Source: Anaerolineales bacterium
GTDB taxonomy: Bacteria; Chloroflexota; Anaerolineae; Anaerolineales; Villigracilaceae
Reading direction: 5' to 3'
DNA: 64,000 bases
Assembly (NCBI GenBank): GCA_015075275.1
Contig: JABTUU010000001.1
Location: forward strand, 186,001-250,000
Numbering within the stretch: position 1 is the stretch's first letter; the number at the start of each line of letters is the position of its first letter. Positions 1 through 64,000 of this stretch are shown one piece after another. The position numbers were made by a program, and so were the translations under genes. The notes under the pieces were generated by a model. It searched no databases, was not told the origin of the DNA, and was given only the letters and a program-made list of their open reading frames with translations.

Positions 1-265
1 TCAATTTGACGCCGAAGGTATAACCGAAGATGCGGCTGATGAAATAATATCCCCATACTTTGAGCCATTGCGGTTGGACGTCTTCGCCGCTGTGCTGTTT
101 CCATTCGCGATAATGGCGCAGTTCGTCCTGCGCAATGCGTCTTAAGATGGCGGCGTTCTCGGCGGACTTGATCTTATCCGCCAATTTATTGTAAATTTGA
201 TATTCTGTAATTTCCGCTTGTTGAAAATCTAGAATGAGTTTCCGAACGTCCTCGGTTAGTTGCAT
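1..265 (-). CDS. Ferritin-like / CCC1 (VIT1) family protein, 5' part only
   Basis: The minus-strand frame from ATG at 265 stays open to the window edge, giving 88 residues of an incomplete protein. The N-terminus has rubrerythrin-like helices with E-x-x-Y and the D-E-L-R-H-Y metal-ligand motif (about residues 52-57), then a W-rich stretch leading into a first membrane helix (YYFISRIFGYTFGVKL). This layout is known from proteins in which a ferritin-like domain precedes a CCC1/VIT1 iron or manganese transporter domain; the transporter part would lie outside the window. AGGAGG precedes the ATG. The gene diverges from the cyclase gene across a 119 bp AT-rich gap holding TATAAT-like boxes. Confidence 0.75.
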   Translation of the reverse strand, partial: MQLTEDVRKLILDFQQAEITEYQIYNKLADKIKSAENAAILRRIAQDELRHYREWKQHSGEDVQPQWLKVWGYYFISRIFGYTFGVKL

Positions 266-384
266 ATCTGCCTCCTTATAATTATTTGCGTTATTTGATT
301 ATACGTCATTCTATGGGATAATTATCGCGCTTCTCGTCGCGCTCGCGCGCGGGCGGAAGGACGAAAGGTTAGAAAGATAGCGCT

Positions 385-3300
385 GTGAGCCAATTGGATT
401 CTAACTCGACGCTGGCGGATGTGCTTGGCAGTTATGTGCCGAAACTTATCCATAAATACGTCATCGCGCATCCGACGCCCATTGACGAGCCTGTAACGGA
501 GAAATTTCAGGCGGCAGTTCTGTTTGCCGATATTTCGGGCTTTACTTTGCTGACTGAACGCCTCGCCGAACGCGGACCTTCCGGCGTTGAGTCTCTTGCG
601 CGCATCCTCAACGAATACTTCGGCCGTTTGATAGATATCGTTCATGATTATGACGGCGATGTGGTGAAATTTGCCGGCGATGCGGTTGTTGCGGTGTGGA
701 CCGTCGCTTCGAGCGAAGAGGCGACCGACGCGCTTTCCTTGGATGACCAGCGGCGCCGAACGTTGCGCGCCGCTGAATGCGCGCTCAAAATCCGTGCGGA
801 ACTCACGCATTACAAGACAGAAAATCTTGACCTTTATCTTAAACTTGCAGTGAGCGCAGGCAATATCGTTGCGGCGCACATAGGGGGTGAGTTTAATCGC
901 TGGGAGCTCCTTCTGACCGGCAACCCGCTGGTGGAAGTGGGCATTGCTAACAGCCTCGTGAAAGCGGGCGAAATTCTCGTCGCGCCTTCTGCATGGAAAT
1001 TGATCCGCAACGATTGCATCGCTGAATTGATGGAATTTGAACTGCCGGAATCGATTGCGCAGGCTGGGCGGTTGAGCGCTTTGAGGGGCGCGCCAGCCGC
1101 CGCAGCGATCGAGGCGCCGATTATTCTGAGCGGCATTGAAAACGCATTGCGGCCTTACATCCCCGGTGCGATCATTAACCGCCTAGCCGCTGGTCAAAGC
1201 GGTTGGATCGCCGAATTGCGGCGTGTGACGGTCTTGTTCATCAACTTGCCGGGTTTGAATCAAGATACAAAACTAGATGCGTCGCAACGAGTTGCGAAAA
1301 TGCTTCAACGTTCCGTCTATCGTTATGAGGGAAGCATCAATAAAATTAATGTGGATGATAAAGGCGTGACGCTGATTGCGGCGTTTGGGCTGCCGCCGTT
1401 CTCACATAAAGACGATCCTGCGCGAGGCGCGTTAGCCGCGCTCGCGATCCGCCGTGAGTTGAATGCGCTTAATGTGCGGAGCTCGATCGGCATTGCCACA
1501 GGACGGATCTTTTGCGGATCAATCGGCAATGAATCGCGGCGCGAATATGCCGCTATCGGCAATGCAGTCAACCTATCGGCACGCTTGATGTCCGTCGCAA
1601 GCTTGCAGAGCGGGTTGATCAAGGAATTCGGCGTTCCAATCTTATGCGATCGCGCGACATACGATAGCGCGAAAGACACGGTCGTATTCCAAACGCTTGC
1701 GCCGCAACCAATAAAAGGTCGAAGCGAGCTGGTTGAAGTATTTTTTCCGCTTGAGGGTAAAAAGAGCGTTATCCGTCCGAAGGCTGAACTAATCGGTCGT
1801 CGGGAGGAGAAGATAATCTTAGGGAGCGCGCTGCAAGGGTTAGAGCGCGATGCGACGAGCCGGGCGGTCATCTTGTACGGCGAAGCGGGCATTGGGAAAT
1901 CGCGTTTGTTCGAAGAATTAATTCGGCAAGCGGAAACGTTAGACCTGAGAATATTGCGCGGCGAAGGCGATGCAATTGAAAGGAATAGTCTTTATCATGC
2001 ATGGCGCGGAATCTTTCATCAAGTTCTCGGGTTGGACAAGCTCCTTGCAAAGCCTGACTTGAGCGAAGAAGACCGCCTTGAAATTCAGTCGCGAATTGAA
2101 TCTAAACTCGATGAAGCAGACGCTGGCTTAGCGCGGTACGCGCCTCTGTTAGACGTTCTTTTGCCGACTCTGATTCCTGACAATGAGTTGACCGCCGCGA
2201 TGACAAGCGAGATTCGCGCCAGCAATACGCGTGAAACTCTGGCGCGATTGCTTAATCATGTCGCTCAGCGTGCGCCGTTGTTGATCGTGATGGAGGACTT
2301 GCACTGGTTCGATTCTGCTTCGTGGGAGTTGCTGGTTGCCGTAAGGCAGAAAGTGAATCCGATTCTGCTGGCGCTTAATACCCGCCCCTTACCGGAGCCC
2401 CCGCCAAAACCATTTGAGCAGATCGTCGAAATGCCCGGAACTCAATTAGTGCGGCTCGAAGCCATGCCGTTAGACGATGTGGAAGCGGTAGTTTGCCAGC
2501 GTTTGGGGGTCAGATCTATTCCTTCCGCTATTGGGAGGATTATCCGCGAAAAATCGGAAGGCAACCCTTTCTTTGCGGAAGAACTTGCGCATACGCTTCT
2601 CAGCAGCAGGCTGATGGTTGTGGAGGGCGATGAGGCGAAGATTGGTAAACGATTCGCCGATTTTAATGATCTGGTTTTGCCCGATACGCTCCAGGCGGCT
2701 ATTACGAATCGTATTGACAGCCTCGATCCTTCGAAACAATTGGCGCTCAAAGTCGCCAGCGTGATCGGACGTATTTTTACGCTTCGACTGCTTCAAGCAA
2801 TCTACCCGATCGATTCAGATAAACCCTCTCTCCCGGTGCATATGGAGGCGTTGACGCGCCTAAATTTGACGGCGATCGAGTCGGAAACGCCCGACCTTGC
2901 CTATATTTTCAAACATGCCGTTACGCAGGAAGCGGCGTATAACCTGATGCTGTTCTCGCAGCGCCGACAGTTGCACCGCGCGATAGCGGAATGGATCGAG
3001 AAGAGCAACGAGGGGAATTTGTCGTCTTATTTTCCATTGTTGGCATATCACTGGTCGCAAGCCATCGAGCAGACTGACGCTTCGGATGATCGCTGCACGT
3101 TCGCCAAGGCAATGGAGTGTCTGGAAAAAGCGGGCGATCAAGCCATGCAAAATTTCGCTAACCGCGAGGCTGTTCAATTCTTCAAACAAGCGCTCGAGTG
3201 GGAAGCGAAGCTGCCTAAAGCGGAAAGTAAAGCCCAAACGCTTGAACGTCGAAAACGTTGCATCCGCTGGCATCGAAAGATCAGCGTAGCCTACTACGGT

Positions 3301-4647
3301 TTAGGGTTATTGCCAGACTGTAACGAGCACGTCCGCAAAGCCTTACGGCTTTTTAAACGCCCTCAGCCTGCTTCTACGATCGCCTTCGCAGTTGGGTCGC
3401 TCCCTCCGTTGTTGAAACAAATTGGGCGGCGATTCATTCCTATACAGACGGCTCGACGAGGCGGCGCGGACAAAGAACTTATGCTGGAAATGGCGCGTTT
3501 ATATGAGTTGCTCGGCAGAATCTATTTCTATTCTAACGAAGCCCTGCCGACCATGTATTGTATTTTGCATTCGTTGGATTCTGCCGAACAAGTTGGAACT
3601 TCTCCCGAGCTTGCCAACGCTTATTCGGGGATGGCGATCCTCACTGGGTTTTCCCAACTGCATTCGCTTGCGGAACGCTATGTGAGCCGCGCGCTGGCTG
3701 TTGCAGAAGAAGTGAACCAGCCTTCGAATCTGATCACGGTCAACGTGCTTACTAGCGTGTATCAGATCGCGATTGGGAAATGGGACGAAATTCGCATTAA
3801 GGCGCAACAAGCTCGTGAATTATGCGAGCAACTTGGCGACTATCGTCAATGGGGCGACGCTCTGTCCGTTCTGGCGGAGAGCGCTTTCCTTTCAGGACGT
3901 ATTGCCGAAGGGTTGGGCGTCCAAAAAACGTTGCTGGAAGATGCGCGTCGTAGAAACAGCCCGTTGCAGATCGTCTGGGGCTTAGACGGCGTAGCGTGGA
4001 ACAATATTCGGTTAGAGAACGAAGCAACCGCCATTCCGATGTTGGAGGAAGCGCTTCAAATCCTTGAGGAAATTCCGAACCAAGCCGCTTCCATTAACAC
4101 GTACGCACAACTCGCGCTGGCTCATCTACGTTTAGGCGATGAAGAAAAAGCGTTGCAGTATGCCGATGATGTTTTAAAACTGGCGGAAGGCGTTTCCCCC
4201 ACAGTCTATGCGTTATTAATCGGATTCTCCGCCGTCGCTCAGGTTTACTTTACGTTATGGGAAAAAACGTTGCGCGCGCCCCTGTCGCTAGCGCGCAAGC
4301 GCGACCTTGAAGCGTTGCAATCTTCGACGTTGAAAGCTCTGGCTTTACTCAGCGCTTATAAAAGAATATTTCCCATTGGGTTTCCATATCTGGCTTATTA
4401 TCGCGGTTGGCAGAGCTCGCTGAACGGCGACATTAAACAAGCGTTGAAATTCTGGCGCAAAGGGCTTGAAGTTGCGCAGAAATTTAACCTGCTGTATGAA
4501 GAAGGATTGCTTCGACTCAAACTTGCAGAAGCGGGCGAAAACCGTAACGCGCATATTGAAAGCGCGATTCGAATCTTTGAGACGATGGACGCGACGCGTG
4601 AATTACAGTCGGCGAAGGTGTTGTGGGGAGAGGGATCTCCAAGGTAG
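385..4647 (+). CDS. Soluble-type class III adenylate cyclase fused to AAA/STAND ATPase and TPR-like repeats
   Basis: This 1420-residue protein starts at GTG. Two cyclase homology domains (about 40-200 and 275-455) are followed by an NTPase with P-loop GEAGIGKS (499-506), a Walker-B-like segment LLIVMEDLHW, and a helical repeat region to the C-terminus. The order matches mammalian soluble adenylyl cyclase and related bacterial proteins. The first cyclase domain keeps the two metal aspartates (D49 in FADISGF, D99 in KFAGDA). The second has Asn286 at the first position and no equivalent of the second, so it is probably the degenerate partner, as in human sAC. Likely cytoplasmic cAMP synthesis in response to an intracellular cue; bicarbonate sensing is inference only. 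Confidence 0.9.
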   Translation: MSQLDSNSTLADVLGSYVPKLIHKYVIAHPTPIDEPVTEKFQAAVLFADISGFTLLTERLAERGPSGVESLARILNEYFGRLIDIVHDYDGDVVKFAGDAVVAVWTVASSEEATDALSLDDQRRRTLRAAECALKIRAELTHYKTENLDLYLKLAVSAGNIVAAHIGGEFNRWELLLTGNPLVEVGIANSLVKAGEILVAPSAWKLIRNDCIAELMEFELPESIAQAGRLSALRGAPAAAAIEAPIILSGIENALRPYIPGAIINRLAAGQSGWIAELRRVTVLFINLPGLNQDTKLDASQRVAKMLQRSVYRYEGSINKINVDDKGVTLIAAFGLPPFSHKDDPARGALAALAIRRELNALNVRSSIGIATGRIFCGSIGNESRREYAAIGNAVNLSARLMSVASLQSGLIKEFGVPILCDRATYDSAKDTVVFQTLAPQPIKGRSELVEVFFPLEGKKSVIRPKAELIGRREEKIILGSALQGLERDATSRAVILYGEAGIGKSRLFEELIRQAETLDLRILRGEGDAIERNSLYHAWRGIFHQVLGLDKLLAKPDLSEEDRLEIQSRIESKLDEADAGLARYAPLLDVLLPTLIPDNELTAAMTSEIRASNTRETLARLLNHVAQRAPLLIVMEDLHWFDSASWELLVAVRQKVNPILLALNTRPLPEPPPKPFEQIVEMPGTQLVRLEAMPLDDVEAVVCQRLGVRSIPSAIGRIIREKSEGNPFFAEELAHTLLSSRLMVVEGDEAKIGKRFADFNDLVLPDTLQAAITNRIDSLDPSKQLALKVASVIGRIFTLRLLQAIYPIDSDKPSLPVHMEALTRLNLTAIESETPDLAYIFKHAVTQEAAYNLMLFSQRRQLHRAIAEWIEKSNEGNLSSYFPLLAYHWSQAIEQTDASDDRCTFAKAMECLEKAGDQAMQNFANREAVQFFKQALEWEAKLPKAESKAQTLERRKRCIRWHRKISVAYYGLGLLPDCNEHVRKALRLFKRPQPASTIAFAVGSLPPLLKQIGRRFIPIQTARRGGADKELMLEMARLYELLGRIYFYSNEALPTMYCILHSLDSAEQVGTSPELANAYSGMAILTGFSQLHSLAERYVSRALAVAEEVNQPSNLITVNVLTSVYQIAIGKWDEIRIKAQQARELCEQLGDYRQWGDALSVLAESAFLSGRIAEGLGVQKTLLEDARRRNSPLQIVWGLDGVAWNNIRLENEATAIPMLEEALQILEEIPNQAASINTYAQLALAHLRLGDEEKALQYADDVLKLAEGVSPTVYALLIGFSAVAQVYFTLWEKTLRAPLSLARKRDLEALQSSTLKALALLSAYKRIFPIGFPYLAYYRGWQSSLNGDIKQALKFWRKGLEVAQKFNLLYEEGLLRLKLAEAGENRNAHIESAIRIFETMDATRELQSAKVLWGEGSPR

Positions 4648-4668
4648 GGCGAGCAATCTACTTGTTTG

Positions 4669-5475
4669 TTATGGTGCGATAACCACGCGTACGTCGCTGG
4701 TGAATTTCTCCAAATCGTCGAGACGTTGATTAATTTTCTCCGCGTCGAGCGGAATAACCTGCGACACTACGCGCGAGGTATCCAAAACGCCTCGACGCGC
4801 CCATTCGACCAGCAGCGGCAGCTCGCTTAATAGGTGATCGTTTGAGCCGATGATCTCCGCTTCCTTTCCGATGATCTGTGTATAGGCGTTAACTGAAATT
4901 GGTTGCTGATTGAGCCCCACCATCACGGCACGACCCAAATTACCGAGGCTGTCAATCGCTTGCTCCATCGTTTTCTTCAACCCGATCATTTCGATTGCCA
5001 CATGTACGCCGCGTCCTTTCGTCAACTTACGGATTTCTTCCACTGCGTCGGCGCGACTTGCATTAATCGGGACGGCGTGATATTCGGATGCGAGTTCAAG
5101 TTTGTCTTGTTGTATATCCACGGCGTAGACTTCAACCGCGCCCATCGCTTTTGCCAACTGAACGGCGGATAGACCGAGTCCTCCCACGCCGAAAATTGCC
5201 GCAGTTTCTCCAGCGCTGATTCTGCCCTTGCGCAACGCGTGCAACGCGGTCGCTGAGGCGCACATCAACGTCGCGCCTGCTTCAAAGGGAATCTCGTCGG
5301 GCAACGAGATCGCATTCCGCGCCGGCACGGCGATAAATTCCGCGTAGCCGCCATCCACATGATGACCGAGCATCTTCACTTTGTCGCAGAATTGTTCGTC
5401 GCCGGTACTGCAAGAATAACAATCGCCGCATGTGATGTTGTAATGCAAACAGACGCGCTCGCCGATTTTGACATT
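4669..5475 (-). pseudogene. Zinc-dependent alcohol dehydrogenase, C-terminal part of a split gene
   Basis: The frame encodes the structural-zinc cysteines (TCGDCYSCSTGDEQFC), the Rossmann fold (GVGGLGLSAVQLAK) and the C-terminus of a medium-chain zinc alcohol dehydrogenase. It has no proper start: upstream the frame reads ...VKIGERVCLHYN, then a TAA stop where foreign DNA begins at about 5475. The missing N-terminus is at 6777-6998 on the same strand. Together the pieces give about 340 residues, the normal family length, with little or no loss at the junction. The gene is therefore broken by insertion, not worn down. The short TTG-initiated frame from 5448 is unlikely to make a working enzyme because the catalytic zinc site is in the other piece. 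Confidence 0.85.
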
Positions 5476-5856
5476 TTACGCCCTTACCGCCCCGCGCATA
5501 TTACGAACCAAAAGAACGCAAGCGAACATATCGGGCGCAAGATTATCCGCGTTTATTCAGTGGAATCAACGTATCACAATGACGGCTTTACCGTTCGGTA
5601 CTACTCGAAACAAATTATAACCGCCCTCGATAATGTATTCCATTCCCTAGACGGCAAGGTAATGAGCGGCGGTTATATCAGTCCCTTCATTGACGCCATC
5701 CAAACGTCCGGCGCGGACGGGAGAGGAGAGACCGATTATTTCAAATTCAAATGCTATCAGAACGGAAACTTGCATATCGAATTCAAACGGCTTGACCTGC
5801 TAAAGATTTTCAATGCCGTTGCCGGCGGCGCAAACCTGCCCTCCGGTACGTTGTAA
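5476..5856 (+). pseudogene. DUF4942-like protein, C-terminal fragment
   Basis: The open frame runs in from the antisense strand of the alcohol dehydrogenase, and family-like sequence begins at the junction. Recognisable parts are HNDGFTVRYYSKQI, the DN-x-FH-x-LDGK stretch, a GRGETDYFKFKCYQNGNLH segment and a final FKRLDLL. These resemble the C-terminal DUF4942 domain found in phage and plasmid proteins, often together with a methyltransferase domain. The N-terminal part is missing, so this is a remnant. Function of the domain is not known to me. Assignment rests on remembered family pattern. Confidence 0.6.
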
Positions 5857-5909
5857 ACATTGCTAGACATTCAGACCCATACCATCCTGTTCGACTTGAA
5901 AGGACTATC

Positions 5910-6137
5910 ATGAAAAACACCCAAAAGACTCACGGCGGCAAGCGGCGAGGAGCCGGCGCGAAGCCAACCCTCGAAGATGCGGGGGTGTTCAAAGTCTACC
6001 TTGACAGGCGCACGAATGAGATAATGCTACGCTTAGGCAAGGGTAATCGCTCGCTGGGGATACGCCTTGCGGGTGAGGTTGCAGAGTCTCTCGCCAACAG
6101 TGATATAATCCAATTCGAGCGAAAGGATCGAACATGA
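5910..6137 (+). CDS. Small basic protein, possible ribbon-helix-helix DNA-binding type
   Basis: This 75-residue protein starts with a basic GGKRRGAGAKP tract, then VFKVYLDRRTNEIMLRLGKGNRSLGIRLAGE, which looks like the short strand plus helices of Arc/MetJ-type regulators common on phages and plasmids. It has an AAAGGA ribosome site (GAAAGGACTATC then ATG) and overlaps the next gene by ATGA, so the two are translationally coupled. It belongs to the inserted fragment, not the host operon. A DNA-binding role is inference from shape and charge. Confidence 0.55.
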   Translation: MKNTQKTHGGKRRGAGAKPTLEDAGVFKVYLDRRTNEIMLRLGKGNRSLGIRLAGEVAESLANSDIIQFERKDRT

Positions 6138-6325
6138 CACAACCCAAGAATCTTAAGCGAGTCCAATTCAAAAAAGACGCGACAGCGAAGGAAATCTGGC
6201 AATATATCCGTAGGTCACAGGATAATTGGGCAAAGAAATTTCCAGATCGGGCGCACAGTCTTTACCCGACGATATATGATGAAAATGGGAATCGCATCTT
6301 ATCGCCTACGCAAAAAGCAGAATAA
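6134..6325 (+). CDS. Hypothetical 63-residue protein
   Basis: I do not recognise this protein. It is basic and hydrophilic at its N-terminus (PKNLKRVQFKKDATAKE), with WQYIRRSQDNWAKKF in the middle and no membrane segment or cysteine. Its ATG overlaps the stop of the preceding small basic protein by four bases, and a strong hairpin follows two bases after its stop. The coupling suggests the two act together, but nothing in the sequence states how. Confidence 0.5.
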   Translation: MTQPKNLKRVQFKKDATAKEIWQYIRRSQDNWAKKFPDRAHSLYPTIYDENGNRILSPTQKAE

Positions 6326-6327
6326 AA

Positions 6328-6355
6328 CAACCCCCCCCGTCAAGAACGGGGGGTT
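6328..6355. terminator. Bidirectional intrinsic terminator
   Basis: A G/C-rich hairpin (arms AACCCCCC..GT and ACGGGGGGTT, loop CAAGA) is followed by TATTTTATT on the plus strand and by TTGTTTTATT when read on the minus strand. It lies between convergent reading frames within the inserted fragment and would end both. Confidence 0.85.
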
Positions 6356-6358
6356 ATT

Positions 6359-6776
6359 TTATTCTGGATTATTCAAGTACCACTCTCTCCCACCCTCAGG
6401 CGCAACCCATTCTGGATTCGCCGTCAGCCATTCCCCGACCCAAATTTGTTCACCCTTGTCAAGATAATAGATCGCCTTTTGCCGCGTGTACACAGCGGAG
6501 GTCATGGCATCGTTGAAATCTTGAAAATTTTGACTCGCATCCAGATAGAATTGACCATCTTTATCATTTCTCCACCCGCCGACATAGACATCGGGCAAGC
6601 GAATAATACCCTCTTTCCGTTTCAGGAAATCTCCCACAATTCTCTCACCCTCTTCATCGGAAACCATTGCAGAGAATATCGGTCCGTCATTGACGGAGGA
6701 CATATACCCTGTAATCGGCTGAGTATCATCGAGCGGATCGTATGAGAATCCGTCTGGATTTTCGCGTAACATCTGC
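6359..6776 (-). pseudogene. Unrecognised accessory protein, C-terminal fragment
   Basis: The minus-strand frame encodes about 139 residues from the junction: LTQMLRENPDGFSYDPLDD, then GYMSSVNDGPIFSAMV, VYVGGWRNDKDGQFYLDASQNF and a W-rich end. The sequence upstream of the junction in this frame is antisense to the alcohol dehydrogenase, so the true N-terminus is missing. The content (W, Y, D/N-rich, no membrane helix) resembles small plasmid or phage proteins I cannot name. It is convergent with the two small genes across a shared terminator. Confidence 0.5.
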
Positions 6777-6998
6777 GTTAACTTGCGAGCCAATTTTTTC
6801 GACGACGCCCGCCACCTCATGACCCAGCGTGATCGGTAGAGGTCCCATTGTGGAACGCCCAGCGCGATAATGCGCATCAGAATGGCAAATTCCTGCCGCG
6901 CGGACGCGCACTAGGATGTCTTTTTCACCGATCGGTGGGACAGGAATCTCCTGTAGTTCCAGCGGATGACCGATTTGCGTTAAGCGTACAGCTTTCAT
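6777..6998 (-). pseudogene. Zinc-dependent alcohol dehydrogenase, N-terminal part of a split gene
   Basis: From ATG at 6998 the frame reads MKAVRLTQIGHPLELQEIPVPP, the catalytic-zinc segment GICHSDAHY and the conserved GHEVAGVVEKIGSQV, then runs into foreign sequence and stops. This is the first 74 or so residues of the same enzyme whose remainder lies at 4669-5475. The ATG overlaps the stop of the upstream PAP2 gene by ATGA, so it was the second gene of an operon. The insertion sits between the catalytic domain's first strands and the structural zinc lobe, so neither piece can be active alone. Confidence 0.85.
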
Positions 6999-7621
6999 GT
7001 AACCTCCGATGCGCTTGTATTATTTGTTTGAATACGTTTCATTCGCCATAACCCGAAGCGATAACCGACCCAAGCGTAGATCGTGCCGCCGACTACATCG
7101 AGGATGTAATGTTGATGTGTGAATAATGTGGAGAGGGAGATCATAACGTAGATGAACAGCCACAACCAACCGTATTTAGGATACCATCGGTTGAAAGAAA
7201 ACGCGAGGATGGCTGTGACGTACACGTGCGCGCTGGGAAAGGCGGCGTAATCGCCGTCCATGGCGCGTAGAAGCAGCAATAGTTTTGTAAAAATATCGGT
7301 CCCGGGCAATGGAGAATCGATAATATAGGTGGGAAAGAAATAGAACGTTAGGACACCGAGGACGCAGGTTAGCAGGAAGCCCGCGGAAAATTCGCGAAAG
7401 AGCCTTTCATCGCTTTTCAGTATCAACCAGATTCCTCCCGCGACGATGATCGGATACCAAAGAGCGTAAGGAACAGCCCAGATCGGTTGCAACGGGAATA
7501 TGTCTATAGACAGTTTGGGAATGACGCCGCCCTGCATGATACGTGTAGCAATCGAGTAGTTGAATTGAATCAGCAAGATTCCGCTGATGACGAGGATACG
7601 ATTCTTCAAGGATGGCGACAT
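6995..7621 (-). CDS. PAP2-family membrane phosphatase
   Basis: This 208-residue membrane protein has about six hydrophobic segments and the PAP2 signatures FPSAHV (motif 2) and FTHQHYILDVVGG (motif 3, with the H-x5-D core). The usual KxxxxxxRP motif 1 is not clear, as in the inositol-phosphorylceramide-synthase-like branch. PAP2 enzymes act on lipid phosphates or transfer head groups; the substrate here cannot be read from sequence. It is first in an operon with the now split alcohol dehydrogenase (4 bp overlap). Confidence 0.8.
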   Translation of the reverse strand: MSPSLKNRILVISGILLIQFNYSIATRIMQGGVIPKLSIDIFPLQPIWAVPYALWYPIIVAGGIWLILKSDERLFREFSAGFLLTCVLGVLTFYFFPTYIIDSPLPGTDIFTKLLLLLRAMDGDYAAFPSAHVYVTAILAFSFNRWYPKYGWLWLFIYVMISLSTLFTHQHYILDVVGGTIYAWVGYRFGLWRMKRIQTNNTSASEVT

Positions 7622-7649
7622 ATATAACGCCTTCTATACTGTTAATGAT

Positions 7650-8600
7650 TCAGTTGAAAGAAAGCCTGCCCCTTGCCCATTCTGCTATTTTATGGATGTC
7701 TGTCGGCGAGGTGCGGCAGCAACCGCCGATAAGTTGCGCGCCAGCCTGAAACCATGTCTTTGCCTCTTCGCTAAAGGATTGGACGGCGGGCTTGCCGTTC
7801 CAGTCATGGGCGGTCGCGTCATACTGTTCGCCCAGATTCGGATAAACCAGGATAGGCTTCTCTGTTTTCTTTTTCCCGGCGTGAATTAAGGATGAGATAT
7901 ATTGCGGCGAGGTGCAATTGATCCCAATCGCTACAATTTGTGGATTGTTGTTTAACGAGCGGACACAATCGGCAAAGAGTTGACCTTCGGCAATATGTTT
8001 CTCATCGCGCGCCGAGAAACTGAGCCAGGCGGCGGTAGCGGGGAATTCGTGCAACAGCTTGGATAGCGCTTGCGCTTCGATCAACGAGGGGATAGTCTCG
8101 AATGCGAGGATATCTGGATGGGCTTCCATCAATGCCTGCATGCGCGGGCGGTGAAAATCCATCAGGTCTTTTTCGGACAGCCCATAATTGCCGCGATATT
8201 CGGAACCGTCCGCGAGGAATGCGCCATACGGTCCGATGGACGCGGCGACGAATGGGATGGAGCGATCGTTATGATTGGCTCCGTCTGCCCAGTATTCTGT
8301 CTGTGCGTCTCGCGCAAGATGGACGGATCGTTGAAGCAGCGCGATCGCTTCCTTGCCGCTTAAGCCGTTCTTTTTAAAACCTTCAATAGTCGCTTGGTAA
8401 CTGGCGGTAATAGCGCAATCTGCGCCGGCTTTGAAATAGTCGTAATGGAGTTGTCGGATCGCGTCGGGTTGTTCCAATAGAATTTTCGCCGACCAGAGAT
8501 CGTTCTTCAGATCATAGCCGCGACGTTCAAGTTCGGTGGCGAGTGCGCCGTCTAGGACGAGGACGCGATGATTGTCGAGGACGGATGCGATGGGGTTCAT
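7650..8600 (-). CDS. mmuM: Homocysteine S-methyltransferase
   Basis: The protein starts VLDGALATELERRGYDL and has the zinc-binding cysteines GINCTSP and GGCCRTSP of the Hcy/betaine methyltransferase family. At about 316 residues it fits single-domain MmuM enzymes, which move a methyl group from S-methylmethionine or SAM to homocysteine. I chose ATG at 8600 because the upstream extension (MWYARC) lacks a ribosome site and is unlike the family. It stands alone between a membrane phosphatase gene and a small membrane protein; no SAM riboswitch is visible. Confidence 0.88.
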   Translation of the reverse strand: MNPIASVLDNHRVLVLDGALATELERRGYDLKNDLWSAKILLEQPDAIRQLHYDYFKAGADCAITASYQATIEGFKKNGLSGKEAIALLQRSVHLARDAQTEYWADGANHNDRSIPFVAASIGPYGAFLADGSEYRGNYGLSEKDLMDFHRPRMQALMEAHPDILAFETIPSLIEAQALSKLLHEFPATAAWLSFSARDEKHIAEGQLFADCVRSLNNNPQIVAIGINCTSPQYISSLIHAGKKKTEKPILVYPNLGEQYDATAHDWNGKPAVQSFSEEAKTWFQAGAQLIGGCCRTSPTDIHKIAEWARGRLSFN

Positions 8601-8622
8601 ACAACGAGCATACCACAATCAA

Positions 8623-8654
8623 AGACCTCCGAGTATTCAAAAACTCGGAGGTCT
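8623..8654. repeat. Palindromic repeat AGACCTCCGAGT, may act as terminator
   Basis: Perfect 12-base arms AGACCTCCGAGT / ACTCGGAGGTCT are separated by ATTCAAAA. It lies between two minus-strand genes, 15 bases after the stop of the upstream one. No good T-run follows in that direction, so it may be a dispersed palindrome rather than a true terminator. Confidence 0.65.
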
Positions 8655-8669
8655 GACGTTGATTCTTCT

Positions 8670-9182
8670 TTATTTCTTCGACACTTTTCGCGGAACGCGC
8701 TTGGGTTTGGCGGGGGGTTCCTCCGGCGGCGTAGGCGCTTCTTCCACTAGAGTTGGGACGACAAGCTGAGGATCGAGCAACGAGGCGGGCAGAGGAGAAG
8801 GAGGCGGCGGAGGCGTCAAGCGAAACGGCTCATTCAAACGAACAAAGTATTCCTTGACAGCGGCATCGTTGTAGAAGACAAGCGAGAGGATACCGACCGC
8901 TACGGCAAAGAAGTTGCCGGTTAGCGCGCAAGCGATCTCAAGCACGGCGATGTTTGTGGATGGTTTGACGGCTTGCGGCGGGTTACTGAAGAGTTTTGCC
9001 GCATAGATCAGTTCGAAGACGCCGAGGACGGTTGGTAGGATCGTGAGCGGCACGCAGACAATGCCGATTAGAGTGGCGATTGCGGTAGCCGAAGCGGCGA
9101 ATCCCCAGAAGAGGTTGACTATGCCGCTGGTGAGCGTGGTCCATGCAATAACGTGAACGAGGGTGGGTTTTTGAATGTTCAT
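8670..9182 (-). CDS. Hypothetical membrane protein with proline-rich tail
   Basis: This 170-residue protein has four hydrophobic segments (about 10-30, 35-62, 77-103) and then a cytoplasmic or external tail that is strongly proline-rich (LTPPPPPSPLP...PTPPEEPPAKPKRVPRK) and ends in basic residues. I do not recognise a domain. The tail could bind partner proteins or nucleic acid; that is inference. It is single-gene, bounded by a palindrome after and a 100 bp gap before. Confidence 0.6.
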   Translation of the reverse strand: MNIQKPTLVHVIAWTTLTSGIVNLFWGFAASATAIATLIGIVCVPLTILPTVLGVFELIYAAKLFSNPPQAVKPSTNIAVLEIACALTGNFFAVAVGILSLVFYNDAAVKEYFVRLNEPFRLTPPPPPSPLPASLLDPQLVVPTLVEEAPTPPEEPPAKPKRVPRKVSKK

Positions 9183-9242
9183 AACTTTCTCCTGATTTAT
9201 TCTCTATGGCTTATACGAGAGTTCAGGAGATTGGTTGCAAAC

Positions 9243-9268
9243 AAAAAAGCCCGCTTGTTCGCGGGCTT
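9243..9268 (-). terminator. Intrinsic terminator
   Basis: Read on the minus strand, AGCCCGC-loop-GCGGGCT is followed by TTTTTTG. It lies 22 bases after the stop of the DUF4013 gene and serves that gene. Confidence 0.9.
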
Positions 9269-9289
9269 CGATAGTTCACAATAAAGCGT

Positions 9290-10021
9290 CTAAGCGACAG
9301 TCATAGATTCGTTTTGTCTGACGGCGATGTTGCCAAATTGACCGAATAAGTGAGCGTAAACTGCTGTCGTGTAGGCTACGACGCCAAGTGTAACTGCCAC
9401 TGCAGCGATCTGACCGAGACATGGGATGAGATTGAGAATGGTTTGCGCGACACCGACGACAAAGCTGGCTCCTAAACCTAGTCCGATATTGACCGCCCAA
9501 GCGGTGACGAACGGCGATAAGTTTTGGCTGATCAAACTGAAAACATCGCGGAATTTGAAGCACGAAGCGAGCGTCCCCTCGCGGGCGAAGATGATGAGGA
9601 TGGCAGGATAAATAACCGACAATGCCAACGCATAAATAATGAAGACGCACAGCAAACACACGAACAGCGCGCTTCCAAGCCCGGCAATTGCTATCGCAAG
9701 ATCGTCTAGGTCGCTGTTGCCAGAGAGAATGGCAGGCACGATCATAAAACTCAACGGCAGGCAGAAGACAACGATGAGGGGCAGGGCATATACAAGACTC
9801 GCAACCGTTAGTAACAGTCCATCCATAAATTTCTTGCCGAGGTCGTCCCAGGTGGGCAAGAGTTCGGGCGAATTATTCATCACGTTGCGGATGATGCCGA
9901 CCATGTAACCCGTCCATGCGAAATTGAGGATAGGAATGAAGGTGATCAACGCGCCCAGTCCGAGTTTGCCTATCCAGTTTTTGTCGTCGAATACGAAAGA
10001 GAATGACTTGCCGATATCCAT
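9290..10021 (-). CDS. DUF4013 membrane protein
   Basis: The 243-residue protein begins MDIGKSFSFVFDDKNWIGKLGLGAL, the typical DUF4013 opening, and has about six hydrophobic segments including a long LLLTVASLVYALPLIVV stretch. DUF4013 proteins are small integral membrane proteins of unknown function, common in Chloroflexota, Firmicutes and archaea. Its own terminator follows and a different terminator lies upstream, so it is a single transcription unit. Confidence 0.8.
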   Translation of the reverse strand: MDIGKSFSFVFDDKNWIGKLGLGALITFIPILNFAWTGYMVGIIRNVMNNSPELLPTWDDLGKKFMDGLLLTVASLVYALPLIVVFCLPLSFMIVPAILSGNSDLDDLAIAIAGLGSALFVCLLCVFIIYALALSVIYPAILIIFAREGTLASCFKFRDVFSLISQNLSPFVTAWAVNIGLGLGASFVVGVAQTILNLIPCLGQIAAVAVTLGVVAYTTAVYAHLFGQFGNIAVRQNESMTVA

Positions 10022-10073
10022 GTGAATCTCCGAGAAAAGCTTTCTATAAGAAGTCTATCATAAAAAATTAAAT

Positions 10074-10102
10074 AAAAAAGGCTCACTGTTGGCAGTGAGC
10101 CT
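10074..10102 (-). terminator. Intrinsic terminator
   Basis: On the minus strand GGCTCACTG-CCAA-CAGTGAGCC is followed by TTTTTTATTT. It closes the DUF4870 gene. Confidence 0.9.
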
Positions 10103-10120
10103 TTGATAGTCTGCGTAAGC

Positions 10121-10456
10121 CTACGCCCAGCCTTGTTTCTTGATGAAATCAGTGAGCATAGGAATATTGACTGTTTGACCCTGATACGCCTGGTAAGCCC
10201 AATACAGGAACACCAGCCACAATACCGGTACGCATAATCCGCCGAAACCAACTGTTACAGTTGTAATGATGGTCGCGATAATCCAGAAGGCGATGCTCGC
10301 CGCAATGGATTGGACGGCGTGGAACTTAATGAACGGACGGGCTTTCTTATCTTCCATCAGCAATACGATGATGCCGATAAGAGGCGCGAAGACATAGCTT
10401 AATGCCGCCCACAACTTATCGTCGCTGGTAATATTCTGTACAGGTTCTTGAGACAT
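10121..10456 (-). CDS. DUF4870 membrane protein
   Basis: A 111-residue protein with DDKLWAALSYVFAPLIGIIVLLME, then FIKFHAVQSI, the hallmark of DUF4870 small membrane proteins, followed by two more helices. I chose ATG at 10456 because GGAGGAA sits six bases before it; an in-frame TTG twelve bases upstream overlaps that site. Function unknown. It resembles the adjacent DUF4013 gene only in being a small membrane protein with its own terminator. Confidence 0.82.
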   Translation of the reverse strand: MSQEPVQNITSDDKLWAALSYVFAPLIGIIVLLMEDKKARPFIKFHAVQSIAASIAFWIIATIITTVTVGFGGLCVPVLWLVFLYWAYQAYQGQTVNIPMLTDFIKKQGWA

Positions 10457-10586
10457 GTGTTCCTCCAAAGATAGACAAAACTAGTGTAGATTTCTGTTAT
10501 TCTACAACCAAATGAAATAATGTGCAACAGGCTTTAATAGGAAAATAGGGGCAGAGGCATACCGCTCCTGCTGGTAAAATCCCCGC

Positions 10587-11507
10587 ATGACAAGAGCCGT
10601 TTTTATGGGTTCGCCCGAATTCGCATTGCCGAGTCTGCGCGCGCTGGCGAGCGCGTACGATGTGGTCGGCGTGGTGACGCAACCCGATCGTGCCTCGGGG
10701 CGTGGGCGCGAGGTGAAGATGCCGCCCGTCAAAACCCTCGCGCTCGAGTTGGGACTCCCCGTGATGCAACCCGAAAAACTGCGCGCGCCCGAAGCGATGG
10801 AAACTCTCCGCGCGTGGTCGCCCGATCTCATCGTCGTTGCTGCGTTCGGGCAGATCCTCAAACAGGATGTGCTGGACCTGCCGCGCTTTGGATGCCTCAA
10901 CGTGCACGCCTCATTGCTTCCGCGATGGCGCGGCGCGGCTCCCATCAATGCCGCGATTTTGCATGGCGATGAGGTGACCGGCGTGACCATCATGAAAATG
11001 GACGCGGGACTCGACACCGGCGCGATGCTGGCGAAGAAATCTATGCGCCTCCCTCCCGACGGGACGGCTGGTTCAGTCACCGACGCGTTGTCTCACCTCG
11101 GCGCCGACTTGCTGATCGAAACCCTTCCGCGCTGGATCACTGGCGAAATTCAACCTGAGCCGCAAGATGATTCGCTCTCAACGTACGCGCCGATGATGAA
11201 AAAAGAAGATGGGCGACTCGACTTCACGCGCGATGTGAACGAACTGGAAAGACAAGTCCGCGCGTTGAGCCCGTGGCCCGGCGCGTTCATGGAATTCGAT
11301 GGGGCGGTCCTCAAAATTCATCGAGCGCATGTGGGACAAATTGTCAATTTGTCCCACGAGGCGGGGCAGAGGCTGACGCAGGCGAATCAGCCCGCCGTCG
11401 GCGCGAGAGGCGGGGTTCTCATCCTGGATGAAGTGCAGCCCGCCGGGAAAAAATCCATGAGCGGGAAATCGTTTCTTGCGGGCGCGCGTCATTGGGCTGG
11501 AGAATGA
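10587..11507 (+). CDS. fmt: Methionyl-tRNA formyltransferase
   Basis: The enzyme formylates initiator Met-tRNA using 10-formyl-THF. The catalytic trio N105, H107 and D143 is present in NVHASLLPRWRG and DAGLDTG, equivalent to N106/H108/D144 of E. coli. The C-terminal OB-like domain is present (VRALSPWPGAFMEF ... LDEVQPAGKKSMSGKSFL). Residues about 249-257 are encoded by a perfect 27-base palindrome that sits in frame in the C-terminal domain. The gene stops one base before glpK starts (TGAATG). No peptide deformylase gene is adjacent. Confidence 0.95.
   Translation: MTRAVFMGSPEFALPSLRALASAYDVVGVVTQPDRASGRGREVKMPPVKTLALELGLPVMQPEKLRAPEAMETLRAWSPDLIVVAAFGQILKQDVLDLPRFGCLNVHASLLPRWRGAAPINAAILHGDEVTGVTIMKMDAGLDTGAMLAKKSMRLPPDGTAGSVTDALSHLGADLLIETLPRWITGEIQPEPQDDSLSTYAPMMKKEDGRLDFTRDVNELERQVRALSPWPGAFMEFDGAVLKIHRAHVGQIVNLSHEAGQRLTQANQPAVGARGGVLILDEVQPAGKKSMSGKSFLAGARHWAGE
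11331..11357. repeat. In-frame 27 bp palindrome within fmt
   Basis: Arms GTGGGACAAATTG and CAATTTGTCCCAC are exact reverse complements around a single T. The palindrome is nine codons long, lies wholly inside fmt and keeps the frame. A related palindrome (GTAGGTCAAATTG arms) is at 32109-32156, also in frame. Confidence 0.85.
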
Positions 11508-13052
11508 ATGATGCCAAAATACGTCGCGGCAATTGATCAAGGCACAACTAGTACGCGGTTCATCATATTCGATCATGGCGGGAATGTAGTGTCTGTTGCC
11601 CAAAAAGAACATCAACAGATTTTTCCCAAACCCGGTTGGGTGGAACATGATCCGCTGGAGATTTGGGGGAACACAGTGGAAGTTATGCAAAAGGCGTTGG
11701 AGAAATTAAGTGATCAGTTATCAGTGACCAGTGATATTGTTGCGATTGGGATCACGAATCAACGTGAGACAACCGTTGTGTGGGATAAGAATACGGGCAA
11801 ACCAGTCTACAACGCCATCGTCTGGCAAGATACGCGGACGGATGTCATCTGCGCCAAACTTGCCAAATCAGGAGGACAGAATCGCTTTCGCAAGAAAACA
11901 GGTTTGCCGCTCGCCACGTATTTTTCGGGTCCAAAAATAAAATGGATTCTCGATCATGTGCAAGGCGCAAAAGAGAAAGCCAAACAAGGGGACTTGTTAT
12001 TTGGAACAATTGACTCGTGGCTGATTTGGAATCTCACAGGCGCGCACGTCACCGATGTGACGAACGCCTCCCGCACGATGTTGATGAATCTCAAGTCGCT
12101 GGATTGGGATGAGGAGATTCTCAAGGTGATGGGAATCCCGCGCGCAATGCTGCCGGCAATTAAATCGTCGTCTGAAATTTATGGATATGTAGGGGCGGGG
12201 TTTCCCCGCCCAATATTTGAATCAAACATACGGGGCGAGAAGACCTCGCCCCTACAAAGAATCCCCGTCGCCGGCGACCTCGGCGACCAACAAGCCGCAT
12301 TGTTCGGGCAGACGTGTTTCAAAGCAGGCGAAGCGAAGAACACCTATGGCACGGGCTGTTTCATGTTGATGAACACAGGCGAGAAACCCGTGCAAAGCAA
12401 AACGGGATTGCTCACCACGCTGGGATACAAGATCGGAAACCGCAAAGCCGTCTATGCGTTGGAGGGTTCGATAGCGATTGCGGGCGCGCTTGTCCAGTGG
12501 CTGAGGGATAATTTGGGATTGATCCAATCTTCGGCGGAGGTGGAAACGTTGGCGAAGTCTGTCGAAGATAACGGCGGAATCTATTTCGTCCCCGCGTTCA
12601 GCGGACTCTATGCTCCATATTGGAAATCCGATGCGCGCGGCGTGATCGTGGGGATGACGCGCTACGTCAACAAAGGTCACATCGCCCGCGCCGCGCTCGA
12701 AGCGACAGCCTACCAAACGCGCGAAGTGTTGGACGCGATGGAAAAAGATTCGGGCGTGAAATTAACGTCGCTCAAAGTGGACGGCGGCATGGTCTTCAAT
12801 GAATTGCTCATGCAATTTCAATCGGACATTTTGAACGTCCCGGTGGTGCGACCCAAAGTGGCAGAGACCACGTCGCTCGGCGCGGCATACGCGGCGGGAC
12901 TCGCCGTCGGCTTTTGGAAAGATTTCGACGAATTGAAAAACAACTGGGGCAAAGATAAAGAATGGCATCCCTCGATGGACTCGAAAGGACGAAAGACGTT
13001 ATACTCGGGCTGGAAGAAAGCGATCACGCGCGCTTTTGATTGGGTTGAATAA
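11508..13052 (+). CDS. glpK: Glycerol kinase
   Basis: The FGGY kinase phosphorylates glycerol to sn-glycerol-3-phosphate. Landmarks are [15 protein letters not shown] (ATP loop), [44 protein letters not shown] and [11 protein letters not shown]. The next gene is glpD, so the pair routes glycerol to dihydroxyacetone phosphate. Two insertions are visible: codons about 68-76 (SDQLSVTSD) come from a GTGATCAGTT-type repeat, and residues about 228-250 come from an inverted pair of REP palindromes. The latter replaces the loop that in E. coli GlpK contributes to fructose-1,6-bisphosphate binding. The glpF uptake gene is absent nearby. Confidence 0.95.
11709..11735. repeat. GTGATCAGTTATCAGTG-type repeat in glpK
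   Basis: The stretch AGTGATCAGTTATCAGTGAC followed by CAGTGAT is a near-tandem set of CAGT-GAT units of the kind seen dispersed in many large bacterial genomes. It encodes SDQLSVTSD just before the conserved GITNQRET segment and keeps the frame. Only one copy is in this window, so its repeat nature is judged by pattern. Confidence 0.5.
12189..12255. repeat. REPIN-like inverted REP pair inside glpK
   Basis: Two hairpins face each other: GTAGGGGCGGGG-TTT-CCCCGCCC and GGGGCGAGAAGACCTCGCCCC-TAC, with a 20-base spacer. The outer arms also pair with each other (GTAGGGGCG / CGCCCCTAC), which is the REPIN arrangement of two REPs in inverted orientation. The 67-base element lies inside glpK and the frame stays open. 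The same unit occurs in the RAYT gene at 35667-35752 and as a single unit at 36838-36859. Confidence 0.85.
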
Positions 13053-13058
13053 AAAAAT

Positions 13059-13105
13059 ACTGCGTACTACATAGTACGTAATACGCAATACGAAATATGA
13101 AATAC
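13059..13105. repeat. TGCGTACTAC / GTACGTAATACGCA palindromic repeat before glpD
   Basis: The region between glpK and glpD has GTAC-TACATA-GTAC nested in TGCGTA...TACGCA and followed by AATACGAAATATGAAATAC, a degenerate run of AATACGNA units. It takes up the whole 44-base gap and overlaps the first glpD ATG. Its effect on glpD translation start is unclear. Confidence 0.55.
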
Positions 13106-14803
13106 ATCACCATGAATCGTAGTGAAACCCTCTCCGCCCTCAAAAAGAACCCAACCCCCTCCGTCCTCATCATCGGCGGAGGGATTAATGGCATTGGCGC
13201 GTTCCGCGACCTCGCCATCAACGGCGTGGATGTTCTGCTCGTGGAGCGCGGCGATTTTTGTTCTGGCGCGTCGTCCGCCTCGTCGCACATGGCGCACGGC
13301 GGGATTCGTTATCTCGAGAATGGGGAATTTCGTCTCGTGCGCGAAGCCGTACGCGAACGCAACCTCATGTTGCAGAACGCGCCGCACATCGTCAAGCCGC
13401 TTCCCACAGCCATTCCCATTTTCAAACGATTCTCCGGTCTGCTCAACGCGCCGCTCAAATTTTTTGGCTGGCTCGATAAGCCCAGCGAACGCGGCTCGCT
13501 CGTCATCAAGATCGGCTTGCTGTTTTACGACGCGTTTACCGGCAAAGGACGCGCGGTTCCGCGTCACAAATTTTTCTCGCGCAAAAAATCCATCGCGCAA
13601 TGGAATCAGATCAATCCTGAGATCGTCAACACGGCGGTGTATTACGACGGCGCGATTCTCAACCCCGAGCGGCTCGGCATCGAATTGATCCTCGACGCCG
13701 AATCTGAAAATACAAACGCGCATGCGCTCAACTACGTCAGCATGGTGGGCGGCGCGGAAAACACGATCATCCTGCGCGACGAACTCACCGATGAAACCTA
13801 CGACGTGCGTCCGAAACTCGTCATCAATGCGGCGGGCGCGTGGATCGACTCGACCAACAAAAAACTCGGCGTGTCCACAAATTTCATCGGCGGCGCGAAA
13901 GGTTCGCACATCGTGGTGGATCATCCCGAACTGCGCGCGGCGATCGGCGATCACGAATTTTTCTTCGAGAACGACGACGGCCGCATCGTGTTGATTTTTC
14001 CGCTGTTCGATAAAGTCCTCATCGGCACCTCCGACATCCCCATCGAGAATCCCGAAGAGGCGCGTTGCACGGATGATGAAGTGGATTATTTTCTGCGGAT
14101 GACGAGCCGCGTCTTTCCGGACCTCGACCTGACTCGCCAGCGCATCGTTTTTCGCTACTCCGGCGTTCGCCCGCTCCCGCGCTCCACCGCGAAGACCGTC
14201 AGCCAAATTTCGCGCGATCACAGCATCGAAGTCCCCAGCGGCGACTGGACCAATCTCACGTTCCCGGTCTTTTCCCTCGTCGGCGGCAAGTGGACGTCCT
14301 TCCGCGCGTTCGGCGAACAAGCGGCTGATAAAGCGCTTGCCTTCCTCGGTCTGACGCGCAAGCGCGACACGCGTTCCCTGCCCATCGGCGGCGGGCGCGG
14401 ATACGCGCGCGATATCGAGGAATCGAAGCGTCACATGGGAAGCCTCTTCGCGTGGACGGGCGTTTCGCAAGAGCGGCTGAAAATTTTATTCGCGCGCTAC
14501 GGCACCCGCGCCGAAGCCATCGCAACCTACATCAACGGCGGCACAGACTCCGCGCTCGAGTCTCTGCCCGATTATTCGTTTCGTGAGATCGCCTACCTCG
14601 TTCAACATGAAAAGATCGTTCACCTCGACGATTTTCTGTTGAGGCGATCCATGCTCGCCATGCTGGGACGGTTAACGCGCGAGATGATCCTCGAACTCAC
14701 ACACACGCTGGGCGACATCCTCGGCTGGGACGGCGAACAGAAAAAAGCCGAAGCGGCGCGAGCGCTGTCCATTTTGGCAGACAGGCACGAGGTCCGATTG
14801 TGA
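13097..14803 (+). CDS. glpD: FAD-dependent glycerol-3-phosphate dehydrogenase
   Basis: The flavoprotein oxidises sn-glycerol-3-phosphate to dihydroxyacetone phosphate and passes electrons to the quinone pool at the membrane face. The FAD loop IIGGGINGIGAFRDLA (about 25-40), the ERGDFCSGASSASSHMAHGGIRYLE segment and the C-terminal DAO helical domain are clear, and the length (568) fits GlpD/GlpA. ATG at 13097 or 13112 (MNRSETL) could be the start; the first overlaps an AATACGAAAT-type repeat. The gene follows glpK by 44 bases. A 467-codon open frame on the opposite strand is a shadow. Confidence 0.93.
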   Translation: MKYITMNRSETLSALKKNPTPSVLIIGGGINGIGAFRDLAINGVDVLLVERGDFCSGASSASSHMAHGGIRYLENGEFRLVREAVRERNLMLQNAPHIVKPLPTAIPIFKRFSGLLNAPLKFFGWLDKPSERGSLVIKIGLLFYDAFTGKGRAVPRHKFFSRKKSIAQWNQINPEIVNTAVYYDGAILNPERLGIELILDAESENTNAHALNYVSMVGGAENTIILRDELTDETYDVRPKLVINAAGAWIDSTNKKLGVSTNFIGGAKGSHIVVDHPELRAAIGDHEFFFENDDGRIVLIFPLFDKVLIGTSDIPIENPEEARCTDDEVDYFLRMTSRVFPDLDLTRQRIVFRYSGVRPLPRSTAKTVSQISRDHSIEVPSGDWTNLTFPVFSLVGGKWTSFRAFGEQAADKALAFLGLTRKRDTRSLPIGGGRGYARDIEESKRHMGSLFAWTGVSQERLKILFARYGTRAEAIATYINGGTDSALESLPDYSFREIAYLVQHEKIVHLDDFLLRRSMLAMLGRLTREMILELTHTLGDILGWDGEQKKAEAARALSILADRHEVRL

Positions 14804-14827
14804 GGCGGATGGTAGAATAGCGTCCCG

Positions 14828-15739
14828 ATGAATATTTCCATTGTTGTCCCCGTCTATCGCGGCGAAGCGTTGATCGAGTCTCTCGTCGAACGCTTGGCGA
14901 AATCGCTTCCCGCGTTCTCAAAAAAATACGAAGTCTTGCTTGTCAACGACGGCAGTCCGATAATAGTTGGGATGTGATTCAAAACTTGGCGCGTAAATAC
15001 AAGTGGGTGAGAGGCATCCGCCTGATGCGAAATTACGGACAGCACAACGCCACGCTCTGCGGAGTCCGCGCCGCGCAATATGAGATTACGATCACGATGG
15101 ATCAGGACTGCAACATCCGCCCGAAGAAATTCCCATTTTGTTGAAACAACTCGAAAACGGATTCGACGTGGTCTACGGCGCGCCGAAAAAATTACCGCAG
15201 GGATTCTTGCGCAACGCGATGACCGCGAACATCAAGAATATCCTGGCGCGTGTGATGGGCGTCCCGTCTGTGAAAACATATCCGCGTTCCGCGCCTTTCG
15301 CACCGAGTTGCGCAACGCCTTCACGAACTTTCAAAGCCCCACGTTGATCATTGACGTGTTGCTCTCGTGGGGCGCCTCGCGCTTTACGTCCGTTCCCGTT
15401 GAGATCGAAAAACCCGAAGAACGCTCGAACTATAATTTTTCCGCGTTGGTGAAAGCAGCATTGTTGATCCTCACAGGCTACAGTACCACGCCCCTGCGTC
15501 TGGCAAGTTGGATCGGATTTGTGATGACCGTGTTTGGGCTTGGCGTGTTCATCTATGTGGTCATCATTTCGTTTATGGAGGGCGGCATCCCGGGCTTTCC
15601 GTTCCTCGCTTCCATTATCGCGTTATTCAGCGGGGCACAGTTGTTCGCGCTGGGAATCTTTGGCGAATATCTGGCGCGTATGTTCGACCGCAGTATGGAT
15701 CGTCCCGCGTACGTCGTTCAAGAAACGGCGGGCGAATGA
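14828..15739 (+). pseudogene. GT2 (GtrB/ArnC-like) glycosyltransferase with three single-base deletions
   Basis: Read with corrections, this encodes a complete polyprenyl-phosphate glycosyltransferase: NISIVVPVYRGE, LLVNDGSP, MRNYGQHNATLCG, a D-x-D-type MDQDLQHPPEE, and two C-terminal membrane helices (WIGFVMTVFGLGVFIYVV; LASIIALFSGAQLFALGIFGEYLARM). As written, the frame breaks near 14963 (a G missing in CCGGAT), 15106 (a C missing in GACCTG) and 15280 (an A missing in GAAAAAC). All three are one-base losses in short homopolymers within 320 bases, so sequencing error is as likely as decay. The stop overlaps the WbqC start by ATGA. Confidence 0.75.
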
Positions 15740-16425
15740 ACGTCGTCATCTTGCAGCCATCCTACATCCCGTGGCGCGGCTACTTCGACCAGATCCGCCG
15801 CGCGGACTTGTTCATCTTTTATGATGATGTTCAATACGACAAACATGGCTGGCGCAATCGCAACCTGATCAAAACGCATCAGGGAAAACAGTGGCTCACG
15901 ATTCCTGTCCATTCCAAAGGCGCTACACAGGGCGCGCTCGTCAAAGATATTCGTATAGATTGGTCAAAGCCGTGGGCTAGAAGTCACCTCAAGGCGTTGA
16001 CGGTTTCATACTCCAAAGCGCCTTGCTTTAAGGAATATTTGCCGTTGCTGAATGACCTGTACCAACGGAGCGATGAATTCCTTGCCGATTTCACGATTGA
16101 GAGCTCGATTCTCCTTGCGCGGACGTTGGGATTCAACTCTACGGAATTTATCCGCTCTTCTACATTGACTGATATTACGGGTCGTAAGACCGATCGCGTC
16201 ATTAATGCGCTCAAGCGAGTCGGCGCAACGCATTATATTTGCGGTCCATCGGCGAGTTCCTATATGGAGCCTGAAAAGTTCGATGCGGCGGGGATTACGT
16301 TTGAATATATAAACTATAATTATCCCGAATATTCACAGATGTATCCGCCGTATGACCCATATGTTTCGATCCTTGATCTGATATTCATGACGGGCAATGA
16401 GGCAAATGGCTATTTTGATATATAG
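15736..16425 (+). CDS. WbqC-like family protein
   Basis: The sequence opens VVILQPSYIPWRGYFDQI, followed by DLFIFYDDVQYDKHGWRNRN and the LTIPV segment, all typical of the WbqC family. These proteins are encoded in O-antigen and surface polysaccharide clusters and are thought to act in sugar amine modification or glycine transfer; the reaction is not settled. At 229 residues it is full length. ATG at 15736 overlaps the stop of the glycosyltransferase and the gene is followed by a methyltransferase 13 bases later, so it sits in a surface-sugar operon. Confidence 0.85.
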   Translation: MNVVILQPSYIPWRGYFDQIRRADLFIFYDDVQYDKHGWRNRNLIKTHQGKQWLTIPVHSKGATQGALVKDIRIDWSKPWARSHLKALTVSYSKAPCFKEYLPLLNDLYQRSDEFLADFTIESSILLARTLGFNSTEFIRSSTLTDITGRKTDRVINALKRVGATHYICGPSASSYMEPEKFDAAGITFEYINYNYPEYSQMYPPYDPYVSILDLIFMTGNEANGYFDI

Positions 16426-16438
16426 AGAGCAGGCAAGT

Positions 16439-17068
16439 ATGAGCATAGATGAAACCCAGAGAAAACTTGGCGAATACTTTGCTGGAAAGTTGGAAGAGTT
16501 TGGCGCGACGCCTCAGGGCGTGGATTACAACGGGATCGAATCGCAGGTCCTTCGCTTCGAGCAACTTGCGAAAGTGATCGATCCCTCCGAGGCGTTTTCC
16601 GTCATTGATTATGGAAGCGGTTATGGCGGATTATTTGATTTCTTGCACAGCAAAGGTTGGCGTTTTGAATATTATGGCATTGATCTGCTCGAAGGAATGG
16701 TCCTCGCTGGGCGCGAGACGCATAAGGACTTTCCGAACGCGCGCTTCACTACAGATGAACGCGAAGTTCCCATAGCGGATTATGTCTTAGCAAGCGGAAT
16801 TTTTAACGTCAGATTGGAAGAATCGTATTCAGATTGGCAGGACTTCACCTGCGAAACTCTCAAACGCATGGACGCGCTTTGTTCGAAAGGATTTTCCTTC
16901 AACCTGCTCACGAAATATTCCGACGCCGACCGCATGGCGCAACGCCCCGAGCTTTTTTATGGCGACCCGCTGTTCTTCTTTGATTTCTGCAAACGCAACT
17001 TCTCGCGTAACGTGGCGCTTCTGCATGATTACGGGATATACGATTTCACGATTTTGGTGCGGAAGTAA
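16439..17068 (+). CDS. SAM-dependent methyltransferase, class I
   Basis: A 209-residue Rossmann-fold methyltransferase. The SAM-binding glycine motif VIDYGSGYGGLFDFL is followed by YYGIDLLEGMV (motif II acidic residue). The middle region LASGIFNVRL and the C-terminal GIYDFTILVRK close the fold. ATG at 16439 is preferred over one 42 bases upstream because it follows a GAGAGCAGGC ribosome-site-like stretch and the family start. It follows WbqC closely, so sugar methylation is possible; the substrate is unknown. Confidence 0.8.
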   Translation: MSIDETQRKLGEYFAGKLEEFGATPQGVDYNGIESQVLRFEQLAKVIDPSEAFSVIDYGSGYGGLFDFLHSKGWRFEYYGIDLLEGMVLAGRETHKDFPNARFTTDEREVPIADYVLASGIFNVRLEESYSDWQDFTCETLKRMDALCSKGFSFNLLTKYSDADRMAQRPELFYGDPLFFFDFCKRNFSRNVALLHDYGIYDFTILVRK

Positions 17069-17261
17069 GCGTATAGATCGCTGTAAACGAAGCGAGGCAG
17101 CTCCTACTTGGTTGTAAACCGCTGCAAGTCTGCTGTGCGCTTCCGTTCTTACTCCGCTCAATGACCAGCGCTTTACGGCAGAATGGATCTGCGAGATTGC
17201 GCAAACGCCGTATCGAAGGACTCCTCGGAATGACGTGCAGCGAAGTGGTAGAATCACCCTT
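17069..17261. other. Intergenic stretch with degenerate dispersed-repeat remnants
   Basis: No gene is visible in these 193 bases. The segments ATCTGCGAGATTGCGCAAA and CGAAGGACTCCTCGGAATGACG resemble worn copies of the ATTGCGAG...CGCAATGAC fold-back family seen complete at 33212-33313. No clear promoter or terminator was found. Confidence 0.4.
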
Positions 17262-18209
17262 ATGCCTTCTAGAAAACGCAAGTATAGGGTTGATCTGGTC
17301 ATCCCTGTTTACAATGAAGCAGAGGTGATTGAGAAAGCCCACACGCAGATTTGCGGCGTGGTGGATAAGTTGCCGCATGAGTTCCGCTTCATCTATGTGA
17401 ACGACGGCTCGGAGGATGGGACGGAGGAGGCGTTGCGTTCGGTGAGGCAGATTGACCGTCGTGTGACCGCATTGTCGCTCAGCACGAACTTCGGCCATCA
17501 GGCGGCGCTTACTGCGGGTTTAGATCATTCAACGGGCGATATTGTTATAACGATGGACGGCGACGGTCAGCATCCGCCGGAGATGATCCCGCAGATGATC
17601 GACCTGATCGCGCAGGGCTACGATATTGTGCAAGGGCAACGCGCCGAAGAAGCGCATCCGTCGTTCTTCAAAAAATTCTCATCCGATCTTTTTTATAAAT
17701 TCATCAACACCGTCAGCGGCACACAGATGGTGGCAGGCGCAGCGGATTTTCGCGCATTGAATCGCCAGGCGGTAGACGCGCTCAAAGCCATGCCCGAATA
17801 TCATCGTTTTCTGCGCGGCATGATCTCGTGGATAGGATATAGAAGCGTCGTCCTTCCGTATCATCAGCCTGCGCGGATTGCCGGACATTCAAAATATTCA
17901 GTTGGAAAAATGTTTCGGCTCGCCTCCGATGCGATCTTTTCATTTTCACTCATTCCCTTGTATATTGGCTTGAGTTCTGGGTTGCTTTTCTTCGCGCTGG
18001 CGTTGATTCAATTAAGTTGGGTGCTTTGGCTGGCGATCTCGAAGAATACTGAGCATGTGATCGCGCCGGGTTGGAGTTCGTTGATGGCGGTGATGTTGAT
18101 CGCCAGCGGAATCATAATGATTCTACTGGGATTTATCGGCGTGTATGTGGGCTATATTTTTCAAGAAGTAAAACGCAGACCTATATATTTACTGAAGAAA
18201 GAGGGATAA
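17262..18209 (+). CDS. Polyprenyl-phosphate glycosyltransferase, GT2 (DPM1/GtrB type)
   Basis: The protein has VDLVIPVYNEAEVIE, FIYVNDGSEDGT, LSLSTNFGHQAALTAGLDH and ITMDGDGQHPPEMI (nucleotide-sugar and metal binding), and two C-terminal membrane helices with GFIGVYVGYIFQEVKRRPIYLL. This is the standard layout of enzymes that transfer a sugar from a nucleotide to undecaprenyl phosphate for surface polymers. ATG at 17262 gives MPSRKRKYRVDL. It lies two bases upstream of a phosphatase gene, and is paralogous to the genes at 14828 and 43802. Confidence 0.88.
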   Translation: MPSRKRKYRVDLVIPVYNEAEVIEKAHTQICGVVDKLPHEFRFIYVNDGSEDGTEEALRSVRQIDRRVTALSLSTNFGHQAALTAGLDHSTGDIVITMDGDGQHPPEMIPQMIDLIAQGYDIVQGQRAEEAHPSFFKKFSSDLFYKFINTVSGTQMVAGAADFRALNRQAVDALKAMPEYHRFLRGMISWIGYRSVVLPYHQPARIAGHSKYSVGKMFRLASDAIFSFSLIPLYIGLSSGLLFFALALIQLSWVLWLAISKNTEHVIAPGWSSLMAVMLIASGIIMILLGFIGVYVGYIFQEVKRRPIYLLKKEG

Positions 18210-18210
18210 A

Positions 18211-18891
18211 TTGAACGCGACTCAAAAGGGTATGTATCAATTTGTATTCTTGCGACATGGCGAATCGACCGGCAACGCCGAATCGCGCTGGCAGGGGCAG
18301 GCGGATTATCCACTGACCCAACGCGGACGCGAACAAGCGCAGGCGCTCGCCGAACATTGGAAAGAAGAGGGCGCGCAGTTCGATCTCGTTATTTCTAGTG
18401 CGCTGCAGCGCGCTAGAGAAACAGCGGAGATCGTCGCTTCTGCGTTGAATGTGCGTGTGGAACTTGACGAACTTTGGCTTGAGCGCAATGCCGGTGAATT
18501 CGAAGGATTAACCGCAGAGGAAATGCGCCAAATACCGCATCCGCCATACAGTACGCCGTATGACGCGGTGGGGGGCGACGGCGAAGGCGATTGGGAATTA
18601 TTTTTGCGCGCGGGCAAAGCTTTGCACGATTTAATGAAGCGCCCCATGGGCAGTTATCTTGTGGTTTCGCATGGCGGTTTATTGAATCAATTAATGCATG
18701 CCATTGTCGGTATTTCCCATCACGCCGACCCGGCGGGCGTGCGCTTTCGGTTTGACAACACGGCATTCGCGCGCGTATTCTATCATCCTCACTTGCATCG
18801 TTGGGTAATTGACGCGCTTAATGATCGCGCGCATATATATTCCGCGAAATCTGCGAAGGTTAAATCGGGAAGAGACCGTGACCCTGAGTGA
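18211..18891 (+). CDS. Histidine phosphatase family protein
   Basis: The catalytic motif VFLRHGESTGNAESRWQG carries the phospho-accepting histidine, with the second half-site VVSHGGLLNQL later on, as in phosphoglycerate-mutase-like phosphatases. Start is TTG at 18211, supported by AGAGGG five bases before; an ATG seven codons in is an alternative. It follows the GT2 gene by one base. Substrate cannot be read; cofactor-independent metabolic phosphatase or alpha-ribazole-phosphatase-like roles are possible. Confidence 0.82.
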   Translation: MNATQKGMYQFVFLRHGESTGNAESRWQGQADYPLTQRGREQAQALAEHWKEEGAQFDLVISSALQRARETAEIVASALNVRVELDELWLERNAGEFEGLTAEEMRQIPHPPYSTPYDAVGGDGEGDWELFLRAGKALHDLMKRPMGSYLVVSHGGLLNQLMHAIVGISHHADPAGVRFRFDNTAFARVFYHPHLHRWVIDALNDRAHIYSAKSAKVKSGRDRDPE

Positions 18892-18916
18892 TGTCTCTAG
18901 CCGTATCGGCGCAAAA

Positions 18917-19969
18917 ATGAAGATTCTGACGCTGGGCGCAGGCGCGATCGGAACGTATATAGGCGGCAGCCTTGCGCTGGCTGGAAGCCAAGTCGTTTTC
19001 CTTGAGCGCGGCGCGAAAAAAGTGGATGAACTGCGCGCGCGCGGCTTGAGGCTCGATTTAACTCTTGATGTGAGACGAAAGACAAAAGACGCCTTCCATC
19101 TAGATTCTTCCACAGTTGTCTGTGTCTCCGCGATGGAAGACGCGCTGCATTATGGACCGTTTGACTTGGTTTTGTTTGCGTTGAAATCGTATGACGTTTC
19201 AAACGCGCTTGAAACCCTCAAGCCATATGCGGATAAATTGCCGCCCATTCTTTGTTTATCCAACGGAGTCTCAAACGAGGGAGCGATCGCAGAAGTTGTC
19301 GGGCAGGATAAAGTGATCTACGGCACAGTGACGACTGCCGTCGGTAAACGCGGCGCAGGCGATGTGATCCTTGAGCGGCTGCGCGGCGTAGGCGTCGCTA
19401 AGAAGCATTCTCTTGCAATGGATATATACGCGCTCTTTGAACAGGCTCTGCTTAATCCGCGCTTGTTCGACGATGCGGCGGCGATGAAATGGTCGAAACT
19501 GCTGACGAACCTGATCGCTAACCCCTCATCTGCGATTTTAGATATGACTGTCGCTGAGATCTTTGCCAACAAAAAATTATATAAAATGGAAGTAGACATG
19601 TTGCGCGAATGTCTTATGATAATGGGAGCGCAGGGCATCGAAGTCGTTGACTTGCCGGGCGTGCCGGTCCGTGCGCTGGCGTTTGCGGCGCGGCTTCCGT
19701 TGTGGCTTTCAAAGCCATTTCTGAGCCGTGCGGCAGGCGCAGGGCGCGGTAATAAAATGCCGTCTTTTCATATTGATTTGCGTTCGGGTCGCGGTAAGAG
19801 CGAAGTAGAATACTTGCACGGCGAGGTCGTCCGCGCGGGGGAGAAACTTCATAAGCTAACGCCTGTCAACAAGGCGCTGACTGAAACGTTAATGGCGTTG
19901 ACGCGTGGAGAGATCCCGTTGGATGAATTCGCAGAGCAGCCTGAGAAACTTTTGAAAACTTTCTCGTAG
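18917..19969 (+). CDS. panE: Ketopantoate reductase family (2-dehydropantoate 2-reductase)
   Basis: The 350-residue protein starts MKILTLGAGAIGTYIGGSLA, the NADPH-binding loop, and has LALKSYDVSNALETL and LSNGVSNEGAIAEVVG as in ApbA/PanE. The C-terminal helical domain with KLLTNLIANPSSAI and RGKSEVEYLHGEVVRAG matches. The family reduces ketopantoate to pantoate for CoA; paralogues with other substrates exist, so the symbol is provisional. ATG at 18917 is chosen because the family begins just before the glycine-rich loop. A nucleoside kinase gene follows by 10 bases. Confidence 0.82.
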   Translation: MKILTLGAGAIGTYIGGSLALAGSQVVFLERGAKKVDELRARGLRLDLTLDVRRKTKDAFHLDSSTVVCVSAMEDALHYGPFDLVLFALKSYDVSNALETLKPYADKLPPILCLSNGVSNEGAIAEVVGQDKVIYGTVTTAVGKRGAGDVILERLRGVGVAKKHSLAMDIYALFEQALLNPRLFDDAAAMKWSKLLTNLIANPSSAILDMTVAEIFANKKLYKMEVDMLRECLMIMGAQGIEVVDLPGVPVRALAFAARLPLWLSKPFLSRAAGAGRGNKMPSFHIDLRSGRGKSEVEYLHGEVVRAGEKLHKLTPVNKALTETLMALTRGEIPLDEFAEQPEKLLKTFS

Positions 19970-19979
19970 GTAGAAGATT

Positions 19980-21674
19980 ATGCCTTTTAAACTTGTACAG
20001 CCCCGAGACGAAGTTGAAATTCACCTTCCCGATGGTCGCGTGTTATCTGGTCCGCGCGGCGCGGCAGTAGGGGAATTCCTTTCCGCCATCGAGCATGATT
20101 CGCAGTTTGTCGGGGCGATCATCAACGGCGATTTGCGTGAGTTGACATTTCCCATAACGATGGATGCGCGCGTTGACCCAGTCACTATGTCTACGTCGGA
20201 CGGCACGCGTATCTATCGGCGTTCGCTGGCTTTCCTATTGGAAGTCGCTTTTGAAGAGAAGCATCCGCAGGCTTCCTTGTCCATTGATCACTCGGTCGCC
20301 TCAGGCGGGTTCTACTGCGAAGTAAAGGGGCGTAAGCCGTTGACCCAGCCTGAACTTGACGCTTTGAAAGATTCTATGCGGGCGCTGGTTGAAGCGGATC
20401 TTCCGTTCGAACGTAAAGAGGTCCCGTTGCAAGAAGCGACGGAGTACTTTTTCGGACGCGCCGAGATGGATAAGATCCGATTGCTGAAATATCGCCATAA
20501 AGACTATCTCACGTTATACCGGCTGAAAAATTACATGGATTACCATCACGGCTATATGACGCCTTCGACCGGCTATTTGCAATGGTTCGATCTCGTTCTT
20601 GCCGGCGATGGTTTCATTTTGTTATATCCGAATCGCCAGAATCCGAACGAGCTTTTGCCCACGTCTAATCATCCCAAACTGTTGGCGACATTTCTGCAGT
20701 ATGGCGGTTGGCTGGAAAAGTTGGGAATTTCGAATGTTGGCGCGCTGAACGATGCTCTTGAAAGCGGACGCGGCGGCGAGATCGTGCTTGTGTCGGAGGC
20801 GCTCCATGAGCAGCGCCTGGCGCAGATCGCGTATCAGGTTGCTGAGAGGGTGAATCGCGCGCATTTGATTCTAGTTTCAGGTCCATCCTCTGCAGGGAAG
20901 ACCACTTTCGCCAAACGGCTGATGGTGCAATTGCTCGCGCTTGGCATTTCGCCGTTCCCGCTTGAATTGGATAACTATTTTCTGCCGCGCCATGAGACTC
21001 CGCTCGACGAAGCCGGTAAACCTGATTTTGAAGCGCTCGCCGCCTTAGATCTGCCGCTGTTAGCCGATCATTTGCAGAAGATGATACGCGGCGAAGAAAC
21101 CCAGTTGCCGCGCTACAATTTTAAGACGGGCTTGCGCGAAGAGGGAGAGATTATCCGGCTAACGCGTGGGCAACCGATTATTCTGGAAGGGATACACGGT
21201 CTTGATCCGCTTCTCATTCCCGAAAATTTGAGAGGCGAAGCCTTCCGTATCTACATTTCGGCGTTGACGCAGCTGAATTTAGATCGTCATAACCGCATCT
21301 CTACGACCGATACGCGCCTGTTGCGCCGTATCGTGCGCGATGCACGCGAACGCGGCTACACTGCCAAACAGACGATCTCGCGTTGGGAATCGGTGCGGTA
21401 CGGCGAAGTGAAGCATATCTTTCCGTTTCAGGAGAATGCGGATGTAATGTTCAATTCTGCGTTAGTTTATGAAATGGCGGCGTTGAAGCCGTTGGCGGAG
21501 CCGCTGTTGCGGCAGGTGCAACACGGCGAGCCTGAGTTTATCGAAGCCAAGCGTTTACTTGCATTCCTTGAATGGTTTATCCCACTTGATACAAACTTTG
21601 TTCCCGAAACCTCGATCTTACGCGAATTCTTAGGCGGGTCGATCCTGAAAGATTTTACGGTGTGGAAGAAATAA
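19980..21674 (+). CDS. Uridine-kinase-type nucleoside kinase with TGS-like N-terminus
   Basis: The N-terminal about 70 residues (VEIHLPDGRVLSGPRGAAVGEFLSAI) resemble a TGS domain and the next part resembles the threonyl-tRNA synthetase editing region (HSVASGGFYCEV). The C-terminal half is a P-loop kinase: LVSGPSSAGKTTFAKRL (about 297-313), LDNYFLPR, IILEGIHGLDP, and RRIVRDARERG. This is the long uridine kinase form common in Chloroflexota and Thermotogota, likely making UMP/CMP by salvage. Length 564 is typical. A terminator follows directly. Confidence 0.85.
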   Translation: MPFKLVQPRDEVEIHLPDGRVLSGPRGAAVGEFLSAIEHDSQFVGAIINGDLRELTFPITMDARVDPVTMSTSDGTRIYRRSLAFLLEVAFEEKHPQASLSIDHSVASGGFYCEVKGRKPLTQPELDALKDSMRALVEADLPFERKEVPLQEATEYFFGRAEMDKIRLLKYRHKDYLTLYRLKNYMDYHHGYMTPSTGYLQWFDLVLAGDGFILLYPNRQNPNELLPTSNHPKLLATFLQYGGWLEKLGISNVGALNDALESGRGGEIVLVSEALHEQRLAQIAYQVAERVNRAHLILVSGPSSAGKTTFAKRLMVQLLALGISPFPLELDNYFLPRHETPLDEAGKPDFEALAALDLPLLADHLQKMIRGEETQLPRYNFKTGLREEGEIIRLTRGQPIILEGIHGLDPLLIPENLRGEAFRIYISALTQLNLDRHNRISTTDTRLLRRIVRDARERGYTAKQTISRWESVRYGEVKHIFPFQENADVMFNSALVYEMAALKPLAEPLLRQVQHGEPEFIEAKRLLAFLEWFIPLDTNFVPETSILREFLGGSILKDFTVWKK

Positions 21675-21688
21675 TCGACAAATACAAA

Positions 21689-21714
21689 AGAGACTCGCGA
21701 ACGAGTCTCTTTTT
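21689..21714 (+). terminator. Intrinsic terminator
   Basis: AGAGACTCG-CGAA-CGAGTCTCT is followed by TTTTT, 14 bases after the nucleoside kinase stop. It separates that gene from the tRNA on the other strand. Confidence 0.92.
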
Positions 21715-21790
<76 letters not shown>

Positions 21791-21909
21791 AACTGTCGAA
21801 CTGGTCGCCGGTGACAGGGCGGAATTATATCCCCGTTTCATTTTTCTGACAACTCAAGACAGCGCAAGGCGACTATGTTATACTAAAAAAACGGAGTTGA
21901 AGTTTTCTT

Positions 21910-22500
21910 ATGAGCAATATGGTTGAAGTGCGAATTGACAGCGTGCGCGTTCACTTAATGACCCCCACACGGCTGGTTGTGCTGAAGCATATCGATTCAG
22001 AGCGTTACATCCCGATTGTAGTTGGGCCGTATGAAGCGGAAGCGATTACGATTGCGTTGCAAGAGGTGGAGGTTAGCCGTCCGCTTACGCACGATCTATT
22101 GCGAAATATCTTCAACGCGTTTGGCGCGCAGATTACGCGGGTGGAGATCGTTAAACTGGAACATGATACGTTTTTCGGCGCGATTATCGCCGAGCTGAAC
22201 GGACAGACGTTTGAGATTGATTCGCGCGCATCAGACGCTATTGCGCTTTCGATACGCGCGCATGTGCCGATCTATGTGCATGCCAGCGTCATGGAGATGG
22301 CGAGCATCGCTCCCGATGAGGAAGCGGCTGAAAGTTCGACTGCCATGTTGAAAGCCGAGCCTGCTCCATTGTCTAAGGAGGGCGTCGAACGGCTGTCTGT
22401 CTTTGAAGACTTCCTGGAGAAACTTGACTTCGACAAGCCCGACGAGAACAAGCCTGAGGACAATGCGCCGGACAAGCCGAAAAAACCCAAGAAAAAATGA
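21910..22500 (+). CDS. DUF151 bifunctional nuclease family protein
   Basis: Residues 4-135 hold the DUF151 core (VRVHLMTPTRLVVLKHID ... IPIVVGPYEAEAITIALQ, FEIDSRASDAIALSIRAHVPIYV), seen in plant and bacterial bifunctional nucleases. The C-terminal 45 residues are charged and low complexity (DKPDENKPEDNAPDKPKKPKKK) and probably disordered. The gene overlaps dnaB by ATGA, so the two are co-translated; that link to replication is unusual enough to note, but a direct role is inference. Confidence 0.85.
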   Translation: MSNMVEVRIDSVRVHLMTPTRLVVLKHIDSERYIPIVVGPYEAEAITIALQEVEVSRPLTHDLLRNIFNAFGAQITRVEIVKLEHDTFFGAIIAELNGQTFEIDSRASDAIALSIRAHVPIYVHASVMEMASIAPDEEAAESSTAMLKAEPAPLSKEGVERLSVFEDFLEKLDFDKPDENKPEDNAPDKPKKPKKK

Positions 22501-23873
22501 CAGACTTTTTTCCTGCAGAAGATTCCGCCCCTGCGCCAGCCTCAATGGTTGTGCCTCACAGTCGTGAGGCTGAAGAAGCCGTGCTTGGGGCGGTGTTTAT
22601 TAACCCTGAAGTGTATTACGACGTCGCGCAGTTTTTGAACGCCGACGATTTTTATATTCATCGCAATAGATGGGTATGGGAAGCGTTCGCTAATTTGTAC
22701 GAACAACGCATCCCAGTGGATTTGCTGACGGTTGCGAACGAACTTGAACGACGCAACCAATTGGATGAACTGGGCGGGTCCGCCTATTTGACCGCGCTGA
22801 TCAATCAGACGCCGTCGTCGCTTAATGCCGAATCGTACGGACGCATCGTGGAGGGACATTCCATCCGCCGTAAGATGATTGATGCGGCGAACAAGATCGC
22901 CGCTATTGCGTACAACGAAAAGACGAACGTTGACAATGTGATGGACGAGGCGGAGAAGGCGGTCTTCGGAGTCAGCGAACGGCGACTTAAACACGACCTT
23001 CAGCCGATTTCTGATGTGTTGAGCGATTACTACGATCGTATTGATACGCTCGCCAAACGCCCCGACGAGATCGTCGGCGTGCCGACCGGGTTCGTTGACC
23101 TTGATAAGATGTTGACCGGCTTACAGCCGTCCGATCTATTAATTATTGCGGGTCGCCCCGGTCAGGGAAAAACGGGCTTTCTGCTTTCGGTGGCGAAGAA
23201 CGCCGGCTTGACGCATAAAAAGCACGTCGCCATCTTCTCGCTTGAAATGTCAAATGAGCAAGTCGTACAGCGGCTAATCGCGCAAGAGACGGGGATCGAC
23301 TCGCAGCGTTTACGGACGGGAAAATTGCAAGAAAATGAATGGCCCTTGTTTACGCACTCCATCGAGGTCTTTGGCGATACGCATATTTATCTCGACGATA
23401 CGCCGGCGATCACCCCGCTTCAACTGCGCACGAAGTGCCGCCGGCTCCATCTTGAATTTGGTCTCGATCTGATCATTGTGGATTATCTCCAATTAATGAG
23501 CGGCGACACGCGCAACGATAATCGCGTGCAAGAAGTTTCATATATTTCGCGTAATCTCAAAGTGTTGGCGCGCGAGTTAAACGTACCGGTCCTTGCGGCG
23601 GCGCAGTTGAGTCGCGCGGTGGAGCAGCGTTCGGATAAACGTCCCGTGCTTTCGGATCTGCGTGAATCGGGATCGCTCGAACAGGATGCCGACATCGTCA
23701 TGTTCATCTATCGCCCCGATCAATACGAGAAGGATACGGCAAAGCAAAATATCGCTGAGATCATCGTAGCGAAGCATCGCAATGGTCCCGTAGGCAGCGT
23801 GGAATTAATCTTCCGCGGCGCGTTGGCAAAATTCGAAAATGCGGCGACAAAACATGTGCAATTCAACGAATGA
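22497..23873 (+). CDS. dnaB: Replicative DNA helicase DnaB
   Basis: The N-terminal primase-binding domain (EAEEAVLGAVFINPEVY ... YLTALINQTPS) and the RecA-like motor are complete at 458 residues. Walker A is GRPGQGKT (219-226), followed by FSLEMSNEQVVQRL, Walker B LIIVDYLQLM and LSDLRESGSLEQDADIVMFIYR. It unwinds DNA at the fork as a hexamer. Its neighbours are a DnaD-like protein and a tandem helicase loader, so this is a compact primosome operon. Confidence 0.96.
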   Translation: MTDFFPAEDSAPAPASMVVPHSREAEEAVLGAVFINPEVYYDVAQFLNADDFYIHRNRWVWEAFANLYEQRIPVDLLTVANELERRNQLDELGGSAYLTALINQTPSSLNAESYGRIVEGHSIRRKMIDAANKIAAIAYNEKTNVDNVMDEAEKAVFGVSERRLKHDLQPISDVLSDYYDRIDTLAKRPDEIVGVPTGFVDLDKMLTGLQPSDLLIIAGRPGQGKTGFLLSVAKNAGLTHKKHVAIFSLEMSNEQVVQRLIAQETGIDSQRLRTGKLQENEWPLFTHSIEVFGDTHIYLDDTPAITPLQLRTKCRRLHLEFGLDLIIVDYLQLMSGDTRNDNRVQEVSYISRNLKVLARELNVPVLAAAQLSRAVEQRSDKRPVLSDLRESGSLEQDADIVMFIYRPDQYEKDTAKQNIAEIIVAKHRNGPVGSVELIFRGALAKFENAATKHVQFNE

Positions 23874-23905
23874 CGTTATTTGCGTTAACATAGCGGCGGT
23901 TGGCG

Positions 23906-24532
23906 ATGACGACCTCCTTTGAGGGTTTTACCTCCTTCGAAACATTTACCGCCGTGCCCGATAGGTTGTTTCGTGAATTGCTAGGTCAGATTGACGATGC
24001 GGCAGAATTGCGGGCGACGCTCTACGCCATCTGGTGGATAGGACGCGTGGAAGGATCTTTCCGTTGTATGCGGCGTGCGGATTTTGGCGAGTTGGCTTCG
24101 GGCGTAGACCAAGCCGTGTTGCGCGGAACTCTGCTGAAGGTCGAAAACGACGCGGATGAGTTTTTCTTTCTGAATAGCCCGCGTGGGCGCGCAGGAGTCA
24201 AAGCGCTGAGAGACGGGTCGTGGAATCCGCCCGCGATGACGGTGTTAGTAGAACGTCCAAATGTGTTTCGACTCTATGAGGAAAATATCGGTCCGCTGAC
24301 GCCGTTAATCGCGGATGCGTTGAAAGACGCGGAAGAGACGTATCGCGCGGAGTGGATCGCCGAAGCGATTGAACTGGCGGTGAAGAACAATAAACGCAAT
24401 TGGCGATATTGCGAAGCAGTTTTGAAACGGTGGAAGGAACAAGGGCGCCATGAAGGAAAAAATCGGGAAGACGCTGTCAAAGATTTCAAGCGGTATACCG
24501 AAGACGAATTCGCAGAATATTTCCGCGAATAA
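23906..24532 (+). CDS. DnaD-domain primosome protein
   Basis: The C-terminal half has FRLYEENIGPLTPLIADALKD and WIAEAIELAVKNNKRNWRYCEAVLKRW, the DnaD (DnaB_2) domain with its YEENIG signature. The N-terminal half is a winged-helix-like region without a strong signature. ATG at 23906 is preferred over TTG two codons upstream. In Firmicutes, DnaD recruits the helicase and loader to DNA; position between dnaB and a DnaC/DnaI-like gene supports the same job here. Its C-terminus overlaps the possible start of the loader by 83 bases. Confidence 0.8.
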   Translation: MTTSFEGFTSFETFTAVPDRLFRELLGQIDDAAELRATLYAIWWIGRVEGSFRCMRRADFGELASGVDQAVLRGTLLKVENDADEFFFLNSPRGRAGVKALRDGSWNPPAMTVLVERPNVFRLYEENIGPLTPLIADALKDAEETYRAEWIAEAIELAVKNNKRNWRYCEAVLKRWKEQGRHEGKNREDAVKDFKRYTEDEFAEYFRE

Positions 24533-25979
24533 CCCTTCGACGTCGCTCAAGACAGGGATGTTGGGCGACCCGAACTGTGAGCATTGCCATGGCGCGGGCT
24601 ATGTGCGTTTTGATGTGCCAATAGATGATCCGAAGTTTGGGCGGTTGGAGGCGTGCGTTTGCCGCACGGCGGATATTGCCGAGGGCGCGCGCGCACGCCT
24701 GTTCGAGATGAGCCGGCTTGACCGGTTGAGTCATCTAACATTCGAGAATTTTGAGCCAAAGGGCAATAAAAACGCCAAATTTATGACTCCGCAAGATGCA
24801 GCCAGCTTGCAGGTCGCGCAAGAGGCGGCTGAAAATTTTGCGCGGAATCCGCAGAATTGGTTGCTTATCGAGGGCGGATATGGTTGTGGCAAGACCCATC
24901 TCGCGGCGGCTATCGCCAATTTTGCCGTGAATCAGGGAACGCCGACATTGTTTATCACCGTCCCCGATCTGCTCGACACATTGCGCTTCGCGTATAGCGA
25001 TCCTGAAACAACTTTTGAGGCGCGCTTCGAGGAAGTGCGCGGCGCCGATTTGCTTGTGTTGGACGATTTTGGCACGCAGAATGCGACGGGTTGGGCGCAG
25101 GAAAAATTATTCCAGATCATAAACTACCGTTACATCAATAAACTGCCGACGGTGATTACTACCAATCTTATGCTCGATGAGATCGAAAGCCGCATTCGTT
25201 CGCGCCTGCAAGACGAGGAGTTCGTCTCGCATATGCGTATCACTGCGCCCGATTTCCGCCGTCCGACCGAGACGAGTAACCCGGGCATTTCGATGTTGTC
25301 GCTGCCCGAAATGAAAGCGATGACGTTCAAGAATTTTGAAACGCGTGAAGATGAACTCGGTAAAGACGCGGTGACAACGATCACCGTCGAAAAGCAAGAT
25401 CGTTTCGGCAATAAAGTCAAAGATAGGGAAGTGACGCGCGTTAAGGTAACGCAGGACGATCTGAAGACGCTTCGCAAGGCGGTCAACGCGGCGGTGACGT
25501 TCGCCGAGGAACCCGAAGGTTGGCTCGTTCTGCTGGGCGACTCGTTCAGCGGCAAGACCCATCTTGTGACGGCGATCGGCAACTATCGTATTGACCTTGG
25601 CGGACAAGCCATCTTGGTGGAAGTGGCGGACCTGCTCGATTACATGCGCCAAACTTTTCGTCCCACCTCCGACGTTTCGTTTGATCGCCGTTTCAATGAA
25701 ATTAAAACTACCCCGCTGTTGATCTTGGATAATCTGAAAGAAAGCGGAGCCAGTTCAATCTGGGCGGAGGATAAACTCTACCAGATTCTAAATCATCGCT
25801 ACTACGCTCATTTGCCGACCGTCATCACGTCTACGCTCAAACCCGAGGCGTTCGCGATCAATTACTCGGGGTTATGGAATAAGATTCTTGATGCGACGAA
25901 GAGTCAGATTTATGTAATTGATATGCCGCCGTATCGGCGAATGGCAAAGGGAAAGGGCGGACATAGAAAAGGGAAATAG
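24450..25979 (+). CDS. Double AAA+ helicase loader (DnaC/DnaI-like, tandem)
   Basis: A zinc-finger-like CEHCHG...CVC segment (43-71) precedes two loader-type AAA+ modules. Module 1 has Walker A GGYGCGKT (142-149), Walker B LLVLDDFG (D205, D206) and sensor TVITTN, plus IESRIRSRL, an arginine-finger-like motif. Module 2 has GDSFSGKT (363-370) but Walker B LLILDN (N428 in place of the second acid) and no matching arginine, so it may bind but not hydrolyse ATP. Each module begins with x-TF-x-NFE. Start at 24450 reads through a repeat at 24533-24558; ATG at 24558, right after the repeat, is the alternative start. Confidence 0.85.
   Translation: MKEKIGKTLSKISSGIPKTNSQNISANNPSTSLKTGMLGDPNCEHCHGAGYVRFDVPIDDPKFGRLEACVCRTADIAEGARARLFEMSRLDRLSHLTFENFEPKGNKNAKFMTPQDAASLQVAQEAAENFARNPQNWLLIEGGYGCGKTHLAAAIANFAVNQGTPTLFITVPDLLDTLRFAYSDPETTFEARFEEVRGADLLVLDDFGTQNATGWAQEKLFQIINYRYINKLPTVITTNLMLDEIESRIRSRLQDEEFVSHMRITAPDFRRPTETSNPGISMLSLPEMKAMTFKNFETREDELGKDAVTTITVEKQDRFGNKVKDREVTRVKVTQDDLKTLRKAVNAAVTFAEEPEGWLVLLGDSFSGKTHLVTAIGNYRIDLGGQAILVEVADLLDYMRQTFRPTSDVSFDRRFNEIKTTPLLILDNLKESGASSIWAEDKLYQILNHRYYAHLPTVITSTLKPEAFAINYSGLWNKILDATKSQIYVIDMPPYRRMAKGKGGHRKGK
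24533..24558. repeat. CCCTTCGACGTCGCTCAAGACAGGGA repeat at the dnaD-loader junction
   Basis: This 26-base unit begins right after the dnaD-like stop codon and ends at a possible loader start. It is of the CCCTTCGAC...GCTCA..ACAGGG type, related to the units at 31938-31957 (reverse) and 35398-35422. It encodes NPSTSLKTGM within the loader frame. Confidence 0.65.
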
Positions 25980-25986
25980 ATCGGAG

Positions 25987-26012
25987 AGGCGGCGCGACAG
26001 CCGCCTTTTTTT
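25987..26012 (+). terminator. Intrinsic terminator
   Basis: AGGCGGC-GCGACA-GCCGCCT followed by seven T. It ends the DUF151-dnaB-loader operon. Confidence 0.92.
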
Positions 26013-26045
26013 GACTCAGTGAGAATCCGTGAGAAGCGGTTGAAT

Positions 26046-26759
26046 TTATCCGAACACATTCAGAAAGGCTTGAGTCACTTCTTCTTTCACGCGCGCCATA
26101 GACGGCGGCTCTGTGAACAAATCTGCCAACGATGCGATCGGTTCGTTCTGTAAACCGCACGCGATAATTCCCTCCCAATATTCCATGTCAGGATTAACGT
26201 TTAACGCGAAGCCATGGCGCGATACTCCGCGCGCATCTACTTTAACGCCGATGGCGGCGATCTTAGCGGGCTTTCTGCGATCTTCCGGCGCGCAACGCGG
26301 ACAGCGCGAGTGAACGTCGGCTTGCACCCATACGCCGGTCAACCCGGGGCGCTGCCCTGCCGCAAGCCCGAGGCTGGCGAGCGCATTGATAAGAGTTTGT
26401 TCTACTTTGCGAATGTAGCCGACATAGTCGGCTTGTGGAATTCTTCCCTCGCTTGTTGGAAGAAGGGCTGGGGCGAGAGGCAGCAACGGGTATCCCACCA
26501 ACTGTCCCGGTCCGTGATAGGTTACGTCGCCGCCGCGATCTACCCAATGAATGGCGATCTCCTTTTCTTTGAGTTGCGCTTCGCCCCATAATAAATTTTC
26601 CTGTTTCCCTCGCCGTCCAAATGTGTAAACGTGAGGGTGTTCAAGGAGCAGAAGAGTCGGCGGGCGTTTCCCTGCCGCGATCTCTGCCGCGTATTGATTC
26701 TGCAACTTCCAAGCAGATTCGTATTCGATTAAGCCGAGGTCTTCAACGACGATATTCAT
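26046..26759 (-). CDS. lipB: Octanoyltransferase
   Basis: LipB moves octanoyl from acyl carrier protein to lipoyl domains. Signatures are LLLLEHPHVYTFGRRG, DRGGDVTYHGPGQLVGYPLL, the lysine motif KIAAIGVKVDARGVSRHG and the catalytic cysteine in GIIACGL. Length 237 is a little long because of a proline/arginine loop (HSRCPRCAPEDRRKPAK) before the lysine motif. No lipA is in the window. The next gene on this strand is 16 bases upstream, a DprE1-like gene. Confidence 0.93.
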   Translation of the reverse strand: MNIVVEDLGLIEYESAWKLQNQYAAEIAAGKRPPTLLLLEHPHVYTFGRRGKQENLLWGEAQLKEKEIAIHWVDRGGDVTYHGPGQLVGYPLLPLAPALLPTSEGRIPQADYVGYIRKVEQTLINALASLGLAAGQRPGLTGVWVQADVHSRCPRCAPEDRRKPAKIAAIGVKVDARGVSRHGFALNVNPDMEYWEGIIACGLQNEPIASLADLFTEPPSMARVKEEVTQAFLNVFG

Positions 26760-26775
26760 TTGATTGCGCTTATCT

Positions 26776-28179
26776 CTATGTAAAAACTCTGCGATAGAGA
26801 TCCGACTCTAATATTCCATTGGGATCGCAACGTTTTTTAAGTTTCTTGAATTTTGCGATTGTTTCAGCGCCTAGGAACGCGCGCGTTAATTCGGCGTTGG
26901 TTTCGCTGTTTTTCGCGAAATAGAAGCGTCCGCCCGCATTGAGGACGATGCGGTCGAACGCTTGCAGCATGTGCGCTAACTTGGCGCGCTTTGTATCGGT
27001 CACTTTGAAGTCAAGCGCGAGCGAAAAGCCGTCCACGCTGTGCGTTAATAAGAATGTATCGGGACGGTGGCGTTTCGTCACGCCGAGGTAGGAGGGCAAG
27101 CCTTGTCGCTGCGAATATTGGAGCATTTCGCGCCAAGCGTCTTCCGCTGTCTTTTGCGGTAGAAACGACTGGTATTGAATCAATCCGCCGCGTCCGAATG
27201 AGCGTTCCCAGGCGGGAACGTAATCTAACAAGAAATGAAAAGCGGCATGAGACTGTTTAAATGTATGCCGCCGCAAGGAAGATATATATTTCGCAAAATT
27301 TACCGCTCGCCCCCCGGAGTTGTTTACAAAAGGCTGCATAAAATAATGCAATAACGATTTTGGCATAACGCCGAGCAGACGGTCGGGTAAGCGTTGATAG
27401 GCTAATTGTAGCGTCTCTTGCGCGCGCGAGTCTTCGCCTTCAGCCAAATTCCGCGCCGCATGAATTTGTCCGCGCCCGAGGTTTTGTCCGCCGGGGAAGG
27501 TATCCAGCCAGCCGACGATGTAGTCGTAATTTGGCGCGTTCTCCAACAGGTCGGCGAGATGTTCGCGTAAGTTGCGCACCGGGCGCGCTTCCACGACGAG
27601 CAGCCCCGAATAGATGCGTTTCGTTTGCAATGTGACGGATGTGAAAACTCCCAGCATGCCGAAGCCGCCAATTAGCGCATAGAACAAATCGGCGTTCTTT
27701 TTGGGTGTGCAAGTCACCAGCGCGCCGGTCGGCAGCATCGCAGTAAATTCTATTACATGTTCGCCGATCACGCCGGCTTGAAAGTTATTTTTGCCGTGAA
27801 TATTTGTCGCGAGACATCCGCCTAGCGTAGTTTTCATCGTGCCTGAGACGACCGGAAGCCACCAGCCATCGGGTTCGATTCGCTGCCACAACTGTTCAAG
27901 TGTAACGCCGGCTTCGCATTGTACGACGCCTGAAGCGGGGTCCCATGCAGTGATCTGGTTCATCCCTCGTAAATCCAGCGTGAGGCCGCCGCCATTAAGT
28001 GAAGCGTCGTTATAACTTAAGCCGGTTCCGCGAGCGACGGCTTTTAAGCCAAGCTTTTTTGCAACTTGAAATGCGCGATAGAGATCGTCTGGGCGTTGAA
28101 TGGCGATGCGATAGGAAGACGCTTGAAGAGAGTGACCGAAATTTTCAAATGTTGTGAATGTATAAAAAGGAGAGAACAT
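26776..28179 (-). CDS. DprE1-like FAD-dependent oxidoreductase
   Basis: The FAD-binding PCMH fold is clear: ARGTGLSYNDASLNGGGLTLDL, VVQCEAGVTLEQLW, TLGGCLATNIHGKNN (His in IHGKN as in mycobacterial DprE1), and the C-terminal ALDFKV ... LNAGGRFYFAKNSET and KRCDPNGILESDLYRR. In actinobacteria DprE1 oxidises decaprenylphosphoryl-ribose at C2, and DprE2 reduces it to the arabinose form. The next gene upstream is DprE2-like, so the pair probably performs the same two-step epimerisation on a polyprenyl sugar; the sugar is inference. Confidence 0.85.
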   Translation of the reverse strand: MFSPFYTFTTFENFGHSLQASSYRIAIQRPDDLYRAFQVAKKLGLKAVARGTGLSYNDASLNGGGLTLDLRGMNQITAWDPASGVVQCEAGVTLEQLWQRIEPDGWWLPVVSGTMKTTLGGCLATNIHGKNNFQAGVIGEHVIEFTAMLPTGALVTCTPKKNADLFYALIGGFGMLGVFTSVTLQTKRIYSGLLVVEARPVRNLREHLADLLENAPNYDYIVGWLDTFPGGQNLGRGQIHAARNLAEGEDSRAQETLQLAYQRLPDRLLGVMPKSLLHYFMQPFVNNSGGRAVNFAKYISSLRRHTFKQSHAAFHFLLDYVPAWERSFGRGGLIQYQSFLPQKTAEDAWREMLQYSQRQGLPSYLGVTKRHRPDTFLLTHSVDGFSLALDFKVTDTKRAKLAHMLQAFDRIVLNAGGRFYFAKNSETNAELTRAFLGAETIAKFKKLKKRCDPNGILESDLYRRVFT

Positions 28180-28218
28180 AGCGATGAGCGTTGTCGGAGC
28201 GGCGTCTTTCTGCTTCTG

Positions 28219-29004
28219 CTAAAAAGAGAGTTTTCTAAAGATAAACGAAGGCGTATGTTGAATGACGAGCATGATCCAACGCCAAATTGAGGCGATGTAA
28301 ATAGTCTGTTTACGCTTCTTCATCGCGCGGATAATATGCTGCGCGGCAAAAGACGGCTCGACGGCAAACGGTGTCGGTCCTAACGCGGCTTTGAGCATTT
28401 CTGTTTTCATGAAGCCGGGTTTCACCGTCAATACGTTCACGCCGTGGCGAGTGAGCCTGTTTCGTAACGCTTCCAGATAAGTCGTTAACCCAGCTTTAGA
28501 TGCGTTGTAGACCGGATTTCCAACTCGTCCGCGGTCGCCTGCAACCGACGAGATGCCGACGATCTGTCCTGATTTTGCGGATTGGAACATTTCAGCGATG
28601 GGCGTCAGCCATGCCATCGCGCCGATTAAATTCACTTCGATCATTTGACGATCATTTTCAAAATTGTACTTATCTATTCCGCCGGGTGGGAGGTTTACAC
28701 TGGCAACGTAAAGGACAGCATCCAAGCCGCCTAGCTCTGCGACAATCTTGAGAAGCAGCGCGGGAATCTCAGCGTACTTTGTTACATTATGCGCGTAGGG
28801 ATGGGCGTCTCCGCCGTTTATATTGATCTCCAGACAGAGCGCGTCCAACTTTTCCTTGTTGCGCGCGATCAGCGCTAATGAATATCCGTCGGTGGAAAGC
28901 GCCCGGGCGAGTTCGGCGCCGAGCCCACCAGATGCGCCGAGGATGAGCGCACGGCGGCGTGGGTGTAGCGGGGTGGCGGGGATAGATGTAGGTGAGAAAG
29001 ACAC
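28219..29004 (-). CDS. DprE2-like short-chain dehydrogenase
   Basis: The Rossmann loop ALILGASGGLGAELARAL, the catalytic ISSVAGDRGR ... VYNASKAGL (Ser, Tyr, Lys) and the tail IWRWIMLVIQHTPSFIFRKL are seen. The tail closely matches that of mycobacterial DprE2, which also ends in a membrane-associated FRKL segment. The start is uncertain: GTG at 29004 after GTGGAAAA fits the family better than a TTG at 29046. It heads a two- or three-gene unit with the DprE1-like gene and lipB. Confidence 0.8.
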   Translation of the reverse strand: MSFSPTSIPATPLHPRRRALILGASGGLGAELARALSTDGYSLALIARNKEKLDALCLEININGGDAHPYAHNVTKYAEIPALLLKIVAELGGLDAVLYVASVNLPPGGIDKYNFENDRQMIEVNLIGAMAWLTPIAEMFQSAKSGQIVGISSVAGDRGRVGNPVYNASKAGLTTYLEALRNRLTRHGVNVLTVKPGFMKTEMLKAALGPTPFAVEPSFAAQHIIRAMKKRKQTIYIASIWRWIMLVIQHTPSFIFRKLSF

Positions 29005-29169
29005 GTTTTTTCCACAAATAAAGCTGCTTCCATTGTAGCATATCAATTTTGAAAAGGCTGTAATGAGTATGTAATTCAGCGTTCCAACGATACGGTTATA
29101 TAATATCGGGGGAGGCGATCTGCGCAGTTTTTTGAACGGCGCGATTCTACTTATAACTATGCGTGATGT

Positions 29170-30378
29170 ATGAACCGAGACCTAAGCGTTCTATCAAACG
29201 AGGTTCGTAAGCTCTTAATTGAGCGAGGAGCAGCTTCGCTTGAGGCTGAAGCAATGTTGCCGTTGCTGGACGTTCTATTGTCGGCGCAAGGGCAATTTGC
29301 GCCTGAGAGCGAAAATTCGCCGGTGGAGTTGGCGGATCAATTAATTGAGAATCGTCCCCTGCTTTCCCTGCTAAAACAACAAACTGAAGAACTTGAAGCG
29401 TTGAAGAGGTTGAGCCTGAATCTAACTTCCAGCCTCGAATTATCCGCCGTGTTGGATGCGGTCGTGGCGGAGGTTATGCGTTTAATCTACAAGGCGAACG
29501 ATGTCAATATTTTTCTCTATAAGAATAAACGTCTTTCCTTTGGCGTGGCGTTTGACTTGGACGGGATGCGCAACGCGCCTTGGGCGTTCCCGCGCTCGAA
29601 TGGGTTGACGTATACGGTCGCACGGCGCGGCGAGATCGTCGTTGTCGAGAACATGCGCGCACATCCGCTTTATGCCGCCGCTCCGCCCTACTGGAGCGGC
29701 TCAATTATTGGCATCCCGCTAAAGTTTGGAGATACGGTCGTGGGGGTAATGAATCTGTCGCGTCAGATCACCGGCGGCTTTTCTCCCGCTGAGCTGCGCT
29801 TGCTGAAATTGCTGTCGGATCAAGCGGCGGTAGCGATCTCAAACGCCAGCCTGCACCAGTTAATTAGTCGGCAGGCGCATAGCGATATGCTGACGGGTCT
29901 GCCGAATCGCCGCGCGCTGGATGCACGTTTGGAAGCGGAGATTTTATCCGCGCGCCAGAAGAGTTATTCCTTTGCCGTTATCATGATGGATCTCGACGGG
30001 TTCAAATCTATTAACGATGCGTATGGGCATCTTGTGGGCGATCGAGTTTTGCAAATTGTTTTTAATCGGATCGCGCGTCATACGCGTCAGACGGATTTTC
30101 TTGCGCGATACGGCGGAGACGAGTTGACGCTGATTCTTGCGCGATCCGATATTTCTACGGCAAAGACCGTCGCGAAGAAAGTGTCTGAGATTGTTGACGC
30201 TATTAGATATAAATTACCGAACGGAAGAAAATTGGAGTTGGGGATCTCCGGCGGAATCGCATTGTATCCTATCCATGGGAAAGTGGGATCGGACCTTTTG
30301 CGAGCGGCTGATACGGCTCTCTATTATGCAAAAGAACATTGCCAGGGCACGTTCCAAATCGCCGCTATGTCTGATTAA
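29170..30378 (+). CDS. GAF-GGDEF diguanylate cyclase
   Basis: Residues about 85-225 are a GAF domain (LSLNLTSSLELSAVLDAVV ... GSIIGIPLKFGDTVVGVMNLS). The GGDEF domain follows from about 232, with LTGLPNRRALDARL, MMDLDGFKSINDAYGHLVGD and the active-site loop RYGGDEL, where Leu replaces the usual Phe. The c-di-GMP-making residues are otherwise kept. No inhibitory RxxD is obvious. The N-terminal 80 residues are helical and unassigned. Monocistronic as far as seen; the ATG has no strong ribosome site. Confidence 0.88.
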   Translation: MNRDLSVLSNEVRKLLIERGAASLEAEAMLPLLDVLLSAQGQFAPESENSPVELADQLIENRPLLSLLKQQTEELEALKRLSLNLTSSLELSAVLDAVVAEVMRLIYKANDVNIFLYKNKRLSFGVAFDLDGMRNAPWAFPRSNGLTYTVARRGEIVVVENMRAHPLYAAAPPYWSGSIIGIPLKFGDTVVGVMNLSRQITGGFSPAELRLLKLLSDQAAVAISNASLHQLISRQAHSDMLTGLPNRRALDARLEAEILSARQKSYSFAVIMMDLDGFKSINDAYGHLVGDRVLQIVFNRIARHTRQTDFLARYGGDELTLILARSDISTAKTVAKKVSEIVDAIRYKLPNGRKLELGISGGIALYPIHGKVGSDLLRAADTALYYAKEHCQGTFQIAAMSD

Positions 30379-30527
30379 GCGGATACAGGAACGTAGGCGG
30401 CTAAAGCGGGTTATAATCTATAACAATAAAAGCCTTCCTACGAGAACGCTGGGACAACGCGCAGGGCGGCTGTTGCGAGCGAAGTATCTTTATCTGAAAC
30501 AACACATCATTTCACGGAGGAACTTCC

Positions 30528-31445
30528 ATGCCCCAAAAAACAAAGATTATTCTCAACCCTATGGCAGATATGGGCAACGCTTGGCGTGTTGCGCGCGACC
30601 TGCGCTCGATCACCGAGCAGCGTGGCAATGTCACATGGAGCGGCACGGTCTATCCGGGTCACGCTATTGAATTGGCGCGCGAAGCGAGCGAGGAGGGATA
30701 TGAACGAGTGATTGCCATGGGCGGCGATGGGACAGTTCACGAAGTTGTAAACGGCATTATGCAAGCCCCGGAAGGGAAGCGCCCGATTCTGGGCGTTGTG
30801 CCGGTTGGCTCAGGCAACGACTTTGCGCATGGCATCGGCGTGGTCAAACAGTCGGATCAAGCCTTGCGTCACGCGCTTAGCGGCGAAGCCTCTGCGATTG
30901 ACCTTGCGTTGATGACAGACGGCAACGGGCGGAAAGTATATTTTGATAATACGCTTGGCGTTGGCTTCGGCGCCATGGTCACGATCCGTTCGCATCGCCT
31001 GCCTTTATTGCGCGGCTTTCTAATGTATTTGGTTTCCGTTATACAAGCCATCGTCGTTGATCATAACCCCATTGCTATGAAAATTCAGACTGATTCGGAA
31101 AGTTGGGAGCAGAAAGTTATCTATCTTGTGCTGTGCAACGGTCCGCGCGAAGGCGGCGGCTTCCTCATCGCGCCCGAAGCGAAAGTTGACGACGGCATCC
31201 TCCACTATGCCATGATCACCGACGTGAGCCGCGCCATGATGTTCCGTATTGTTCCGGAGGTCATGAAAGGCACGCACGGGCGCTTCAAAGAAGTGAAAAT
31301 GGGGACGTGTAAGAAATTCTCGGTCTCTGCAGATCGTCCGTTATACATTCACACCGACGGCGAAATTTTCGCCGGACTTGGCACCGACGTCCGCAACGTT
31401 TCATTTGAAGTCCTTCCTAGCGCGCTTAAAGTTGTGCGCGGCTGA
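30528..31445 (+). CDS. Diacylglycerol/sphingosine kinase family lipid kinase
   Basis: The catalytic domain has KIILNPMADMG, the GGDGTVHEVVNG nucleotide loop (65-76), VPVGSGNDFAHG and the C-terminal EGGGFLIAPEAKVDDG, GEIF segments of the DagK/YegS family. Length 305 fits. Such enzymes phosphorylate diacylglycerol or related lipids at the membrane face. GGAGG lies seven bases before the ATG. It is followed by a palindrome and the helicase-associated gene. Confidence 0.9.
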   Translation: MPQKTKIILNPMADMGNAWRVARDLRSITEQRGNVTWSGTVYPGHAIELAREASEEGYERVIAMGGDGTVHEVVNGIMQAPEGKRPILGVVPVGSGNDFAHGIGVVKQSDQALRHALSGEASAIDLALMTDGNGRKVYFDNTLGVGFGAMVTIRSHRLPLLRGFLMYLVSVIQAIVVDHNPIAMKIQTDSESWEQKVIYLVLCNGPREGGGFLIAPEAKVDDGILHYAMITDVSRAMMFRIVPEVMKGTHGRFKEVKMGTCKKFSVSADRPLYIHTDGEIFAGLGTDVRNVSFEVLPSALKVVRG

Positions 31446-31455
31446 AAGTTTACTG

Positions 31456-31493
31456 CTTTCCACTTTCTGCCGTAGAATATAGAAAGTGGAAAG
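31456..31493. repeat. CTTTCCACTTTCT palindrome
   Basis: Perfect 13-base arms CTTTCCACTTTCT / AGAAAGTGGAAAG around a 12-base loop occupy the gap between the lipid kinase and the helicase-associated gene. The right arm ends five bases before the next ATG and supplies the only purine-rich stretch ahead of it. A similar family lies in frame at 32673-32719. Confidence 0.75.
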
Positions 31494-31498
31494 TAGAT

Positions 31499-33313
31499 AT
31501 GCCCGACTTAATTCACTCCCTCCTCCACCAAGACATCGGACACCTTCGCATCATCGCGGAATTATGGGGACTCGATTTGGAATCTACGGATTCAGATTCA
31601 GCGCGAGATGAACTATCCGCCTCTCTCCTCGACGTCAACCTGCTCGCAGACCATCTAGCCTCTCTCCCCCCCGAAGCGGACTCCGCCATCGCCGCCCTCA
31701 TCGCCTCCAACGGACGAATCGCATGGGCAATATTCGCGCGTCAATTCGGTGACATCCGCGAAATGGGCGCAGGCAAACGCGATCGGGAACATCCGCATCG
31801 GAATCCAACTTCAACATCAGAGATCCTTTTTTATCGCGGCATATTGGCGCGCGCATTCTTCGACACAAACAAAGGCTCGCAGGAGTTTGCGTACATTCCC
31901 GATGATTTGTTCAAGTTAATGAAAGAAGAAAGCGATGCCCTGAGCTCATCGAAGGGAGAAAAGAACTTAGCGAACTTCGCGGGCTTGACGGTTAATAATT
32001 CCGAGCCGCTCGGTCGCCCAGCATCACCCAACGAAAAAGGGACAGAGATTCTCGCGGACGATTCCATCCTCGACGATGCCACCACCCTGCTTGCCGCGTT
32101 GCGCATAGGTAGGTCAAATTGGTCGCGAAGCATCCCTGTAGGACAATTTGACCTACGACTCATTGCCTTGCTCGCCTCTGCAAATCTCATATCCCCCTCT
32201 CCTGCTGGGAGAGGGGCTAGGGGTGAGGGAGAAGTCAATGCCGAAGAAGCAAAAACTTTCCTTGAAGCCTCACGCGCCGACGCGTTGAAGACGCTCTACG
32301 ACGCATGGCTCGAAAGCGATAGGTTCAACGAACTCAAACTCATGCCGAACATCATCTGCGAGGGCGAATGGAAAAACTCTCCGCGCGATACGCGAAGGAC
32401 GATACTTGGCTTTATCAATGCAATCCCTACAAACAAATGGTGGAGCGTGGCAAGTTTCGTCCAAGCGATAAAACAAACACAACCCGACTTTCAGCGTCCC
32501 GCAGGCGATTACGACTCGTGGTTCATCAAACGCGCCTCCGATGGACAATACCTGCGCGGATTTGATTCATGGAACGAAGTGGACGGCGCGTTGATTCGGT
32601 ATTTCATCAATATCCTTCATTGGCTTGGGCGGCTGGATTTAAATTTTGCAGAAAATGCAACAGAGGCAACTTCTTTCCGTCTTTCTTCTTTCCAAAACAC
32701 GAAAGAGGAAAGAGGAAAGATAACCGCTTCATCCAACGGCAAGGTGAGCGTGGAAAGATTCACGCCGCGCGTTGTGCGTTATCAGATCGCGAGATTTTGC
32801 GAGTGGGAAGATGGCGATTTCGATATGTCGCTTCGCAAGTATCCGACTAGCCGAAGTGTTTATAAATATCACATCACCGCGAAGTCGTTGAAACACGCCA
32901 AAGAACAGGGACTGAAAGCCGAGCAACTCTTGTCTCTACTTGTGAAGCATACCGATAACAAAGTCCCGCCGCCGCTGGTGAAAGCGCTCAAACGATGGGA
33001 CGCTAATGGCACGCAGGCTCGGGCTGAGACTCAAACCATCCTACGGGTGAGTCAGCCCGAGGTGTTGGAAGAGATGCGCAAGTCGAAGGCGGGAAAATTT
33101 TTGGGCGAGATATTAAGTCCAACGGCGGTTGTCGTCAAAAACGGAGCCATCCAAAAAGTGATGGAAGCGATGATCGAGTTGGGATTGTTTGCGGAAATCC
33201 ACACAAATCCATCATTGCGAGCGAACGAAGTGAACGAAGCAATCCCCTACGAGGACAATGTCTCCGATACGACGAGGGGATTGCTTCGTCGCAACGAACG
33301 CTCCTCGCAATGA
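31499..33313 (+). CDS. Helicase-associated (XPB/Ssl2 N-terminal-like) protein with five in-frame repeats
   Basis: The N-terminus IAELWGLDL, ASLPPEADSAIAALIASNGRI and FARQFGDIREMG, and the C-terminal part ITAKSLKHAKEQGLKAEQLLSLLVKHTDNKVPPPLVKALKRW, resemble proteins with the helicase-C-3/XPB N-terminal domain found in Chloroflexota and actinobacteria. No helicase motifs are present, so it is likely a DNA-binding or helicase-partner protein. Five repeat units are inside the frame, at residues about 147-153, 204-219, 232-244, 392-407 and 572-604. The last supplies the C-terminus and stop. Without them the protein would be about 520 residues. Confidence 0.7.
   Translation: MPDLIHSLLHQDIGHLRIIAELWGLDLESTDSDSARDELSASLLDVNLLADHLASLPPEADSAIAALIASNGRIAWAIFARQFGDIREMGAGKRDREHPHRNPTSTSEILFYRGILARAFFDTNKGSQEFAYIPDDLFKLMKEESDALSSSKGEKNLANFAGLTVNNSEPLGRPASPNEKGTEILADDSILDDATTLLAALRIGRSNWSRSIPVGQFDLRLIALLASANLISPSPAGRGARGEGEVNAEEAKTFLEASRADALKTLYDAWLESDRFNELKLMPNIICEGEWKNSPRDTRRTILGFINAIPTNKWWSVASFVQAIKQTQPDFQRPAGDYDSWFIKRASDGQYLRGFDSWNEVDGALIRYFINILHWLGRLDLNFAENATEATSFRLSSFQNTKEERGKITASSNGKVSVERFTPRVVRYQIARFCEWEDGDFDMSLRKYPTSRSVYKYHITAKSLKHAKEQGLKAEQLLSLLVKHTDNKVPPPLVKALKRWDANGTQARAETQTILRVSQPEVLEEMRKSKAGKFLGEILSPTAVVVKNGAIQKVMEAMIELGLFAEIHTNPSLRANEVNEAIPYEDNVSDTTRGLLRRNERSSQ
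31938..31957. repeat. CCCTGAGCTCATCGAAGGGA repeat, in frame
   Basis: The 20-base unit CCCTGAGCTCATCGAAGGGA encodes ALSSSKG within the helicase-associated gene. It is of the same class as 24533-24558 and 35398-35422, in reverse orientation to both. Confidence 0.65.
32109..32156. repeat. GTAGGTCAAATTG palindrome, in frame
   Basis: Exact 13-base arms GTAGGTCAAATTG / CAATTTGACCTAC flank a 22-base centre; total 48 bases or 16 codons. The arm differs from the fmt palindrome only at two positions (GTGGGACAAATTG), so the two are one family. Confidence 0.85.
32193..32230. repeat. CCCCTCTCC-GGAGAGGGG repeat, in frame
   Basis: A CCCCTCTCC-TGCTG-GGAGAGGGG hairpin is followed by CTAGGGGTGAGGGA. It encodes SPSPAGRGARGEG. 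The hairpin plus GGGTGAGGG tail is a common dispersed pattern in diverse bacteria; only one copy is in the window. Confidence 0.6.
32673..32719. repeat. CTTTCC...GGAAAG imperfect inverted repeat, in frame
   Basis: Pyrimidine-rich CTTTCCGTCTTTCTTCTTTC and purine-rich GAAAGAGGAAAGAGGAAAG arms flank CAAAACAC. The arms pair with a few mismatches. It encodes the SFRLSSFQNTKEERGK stretch. Confidence 0.6.
33212..33313. repeat. 102 bp fold-back (MITE-like) repeat supplying a C-terminus
   Basis: The left arm TCATTGCGAG...AGCAATCCCCT and the right arm, read in reverse, TCATTGCGAG...AGCAATCCCCT match at both ends, around a 30-base centre. The whole 102 bases are open in the helicase-associated frame, and the terminal TGA of the repeat is its stop codon. 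This ATTGCGAG...CGCAATGA type is a common non-autonomous fold-back element in bacteria. Confidence 0.8.
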
Positions 33314-33334
33314 CATAATACAAAGGAGAACAAC

Positions 33335-34516
<1,182 letters not shown>

Positions 34517-34660
34517 GTAAGTAAAACAGGTTGTATAATCTGCACACAGGATGTTTACCAGGAATTTGCCGTATAAGCGCATTTACGGCGTCTTACACGG
34601 CGACAAGTAGGATTAAGACGTAGTTGGGCGAAACAAAAAATAATAAGGAGATGTAAACAA

Positions 34661-34870
34661 ATGGCACGCTATAGAGTTGAATTTAAAGCATTTAAAACAA
34701 GGGAATGGTACACAAAAACAGAAACAGATCACGTCGCTAGTGCATACTCTGTGGCTCTTGTTCAAAGTCAAGGGCGAGCATATAGAGTGACGGATACAGA
34801 GGATGGCAGGATTATAAAAGAAGATGATGGTGATGCAAGTATGTATATTGAGTATGGTAGCCGTAAATAG
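34661..34870 (+). CDS. Hypothetical 69-residue protein in AT-rich patch
   Basis: I do not recognise this small, charged, soluble protein (MARYRVEFKAFKTREWYTKTETDHV ...). AAGGAGATG stands nine bases before the ATG, a strong site. Base composition is clearly more AT-rich than kbl on the left, and codons such as AAA, ATA and GAT dominate, so it is probably acquired. The frame continues 46 codons beyond its TAG stop. A possible integron cassette origin is discussed under findings. Confidence 0.55.
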   Translation: MARYRVEFKAFKTREWYTKTETDHVASAYSVALVQSQGRAYRVTDTEDGRIIKEDDGDASMYIEYGSRK

Positions 34871-35011
34871 AAAGCCATCCATATTATTTTTCACAAAGAA
34901 GACCTGATTTATTTTAAACCCAAGAAATCTCCTTCAGAGCAATCGGAAAGTTGGAAGGTATGCTTTTTCAGAGTCGCAACTCAAACAGAAAACGCTGTGC
35001 TGTATTACTAA
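34871..35011 (+). other. 46-codon open continuation after the TAG at 34868
   Basis: After the TAG at 34868-34870 the same frame stays open to TAA at 35009, reading IHIIFHKEDLIYFKPKK ... SWKVCFFRVATQ ... AVLYY. The composition looks protein-like. It has no start codon of its own, so it is either the 3' end of a gene cut by a nonsense change, or read by stop-codon readthrough, or chance. Confidence 0.35.
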
Positions 35012-35084
35012 GCAATTGTGATTGAAGGAAATACCAAGTTCGCCAGATGAAAATTACGAAATAAAAAATAGAGGAGACTGAACA

Positions 35085-35237
35085 ATGGAAAAAGAATGTA
35101 TTAATTGCCAACAATCACTGTCTGGTGGGGAATTGACCGATCGTTGGGAAGATGGAAATAATGAATATGCTTATGTTATATGTCCGCATTGCAGATTTAA
35201 GAATATTCTATATGACTATGGCGGAGATGATGATTAA
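35085..35237 (+). CDS. 50-residue zinc-ribbon-like protein
   Basis: The short frame MEKECINCQQSLSGGELTD ... YAYVICPHCRFKN ends in an acidic GGDDD. Two C-x-x-C pairs (CINC and CPHC) about 30 residues apart fit a small zinc ribbon. GAGGAG lies ten bases before the ATG. Composition is AT-rich like its neighbour, so the two small genes probably arrived together. Function unknown. Confidence 0.6.
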   Translation: MEKECINCQQSLSGGELTDRWEDGNNEYAYVICPHCRFKNILYDYGGDDD

Positions 35238-35397
35238 ATGAAACCATAGAATGGTGTCCTTGCCAATGGACGAGTCTTCAAGCTCAACCGCGCCCAACAA
35301 AGCGTACTAAGAACCAAAAACACGGATATAGGGTTGCTGAAGCAGACGCGATTCCGTAACAAATGAAATCAAAATTCGACCCGCAGAAACATCATCG

Positions 35398-35422
35398 CCC
35401 CTTCGGCTACGCTCAGGGCAGG
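35398..35422. repeat. CCCTTCGGCTACGCTCAGGGCAGG unit in the RAYT gene
   Basis: The unit encodes PFGYAQGRR near the RAYT N-terminus, without breaking the frame. It is the same class as those at 24533 and (reverse) 31938. Confidence 0.65.
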
Positions 35423-35666
35423 CGCTCCATTCGGTTGAAGGGATACGATTATTCCTCCGAAGGCGCGTATTACGTCACGGTTGTGGCGCAGGGACGGGAA
35501 TGTTTGTTTGGGGAAATCGTTGACGGGGAAGTGATCCTCAATGAATACGGAAAGATCGTTCAAAAATGGTGGAACGAAATCCCAATCCATTTTCCGAATG
35601 TGGAATTGGGCGCATTCGTCATCATGCCAAACCATGTTCACGGAATCATTTTTATTTTTGAGGAAC

Positions 35667-35752
35667 GTAGGGGCGAGGTCCTCTCGCCCCGTGAGAACCC
35701 AAATAACAATAACCTGAACGCGAATGATCAGGGCGGGGAGACCCCGCCCCTA
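35667..35752. repeat. REPIN-like inverted REP pair inside the RAYT gene
   Basis: The left unit GTAGGGGCGAGG-TCC-TCTCGCCCC and the right unit GGGCGGGGAGACCCCGCCCCTA face each other across about 39 bases. The outer sequences pair (TAGGGGCG / CGCCCCTA). The unit is the same as in glpK (12189-12255). The frame stays open across it. Confidence 0.85.
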
Positions 35753-35913
35753 GGTAAACCAACGTTGGGGCAAATCATCGCGTATTTCAAATATCAATCT
35801 ACCAAAGTGATGAACAGGATTGAAACCCCGAATGCCATTACGCGATTCTGGCAGCGCAATTATTACGAACACATCATCCGCAACGAAAAAGAGTTACAAC
35901 AGAAAACGGATTA

Positions 35914-36775
35914 GACCTCTTGCATAAGTGTGCCATAATAGGTGCATGCGATACGAAACCGTACAAAACCTCAAGGATGAAGACTTCAAACGATGCACAG
36001 GCGTCCAGCGCAACACCTTTGAACAAATGCTGGCAATCATGGAAGCAGGCTTGCGTAACTTTGGCAGGCCAACTACGCTCAAGCGAGCGGACCAGTTACT
36101 GATGACCTTGATGTACTGGCGTGAATATCGCACTGAATTTCACATTGGCTTGACCTATGGCGTCAGCGAGTCAACGGTCTGTCGCACCATCCAAAAGGTT
36201 GAAAATGTGCTGATCCAATCCAAGCAGTTTCACCTGCCGGGCAAAAAAGCGTTGCAACCCAGCGATACGATCTTTGAAATTGTGCTAGTAGATGTGACTG
36301 AACAGCCAGTTGAGCGACCAAAAAAAGACAAAAACGGCATTACAGCGGCAAAAAGAAGCGCCATACCCAAAAAGCGCAGTTGATGGCCGACTTGAATACC
36401 GAGCAAATCCTAGCCACAGACTTCTGTCACGGAAGTTGCCATGATTTTCAGTTGTTCAAACAAAGTCGCTCCAGGGTCGCAGAACACATTTGGATTTTAG
36501 CCGATGCTGGCTACCAAGGATTGTCCAGTCTGCACTCGAATAGCCAGACACCGGCCAAGAAAAGTAAACTTCATCCTTTGAGCGCGGCACAAAAGACCGC
36601 CAATCGCAAGTTATCCAAGAAACGCATTGTGATCGAGAACATCATCCGCAAATTGAAAATCTTCCGGATCTTGAGTGAACGCTACCGCAATCGGCGAAAA
36701 CGCTTTGGTTTGCGTTTCAATTTGATTGCAGCCATTTACAACCTGGAACTCAAATCATGACTTTTGCAAGAGGTC
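35914..36775 (+). mobile_element. IS5-family insertion sequence (IS427-like), 862 bp
   Basis: Terminal inverted repeats GACCTCTTGCATAAGT (left) and GACCTCTTGCAAAAGT (right, read inward) differ at one position. TA dinucleotides flank both ends (35912-35913 and 36776-36777), fitting a TA target duplication; a TTA duplication is also possible and would better restore the RAYT frame. The element carries one transposase made by a -1 frameshift. Confidence 0.88.
35946..36760 (+). CDS. IS5-family DDE transposase, orfA/orfB joined by -1 frameshift
   Basis: orfA (35946-36383) has a helix-turn-helix (YGVSESTVCRTIQKVEN) and the first catalytic Asp in IVLVDVTEQPVERPKK. orfB continues with YSGKKKRHTQKAQLMADL, the second Asp in WILADAGYQG and the Glu region KRIVIENIIRKLKIFRIL. 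The frames join if the ribosome slips back one base on A7G at 36320-36327: the fused sequence ERPKKRQKRHYSGKKKRHT is the normal family motif. The fused protein is about 271 residues. ATG at 35946 is chosen over GTG at 35928. Confidence 0.88.
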
Positions 36776-36837
36776 TATTACATTTTGGATAATCCGTCAC
36801 GGTGGGATGAGGATGATGAAAACCCGTTAAAACAATA

Positions 36838-36859
36838 AGGGCGGGGGACCCGCCTCTAC
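36838..36859. repeat. Single REP palindrome after the RAYT gene
   Basis: AGGGCGGGGGACCCGCCTCTAC, read in reverse GTAGAGGCGGG-TCC-CCCGCCCT, matches the REP units in glpK and the RAYT gene. It begins at the last base of the RAYT stop codon, and its GTAG supplies the TAG stop of the convergent FAD oxidoreductase. Confidence 0.75.
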
Positions 36860-38365
36860 GTTCGCCTTCGCCTCCTCTTCCTCCCCCTCATCATCATTGC
36901 TTCGATCCATGCGGCGAGCGGTTCGGGGGGCGGATAGGGTTGCACGTCAAATTTTTCTTTTCCACACAGCGACAATACGCGATTCGCGGCTTCGAGTCCC
37001 GTCACGCAGGCGCGTTCCAAAAAGAAGGATGGGTTTTGCATGCCGCACCCAATCGCCCGCGCAGAAAAAATTCTCCCACGGCGTTTCAACTCCGAGGTGT
37101 GTGCCGCGCGCGCCTAACGCGGGCAATGTGTGAGTCGCGGCGTTGCGTTGCACATGCGGCTTGATGAGATGTCCCTTCAGTTCGGGGAAGGCGCGATAAA
37201 AATCCGTCAACACAGTTGCCAGCAAAACTGCGTCGGTTTGTTTCAAAACATCTTCGGGTCCGTACACATGGACTTCGATGCACGCGCCGCCTGTTTCGTC
37301 GCTCCACTTGCGATACTCGTCATAAATTTTATCGAGCCAAAAAAAATTGTGCATCACAAAATCGCCGCTGAAGATGCCCGCTTCGGGATGTTTGCGCGGT
37401 TGTTTGCTGAACCATAAACGAATCACCGCGTGGGAAAGTCCATGCGGGAAGAACAAACCGTCAGCACGAAAACTGTTGAGGATGAGCGACTCAGCCGAAG
37501 GTGAGTCGGAAGCGAGGACGACGAAGCGGGATCGAATCGAAGCGAGACCTTCGTCCGACTCATAGTGAAGAGTCCAATCATCATTTTTTTCAACACGCTC
37601 CGCTCGCTTCACATGCGACTTGAACCTGAGCTCGCCTCCGAGTTGCATTATCTTCGCCGACAGTTTTTCGATAACCTCGCCGCCGCCGTTGGGAAGATAT
37701 TCAAAGCGCCACGCGTCGCGCCGCATGACCGTGTAAAAACGGAGGAAGGCGAGAAAGCCAGCGAGCGGAACATCGTCGGGATGTGTCGAGAGTCCATTGC
37801 GCGTGAGACCGAAGAACAATGCGCGGAACGCGGGACCCCAACGCTTGAGCGATTTGCCGAATGTGAGGCCTTCAAGCGGCTGGTCTTCGACGAACGGATC
37901 AATACCGATGGACATGAGGAGTGTGCCCCACACATGGAACAGTGACGCCCAATCGCTGAGGCTGAGCATCCACATAAATTTTGGATGGAACAATAACATG
38001 ATGTAATGAAGCGGCGCGGGCAATGGGCTGTTGCGGATCACCGAGCCGATGCCCACGCGCCCGATGAAATTTTGATTGCGATAGATCCACTGCTCGTCGG
38101 TTGCGGGCGTGAGTTGGTCTATGATCCCATGCCGCCGCAACATGGCTTTGAGATTCACATACGACGACCACACGCCATGCACGCCGTGTTCGTTCGGGAA
38201 TTTCCACCCGTTGATGTTGATCTCTTCTTTGCCCGATAATCTTCCGCCTGCGCGTTCGTCGGCTTCGAGGATGAGCGGCTTGAGTCCGCGCTCGGCGAGG
38301 TGAAGCGCGGCGGTGAGTCCCGCCACTCCTCCGCCGATGATGACTGCGTCGTAGTGATCGTCCAT
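36856..38365 (-). pseudogene. FAD-dependent amine-oxidase/phytoene-desaturase-like protein, one frameshift
   Basis: The N-terminus AVIIGGGVAGLTAALHLAERGLKPLILEADERAGGRLSG is the FAD loop of the phytoene desaturase/amine oxidase family. The near-C-terminal FFCAGDWV is the conserved FAD-contact motif. Just after it the frame is lost: one extra base near 37042 in GTGCGGCATG. In the next frame the expected QNPSFFLERACVTGLEAANRVL follows to a stop at 36856. This may be a sequencing error or a true mutation. The stop codon lies in a REP palindrome. Substrate unknown; hydroxysqualene-type or carotenoid-type oxidoreductases are candidates. Confidence 0.75.
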
Positions 38366-38409
38366 TGCGGGGATTATATGTGATTTTCACCTATTACAAA
38401 CCTACCGTG

Positions 38410-39372
38410 ATGAAGTATCATTTTGTCATGCCGTACAAACATGCCGAACACAGTGACTTGATGCAAAACCGCGCCTCGCTCACGCGTTTTGCGTGGCTGT
38501 CTATTGGCGCGGCATTAACGACGATTGTGTTGAAAACTGGCGCGTATTATCTGACAGGCTCGATAGGCTTACTTTCAGACGCGATTGAATCGCTCGTCAA
38601 TCTTGTTGGCGCGGGGATGGCGCTCGGCATGTTGACCATCGCCGCGCGTCCTGCAGATGAAAGCCATATGTATGGCCACAGCAAAGCGGAATATTTTGCT
38701 AGCGCGACGGAGGGTTTGCTCATCCTTGGCGCGGCGATTGGAATTATCAACGCGGCAATTCAACGGTTGAAAGATCCGCAAGCGCTTGAACAGGTGGGGC
38801 TGGGGTTGGGCGTATCTATTTTGGCGTCGGGGGTCAATTTTCTGGCGGCGCGCAAGTTGACTGCCGAAGGGAAGCGACGAAATTCCATCACGCTTGAGGC
38901 GGATGGCCAGCATTTAATGACCGATGTGTGGACATCAGCGGGAGTGATCGCAGCGGTGGCGGCTGTCGCGCTGACCGGCTGGACGATCCTCGATCCGTTG
39001 ATCGCCATCGTCATGGCTTTGAATATCGTTTGGACAGCTTATCAACTCATGAGTCGTTCCGTCGCGGGCTTGATGGACGCGTCTTTGCCGGCGAAGGAGT
39101 TGGAATTGATCGAAGCGGTGATGGAGAAATATCGGGCGAAACACGCAGATTTTCACGCTCTACTCACGCGTCAAGCGGCGGCGCGACAGTTTGTCTCGGT
39201 GCATCTGCTTGTGCCGGGCGAGATGTCCGTGCACGACGCGCATCACATCGCGGAAGATTTTGAAGCCGACATTCGCAATGCGCTAGGCGGCGCGGTGACG
39301 GTTTTCACGCATCTTGAACCGGCGGAAGACGAGCTCTCGATGGAAGATATGCATTTGGATAGGGATGCATGA
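38410..39372 (+). CDS. Cation diffusion facilitator (CDF) transporter
   Basis: Six membrane helices, with SIGLLSDAIESLVNLVGAGMA (H/D-type metal site in helix II) and ADGQHLMTDVWTSAGVIAAV (helix V HxxxD) identify a CDF metal-proton antiporter, exporting Zn or a similar divalent ion. The C-terminal cytoplasmic domain with VHLLVPGEMSVHDAHHIAEDFEADI is present. Starts at 38410, 38428 and 38461 are all possible. It diverges from the FAD oxidoreductase and overlaps the next gene by ATGA. Confidence 0.87.
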   Translation: MKYHFVMPYKHAEHSDLMQNRASLTRFAWLSIGAALTTIVLKTGAYYLTGSIGLLSDAIESLVNLVGAGMALGMLTIAARPADESHMYGHSKAEYFASATEGLLILGAAIGIINAAIQRLKDPQALEQVGLGLGVSILASGVNFLAARKLTAEGKRRNSITLEADGQHLMTDVWTSAGVIAAVAAVALTGWTILDPLIAIVMALNIVWTAYQLMSRSVAGLMDASLPAKELELIEAVMEKYRAKHADFHALLTRQAAARQFVSVHLLVPGEMSVHDAHHIAEDFEADIRNALGGAVTVFTHLEPAEDELSMEDMHLDRDA

Positions 39373-40532
39373 ACGCGAATCGAATCTATTTCCCGAACCT
39401 TAACGGTTTGCGTTTCATCGCCGCGCTGCTCGTGGTTGTGCATCATACCGAGCAGTTTAAATACCTGTATGGTTTGCCGAATAATTTTTCCGATTCATTT
39501 GTGCAGATCATCGGCGAACTTGGCGTGATCCTCTTTTTCGTCCTAAGCGGATTCCTGATCACCTATTTGTTATTGGAAGAAGAGAAAAGGACGCGAACGA
39601 TTGACGTGAGGAAATTCTATGCGCGCCGCATTCTTCGCATCTGGCCCTTGTACTTTCTCGTCGTCGCGTTGGCGTTGCTGCTGATACCGAATCTTCCAAT
39701 CTTTACCTTGCCCGATTACGGCAGGGCGCGCATCTATAAAGACCTCTTTGAGAAATTGGCTCTATATATTTTCTTTCTACCCAATCTCGTCTCGCCGCTG
39801 TTGGGTATTGTGCCATATGCGTCGCATTTGTGGTCTATCGGAACGGAGGAGCAGTTTTATCTGATTTGGGCGCCTCTCATAAAATTCGTCAGACGTTATC
39901 GCGTGGCGTTGATGTTCGTTATCGTATCGGGTTATTTGCTTTTTGCGCGCGCCCTATATTCAGACCGCACGAACTTCCTCGCCTACAAATACGAGATCAA
40001 CGCCTTTTGGCAATCGTTCAACATCCCTAGTATGGCGATCGGCGGATTTTTTGCGCTGCTGCTTCACGCCGATCATCGCGCGCTTAAGCTCTTTTTGAAC
40101 AACTGCCTTTTCTATTTCGCGCTTGCGTTTACGTCTGTGATGCTGTATCGCGGCGTGTATTTTCCGCAGATTGCGGTTCACGATGTTCCGTTCCCCTATC
40201 TCTACAAGGAATTTTATTCGGTCTGGTTCGGCATCCTCATTTTGAATTTCGCCGCGAACAAAAATATTTTTATTTCTTTGGAACAAAAACCGATCCGCTA
40301 TCTTGGCAAAATTTCGTACGGACTCTACATGTACCATCCCATCGCCATCGTCCTTGCGCTTCATGCAACGACTCGGCTGGGCGCGCTTCCAGACGCCTGG
40401 CTCTATCCCCTTGTCCTTGCATTGACAATCTTCTTTGCAGGCGTTTCGTATGCATATTACGAATCGTATTTCTTGCATTTCAAGCTAGGCTTCGTACGAG
40501 TCGCCAGCGGCGACGAGCCTCTGGAAAGATGA
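39369..40532 (+). CDS. Acyltransferase family 3 (OafA/YrhL type)
   Basis: About ten membrane helices with the family signature FPNLNGLRFIAALLVVVHHTEQ, FFVLSGFLITYLLLEE, and FYARRILRIWPLYFL. This family acylates surface sugars, using acyl-CoA inside the cell. The catalytic His is in VVVHHT. Length 387 is full. Start overlaps the transporter gene by ATGA, but functional linkage with it is unclear. An accepting sugar may come from the 3-amino-sugar operon at 43.8 kb. Confidence 0.88.
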   Translation: MNANRIYFPNLNGLRFIAALLVVVHHTEQFKYLYGLPNNFSDSFVQIIGELGVILFFVLSGFLITYLLLEEEKRTRTIDVRKFYARRILRIWPLYFLVVALALLLIPNLPIFTLPDYGRARIYKDLFEKLALYIFFLPNLVSPLLGIVPYASHLWSIGTEEQFYLIWAPLIKFVRRYRVALMFVIVSGYLLFARALYSDRTNFLAYKYEINAFWQSFNIPSMAIGGFFALLLHADHRALKLFLNNCLFYFALAFTSVMLYRGVYFPQIAVHDVPFPYLYKEFYSVWFGILILNFAANKNIFISLEQKPIRYLGKISYGLYMYHPIAIVLALHATTRLGALPDAWLYPLVLALTIFFAGVSYAYYESYFLHFKLGFVRVASGDEPLER

Positions 40533-40594
40533 ATCGCCTGCGGTTGTAAGTCGGCGGCTTGCAATCCGCTTCCCGTTCGATTATCCTTATGCGC

Positions 40595-40688
40595 GGGAGT
40601 GGTTAGGTCCCGGTGGATCTCCTGGTCTTCAAAACCTGTGGCGGGTCGCGTTGCGCTCCGCGGTGGGTTCGACCCCCATCCACTCCCG
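40595..40688 (+). tRNA. selC: tRNA-Sec (UCA), selenocysteine tRNA
   Basis: The 94-base sequence has an 8 bp acceptor stem (GGGAGTGG / CCACTCCC), anticodon loop CTTCAAA with anticodon TCA, a D-arm starting AGGTC...GATCT, a long variable arm (GCGGGTCGC-GTTG-CGCTCCGC) and a T-arm with GGTTCGA on TGGG/CCCA. These are the known hallmarks of bacterial tRNA-Sec. The anticodon stem carries one or two mismatches (for example a T-T pair). G73 follows; CCA is not encoded. It implies selA/selB/selD elsewhere. Confidence 0.9.
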
Positions 40689-40745
40689 CTAATTTTTGGA
40701 TGGAACTATAGCCTTTTGGTAAAGAGTTATTGTTTTTGGAGATAT

Positions 40746-41978
40746 ATGCCTCTTCCCGACACTGAAATTCTCACCTCTTATGTATCCCAAATTTTTCGCA
40801 TTAACGACGTTACTGTGGGCGATACGCGCGAATGGGCTGTTCGTTACCGTGGGCGGCTGCTCAGTGAAGATACCGTCGCTGCGTACGACCAACTTGCGAA
40901 CGCGGTGCGCGCTTTCAACCTTATCCCTTTGTTTAGAAAGGACGACGATGGGGGGCAGGTCATCTTTCTGGCGCAAAACCTTGCCGAGTCTCGAGTTAAT
41001 GGACGGATACTCGTTAACGTAATCCTCTTTATTCTTACGATCGTCAGTATGCTGCTTACGGGCGTCGAGATTCCTCCGGGAGTTGCGCCTGTTGACGGCT
41101 CATTTCCGCTGTCATATTTGTTGCTCAATATTCTTTCGGGCTGGCCCTTCGCTTTGAGTATGATGGGCATTTTATTCGCCCACGAGATGGGGCATTATAT
41201 CGCCTGCCGCATTTACAAGATCCCCGCCACGTTGCCTTACTTCCTGCCCGCGCCGATCATCAGCCCGCTGGGGACGTTAGGCGCGTTTATTGCGATGCGC
41301 GGTATTCCTAAAAATAAGCGTATTCTGTTTGATGTGGGCGTAGCGGGACCGATCGCTGGACTGATTATCGCAATTCCGGTGTTGTTCATCGGGCTGTCGC
41401 TGTCGAGTCTGGGACCGATCGAGCATGCGCCGGCGGGTATGTCCGGTATCTTGGAAGGGAACTCGGTCTTTTATCTATTTGCGAAATATTTGAAGTTCGG
41501 CCGGTTGCTGCCACAGCCGATAGATACTGGCGGATTATCGCAGGGCATGTATTGGATTCGTTACTTTCTTTCGGGCGCGCCAGTTCCTTTTGGAGGTTTA
41601 GACGTGCAACTTCATTCGGTGGGATTGGCAGGTTGGGCGGGGTTGCTCGTTACTGCGCTAAACCTGGTTCCGGTTGGGACGCTGGATGGCGGGCACGTTG
41701 CCTACGGCTTATTCGGAGCTAAAGCGCGGAAGATTTTTCCATTTGCTATCGGCGCATTAATCGTCTTGAGTGTGTTGCCGCCTCTGCTGACGCTGTCGCT
41801 TGCGTCCTTCAACTCGAATTGGATACTGTGGATGATTCTGCTATTCTGGCTGGGCAAAGTTCACGCAACGCCGTTAGACGACATCACCGAACTAGACGCT
41901 CCACGTCGCGTTATAGGTTATGCGATGTTGGCAGTGTTTATTTTACTTTTTACCCCGATTCCGATGATCGCATATTGA
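40746..41978 (+). CDS. Site-2 protease family (M50) membrane metalloprotease
   Basis: Start is ATG at 40746; the frame upstream runs through the tRNA and is not coding. After an N-terminal soluble domain of about 90 residues, the membrane part has the zinc motif HEMGHYIACRIY (H146, E147, H150) and the third ligand in NLVPVGTLDGGHVAYG. Several helices surround them. This matches the EGY1/S2P-like clade found in Chloroflexota, cyanobacteria and plants. S2Ps cut regulatory membrane proteins; the target is unknown. Confidence 0.87.
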   Translation: MPLPDTEILTSYVSQIFRINDVTVGDTREWAVRYRGRLLSEDTVAAYDQLANAVRAFNLIPLFRKDDDGGQVIFLAQNLAESRVNGRILVNVILFILTIVSMLLTGVEIPPGVAPVDGSFPLSYLLLNILSGWPFALSMMGILFAHEMGHYIACRIYKIPATLPYFLPAPIISPLGTLGAFIAMRGIPKNKRILFDVGVAGPIAGLIIAIPVLFIGLSLSSLGPIEHAPAGMSGILEGNSVFYLFAKYLKFGRLLPQPIDTGGLSQGMYWIRYFLSGAPVPFGGLDVQLHSVGLAGWAGLLVTALNLVPVGTLDGGHVAYGLFGAKARKIFPFAIGALIVLSVLPPLLTLSLASFNSNWILWMILLFWLGKVHATPLDDITELDAPRRVIGYAMLAVFILLFTPIPMIAY

Positions 41979-42020
41979 TTGACCTTTTGGAAAATCAATT
42001 CCGAAGACGCAGATCCATTA

Positions 42021-43415
42021 ATGAAATCTATAAAGATTTTTATAACGTTGGTATTAATTGTTGGCTTAGCCAATGCCTGTGCGCCGGTGACTGCTCCCGT
42101 TGCCCAGACCCCGCTTCCTAGCGCGACAAAACAAGTTGCGGCGACGAAGACGCTTACGCCGGCGGCGAGCCGGCTGGAGGTCGAGGTGGATGCGTTGCGC
42201 GGGAAGCAAGTGAATGTGTGGCATCCATGGTTTGGCGCAGAAGCAAGTTTGTTTGAATCGCAGATCAAAAAATTTAACACGGCGAATGAATGGGGCATTG
42301 TTGTTAACGCGGAGTCAAAGGGGAATTACAACGAAATATTTTTACAAACCTCTGCGGCGCTAACCGATTCGAGCTCGCCGCAGATTGTGATTGCGTTGCC
42401 TGAACATGCGCTGGCTTGGGACGACGACGTTCTGGATTTAAATCCATATATGCGCGATCCCGAGTTCGGCATGAATGCGCTTGATATGTCGGATTTCGCA
42501 AACGTGGTCTGGCGGCAGGATGAGGTGGATGGAAAGCGATTCGGCGCGCCCGCGCAGCGGACGGCGCGCTTCATGCTTTACAACCGAACGTGGGCGCGTC
42601 AATTGGGTTTTGATGCGCCGCCTCAAACTCTGGCTGAATTTGAGACGCAAGTCTGCGCGGCGCACGTCGCGTTGATGAACGATTCTGACCCGAACAATAA
42701 CTCGCTTGGCGGCTGGTTAATTGATGCGAACGCCTACACGGCGCTTTCGTGGATGTTCGCGTTCGGCGGCGGGGTGCAAGTAGAAGACGGCTACCGCTTT
42801 CTTTCGCCGGGCAACATCGCCGCTTTCAAATATTTAAAAGCGTTGCAGCAGAAAAACTGCGCATGGGCGGCGGCTCCTAATCTATCGGTGAGCGAGCGTT
42901 TTGCGGCGCGACAGGCTCTGCTTGTTACAGCGGGGTTGGGAGAATTTAGCGATGTCGCGCGCGCTTTTGCTGCGGCGAACAGCGCCGATGAATGGGTCGT
43001 CCTGCCGTTCTTTGGCGAGGAACGCGACGAGATCGTTGTCTATGGCTCGTCGTTTATCGCGTTTCAATCGGACGCGGAGACACAATTGGCCTCGTGGTTG
43101 TTCATCCGTTGGGCGCTTTCGCCGGAAAACCAAGCCGAATGGGTGAAGAGCGCCGGGCTCCTTCCGCTTCGCGCCTCGACCCTAGACTTGCTTGCCGAAT
43201 ATTCGACCGATCATCCGCAATGGGCAGAGGCGGTGAAGTATCTTTCGAGCGGCGAGGTGACGCCGCAGCTTTCCTCGTGGCGGCTCGTACGAGTCATGTT
43301 GGAAGATGGTTTCCGCGATATGTTTGACGTTATCCGCCATCCCGACTTGACGGAAGGACAGGCACCGGTCATTTTGACTCAGATGGATGAAGCGGCGGAT
43401 GAATTAAGCAAGTAG
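42021..43415 (+). CDS. ABC-type extracellular solute-binding lipoprotein (family 1)
   Basis: ATG at 42021 gives a lipoprotein signal IKIFITLVLIVGLANAC with a cleavable LANA-C box. The mature protein has INVWHPW-type opening (VNVWHPWFGAEASLF), FNTANEWGIVVNAES, ALSWMFAFGGGVQ and QAALLVTAGLGEFSDVARAF, which fit carbohydrate-type periplasmic binding proteins anchored to the outer face of the membrane. No permease or ATPase genes adjoin, so partner and sugar are unknown. It starts 42 bases after the metalloprotease stop. Confidence 0.82.
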   Translation: MKSIKIFITLVLIVGLANACAPVTAPVAQTPLPSATKQVAATKTLTPAASRLEVEVDALRGKQVNVWHPWFGAEASLFESQIKKFNTANEWGIVVNAESKGNYNEIFLQTSAALTDSSSPQIVIALPEHALAWDDDVLDLNPYMRDPEFGMNALDMSDFANVVWRQDEVDGKRFGAPAQRTARFMLYNRTWARQLGFDAPPQTLAEFETQVCAAHVALMNDSDPNNNSLGGWLIDANAYTALSWMFAFGGGVQVEDGYRFLSPGNIAAFKYLKALQQKNCAWAAAPNLSVSERFAARQALLVTAGLGEFSDVARAFAAANSADEWVVLPFFGEERDEIVVYGSSFIAFQSDAETQLASWLFIRWALSPENQAEWVKSAGLLPLRASTLDLLAEYSTDHPQWAEAVKYLSSGEVTPQLSSWRLVRVMLEDGFRDMFDVIRHPDLTEGQAPVILTQMDEAADELSK

Positions 43416-43502
43416 AGCAAAACGTTATTATTTTTCAAAATTCGGCGGATTTTGGATATGGCTGCAACGCTGTTTAACGTTGTGGTAAAATCTTGCTCGC
43501 AT

Positions 43503-43574
43503 GCGGGAGTCGCCAAGTGGTAAGGCATCAGCCTTCCAAGCTGATATTCGCGGGTTCGAATCCCGTCTCCCGCT
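43503..43574 (+). tRNA. tRNA-Gly (TCC)
   Basis: 72-base cloverleaf: acceptor GCGGGAG / CTCCCGC, anticodon loop CTTCCAA on ATCAGC / GCTGAT, T-loop TTCGAAT on GCGGG / CCCGT. CCA is not encoded. Confidence 0.95.
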
Positions 43575-43583
43575 CTGATGTTG

Positions 43584-43629
43584 AGTGTCAGATGTCAGGC
43601 GTTCGCACGGCGCATGGCGCCTGACACTT
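43584..43629. repeat. AGTGTCAG...CTGACACT palindrome between tRNA genes
   Basis: AGTGTCAG(ATGTCAG)GCG and CGCCTGACACT form a fold-back in the 68-base gap between the tRNA-Gly and tRNA-Ile2 genes. A shorter GCG...CGC hairpin nests inside. It could affect processing of a joint transcript. Confidence 0.6.
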
Positions 43630-43642
43630 GGCGCTTAAATAG

Positions 43643-43715
43643 GGGCCCATGGCGCAGTGGTTAGCGCAGGCGACTCATAATCGCTTGGTCGTAGGTTCGA
43701 ATCCTACTGGGCCCA
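43643..43715 (+). tRNA. tRNA-Ile2 (CAT, lysidine type)
   Basis: 73-base cloverleaf with acceptor GGGCCCA / TGGGCCC, T-arm GTAGG / CCTAC and anticodon CAT in loop CTCATAA. The stretch GCAGGCGACTCATAATCGCTTGG matches minor isoleucine tRNA (E. coli ileX) better than elongator methionine tRNA as I recall them, so it should be modified by TilS to read AUA. Elongator Met is the alternative. Confidence 0.8.
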
Positions 43716-43801
43716 CTTTCGATTTTCGATTATGGATTGACGATTGTGCCGCGCTAGATGGCGGCATTTTGTGTTAACATGAGAACCAGATTTGGCTTGC
43801 C

Positions 43802-44752
43802 ATGAAAAAGATTTCCATTGTTATCCCGGTCTATTTTAACGAACTTAACCTGCCCGACACTGTTTTGCAGTTGCTCTCTTTGGGTGAGAAACTATCAGGC
43901 TATTCTTTTGAACTTGTTTTTGTGGACGACGGTTCCGGCGATTCTTCGCTCGAACTATTGCGAGAGTATCAATCCCAGAATCCAAAGACGATTAAAGTCG
44001 TCAAATTGACGCGTAACTTTGGTTCGATGGCGGCGATTCAGGCTGGGTTTACCGTCGCCTCAGGCGATTGCGTAGGCATGATCTCGGCCGACCTTCAGGA
44101 TCCGCCAGAGATATTTTTAGATATGATCTCTCACTGGGAAAAGGGATGCAAAGCGGTCTTTGCGGTTCGTCAGGATAGGGAGGAGCATCGTATACAAAAA
44201 ACGCTCTCCAATACATATTATTCGCTGATTCGAAGATTTGCGCTTGCCAATTATCCTAACGGCGGATTTGACTTCTTTCTCGTTGATCGCCAAGTTATCG
44301 CCGAGCTCAACCGCATACAAGAGAAAAATACGAATATTATGACCCTTGTTTATTGGCTGGGATATAAACCTGTGATGATTCCCTACGTCCGTAAGCGGCG
44401 AACGAAAGGAAAGTCGCGTTGGACGCTTGCTAAAAAGATCAAATTGTTCATTGATACCTTTGTTGCGTTCTCGTTTTTCCCGATTCGGCTTCTATCGGTA
44501 TTGGGATTGTTCGTAGCGTTTGGCTCTTTCTTTTATGGCGCGTTTGTGTTGGTATATTGGTTCTTCTACGGCGTCGAAGTGAAAGGATATGTGCCGGTGT
44601 TCGTAGCGTTAACGTTTAGCTCGGGGTTGCAGATGGCAATGCTGGGAGTGTTGGGTGAATACCTTTGGCGCACGCTTGATGAAGTCCGCCGGCGGCCCCA
44701 ATTTGTAATTGACGAGATTTATCAGTCGTCGGAGCAACGGACGAAGGAATAA
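43802..44752 (+). CDS. Polyprenyl-phosphate glycosyltransferase, GT2 (GtrB/ArnC-like)
   Basis: The protein has ISIVIPVYFNELNLPDT, LVFVDDGSGDSSLELL, LTRNFGSMAAIQAGF and ISADLQDPPE, and two C-terminal helices ending LGEYLWRTLDEVRRRPQFVI. It loads a sugar on a polyprenyl phosphate for surface glycan building. Length 316 is normal. The next genes make an acylated 3-amino-deoxyhexose, so it may carry that sugar. Ten bases separate its stop from the next start. Confidence 0.88.
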   Translation: MKKISIVIPVYFNELNLPDTVLQLLSLGEKLSGYSFELVFVDDGSGDSSLELLREYQSQNPKTIKVVKLTRNFGSMAAIQAGFTVASGDCVGMISADLQDPPEIFLDMISHWEKGCKAVFAVRQDREEHRIQKTLSNTYYSLIRRFALANYPNGGFDFFLVDRQVIAELNRIQEKNTNIMTLVYWLGYKPVMIPYVRKRRTKGKSRWTLAKKIKLFIDTFVAFSFFPIRLLSVLGLFVAFGSFFYGAFVLVYWFFYGVEVKGYVPVFVALTFSSGLQMAMLGVLGEYLWRTLDEVRRRPQFVIDEIYQSSEQRTKE

Positions 44753-44762
44753 CGGAGAGCGA

Positions 44763-45692
44763 ATGACCGATTTCTTTGCGCATCCCAATGCAATCGTTGA
44801 ATCTGCGCGAGTAGGCAAAGCCACGCGTGTTTGGGCGTTTGCCCACATCCTGCCCGGCGCTGTCATCGGCGAGGACTGCAACATTTGCGACCATGTTTTC
44901 ATCGAGAACGATGTTGCGATCGGCGATCGTGTTACGATCAAAAGCGGCGTGCAATTATGGGATGGCGTGCGTTTAGACGACGATGTGTTCGTCGGGCCCA
45001 ATGCCACATTTACCAACGACCCCTCTCCACGCAGTAAGCGATACCCGGTGGAATTTACCAAAATCATCGTCCAAAAAGGCGCTTCGATCGGAGCGAATGC
45101 GACGATATTGCCTGGCGTGACGATTGGACGAAATGCGATGGTCGGCGCGGGAGCCGTGGTGACGCGAGACGTTCCGCCGAACGCCATCGTAACGGGGAAT
45201 CCGGCGCGTATTGTGAATTACGTTACCGAACAATTCCAGTCGAAGACGCTTGTTTCTTCTTCGCCTGCTCCGCGCGAACGGACGATCATCGCTGGAGTGA
45301 ACCTTATTGAACTGCCCGAGATAACGGATTTGCGCGGCAGCCTGACTTTTGCGGAATTCCCCGGTCTGTTGCCGTTTACGCCGCGTCGTCTCTTTTTAGT
45401 CTATGATGTGCCCGGTAAAGACGTGCGCGGCGAACATGCTCATAAAGAATTGCATCAATTTTTGATTTGCATAAAAGGCGAATGTTCTGTCGTTGTAGAT
45501 AACGGCAGCGTTCGCGCTGAAGCGCGGTTGGATAGACCTACTTTGGGGCTGCACCTCCCGCCGATGATTTGGGCGACCCAGTACAAGTTCACGCCCGATG
45601 CGACGTTGCTGGCGCTTGCATCCGATATATACAAGGCTGAAGATTACATCCGCAATTATGATGAATATTTGGAGTCGATTTCCAAACGATGA
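44763..45692 (+). CDS. Fused sugar N-acyltransferase and 3,4-ketoisomerase (WxcM-like)
   Basis: Residues 1-160 form a left-handed beta-helix acyltransferase with hexapeptide repeats ([23 protein letters not shown] ... [29 protein letters not shown]). Residues 175-309 form a FdtA/QdtA-type cupin (ISDLRGSL-like [40 protein letters not shown]). Such fusions turn dTDP-4-keto-6-deoxyglucose into the 3-keto sugar and acylate the later 3-amino sugar. The aminotransferase gene overlaps directly (ATGA), completing the route. GGAGAGCGA precedes the ATG. Confidence 0.9.
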
Positions 45693-46822
45693 AAACTTCC
45701 GTGCCGTTTCTAGACATGAAAGCGCAGTACGATGAATTGCGCGAAGAATTTGACGCAGCGTATCAGCGCGTGATGGATTCGGGTTGGTACATTCTCAGCG
45801 ATGAAGTCCGCGCTTTTGAGCGGGAATTTGCGAATTATCTCGGCGTTAAACATTGCGTCGGCGTAGGCAACGGACTCGAAGCGCTTCAATTAATCCTGAT
45901 GGCGCATGGAATTGGCGCGGGGGACGAGGTGATCGTCCCTGCGAACACATATATTGCATCGTGGCTGTCGGTCTCGTACGTTGGAGCGACGCCGATTCCC
46001 GTTGAGCCGAATCCTTTGACGCACAACATTGATTCCGCGCGAATCGAGCAAGCTATCACCAAGCGGACGAAGGCCATCATGCCTGTGCATCTGTATGGTC
46101 AGCCAACGGAGATGACTGAAATTTGGAAATTTGCCGAACGGCATGGGCTGCGAATTGTGGAAGATTCCGCACAAGCGCATGGCGTGAAATACGGGGACAA
46201 AATGGCGGGAAATTTAGGCTCTGCCGCCGCATTTAGTTTTTACCCCACAAAAAATCTTGGCGCGTTTGGCGATGCGGGCGCGGTGACGACCAATGATGAT
46301 GCGCTGGCGGACAAAATCCGCATGTTGCGAAATTACGGCTCACGAGAAAGATATTACAACGAGGTCAGGGGACACAACTCGCGGCTCGACCCGCTGCAAG
46401 CCGCGTTCCTGCGTGTGAAGTTGAAATATCTCGATGAATGGAATATACGTCGAACGAAACTTGCCAAGTATTATTGCGAACATCTCAGCGGACTGCCCGG
46501 GCTTGGCTTGCCGATTACTGCGCCGCAGACGGAGCATGGCTGGCACATCTTCGTTGTGACGCACGAAGATCGAGACGGACTCAAATCTTATCTCGGTGAA
46601 CATGGCGTGGATACGTTGATCCATTACCCCGTTCCGCCGCATCTTTCAGAAGCATATGCCGACTTGGGCTATAAAGCAGGAGATTTCCCCTTGACGGAAA
46701 AACTTGCGAACAGCGTGTTGAGCCTGCCAATCGGTCCGCATGTGAAGCCTGAGCAAGCAGATTATGTTGTCGAGCGCGTTAGAGAATTTTGTCTTCACTT
46801 TACAATTTCGAGGAACGTATGA
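45689..46822 (+). CDS. DegT/DnrJ/EryC1-family sugar aminotransferase (FdtB/QdtB-like)
   Basis: PLP-dependent sugar 3-aminotransferase of 377 residues: [58 protein letters not shown] and the PLP lysine in [15 protein letters not shown]. It aminates the 3-keto-6-deoxyhexose made by the preceding fused enzyme, giving a Fuc3N- or Qui3N-type sugar. The start overlaps the preceding gene by ATGA and the stop overlaps the next start the same way. Confidence 0.92.
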
Positions 46823-47520
46823 ATCCGTATCTTGCTGCGCTGCTTACGCTTGCTATCGCCCTTGTTTTCCTTCGCTTCATGGACTCGCTCGCCCATCGCG
46901 GATTCATCGAAAGTCGCTTGAGCCGCAAGATCATCCACATCGGCACAGGACCGATCTTTATCTTGTGTTGGCTTATGTTTGCCGATGCGCCCATCTCTCG
47001 CTGGCTTGCCGCGCTCGTGCCGCTGGTTATCGTAGTTCAATTCGCACTCGTCGGTTTAGGCGTTATCAAAGATGAAGCCGCAGTCAAAGCCATGTCGCGG
47101 ACGGGCGATCCGCGCGAGATTTTATACGGTCCTTTATTTTATGGGATTGTCTTTGTCGCCATAACGCTGATCTATTGGAAAGATTCATTGATTGGTATTC
47201 CTGTATTGATGGTCCTTTGCGGCGGCGACGGGATCGCCGACATCGTTGGGCGGCGCGTCAAATCGCCGAAGTTATTCTGGTCGCACGAAAAAAGCGTCGC
47301 GGGCTCATTGAGCGTTTTTCTTGGCGGCTGGCTGTTGACTCTGTTTATCTTTGCGATCTATGTTCAAGCTGGCGCATTTGACGGACCCGTCGCGCGCTTC
47401 GCGTTGCCAACGGCATGGATAGCATTGGGCGCAACGCTGATCGAATCGTTGCCGTTCAGAGACGTGGACAATATCACGATCGCTGTCGCTTGCGCGGCTC
47501 TTGGATATTTGGTCTTTTAA
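46819..47520 (+). CDS. Polyprenol/phytol-kinase-like membrane protein (CTP-dependent kinase family)
   Basis: ATG at 46819 overlaps the aminotransferase stop. Six to seven membrane helices carry [28 protein letters not shown] and the signature [14 protein letters not shown] ... [14 protein letters not shown], as in dolichol kinase, phytol kinase (VTE5) and CdsA-like proteins. In a surface-sugar operon, a role in polyprenol phosphate recycling is plausible; that is inference. Confidence 0.82.
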
Positions 47521-47535
47521 GAATCAGAACGACGC

Positions 47536-48276
47536 TTAATCGATCTGTTCGATCTCTTCCTTCTTCAGAATCATCACACGGAAGCTCTCGGCATATTGCA
47601 TGCCTTTGTCTTTCGCTTCCTCTTCCGCCCATTGTGTAATCCACTCGCCGACCTTATCCACCGCCACTTGACTAACATGCTGTTGTAACGCTTTGATCTT
47701 AATATCCAAAGTATCGGAAATATCAACCCACACGTCAGATCCCTCTGCGCCGTGGATGTATAAACGGCTGACATCGTGCGGTTCGTATCCCGCTTCCAGC
47801 AGGTCGGCGAATATCAGCCGGCTGCCCGCCGATGGGAAAACCGCCTCGCACGCCGCTTGCGCCGCGGCGCGATGATCGGGATGATTGATATATTCGTTGC
47901 CGTGAAACCATGCTTGAGGGTCGCCGCAGAAAACCGTGTCTGGCTTGAATTGTCGAATGAGGCGCGTTAGGTCCTTGCGGAGTTGAATCGTTGGCTCCAA
48001 TTCTCCGTCGGGGCAGCGCAGAAAGATCGTCTGTTTGACGCCCAGTATGGCGTTCGCCGCCAGTTGTTCCTTCTCGCGAAGTTCGGCAAGTTCTTTTTTG
48101 TAAGTTCCATCTTTGCTGGGATCGTTTGAGCCGGAATCGCCGCTGGTGATGATGACCGAAATGACCTTACAGCCCGCTTGCGCCCATTTGGCGAGCGTGC
48201 CGCCGATGGAGAATTCTTGATCGTCCGGATGCGCGTGAATGCTCATCGCGACGGTAGATGTGTATTCTGCAGTCAT
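47536..48276 (-). CDS. PIG-L/LmbE family deacetylase
   Basis: The zinc motif AHPDDQEFSIGGTLAKWAQAG and the later NHPDHRAAAQAA (H-P-D-H) identify the family, which removes acetyl groups from amino sugars or thiol cofactors, for example in bacillithiol and mycothiol formation or glycan processing. Length is 246. It converges on the 3-amino-sugar operon with 15 bases between stops, with no obvious terminator. Confidence 0.87.
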   Translation of the reverse strand: MTAEYTSTVAMSIHAHPDDQEFSIGGTLAKWAQAGCKVISVIITSGDSGSNDPSKDGTYKKELAELREKEQLAANAILGVKQTIFLRCPDGELEPTIQLRKDLTRLIRQFKPDTVFCGDPQAWFHGNEYINHPDHRAAAQAACEAVFPSAGSRLIFADLLEAGYEPHDVSRLYIHGAEGSDVWVDISDTLDIKIKALQQHVSQVAVDKVGEWITQWAEEEAKDKGMQYAESFRVMILKKEEIEQID

Positions 48277-48348
48277 GTCTGTTTCCTGTGATAGATTGAA
48301 ATTTTGTTCTGTTGCAACGTTCTTTTTAAATTAGGGACATCGCTCGAA

Positions 48349-48768
48349 TCAACGCGCGCGCGTTTTTGCTTCGAGCGGCTTGATGCGTTTCCAATTGCCA
48401 GCCGCAAACGCCGCCAGCCCGAGAAATTCTACCGCTCTACCGATGAACGCAAAGCTTTGGATTGCGAACAGACTGTAGACGCCGACGAAGAAGATGCCAA
48501 CGTTGATCAGAATGAACGACGCCCAAACCAGCGTTTCGTTCCCGTGTGGAGATTCATTAGAAAAACGAGGCAGTATCCAAAACGCCATGCCCATAGTTAA
48601 TTGCACCATCCAGCCCATGAACGCCAGTTCAATGTGCAAAGGCAGTACATTCCATAACGCCGGAAAATACATAATGCCTTTGTTCGCCAGCAAGAGTCCG
48701 CCGACGGTGAATCCTAGGACCGAGTAGATCAGCGATGCGCGGATGAAGTAGACGCTGAGGCGCGGCAT
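48349..48768 (-). CDS. Four-helix membrane protein, paralogue A (heme-copper-oxidase-like fragment fold)
   Basis: Four hydrophobic segments, with the conserved LHIELAFMGWMVQLTMGMAFW-P-R helix. The neighbouring gene encodes a clear paralogue with FHMLTFGWLTQLIYGVAFW. The H-x6-7-GW-x2-Q-x4-G-x-AFW-x2-P pattern recalls subunit-I-type heme-copper or NorB-like proteins, but only four helices are present and I do not know the function. It is fourth and last in the NirK-NnrS-like gene set. Confidence 0.6.
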   Translation of the reverse strand: MPRLSVYFIRASLIYSVLGFTVGGLLLANKGIMYFPALWNVLPLHIELAFMGWMVQLTMGMAFWILPRFSNESPHGNETLVWASFILINVGIFFVGVYSLFAIQSFAFIGRAVEFLGLAAFAAGNWKRIKPLEAKTRAR

Positions 48769-49176
48769 TTAGCGCTCCTTGACGCGCTTCCATGTGTTGA
48801 CGGCAAACCCGAGGCCGGAGAGCCACTGTAGAATGGCGGAGACGACCAGTGTCCAGCCGAGTAATGCGGATGGGGCGGCAGCGTTAATGGGTTCGGCGAC
48901 GATGCGCAACAGTAAGCCGCTGTTGAACGAGATAAACGTTGCCCAGCCCAGCCATTCATGTCCGCGTGGTTTGGCGATGGTGTATTTGGGGAACATCCAG
49001 AATGCAACGCCATAGATTAATTGCGTCAGCCAACCGAACGTGAGCATGTGGAAGTAAGCGGGGAAGAAGCCGGTGACCGGTCCCTTGATGGGCGACATTA
49101 ACAAGATGCCCGCTGTCAGCGCGAGAAGCAGGTAGACCATGGCGGCTTTGAGAAACCAACGAGTAAGCGGCGGCAT
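48769..49176 (-). CDS. Four-helix membrane protein, paralogue B
   Basis: Similar in size, helix count and in the FHMLTFGWLTQLIYGVAFW signature to the gene that starts immediately after its stop. Tandem duplication is likely. Start follows the NnrS-like stop by three bases, so the three form an operon. A histidine in the shared helix could bind heme; not proven. Confidence 0.6.
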   Translation of the reverse strand: MPPLTRWFLKAAMVYLLLALTAGILLMSPIKGPVTGFFPAYFHMLTFGWLTQLIYGVAFWMFPKYTIAKPRGHEWLGWATFISFNSGLLLRIVAEPINAAAPSALLGWTLVVSAILQWLSGLGFAVNTWKRVKER

Positions 49177-49179
49177 GAT

Positions 49180-50241
49180 CTATTGTTTATGTTTGACGAC
49201 GGAGTAAACTGTCATCGCTAGGAATAATACAATCGCGACTTCATTCAATAGCCCGCCGACTCGACGCAGTTCGACTTGGTTGGTTAGATCGGCTGCGACG
49301 CGCAGGAGCAGGGAGGCGTGTAAGAGCGCGAAATGAATATAAAAAGAGGGATAATAATTGATCGGTACGCCCAGAATTGCGGGAAAAATAATAGGCGAAT
49401 GACCGAAGATCATCGAGATGACGAAGCCGACGAAAATTGTATGCAGCATCGCATCATAGATCGGACCTGCATAGCCTGCGCCAAAAATAAGTTGAAGCGT
49501 GCCGCCAATGCCCAGCCAGATGAATCCAAGAAAAAGACAATAGGCGATGTAGCGCGTTAAGGGGTTGGGATGATGAATATTTCGCGCGGCGAGGTCGTTT
49601 TTGAGGAACCACAATGCGAGCGCCAGCGTGGCGGCTCCGCTCAGGCGCGCGCCTCCATTGTCGTTGAACATGGCAAGGATCGCGCCGCCGAGCAGCGCGA
49701 CGACGAGTCCGCTGAAGATGCGAGTCTGTTGGCGGGTGGGGCGTAAGACGCGGCTGAGTTCGAGGCGTTCTCCGCCGATCGTTAGGATGAAAAAACCGAT
49801 CCACCAGTGGACAAGTTGCGCAATTGGAAACCCAAGCGTCCATAAAATATTGCCGATCACCCATGACAACACGCCGATCGCCATTGTAATTGTGTGAACA
49901 ACGGGCTCGCGGCGCACCATGACGAGTAAAATCAACAGCGCTACGACGCTGCCGAAAGTCATCAGGATTGCGCCAATGGTCGGCGCGAAGAGCAGACTGA
50001 CCCACCCAACGCCGGCGGCAATAGGCGAGGCGTACATCCATTTTTTACGGATGGCGACCGCGCGCTCCAGCGGAATCAGAACGCCGAGGAAGCCGGAGAC
50101 CATGAGAGGTCCATGCGCAAGCGCAAGGTTAGGAATGGAGGGGATTCTCCAGCCGAGTCGCAGCAATCCTGCCCACATGGCGAAAAGTAGGGCGAGAATG
50201 GCGAGCGCGAGCAAGGGGATAAAACGAAATCGAATCTTCAT
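49180..50241 (-). CDS. NnrS-like multi-helix membrane protein
   Basis: ATG at 50241 starts about ten membrane helices, with LALAHGPLMVSGFLGVLIPLERAVAI, VHWWIGFFILTIGGERLELSR and LHTIFVGFVISMIFGHSPIIFPAI. The histidines in the first and last of these are like those of NnrS heme-copper proteins, which protect against NO stress. Position between nirK and two small membrane proteins supports a role with nitrite or NO. It is somewhat diverged, so family is probable rather than certain. Confidence 0.7.
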   Translation of the reverse strand: MKIRFRFIPLLALAILALLFAMWAGLLRLGWRIPSIPNLALAHGPLMVSGFLGVLIPLERAVAIRKKWMYASPIAAGVGWVSLLFAPTIGAILMTFGSVVALLILLVMVRREPVVHTITMAIGVLSWVIGNILWTLGFPIAQLVHWWIGFFILTIGGERLELSRVLRPTRQQTRIFSGLVVALLGGAILAMFNDNGGARLSGAATLALALWFLKNDLAARNIHHPNPLTRYIAYCLFLGFIWLGIGGTLQLIFGAGYAGPIYDAMLHTIFVGFVISMIFGHSPIIFPAILGVPINYYPSFYIHFALLHASLLLRVAADLTNQVELRRVGGLLNEVAIVLFLAMTVYSVVKHKQ

Positions 50242-50361
50242 GAGACTACTCTTGTTCTTGATATGAGACCCGCTGATGGAGGCTTGCAAGCCTCTGTTGA
50301 TGATACGCGATTTTGGAAATTGGTCAACCCAATTATTGAATTTTATGAAGATAACGGAGAC

Positions 50362-50405
50362 ATCCGCAGATTTCGCTAATTTTGAAATAGACGAAATCTG
50401 CGGAT
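50362..50405. repeat. ATCCGCAGATTTCG palindrome
   Basis: Perfect 14-base arms ATCCGCAGATTTCG / CGAAATCTGCGGAT around a 16-base loop lie in the 183-base gap between the NnrS-like start and the nirK stop. No T-run follows on the minus strand, so it may attenuate but not simply terminate nirK transcription. Pattern is of a widely dispersed ATCTGCGGAT type. Confidence 0.7.
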
Positions 50406-50424
50406 ATATTTTTACTGACGTTGG

Positions 50425-51645
50425 TTAGTGACCGCCGCCCGGTGTGATAATGCCGTTGTAGATATCTGGGTCGGCTTTACCGGTGACGTGCAGCACGCCG
50501 AATGCGCCGCGATCGGTTCTGGCGAGCGCGTGATCCAGCAAAACGTAGTTGCCGGGATAATCCAGCGTGAGTTCGAGCATTGCGGCGCCGCCGGCGGGAA
50601 TCAGCGTCGTTTGTACGCCTTGAGCGGGCGGGCTGATCAAATCGCCTTCGCGGTAGACGCGATCAATGATCTCGCCAATAACGTGAAAGTTGGAGGTTAG
50701 GTTGACGCCGGCGTTCCCTACATAGAAGCGGACGGTATCGCCTACTTCGGCGCTCATGTTGTTTAGCAATGCGCCGGTCTTGCCGTTGAAGACGACGTAT
50801 TGGGGCTTGCCTTCAAGGTAGGCGTACGAGTCGAACAATTGCAAACCTTTTCGCCCGAGATTTCCGACCGCGTAGAATTCGCCTTGCATGATATAGAACT
50901 CTTTGTCTACCGGCGGAAGTCCGCCCTCAGGCTCAACGAGGATCAATCCGTACATCCCTTGCGTCATATGCACGCCGGGGTTGCCGAATGCGCAGTGATA
51001 GACATAAATGCCGGGCGTAAGCAATTTAAAGGTCATCTCTTTCGTTTGTCCAGGCGAGACGAGTGTAGCGGAGGCTCCTCCGCCTGGACCGGTGACGGCG
51101 TGCAGGTCAATGTTGTGTGGATGCAAGTTGGTCTCATCGTTATGGATGGACAGATGGACGGTATCGCCTACGCGACCGCGAATAAACGGTCCCGGTACCG
51201 TGCCGTCGAACGTCCAGTAATTTAACGTAGTGCCGTTCGCCATTTCAGCCAGCACTTCTTTTGTCGTCAGGTTGACTTCGATCATGCCGTCTTTGCCGTA
51301 TACGACGGTTGGCGGAACTTCGTTCGGGTCGCGGGAGATATTATCCACGCGTTCGAAGTTGTTGAAGTTCATAAAGAAGCGATAGAGACTTTTTAACTTG
51401 ATGTTTGGCGCTTCGCCCGGACCGAAAGCGCGCAACGTGAGCGGGTAGGCGAATTCTCTCGGCAAACCGCGCGGCGCGTAGAATACGATAGACGCGCCGA
51501 TAAAGATTGCAACGAGCGCAATGGTGACCTTGCGAGAGTGAACGCGGCGAAGGATCAAAAAGATGAAGATTGCCGCGAACACATAGGCGATGATTACCCC
51601 AAAGGCTTGAATGAGGTAATACCAAAGGTGTGAAATTAGTTCCAT
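50425..51645 (-). CDS. nirK: Copper-containing nitrite reductase, membrane anchored
   Basis: The enzyme reduces nitrite to NO. Two N-terminal membrane helices (about 8-32, 40-56) precede two cupredoxin domains. Type-1 Cu ligands H177, C218, H226 and M231 are in HPHNIDLH and YHCAFGNPGVHMTQGM. Type-2 Cu ligands H182, H217 and H372 and the catalytic D180 and H321 are all present. The N-terminal anchor replaces the usual signal peptide, placing the enzyme on the outer face of the membrane. AAGGAG precedes ATG at 51645. It leads a denitrification-type gene set. Confidence 0.92.
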   Translation of the reverse strand: MELISHLWYYLIQAFGVIIAYVFAAIFIFLILRRVHSRKVTIALVAIFIGASIVFYAPRGLPREFAYPLTLRAFGPGEAPNIKLKSLYRFFMNFNNFERVDNISRDPNEVPPTVVYGKDGMIEVNLTTKEVLAEMANGTTLNYWTFDGTVPGPFIRGRVGDTVHLSIHNDETNLHPHNIDLHAVTGPGGGASATLVSPGQTKEMTFKLLTPGIYVYHCAFGNPGVHMTQGMYGLILVEPEGGLPPVDKEFYIMQGEFYAVGNLGRKGLQLFDSYAYLEGKPQYVVFNGKTGALLNNMSAEVGDTVRFYVGNAGVNLTSNFHVIGEIIDRVYREGDLISPPAQGVQTTLIPAGGAAMLELTLDYPGNYVLLDHALARTDRGAFGVLHVTGKADPDIYNGIITPGGGH

Positions 51646-51833
51646 AGGTTTCTCCTTAGATAGGCGTAAGCGCCGATAGTGATATTCTTCACTAATTATA
51701 ATAGAGATTTTCATATTTTGGTGAGAGAAATCTTATTTATTAAGCTTACGGATTTTTAAGCCTAACATCGCTAGAAATTCGAGGCTATGACGCATCAGGG
51801 GTAAAATAAACATATTCCTTTCTGGAGGTCCCT
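51646..51833. promoter_or_regulatory. Divergent control region between nirK and hutH
   Basis: The 188-base gap is AT-rich, with TTATAATA near 51696 as a possible -10 element for one strand and TAAAAT near 51802 for hutH. TAAGCTTA (51740) is a small palindrome. I looked for an FNR/NNR-type TTGAT-N4-ATCAA box and saw none. GGAGGT before hutH is a strong ribosome site. Confidence 0.4.
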
Positions 51834-53357
51834 ATGTCTATTATTCTTGACGGTTCGTCGCTTACGATTGAGAAACTTGTCGCTATTGCGCACAAGCATG
51901 AAACAGTAGAACTCGCCCCCGAAGCATTGGAGCGCATCAAAACCTGCCGCGCCATGCTGGAGGAAAAACTCGCCAAGAAAGAGATCATGTATGGCACGAA
52001 CACCGGTATCGGCGAGTTTTCGGAAAAGATTCTCAACGACGATCAGGTGAAGGAATTCCAGAAATTTCTGATCTACAACCACGCGGCAGGGATTGGCGAA
52101 CCCCTGCCCATCGAATCTGTCCGCGCGGCGTTGGCGGGACGCATCAACGTTCACGCGCACGGGAATTCTGGGTGCCGACCTGACATCACGCTGACCTTCG
52201 TCGAAATGTTGAACAAAGGCGTCACGCCGGTGGTCTGCACGAAAGGATCGGTCGGCGCGAGCGGTGACCTTGCACCGATGGCGCAAGCCGCGCTGTTGTT
52301 GATGGGGGAGGGCGAAGCGTTTTACGAGGATGAGCGACTCTCAGGTCAAGAAGCGATGCGGCGGGCGGGGATCAAAATCCCCGGCTTGCAGGCGCGCGAC
52401 GGACTCGCCGCGATCAACGGCTCGAATGTGCTGACCGCCATATCCGCATTGCACATTTATGAGATGGAGCGTTTCATCAAACAAGCCGAAATTGCGGCGG
52501 CGATGTCTATTGAAGCGTTGCTCGGAAATCTCAAACCCTACAACACGAAACTTCACGAACTGCGCGGATTCAGCGGCGCGATCACCTCCGCAAAAAATTT
52601 GATGAGAGTGTTGGAAGGGTCTGACCTGAAAACGGGCAAGATGAAAACGAAAGTGCAGGACGCGTACTCGATGCGCTCGACTCCGCAGGTGATCGGAGCG
52701 GCGCGGGATGCGATCGCGTACGCGCGTTCGCAAGTGGAGATCGAGTTGAACGGCGTCGGCGATAATCCGATCTTTATCCCCGAAGATAAACTCACGTTGA
52801 CGGGCGCGAACTTTCAAGGGAGTCCCGTTTCACTGCCGATGGATATGGCAGGCGCGGCGATCACGATGATCTGCGTGTTGTCCGAGCGGCGACTCAATCG
52901 CCTGACCAACCCCGCTCTTTCGCAGGGACTGCCTGATTTCCTCGCCCACGAACCGGGTTTCTACTCTGGTATGATGCTCAGTCAATACACTGCCGATCAC
53001 TTGATTGTTGAACAGAGAATTTTATCCGCGCCTGCGAGTGTTCAATCCATCCCTGCCGCGGCGGATCAGGAAGATTTTGTGTCAATGGGCATGAACACCG
53101 CGCTGAAGAACGGACAGATTTTGGATAACGCCTATGGCGTTTTGGGAATCGAATTCATGGCGGCGGCGCAAGCCATGGACTTCCGCCAGTTCCTGCCGGG
53201 ACATGGAACGAAAAAAGCGCGCGAGGCGATTCGCAAATACGTGGAGCATTTGCACGTGGATCGTCCGCTGTACAACGATCACAACGCGATGAAGAAGTTG
53301 GTGAAGAGCGGAGAGATTTTGGAAGAGGTGGAAAAGGTTGTGGGGGAGTTGGGATAA
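51834..53357 (+). CDS. hutH: Histidine ammonia-lyase
   Basis: The MIO-forming tripeptide A142-S143-G144 in GSVGASGDLAP and H83 in NHAAGIGEP occupy the same positions as in Pseudomonas HutH. The catalytic Tyr segment MYGTNTGIGEF and QDAYSMRSTPQV are present. It removes ammonia from histidine to give urocanate. No other hut gene is nearby, so a different aromatic amino acid cannot be excluded, though H83 favours histidine. GGAGGT is six bases before ATG. Confidence 0.88.
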   Translation: MSIILDGSSLTIEKLVAIAHKHETVELAPEALERIKTCRAMLEEKLAKKEIMYGTNTGIGEFSEKILNDDQVKEFQKFLIYNHAAGIGEPLPIESVRAALAGRINVHAHGNSGCRPDITLTFVEMLNKGVTPVVCTKGSVGASGDLAPMAQAALLLMGEGEAFYEDERLSGQEAMRRAGIKIPGLQARDGLAAINGSNVLTAISALHIYEMERFIKQAEIAAAMSIEALLGNLKPYNTKLHELRGFSGAITSAKNLMRVLEGSDLKTGKMKTKVQDAYSMRSTPQVIGAARDAIAYARSQVEIELNGVGDNPIFIPEDKLTLTGANFQGSPVSLPMDMAGAAITMICVLSERRLNRLTNPALSQGLPDFLAHEPGFYSGMMLSQYTADHLIVEQRILSAPASVQSIPAAADQEDFVSMGMNTALKNGQILDNAYGVLGIEFMAAAQAMDFRQFLPGHGTKKAREAIRKYVEHLHVDRPLYNDHNAMKKLVKSGEILEEVEKVVGELG

Positions 53358-53364
53358 CCAAAAT

Positions 53365-53399
53365 AACGTGACAGTCACCTTCAAGGTGACTGTCACGTT
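53365..53399. repeat. 16 bp-arm palindrome AACGTGACAGTCACCT, possible bidirectional terminator
   Basis: Perfect arms AACGTGACAGTCACCT / AGGTGACTGTCACGTT around TCA lie between convergent hutH and the flavoprotein gene, and the right arm contains the latter's TGA stop. Only three T follow on the plus strand. It could end both transcripts or be a dispersed palindrome. Confidence 0.75.
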
Positions 53400-54604
53400 T
53401 CTGCCAAGTATTTCAATACCCCATTCCCCGCAGCAATTCCGCTGGAGAAACACGCCGTCAGCAAATATCCGCCCGTCGGCGCTTCCCAATCGAGCATTTC
53501 ACCGGCGCAGAAAACGCCGGGCAAATTCTTTAGCGTCAAGTTTTCATCCAACGATTCGAATGTCACGCCACCAGCCGTGCTGATCGCCTCATCTAACGGA
53601 CGCGGCGCGACCAATGGCAAAGGCAATGCCTTGATGAATCCCGCGAGTCGCTTCGCGTCTGTAAAATCATCTTTCGACACGAACTCGCGCAACAAGCCCG
53701 CCTTCACTCCTTTGATCCCCAGCGTTTTTTCGAGAAAACTTGCCAGTGACCTCGCCCCGCGCGGACGCGATAATTTTTCGATCAACCAATCTAATGTGCG
53801 GTCGGGTTGTAGATCCAACGTAACAGTCGCTGTGCCCTTTGCATAAATTTCATCGCGAATGAATGCCGACGCGCTGTAGATCAACCCGCCCTCCACGCCC
53901 TCTTTGGTCACGATGAATTCGCCTTGCTGTCGAAATTCGCCGAACGACAACACCACCGATTTGATCGGATGCCCCTCATATTTTTCACGGAAGTGATCGC
54001 TCCACTTCACATCGAATCCGCAATTGGATGGAGACAACGGTTCGACCTCCGCCCCGGCTTGTTTCAACCAGTCAGCCCACGCGCCGTTCGAGCCGAGTCG
54101 GCGCCAACTCCCGCCGCCGAGCGCAAGGACGATCGCATCGGCGTTCACGATCACCTCACCGTTCGGCGTTTGGAATTGTAACGACCTGTCGGGGCGAATC
54201 CGCGTCAATTGGTGACGCAGGTGAAATGTCACGTCTGAATCGGTTAATCGTCTCAGCCACGCCCGCAACAGCGGACTCGCTTTCATCCCAACGGGAAAGA
54301 CGCGCCCCGAAGTTCCGATAAAGGTTTCGAGACCCAATCCATGCACCCACTCGCGGAGTTGATCCGCGCCAAATTGTTTGAGCAGAGGTTCGATCTCTGT
54401 GCGGCGCTTGCCGTATCTCGCAACGAACACCTCGAACGGATCGGAGTGCGTGATGTTCAATCCGCTTTTGCCTGCCATAAGAAATTTGCGTCCAACCGAC
54501 GGCATGGAGTCGTACACATCCACTTTCACGCCGCGCGCGCTGATGACCTCTGCCGCCATCAAGCCCGCTGGTCCGCCGCCGATAACCGCTGTTGTTTTTT
54601 GCAT
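53393..54604 (-). CDS. YhiN/HI0933-like flavoprotein (NAD(P)/FAD-dependent oxidoreductase)
   Basis: The FAD loop TAVIGGGPAGLMAAEVISARG, the family motif AGKSGLNITHSDP, ALGGGSWRRLGSNG and the C-terminal FCAGEMLDWEAPTGGYLLTACFSSG fit the HI0933/TIGR03862 flavoproteins. Their reaction is unknown; some relate to tRNA or quinone chemistry. ATG at 54604 is chosen over an upstream frame. The stop codon lies in the 16-base-arm palindrome. A fold-back repeat lies 27 bases upstream of the start. Confidence 0.87.
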   Translation of the reverse strand: MQKTTAVIGGGPAGLMAAEVISARGVKVDVYDSMPSVGRKFLMAGKSGLNITHSDPFEVFVARYGKRRTEIEPLLKQFGADQLREWVHGLGLETFIGTSGRVFPVGMKASPLLRAWLRRLTDSDVTFHLRHQLTRIRPDRSLQFQTPNGEVIVNADAIVLALGGGSWRRLGSNGAWADWLKQAGAEVEPLSPSNCGFDVKWSDHFREKYEGHPIKSVVLSFGEFRQQGEFIVTKEGVEGGLIYSASAFIRDEIYAKGTATVTLDLQPDRTLDWLIEKLSRPRGARSLASFLEKTLGIKGVKAGLLREFVSKDDFTDAKRLAGFIKALPLPLVAPRPLDEAISTAGGVTFESLDENLTLKNLPGVFCAGEMLDWEAPTGGYLLTACFSSGIAAGNGVLKYLAET

Positions 54605-54630
54605 GGGGTCATTATAAAGACATTTGCGCA

Positions 54631-54695
54631 GAATCAAAAACACGCGCGCAGATCAACTGTGTGCGTGTCGTAATTTAAAGCCAAGTCGTGTTTTT
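54631..54695. repeat. GAATCAAAAACACGCGC fold-back, copy 1
   Basis: GAATCAAAAACACGCGCGCAGAT is followed by a matching GTGTGCGTG and later CGTGTTTTT, so inner and outer parts pair. A second copy at 55407-55472 shares the first 23 bases apart from one difference. Confidence 0.65.
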
Positions 54696-54778
54696 ATAGT
54701 TCCAAGTCACCGAAATAAGGATGCGGGTTTTGGCGATAAAACGGACTTCACGATTCTACTTGTTGACCTGCAACCGAA

Positions 54779-55351
54779 TCACATCTCCTTTAGGATCTCG
54801 GCGCGTTTTTGTTCATACTCGGCTTCGCTGATCAGATTCGCGTCGCGCATCCCCTTCAATTCCTTCATTCGGTTCAGCGCGTTTTGCGATTCGTTGACCT
54901 TCGTCCCGCGATTCGTAAATTCCAGATTGGTACGGTGGATCTGTTCAGCCAGCTCTCTCGCCCGTTCAGCCTTGCGCGTCGTAACGTCTTGAATCGGTGA
55001 TGCGCCGGAAGATATCCGTTTCATCCAAATCCAGTAGCCACCCACGACAACGACAAAAAGCAAAAAACCGTAGATCAACCCGGCATACAGACTCATAGGG
55101 AAGAGACCCAATTCGACCTTTTCCCCGGTGGTGTTATCCACGCAATACCACGTCAGCGTTTTGACGGTCTCGACCGGCGAGGGGTTGTACTCCTGCGTTT
55201 CCAACTGCATCTCTCCGCGCGGACAAACGAACGGCTTGGCAATGCGGTTCGTTGAGGGGAAGATCGCGCCAAATCCAATGGAAATGCCAGTGACGCCCAT
55301 GAAGAGGCACCAGATAAAGACCAAAGACAAAACGATCCAATTGTTTTTCAT
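54779..55351 (-). CDS. Membrane protein with C-terminal SHOCT domain
   Basis: Two membrane helices (about 6-30 and 86-110) flank a probably external loop with two cysteines (FVCPRG, WYCVDN). The C-terminal tail has ALNRMKELKGMRDANLISEAEYEQKRAEIL, a short SHOCT motif, often found at ends of oligomeric membrane proteins. It resembles its upstream neighbour in having a membrane anchor and a soluble external part. Function unknown. Confidence 0.7.
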   Translation of the reverse strand: MKNNWIVLSLVFIWCLFMGVTGISIGFGAIFPSTNRIAKPFVCPRGEMQLETQEYNPSPVETVKTLTWYCVDNTTGEKVELGLFPMSLYAGLIYGFLLFVVVVGGYWIWMKRISSGASPIQDVTTRKAERARELAEQIHRTNLEFTNRGTKVNESQNALNRMKELKGMRDANLISEAEYEQKRAEILKEM

Positions 55352-55406
55352 AGAGTTGACTCCTCAGGAGCGAGTATAGTACTTTTTGAATCATCGCGCA
55401 TGGATG

Positions 55407-55472
55407 GAATCAAAAACACGCGCACAGATGGTTTGCGCGCATGTTTCCTTATTTACCTGTTTTCGTGTTTTT
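55407..55472. repeat. GAATCAAAAACACGCGC fold-back, copy 2
   Basis: Shares GAATCAAAAACACGCGC-R-CAGAT with copy 1 and again ends in CGTGTTTTT. Here it lies between the SHOCT gene start and the stop of the zinc-ribbon gene. Confidence 0.65.
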
Positions 55473-55475
55473 CTT

Positions 55476-56558
55476 CTACGGCTCAACGCTGATCACGCCG
55501 CCCGCGAGATTCATGTTCAGCGTCCACGTACTGCCGGTGGTGAATTGCTGAAACTCAGAAACCGAACTTGCTGTATACGTTTCCTGCGATCCATCCTCGG
55601 TGAGGAAGTACACGGTCAGCGTTTCGGATTCATCGCCGAGGCGTTGATCGCTGGACACATTTGGGCTTTCATACACCGGTTGTAAATTATGTCCATCCAG
55701 CGTGTACGTTTGGATCGTCGTCCACTCGTCCACTGTGTAGGAGCAATACGTCTGAGTTTCTGTGTGACATTCCTCCACCACTTCCGAATACCCATTGCCC
55801 TTGTCAACTGTCTTTTGCTCGCAGACATCCTGACTTTCATCGTGACACGAAACATCGTAAGCGCCTGAAGGAGCATTGCCGCGTTCATTGTTGTAGTGCA
55901 CCGGCTGAACCTCTTGCACGGGAACCGAAGTCTGCCAATAGACATCCGTCACTGTGGCTTGCACCGACGAAGTGGGGAAGACGAAAAACACCAACACGAG
56001 GACACAAATCATCGCAAGGCATCCCAGCACCGCCGCCGCGACGATCCACGGCGCGCGCGACGACTTTTTCCCGGTCAACGGCGCGGCGGGGGAGAGTCCG
56101 CTTCGCGTTTGCGGCGCATTCATCACCGGTTGAGCAGGAGCAATCTTTGGCAAAGGCGATCCGCAATTCGAGCAGACTGAGTTACTGCTTGGGTTATCGG
56201 TCCCGCAGTTATCGCACTTCACGATCTTCGGTTGCGCGGCAGGTTGCTGCATTACGCGTCCCGCCTCGCGCGCTTTGCCCTCTTTCAAGTCCGCGCCGCA
56301 TTGCGAGCAAGTCTCGGCGGTGGCGGGGTTGCGCGTCCCGCAGAATCCGCAGTGGATGTCCGCCCCGGCTTGCGCGGCTTTCACCACAGTTTCATCCGTC
56401 ACAAATTTTTGTTCCGACGGCAATTGAAATTGCACATTCTCTGGTTGCGGCGCGCCGCAGTTCTCGCAAGTCTTCTCGCCGCCCTTGTTGCGCGTGTTGC
56501 AGTTCGGACAGACCCATTCATTTTGAACATAACCAAGCGTTCGTCTTCGAGCCATCAT
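55476..56558 (-). CDS. Triple zinc-ribbon, single-pass membrane protein
   Basis: Three zinc ribbons (CPNC..CENC, about 17-35; CGFC..CSQC, 70-88; CDNC..CSNC, 114-132) are followed by a basic stretch and one membrane helix (about 170-192). The external C-terminal half has several cysteines (SCHDE, VCEQK, ECHTETQTYC) that could form disulfides and a beta-rich end (TWTLNMNLAGGV). Such double-function proteins are common in Chloroflexota and clostridia and have no known activity. ATG at 56555 is an equal alternative start. Confidence 0.75.
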   Translation of the reverse strand: MMARRRTLGYVQNEWVCPNCNTRNKGGEKTCENCGAPQPENVQFQLPSEQKFVTDETVVKAAQAGADIHCGFCGTRNPATAETCSQCGADLKEGKAREAGRVMQQPAAQPKIVKCDNCGTDNPSSNSVCSNCGSPLPKIAPAQPVMNAPQTRSGLSPAAPLTGKKSSRAPWIVAAAVLGCLAMICVLVLVFFVFPTSSVQATVTDVYWQTSVPVQEVQPVHYNNERGNAPSGAYDVSCHDESQDVCEQKTVDKGNGYSEVVEECHTETQTYCSYTVDEWTTIQTYTLDGHNLQPVYESPNVSSDQRLGDESETLTVYFLTEDGSQETYTASSVSEFQQFTTGSTWTLNMNLAGGVISVEP

Positions 56559-56570
56559 CGCTCCTTTAAA

Positions 56571-56606
56571 AATCCTTTGTGACCTTTGTGTCCTTCGTGG
56601 TGAAAA
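56571..56606. repeat. CCTTTGTGACCTTTGTGTCCTTCGTGGTG tandem-type repeat
   Basis: CTTTGTGAC, CTTTGTGTC, CTTCGTGGT form three near-identical 9-10 base units upstream of the zinc-ribbon gene. This CTTTGTGTCCTT-type unit is a common dispersed repeat in several phyla. Single occurrence here. Confidence 0.5.
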
Positions 56607-56632
56607 AAGACAACTCTATTATAAAACGCTGT

Positions 56633-57649
56633 TCACGAAAATCCATGCCACTTTCGTATCTCTTCGATTCGGGATTCGCAATCCGGTTCCTTATGCGGAC
56701 TGGGATCCCCCGCCTCATTCCGACGGGGCGATTTGGTCAGCGCGTGGAGAGTTGCCTCAGCCCCCTCTGCCACATTGACCGGGTCATAGCCGCCTTCGAG
56801 CACGAAAACGATCTTGCCATTGCAAAATTCATCCGCCAGCGCGATACACTTTTGCGCCAGCATAAAATATCCATTCGTGGATAATCCCAGCGACGTGATC
56901 GGGTCGTTCCAGTGCGCGTCGAATCCAACGGAAATAAAAATCATCTGCGGCTTGAATGATTCGACAAACGGTTTGAAGATTCGATCTGCAACTTGCTTGT
57001 AAACTTTATCTCCTGCCCTTGCCGGCAATGGCACATTGACGATTCGTTTCTTCGCATGTGCCGCTTCCTTCATTGCGCCCGTGCCCGGATAAAACCCCGA
57101 CTGAAATTGATGCGCCGATAAAAACGCCACGCGCTCTTCGTTCAGAAATGCGGCTTGCGTTCCGTTGCCGTGATGCGCGTCGTAGTCAAGGATCAACACG
57201 CGCTCTATGCCGTTTGCCAGCGCGTCTCGCGCTCCGATGGCGACGTTGTTGAACAAACAAAATCCCATCGCGCGATCAGGCTCCGCGTGATGCCCTGGCG
57301 GGCGGACGATGGCGAAGGCGTTGTCCGCCTCGCCGTTTATCACAGCGCGCGCGCAAGCGATCACGCCTCCCGCCGCGAGCAAAGCATCGTCGAATGAAGA
57401 TGGCGTCACATAAGTTGGCGCGTAATCAATGATGCCCGGCGCATCCTCGCGGCAGACTTTTTCCAGCGCCGCAACAAGTTCCGGGTTGTGGACTCGCGCA
57501 ACCTCCTCCCGCGTCGCTGGTTTGGATTCGATCAACTTTGCGGACAATGAATCCAAGCGGGGTTTCAACACATCCAATCGCCCCGGTCTTTCGGGATGAT
57601 CGGGATACAAATGATTCGGCGATGGAACAAAGGTGTAAACGGTGGGCAT
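56633..57649 (-). CDS. Histone-deacetylase-family protein (acetoin utilisation/polyamine deacetylase type)
   Basis: Signatures of the arginase-deacetylase fold: LYPDHPERPGRL, FAIVRPPGHHAEPDRAMGFCLFNNVAIGA (two His of the charge relay), LDYDAHHGNGTQ (zinc Asp/His), GFDAHWNDPI and LEGGYDP. Bacterial members deacetylate lysine, polyamines or small substrates. Length 338 is full. It stands alone, preceded by a cluster of short hairpins. Confidence 0.9.
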   Translation of the reverse strand: MPTVYTFVPSPNHLYPDHPERPGRLDVLKPRLDSLSAKLIESKPATREEVARVHNPELVAALEKVCREDAPGIIDYAPTYVTPSSFDDALLAAGGVIACARAVINGEADNAFAIVRPPGHHAEPDRAMGFCLFNNVAIGARDALANGIERVLILDYDAHHGNGTQAAFLNEERVAFLSAHQFQSGFYPGTGAMKEAAHAKKRIVNVPLPARAGDKVYKQVADRIFKPFVESFKPQMIFISVGFDAHWNDPITSLGLSTNGYFMLAQKCIALADEFCNGKIVFVLEGGYDPVNVAEGAEATLHALTKSPRRNEAGDPSPHKEPDCESRIEEIRKWHGFS

Positions 57650-57681
57650 GGGTAAATTATAGTCTTACGCCAAGAATCAAC

Positions 57682-57830
57682 AATCCCAAAGGGATGGCAG
57701 GATTGTAGAAAAGGAAAATTTAGTCACGGTTTCAAATCCCCAAGGGATGATATAGCAAATTTCTTCTGACACCCCTTCGGGGTTGAATGCAATCTAATCC
57801 ATTCTATAATCATTTGACCCCTTCGGGGTC
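57682..57830. repeat. Cluster of four short hairpins
   Basis: ATCCC-AAA-GGGAT at 57682, ATCCCCAAGGGAT at 57736, ACCCCTTCGGGGT at 57771 and GACCCCTTCGGGGTC at 57816 lie in the 198-base gap between the deacetylase and NYN genes. The stems share a CCC...GGG core and TTCG-type loops, but spacing is irregular (54, 35, 45 bases) so this is not a CRISPR. Confidence 0.65.
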
Positions 57831-57847
57831 GCTTCAATTGTCAATCT

Positions 57848-58324
57848 CTAATCTTCAGTCTCCTTTTTCTTTCCCCCAAACATCTTCATCCATTCGTCCA
57901 CTTCCTCTTTTGAAACAACTCTTTCGCCCTTTGCCATGCGCGGAGAGTTCATCACTTGTTTGAGACTCTTTGCAAACTCATCGGATGAAACGACATCCGC
58001 TTGCAGTACGCGCGCGCTGGATTGCACCTCGCGGTCGGAGGTGACGACCGTGTAGTTCTTTGCGGCTTTGCCCAACTTCTTCAATCGGTTGCGGATGGCG
58101 TTGTCTGCGGGACTGCCGAGGGGCGAGAAGGTCGCGGTGACTGCGCCCAGTTTCCGCGTCCCGGCTTGAGACGAAGGAGCGCCATCGAAAAATACCTCCA
58201 CTTGACGGCGTTCGAGTCGGCAGAATTCCTGCAAAATAGCGATCAGTTCCGATTCGTCGTCGAGCGCGTCGAGGCGCATTCCGAGTTTGGGGATGAGATT
58301 GTGTCCATCAATCAAGTAGGGCAT
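57848..58324 (-). CDS. NYN-domain (YacP-like) RNase
   Basis: The opening PYLIDGHNLIPKLG, then VEVFFDGAP and DNAIRNRLKKL and YTVVTSDREVQSSARVLQA match the NYN/YacP (Rae1-like) fold with its Asp-rich metal site. YacP relatives cut mRNA on ribosomes in Firmicutes. The charged C-terminus (WMKMFGGKKKETED) is typical of shorter family members. Single gene. Confidence 0.85.
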   Translation of the reverse strand: MPYLIDGHNLIPKLGMRLDALDDESELIAILQEFCRLERRQVEVFFDGAPSSQAGTRKLGAVTATFSPLGSPADNAIRNRLKKLGKAAKNYTVVTSDREVQSSARVLQADVVSSDEFAKSLKQVMNSPRMAKGERVVSKEEVDEWMKMFGGKKKETED

Positions 58325-58413
58325 AAGAAATAATTGCTCCGCAGATTTTTATTTCCAGAATCCTGTGCGATATTTTGCGTGCGAGCATATATTCTCGGAT
58401 TCATGAATTTATT

Positions 58414-58818
58414 TTATTTGACTTTTGTCTCCTGAACAGCGATCTCAAACTGCGGCGGATTTTCCAACGTCTTCTTCACCTTGCATAATTCCGCCGAGCG
58501 GATCAACGCACTGTGATATTGTTTTGGAAAGGCAGGCGGAACTTGGATCTCTAACTCAATGCGATCCATTAATCCGCTGTTCGGATTGGGATGATTGCGC
58601 TGAAGGATGCGGATACCCTCGGCAGGCAGGTTGCGCTGGCGGCAAAAACCCAGAACGTAGATTCCGGCGCAAGTTCCAATGGATGCGAGAAATAGCTCAA
58701 ATGGCGAAGGCGCCGAATCGGTTCCGTCGCCGCTTGTCGGCTGGTCAGTTTGTACGATGTGATCCCGAATATGCGCGTCTACGCGCGCCCCGCCGGGGAA
58801 GTCAATTAATATTTCCAT
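58414..58818 (-). CDS. OsmC/Ohr-family protein
   Basis: A 134-residue OsmC-like protein: QPTSGDGTDSAPSPFELFLASIGTCAGIYVLGFCRQR, with the peroxidatic-type cysteine in GTCAG and the second in SAELCKVKKTL. Such proteins reduce organic hydroperoxides with these cysteines. Here the context (FELFLASIGTCAG) matches the short YhfA-like branch, whose activity is less certain. Single gene, divergent from the DUF1232-like gene. Confidence 0.87.
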   Translation of the reverse strand: MEILIDFPGGARVDAHIRDHIVQTDQPTSGDGTDSAPSPFELFLASIGTCAGIYVLGFCRQRNLPAEGIRILQRNHPNPNSGLMDRIELEIQVPPAFPKQYHSALIRSAELCKVKKTLENPPQFEIAVQETKVK

Positions 58819-58928
58819 ATATTTCTCCGTGTAGCAGTTTTGTATATTGACGATGGGTACGCTGCCGTTTAGAGATGTGTTTTATAATAGATTATATAGG
58901 ACGAACCTCATGTCCTTAAAAGGAGACT

Positions 58929-59288
58929 ATGATGGCTGATAAACGACCAAACAAAATTATAACGCCTCCGAAAGGCGGGATGTTGCGCGATCTCATCGCC
59001 CACGTTAAATTGATCGGACGATTGATGGGCGATAGCCGCGTCAGCATTTTTCTTAAAGTTTTACCGCTCGTCTCTCTGACATATCTGATCTGGCCCTTTG
59101 ATTTAATCGCTTTCCCGGGTATCGGCGTGCTCGACGATGCGGCGGTTCTTTGGATCGGCTCGACCCTCTTTTTAGAACTTTGCCCGCCTAAAGTGGTAGC
59201 GGAACACATGCGCGAGCTCGCGGGCGGCGAAGGCGACTCGACCGGCGATATTGTAGACGCGGAAACGACGGATATAGACGATAGATGA
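58929..59288 (+). CDS. DUF1232 (YkvA-like) membrane protein
   Basis: The central part VSIFLKVLPLVSLTYLIWPFDLIAFPGIGVLDDAAVLWIGSTLF fits DUF1232, a short membrane hairpin with the hallmark P-x-D-hydrophobic-I and D-D. AAGGAG stands five bases before ATG; a second ATG is in the next codon. Its stop overlaps the sugar-dehydrogenase start by ATGA. Confidence 0.8.
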   Translation: MMADKRPNKIITPPKGGMLRDLIAHVKLIGRLMGDSRVSIFLKVLPLVSLTYLIWPFDLIAFPGIGVLDDAAVLWIGSTLFLELCPPKVVAEHMRELAGGEGDSTGDIVDAETTDIDDR

Positions 59289-60508
59289 AATATTTTGCGA
59301 TATTCTCTTGTTTGTTGATTCTGGCTTGCGGCGGAATTAGCGTCCCGTCTCTTACGCAGACGCAAGTTGGCACGCCTGCCTCAGCCGATGCTTCGCCTGC
59401 TCCTGCGCCTCTACCGGCGACAATTGCGCCGACAGCGCTTCCGCCGAGCGAACCATCGCAGGATACGACTATTTTTCCCGATGCAAATGCGTACGAATGG
59501 CGGCTTATGACTGATGGGTTGGAACGTCCGATAGATACGCAGCCCGACCCTCAAGGACGGCTATGGATCGTGGAGAAGATCGGGCATATTCATCTCTTTC
59601 AAAGCGGGCAATTGAACATCGATACGCCGTTCCTCAACATCGAAGACCGTGTTAACGACGAAGAGAACGAAATGGGATTGCTTGGTCTCGCGCTTCATCC
59701 GAACTTCGCGCAGAACGGGTACTTCTACGTCAACTATACCGGCGCGCGCGGCGATACGTTCATCTCGCGTTTCACTGCCGGTGAAAATTCAGCAGACCCA
59801 AACAGCGAGGTTATCCTGTTGCGAGTCAAACAGCCGTACCCAAACCATAACGGCGGCACAATGAACTTCGGACCCGACGGTTACTTATACATGGGTCTCG
59901 GAGATGGCGGCTCCGGCGGCGACCCGGAAGGAAACGGTCAATCGTTGGATACTTTGCTCGGAAAAATTTTACGAATTGACGTGAACTCGGCTGAGCCTTA
60001 TGCCGTTCCCGCCGATAACCCGTTCGGTAACGAAATTTGGGCGTACGGTTTGCGCAACCCGTGGCGCATGTCTTTTGATTCAGTTACCGGCGATCTGTAC
60101 ATCGGCGATGTGGGACAGGGCGATTGGGAAGAAGTTGACATCATCCCGGCTGGCTCGCACGGAGGCGAAAACTTTGGCTGGAACTACCGTGAAGGCGCGC
60201 ACGATTTTGAAGGTAGAGGTTCTGCAGGTATGATTGACCCTATCGCGGAATACGATCACGGCGAAGGCGGATGCTCTGTTGTCGGCGGATACGCCTATCG
60301 CGGCTCGATGCCCGAATGGTATGGAATTTATCTCTATGGAGATTATTGCACCGGGCAGATCTGGGGACTGATCCGCTCCGGCGAGACATGGCAAAATCAA
60401 TTGTTGTTCGATACGGATTTTAACATCACTTCGTTTGGTCAAGATTTGAATGGAGAAGCGTACCTCCTAACGGATGGCGGCGGAATGTATCAATTAGTTC
60501 GCAAATAG
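59285..60508 (+). CDS. PQQ-dependent sugar dehydrogenase-like lipoprotein (GSDH family)
   Basis: A lipobox (LLILACGG) gives an exported lipoprotein, then a proline- and alanine-rich linker. The beta-propeller domain has RPIDTQPDPQGRLWIVEKIG, LLGLALHPNFAQNGYFYVNYT, NHNGGTMNFGPDGYLYMGLGDGGSGGDPEGNGQ and YGLRNPWRMSFD, as in soluble glucose/sorbosone dehydrogenases. Substrate is unknown and many family members are uncharacterised. Co-translated with the DUF1232-like gene. Confidence 0.87.
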   Translation: MKYFAIFSCLLILACGGISVPSLTQTQVGTPASADASPAPAPLPATIAPTALPPSEPSQDTTIFPDANAYEWRLMTDGLERPIDTQPDPQGRLWIVEKIGHIHLFQSGQLNIDTPFLNIEDRVNDEENEMGLLGLALHPNFAQNGYFYVNYTGARGDTFISRFTAGENSADPNSEVILLRVKQPYPNHNGGTMNFGPDGYLYMGLGDGGSGGDPEGNGQSLDTLLGKILRIDVNSAEPYAVPADNPFGNEIWAYGLRNPWRMSFDSVTGDLYIGDVGQGDWEEVDIIPAGSHGGENFGWNYREGAHDFEGRGSAGMIDPIAEYDHGEGGCSVVGGYAYRGSMPEWYGIYLYGDYCTGQIWGLIRSGETWQNQLLFDTDFNITSFGQDLNGEAYLLTDGGGMYQLVRK

Positions 60509-60624
60509 AGCTGCCTACATAAAGGCGGGCAGTTTGTCATACGAATGGATGACGCGTGTCACTAGCGCGCGTCGTTTGTTTTGCCTACAATGAGCGTGCA
60601 GAAGAAAAGAATTGGAGGCGCCCA

Positions 60625-60843
60625 ATGGCTCAAAAAAGGTGGCATGTTGTCGAAGTCTGCTACTGTGAGCATGCAGGTCGCGAGGCGCGGCTGGAAGCGC
60701 AAGTGATCGATCCAGCCGAGAGCGTAGCTGACCAGCCGTCGCGCATCGTCGCCCGGCGATGTTCGAACGCTATCGAATGCAATGTGAACGAGAAGATAGC
60801 CTGCGCCTATTGCGGCACCAACCCGAATCACGTTCCGATCTAG
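60625..60843 (+). CDS. Small cysteine-containing protein of unknown function
   Basis: A 72-residue protein from ATG 60625, after TTGGAGG ten bases upstream. It has VCYCEHAG, RRCSNAIEC and IACAYCGTNPNH, so five or six cysteines that could bind zinc. No family is recognised. Preceded by a 116-base gap after the sugar dehydrogenase and followed by a strong hairpin. Confidence 0.6.
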   Translation: MAQKRWHVVEVCYCEHAGREARLEAQVIDPAESVADQPSRIVARRCSNAIECNVNEKIACAYCGTNPNHVPI

Positions 60844-60894
60844 AACGATGCGCGTTAGGCGCCTCCTCAAAGTTCGTTGTACGAGTGCGTTGTA

Positions 60895-60934
60895 AGAAGG
60901 CAGCTCCGCGTAATTGCGGAGTTGCCTTCTTGTT
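60895..60934. terminator. Bidirectional intrinsic terminator
   Basis: Fifteen-base arms AGAAGGCAGCTCCGC / GCGGAGTTGCCTTCT (one G-T pair) with loop GTAATT, then TGTTT on the plus strand. It lies between the small cysteine-containing gene and the convergent dihydroorotate-dehydrogenase-like gene. Confidence 0.85.
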
Positions 60935-60953
60935 TCGGGTCAGAGCGGGGAAA

Positions 60954-61955
60954 TTACGGCAATGTATGGAAGGAATTTAATACTTTCATATAGTTGGCGC
61001 GTTCGAAAGCCTCCGGCTCGCGCACAGATGATTGACTCATACTGCCTTGCATTTGCTTAATCGATTCGTAATCTCGCGCTTTTATCCATGCTTCAAGGTG
61101 ACTTAATGTCGAGCCGATTAATTCTTCGCCAAATTGGAGTAAGCCAGACGCCATCATGGCGACCTTGGCGCCCGCCATCATCGCTTTTAAGACATCGGCG
61201 TAGGTATGCACGCCGCTGGTGAGCGCGAAATCTACGTTTAATTTCCCGTATAGGATCGCGATCCAGCGTAAAGGCAGCCTCATTTCAGAAGAAGCGCTGA
61301 GATCGAGACTATGAACGATCTCTAACTCTTCCAGATCGAAATCGGGTTGATAGAAGCGATTAAATAATACGAGTCCATCCGCGCCGGCTTCGACGAGTCG
61401 CTTGGCGAAATTCGGCAGAGATGAGGCGAACGGGCTGATCTTTACCGCCAGCGGAATTTTGATGGACGATTTGACTTCGGCGACTAGGTCTACTTTCATA
61501 GTTTCAATATCGCTGGAGGTCGTGTGGATGTCGGTGGGGATGTAATACATGTTGAGTTCGAGCGCATCGGCTCCGGCTTCTTCGATACGGCGCGCATAAT
61601 CCGTCCAGCCGCCTTGAGAGACGCCGTTCAAACTGCCGATCACAGGGATGGTTAGAGCCTTTTTCAAACTGGTCACATGACGCAGGTATTTCTCGGAACT
61701 AATCCTATACATACCGCCGTCGGGCAGATACGATAGCGCCTCGGCGAACGAATCGCTTCCGCGATTGAGATAGTGGTCTAGTTCAAGGCTTTCGTGAATG
61801 ATCTGTTCCTCAAATAGGGAATACATCACAATGGCGGCAATGCCCGCTTCTTCAAGCTGTTTAGCGCGATCAACCTTCCTCGATAATGGCGAGGCGGAGG
61901 CGACGAGAGGATTTCGCAGGTTTAATCCCAGATAAACGGTGGAAAGATCCGTCAT
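60954..61955 (-). CDS. Dihydroorotate-dehydrogenase-like protein (PFOR-linked)
   Basis: The 333-residue TIM barrel has [83 protein letters not shown] and [25 protein letters not shown]. These fit the PyrD family, in the branch that lacks a partner subunit and is often next to pyruvate:ferredoxin oxidoreductase. Its start lies 12 bases after the oxidoreductase stop. True activity on dihydroorotate is uncertain for this branch. Confidence 0.85.
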
Positions 61956-61967
61956 AACGCGCTCCTC

Positions 61968-64000
61968 TTAACTATTGTTGTTTCCATAGCGTATCGCCGC
62001 CATTTGCTGATACAGCGTCCAGCGTTTATCGGCGTCGGCTTGCGCTTCGCGCATTAATTCTTCAGCGCGCTCTTCATTCATTTGCGTTAACATCTTATAG
62101 CGGGTTTCGTTGTACGCGTATTGCGAGAATGGCAAGCTCGGCTCTTTCGATTCGATGGACAATGGATTTTCTCCTCGCAATGCGAGGCGCGGATCGTAGC
62201 TGAAGAGCGGCCAGTGACCCGATTGCACGGCGAGTTTCGACTGCTCTAAACTGCGAGCCATGTCGTATCCATGCGCGATACACGGGCTGTATGCGATAAT
62301 CAATGAGGGGCCATCGTAGGCTTCAGCTTCGATAAATGTTCGCAAGGTTTGTTGGTCGTTTGCGCCCATTGCCACGCGCGCTATATAGACGTACCCGTAT
62401 GACATGGCGAGCAGACCCAAATCCTTCTTCGGCATGTGTTTTCCGCCCATCGCGAACTTAGCGACCGCCGCACGCGGCGTGGCTTTGCTTGCCTGCCCGC
62501 CTGTGTTGGAATAAACTTCAGTATCGAGGACGAGGATATTGATGTTGCGCCCGCTGGCTAACGCATGATCGAGACCGCCGTATCCGATGTCGTATGCCCA
62601 GCCGTCGCCGCCGATGATCCAGACGGATTTCTTCACAAGCGCATCGGCGACGCTGACCAACTCCTTCGCTTTGGAGTCGTTTGATTCCGAAAGTTTGTTT
62701 TTCAACGCAGTCACGCGCTCGCGTTGCGCTTCGATGCCTCGCTCGTCGTCTTGATTTGCCGTTAATAACGCCTCGACAAATTCTTTGCCCAATTCGTTTT
62801 CCATTGCGCGAAGGAGTTCAAGCGCATATTCATTCTGCTTATCGAGCGTCAGCCGCATTCCCAAACCGAACTCGGCGTTATCCTCGAATAACGAGTTCGA
62901 CCACGCGGGCCCGCGTCCGCTCACATCTACCGCCCATGGCGTAGTGGGCAAGTTGCCCCCATAGATCGAGGAGCAGCCGGTAGCGTTTGCGACGATGGTT
63001 CGGTCCCCGAATAATTGTGAGACCAATTTTATATACGGCGTTTCGCCGCATCCTGCGCATGCGCCGCTGAACTCGAACAACGGGCGCAACAGTTGCGAAT
63101 TTTTAATCGTCGAAGGATTGATCAATTTGCGATCCAGATCGGGAATTGTTAGGAAGAAATTCCAGTTTTTTGTTTCTGTTTCGCGCAAGGGCGGTTGCGG
63201 TTCCATGTTAATAGCGCGGCGCCCCGCTTGCGTTTTATCCTTTACGGGGCAAGCCTCCACGCACAACGTACAGCCTGTGCAATCCTCTGGCGCAACCTGC
63301 ACCGTGTAGGCGTAACCCGCCGCTGTCGGAAATTCCTTAAATTTCGACGGCATATGCTTAAACGTGGCGGGCGCATCCGTTAGAACGACTTCGCTGTACA
63401 CTTTATGCCGTATGACGGCATGCGGGCAGACGATCACGCACTTGCCGCATTGAATGCATAACGCTTCATCCCACACGGGGATTTCCATTGAGATGTTGCG
63501 TTTCTCCCATTGCGAAGTCGCTAATGGATATGTGCCGTCGTTTGGAAGCGCGGAGACAGGGACTTCGTCGCCCTCGAATTGAATTATTTTCCCCAGCACG
63601 GTTCGCACAAATTCTGGCGCTTCATTCGGGACGGGCGGGCGCCGCGCCGCCTCAGACGTTATCGCCTGTGGAACTTTGACCTCGTACAGATGCTCCAGCG
63701 TAAGATCCACGGCTTCGTAGTTTTTCTTTACGACCGCCTCGCCGCGCTTGCCATACGTTTTTTCGATGGCGCGTTTGATCTGCGCGATCGCCATTTCGCG
63801 CGGCAATACGCCTGAAATGGCGAAGAATGCCGTTTGCATGATCGTATTGACGCGCTGCCCCATGCCCGCTTGTTCGGCGACTTCGTATCCGTTGATCGCG
63901 TAGAATTGGAGTTTCTTCGCGATAATATCTCTCTGTGTTTCGCGCGGCAGGCGATCCCAGATTTCATCGGGGTTGTATAAACTGTTGAGCAGGAAGATCG
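61968..64000 (-). CDS. nifJ: Pyruvate:ferredoxin (flavodoxin) oxidoreductase, C-terminal part
   Basis: The frame is open to the window edge (IFLLNSLYNPDEIWDRLP ...), so the N-terminal half is outside. Present are the end of the gamma domain, the ferredoxin domain with two clusters (CIQCGKCVIVCPHAVIR and CTGCTLCVEACPVKD), and the TPP-binding domain with GACAGCGETPY, GGDGWAYDIGYGGLDHALASGRN and LDTEVYSNTGGQASKATP. It converts pyruvate and CoA to acetyl-CoA, CO2 and reduced ferredoxin. Single-chain form, about 677 residues visible. Confidence 0.95.
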   Translation of the reverse strand, partial: IFLLNSLYNPDEIWDRLPRETQRDIIAKKLQFYAINGYEVAEQAGMGQRVNTIMQTAFFAISGVLPREMAIAQIKRAIEKTYGKRGEAVVKKNYEAVDLTLEHLYEVKVPQAITSEAARRPPVPNEAPEFVRTVLGKIIQFEGDEVPVSALPNDGTYPLATSQWEKRNISMEIPVWDEALCIQCGKCVIVCPHAVIRHKVYSEVVLTDAPATFKHMPSKFKEFPTAAGYAYTVQVAPEDCTGCTLCVEACPVKDKTQAGRRAINMEPQPPLRETETKNWNFFLTIPDLDRKLINPSTIKNSQLLRPLFEFSGACAGCGETPYIKLVSQLFGDRTIVANATGCSSIYGGNLPTTPWAVDVSGRGPAWSNSLFEDNAEFGLGMRLTLDKQNEYALELLRAMENELGKEFVEALLTANQDDERGIEAQRERVTALKNKLSESNDSKAKELVSVADALVKKSVWIIGGDGWAYDIGYGGLDHALASGRNINILVLDTEVYSNTGGQASKATPRAAVAKFAMGGKHMPKKDLGLLAMSYGYVYIARVAMGANDQQTLRTFIEAEAYDGPSLIIAYSPCIAHGYDMARSLEQSKLAVQSGHWPLFSYDPRLALRGENPLSIESKEPSLPFSQYAYNETRYKMLTQMNEERAEELMREAQADADKRWTLYQQMAAIRYGNNNS

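Follow-up and report, generated by a model that had tools for sequence, protein, structure and literature searches.

The window, the 64,000-nt stretch of DNA analyzed here (positions 186001-250000 of its contig), belongs to a 2.88-Mb genome whose nearest named relatives are metagenome assemblies from Anaerolineales and other Chloroflexi. It carries a gene for a 604-amino-acid 'helicase-associated' protein (31499..33313, + strand), which we characterized by its Pfam match, predicted fold, orthologues and dN/dS. Helicase_C_3 (aa 454-531) is the sole Pfam domain of the protein. Orthologues are present in 38 of the 41 genomes searched and also at 80 named loci. Directly 5' of the start codon lies the palindrome CTTTCCACTTTCTGCCGTAGAATATAGAAAGTGGAAAG (31456..31493, +), in which heptamer-like arms (CTTTCCACTTTC/GAAAGTGGAAAG) flank a -10-like TAGAAT.

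Five repeat elements lie in frame inside this gene, as an earlier note had claimed, and all five were found where it had placed them. They add up to 254 bases or 14.0% of the gene, in agreement with the earlier figure of about 250 bases or 14%. All are on the + strand. Element a (CCTGAGCTCATCGAAGGG, 31939..31956; linker A, aa 147-153, LSSSKG) is a TCA variant of the usual CTGAGCCTGTCGAAGG, which a sister genome has at the same place. It is without clear arms of its own, and its site in relatives holds other families or no element. Element b (GTAGGTCAAATTG...CAATTTGACCTAC, 32109..32156; linker B, aa 204-220) is a GTAG-type palindrome with 13-bp perfect arms. Its center is 21 bp longer than the 27-bp form of relatives, and the extra bases contain GCGAAGCATCCCT, which may resemble half of another GTAG palindrome. 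Element c (CCCCTCTCCTGCTGGGAGAGGGG...GGGTGAGGG, 32189..32230; linker C, aa 231-244, ISPSPAGRGARGEG) consists of a CCCTCTCC-N-GGAGAGGG hairpin followed by GGGTGAGGG. Element d (TCTTTCTTCTTTCC...GGAAAGAGGAAAGA, 32680..32720; site D, aa 394-408) is a heptamer-repeat palindrome (CTTTCTT CTTTCC / GGAAAGA GGAAAGA) located in a predicted beta-hairpin loop. Element e (TCATTGCGAG...CTCGCAATGA, 33212..33313) is a 102-base fold-back in which two CATTGCGAG/GAAGCAATC-type units are placed head to head. It encodes the C-terminal tail (aa 572-604) and supplies the stop codon, and it is missing in close homologues, whose proteins end shortly after aa 566. Linker E (aa 439-453; 32813..32855, +) looks like a possible decayed sixth element on the strength of a weak 28-base local match to a relative's TGGTCGAGTAG...CGTATCGAGACCA repeat (local score 14, reached by 0 of 1000 shuffles). 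The inverted repeat at 33018-33061 was rejected as an element because it is conserved protein sequence in orthologues.

Copy numbers were compared with a control, the same pattern read backwards. The pattern of element a (CTGAGCNNNTCGAAGG) occurs 6 times in the own genome against 0 for the control, and up to 73 times in a single relative. The patterns of c (CCCTCTCC-N-GGAGAGGG), d (GAAAGAGGAAAGAG) and e (CATTGCGAG-N-GAAGCAATC) occur 18, 12 and 17 times, again against 0, and reach 134, 31 and 180 copies in a single relative; reversed-pattern controls in relatives gave 0 to 3 matches per strand. Elements c, d and e are thus dispersed, multi-copy, short palindromic repeats. The GTAGGTCAAATTG palindrome of element b is present in a single copy in its own genome, and its 27-bp core occurs in 9 copies in one related genus, in 4 and 3 copies in two others and in 2 copies in a congener. 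Since the core is dispersed in related genera, element b is a family member with its other copies outside its own genome. The broader pattern GTAGGG-N-CCCTAC was rejected as a family of the own genome (4 matches, 4 in the control); most of the matches listed for relatives are near-perfect palindromes. Rfam matches to a CRISPR repeat or miRNA fell below gathering scores and were taken as chance.

In a codon-level alignment of the orthologues, the conserved blocks are separated by six variable segments: site A spans aa 145-167, B 203-220, C 231-244, D 394-408 and E 439-453, and site F follows aa 566. In the window gene, all of these except E hold one of the five elements. For 86 non-redundant Anaerolineales orthologues, which are related to one another and so are not independent, we counted inverted repeats with 11 or more pairs against a null in which synonymous codons were shuffled within each gene; 46 were observed where 6.75 were expected. 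Forty of these lie within the six sites (null about 2; 20 at site D), and the remaining 6 compare with a null of about 5. At these loci, a single inverted repeat was counted in the upstream lipid-kinase gene (75 sequences; 2.4 expected) and two in the downstream BioF/Kbl gene (64 sequences; 5.3 expected). The codon-shuffle null and the neighboring genes together rule out chance inverted repeats.

Elements that are in frame in one orthologue are missing from others. Linker A ranges from 14 to 65 aa across homologues, and linker C is 12 aa in most homologues and 22-30 aa where an element is present; relatives of element c occur there in 3 of the 86 orthologues. On a tree of the conserved columns, the element state must have changed at least 30 times at site D and 25 times at A, followed by B with 12 changes, E with 9, F with 4 and C with 3; these minimum counts are approximate, with element classes assigned by simple patterns. 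With five sites occupied, the window gene has the maximum among the 86 orthologues, and 32 of the 86 are without a recognized element at any site. The alignment to homologues that the earlier note had proposed as a check thus revealed that the element residues are missing, differ in length or are replaced by other families at the same places; on this comparison, the five elements are not ancestral protein sequence.

The same site is filled by different families in different orthologues. Linker A holds a CTGAGCCTGTCGAAGG-type unit in 3 orthologues, d-type GAAAGAGG heptamers in 8, CACGAAG-type elements in 8, CGGAGNCACAGAG-type repeats in 2 and GTAG palindromes in 3 (e.g., TTGTAGGGACGACGCATGCGTCGTCCCTACAA at locus L015). 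Site B holds GTAG palindromes with differing cores (GTAGGTCAAATTGGCAATTTGACCTAC, GTAGGTCGGATTGGCAATCCGACCTAC and GTAGGGGCGACTCACGAGTCGCCCCTAC), and site D mostly AAAGAGG or TCGAAGG heptamer palindromes. Element b and most site A and B palindromes of relatives have the GTAG tetranucleotide at the foot, starting with GTAGG and finishing with CCTAC. Elements are also nested: an a-type unit lies within element c at L015 and within the site-D TCGAAGG palindrome at L105, and a CACTTGC...GCAAGTG palindrome lies within the site-D element (d) at L019. At the 3' end of the gene at L010, L015 and L016, a TGGTCGAGTAG...CGTATCGAGACCA repeat provides a TAG stop codon, and this family is also found in frame at site E of other relatives.

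Comparisons among close relatives separated the core of the protein from its linkers. Core dN/dS is 0.11-0.17 (about 0.15; 7 comparisons), and linker dN/dS is 0.37-0.69. The core is under purifying selection and, by this measure, the gene is functional. An AlphaFold model from 57 aligned sequences has a mean pLDDT of 81.6, with low values at aa 151-167, 201-220, 231-240, 441-450 and 570-604. Sites A, B, C and E and the C-terminal tail are therefore predicted to be flexible, which bears out the earlier suggestion of a tolerant protein with disordered linkers for these segments. The prediction of disorder does not extend to site D, which has fair confidence (pLDDT about 86) and sits between predicted strands 392-395 and 408-410 as a beta-hairpin loop.

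The predicted fold of the host protein appears to resemble that of TFIIH p52/Tfb2. The best Foldseek hits are subunits of TFIIH, with E values as low as 5e-10. VIA-align gave collinear matches over about 368 residues with Z up to 10.0, 13-14% identity and an rmsd of about 26. All 16 of its rows above Z 8 are TFIIH-containing entries, including 6trs, named p52, and its matches include the Tfb2 C-terminal domain entry 3dom. Residues 404-504 match chain 7 of yeast pre-initiation complexes, which we take to be the XPB homologue Ssl2. The collinear match would take in XPB-clutch-like and Tfb2 C-terminal-like domains. The high rmsd reflects shifted domains and, together with the low identity, limits the likeness to a statement on fold; orthology is not implied. 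Unlike p52/Tfb2, the host protein has a different domain arrangement, and its genome has no XPB over the family cut-off, the XPB family model returning nothing near it. Tfb2 had neither a Pfam match nor a PDB sequence match to the host protein, for which a profile search of the PDB gave no match.

The statement that no other gene has so many elements held in the 464 kb sampled from the own genome, where the host gene has 5 and any other of the 428 genes at most 2. A second genome (G012) was sampled over 400 kb, with one 20-kb stretch chosen so that it covered the orthologue; there the orthologue leads 358 genes with 5 elements, ahead of 3 in the runner-up. Such elements also occur singly in other genes. 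At L124:16002-16030, an in-frame GTAG palindrome lies in a fusion of shikimate kinase with 3-dehydroquinate synthase, in the stretch that joins the two domains, an inter-domain position which suggests that other recipients fit tolerance as well. Within the window, the formyltransferase gene (10587-11507) contains a perfect in-frame palindrome, GTGGGACAAATTGTCAATTTGTCCCAC, at 11331-11357.

The palindrome upstream of the start codon also recurs. A palindrome within 120 nt upstream was found in 38 of the 86 orthologues, and in 33 of the 86 TANAAT stands at its center, against 0 of 69 for the upstream neighbor and 2 of 60 for the downstream neighbor. Loci with an upstream palindrome around TANAAT include L044, L045, L046, L059, L061 and L086. 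Among the ORFs of two genomes, palindromes with a centered TANAAT occur at 2 of 351 and 2 of 289, each count including the host gene. The palindromic promoter is specific to the host gene relative to its neighbors and to other genes. Its arm types vary by species (CTTTCCA, CCAATTA, ACACGCA, AGGTTGG and GTAGACAG), and between L045 and L046, two close relatives, the arms are completely exchanged. If TANAAT is a real -10 box, the transcript would begin within the right arm and would lack the hairpin.

Several known systems resemble what is found here. Cyanobacterial STRR are short tandemly repeated heptanucleotide units. The elements described here share the tandem heptanucleotide units with them, but here the heptamers are arranged as inverted arms, are found in a coding loop and around a promoter, and vary by species. 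In-frame palindromic repeats in bacterial genes are already known from Rickettsia (PMC10969869) and from REPs (PMC3733652). Rickettsia palindromic elements (RPEs; Ogata et al. 2000, 2002) comprise several families found as in-frame fusions in conserved genes, as cited in PMC10969869. The resemblance is one of behavior only: RPEs are reported there to be about 150 bp and spread over unrelated genes, whereas the elements here are about 18-102 bp and lie in one Chloroflexota gene. Intragenic REPs are GTAG- and CGTC-tagged dispersed palindromes of 20-40 bp that lie in frame, often in repair genes, and sometimes provide the stop codon, and cases with two insertions per gene are known (PMC3733652). 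Different REPs occupy about the same site in recB of two Xanthomonas species, and REP-tagged proteins may carry their insertions in flexible linkers or loops, a flexibility suggested there as the reason for tolerance (PMC3733652). The host gene likewise contains in-frame dispersed palindromes, some headed by GTAG, one of which supplies a stop codon. It differs from the typical one or two sites per gene in having five families and six recurrent sites across dozens of orthologues, and an association with RAYT was not found here.

We consider it probable that REP/RPE-like families, mostly palindromic, have inserted repeatedly into this gene and have survived where the protein tolerates them, which agrees with the flexible-linker suggestion made for REPs (PMC3733652). 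Different families of small interspersed repeats would insert into one conserved gene at different times. Insertions would survive at flexible inter-domain linkers, in a hairpin loop or in the C-terminal tail, with the reading frame kept open. The same linkers would be colonized, overwritten and recolonized by different families across Anaerolineales, so that a good share of the linker peptides would be translated repeat DNA, with the folded domains left intact. The identity and repetitiveness of the elements, their presence or absence between orthologues, their restriction to linkers and their nesting are observed, as is purifying selection on the core; we infer that the elements moved by insertion and affect the protein in a nearly neutral way. 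Tolerance alone, however, is silent on why the host gene ranks first in two genomes. It also leaves the palindromic promoter unexplained, as a promoter is no linker, and site D is predicted with fair confidence and no disorder.

We found no target-site duplication or transposase association. No GTAG palindromes flank the RAYT-like gene at 35363 or any of the four Y1_Tnp genes of the genome, and a RAYT (REPtron) origin of the GTAG palindromes was rejected for this reason. The RAYT-like ORF (35363-35914) resembles a REP-associated tyrosine transposase, and its N-terminal PFGYAQGR resembles a translated CCTTCG..GCTCAGG-type repeat; an ORF at 35928, transposase-like in appearance, adjoins it.

The gene might instead be a favored target, in line with the earlier note's other suggestion of a region favored by the elements, or a selected one, with palindromes kept in linkers and promoter for a function, e.g., cruciform regulation or altered repair-protein activity as proposed for REP-tagged repair genes. 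Its first rank among 428 and 358 genes speaks for this, as do the centered-TANAAT counts and the concentration of intragenic REPs in replication and repair genes, which PMC3733652 argues is hardly fortuitous. However, the 32 orthologues without a recognized linker element, the interchangeable sequences and families and the relaxed rates at which the linkers evolve make it unlikely, and the neighbors used for comparison are compact enzymes rather than linker-rich genes.

Slippage and template switching (heptamer expansion and hairpin-templated copying) could also make palindromes locally, without dispersed insertion. The site-D and upstream elements are heptamer repeats that vary in sequence by species while keeping their symmetry, and heptamer arrays of many units occur genome-wide (9 in 464 kb and 16 in 400 kb, 0 in shuffled sequence). 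Tandem heptanucleotide arrays (CCAATTA, CCAGTCT, AGGTTGA and others) were seen at L124:13523-13558, L127:12713 and L132:1876 and at others in L174-L193. This may be how some of the palindromes arose, the heptamer ones in particular. As an account of the elements, however, local origin seems improbable to us: families a, c and e and the core of b are identical at many unlinked loci, which local processes do not give, and known families are inserted within one another.

We hold it to be very doubtful that the gene is selected to stay palindromic. On this view the promoter palindrome would control expression, either as a cruciform or as an operator that evolves together with a p52-like protein regulating its own gene, and the palindromes in the linkers would belong with it to one structure-dependent system. 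The palindrome itself is proposed as the controller because symmetry around the -10 box is kept while the arms are swapped between close species. Ancestral protein-coding sequence that is repetitive by chance fits only the inverted repeat at 33018-33061 and can be practically dismissed, as the orthologue alignment found none of the five element sites conserved in sequence or length.

Repeated insertion with survival at tolerant sites would make the host gene a natural insertion experiment replicated over a bacterial order. We found no repeats of this kind in Chloroflexi in the literature searched. As far as that literature shows, five families in one gene, six recurrent sites across an order, their match with predicted flexible segments and a gene-specific palindromic promoter are new. 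The linkers would tell which mobile palindromes had been active in a given lineage, and the conserved core would show what the protein cannot accept. The comparison offers direct support for the suggested survival of in-frame palindromic repeats within flexible linkers. Several unrelated families share landing sites, and insertion, replacement and decay could be dated in this gene. Two separate leads can be tested, namely the palindromic promoter specific to this gene and the apparent p52-like fold in the absence of a clear XPB.
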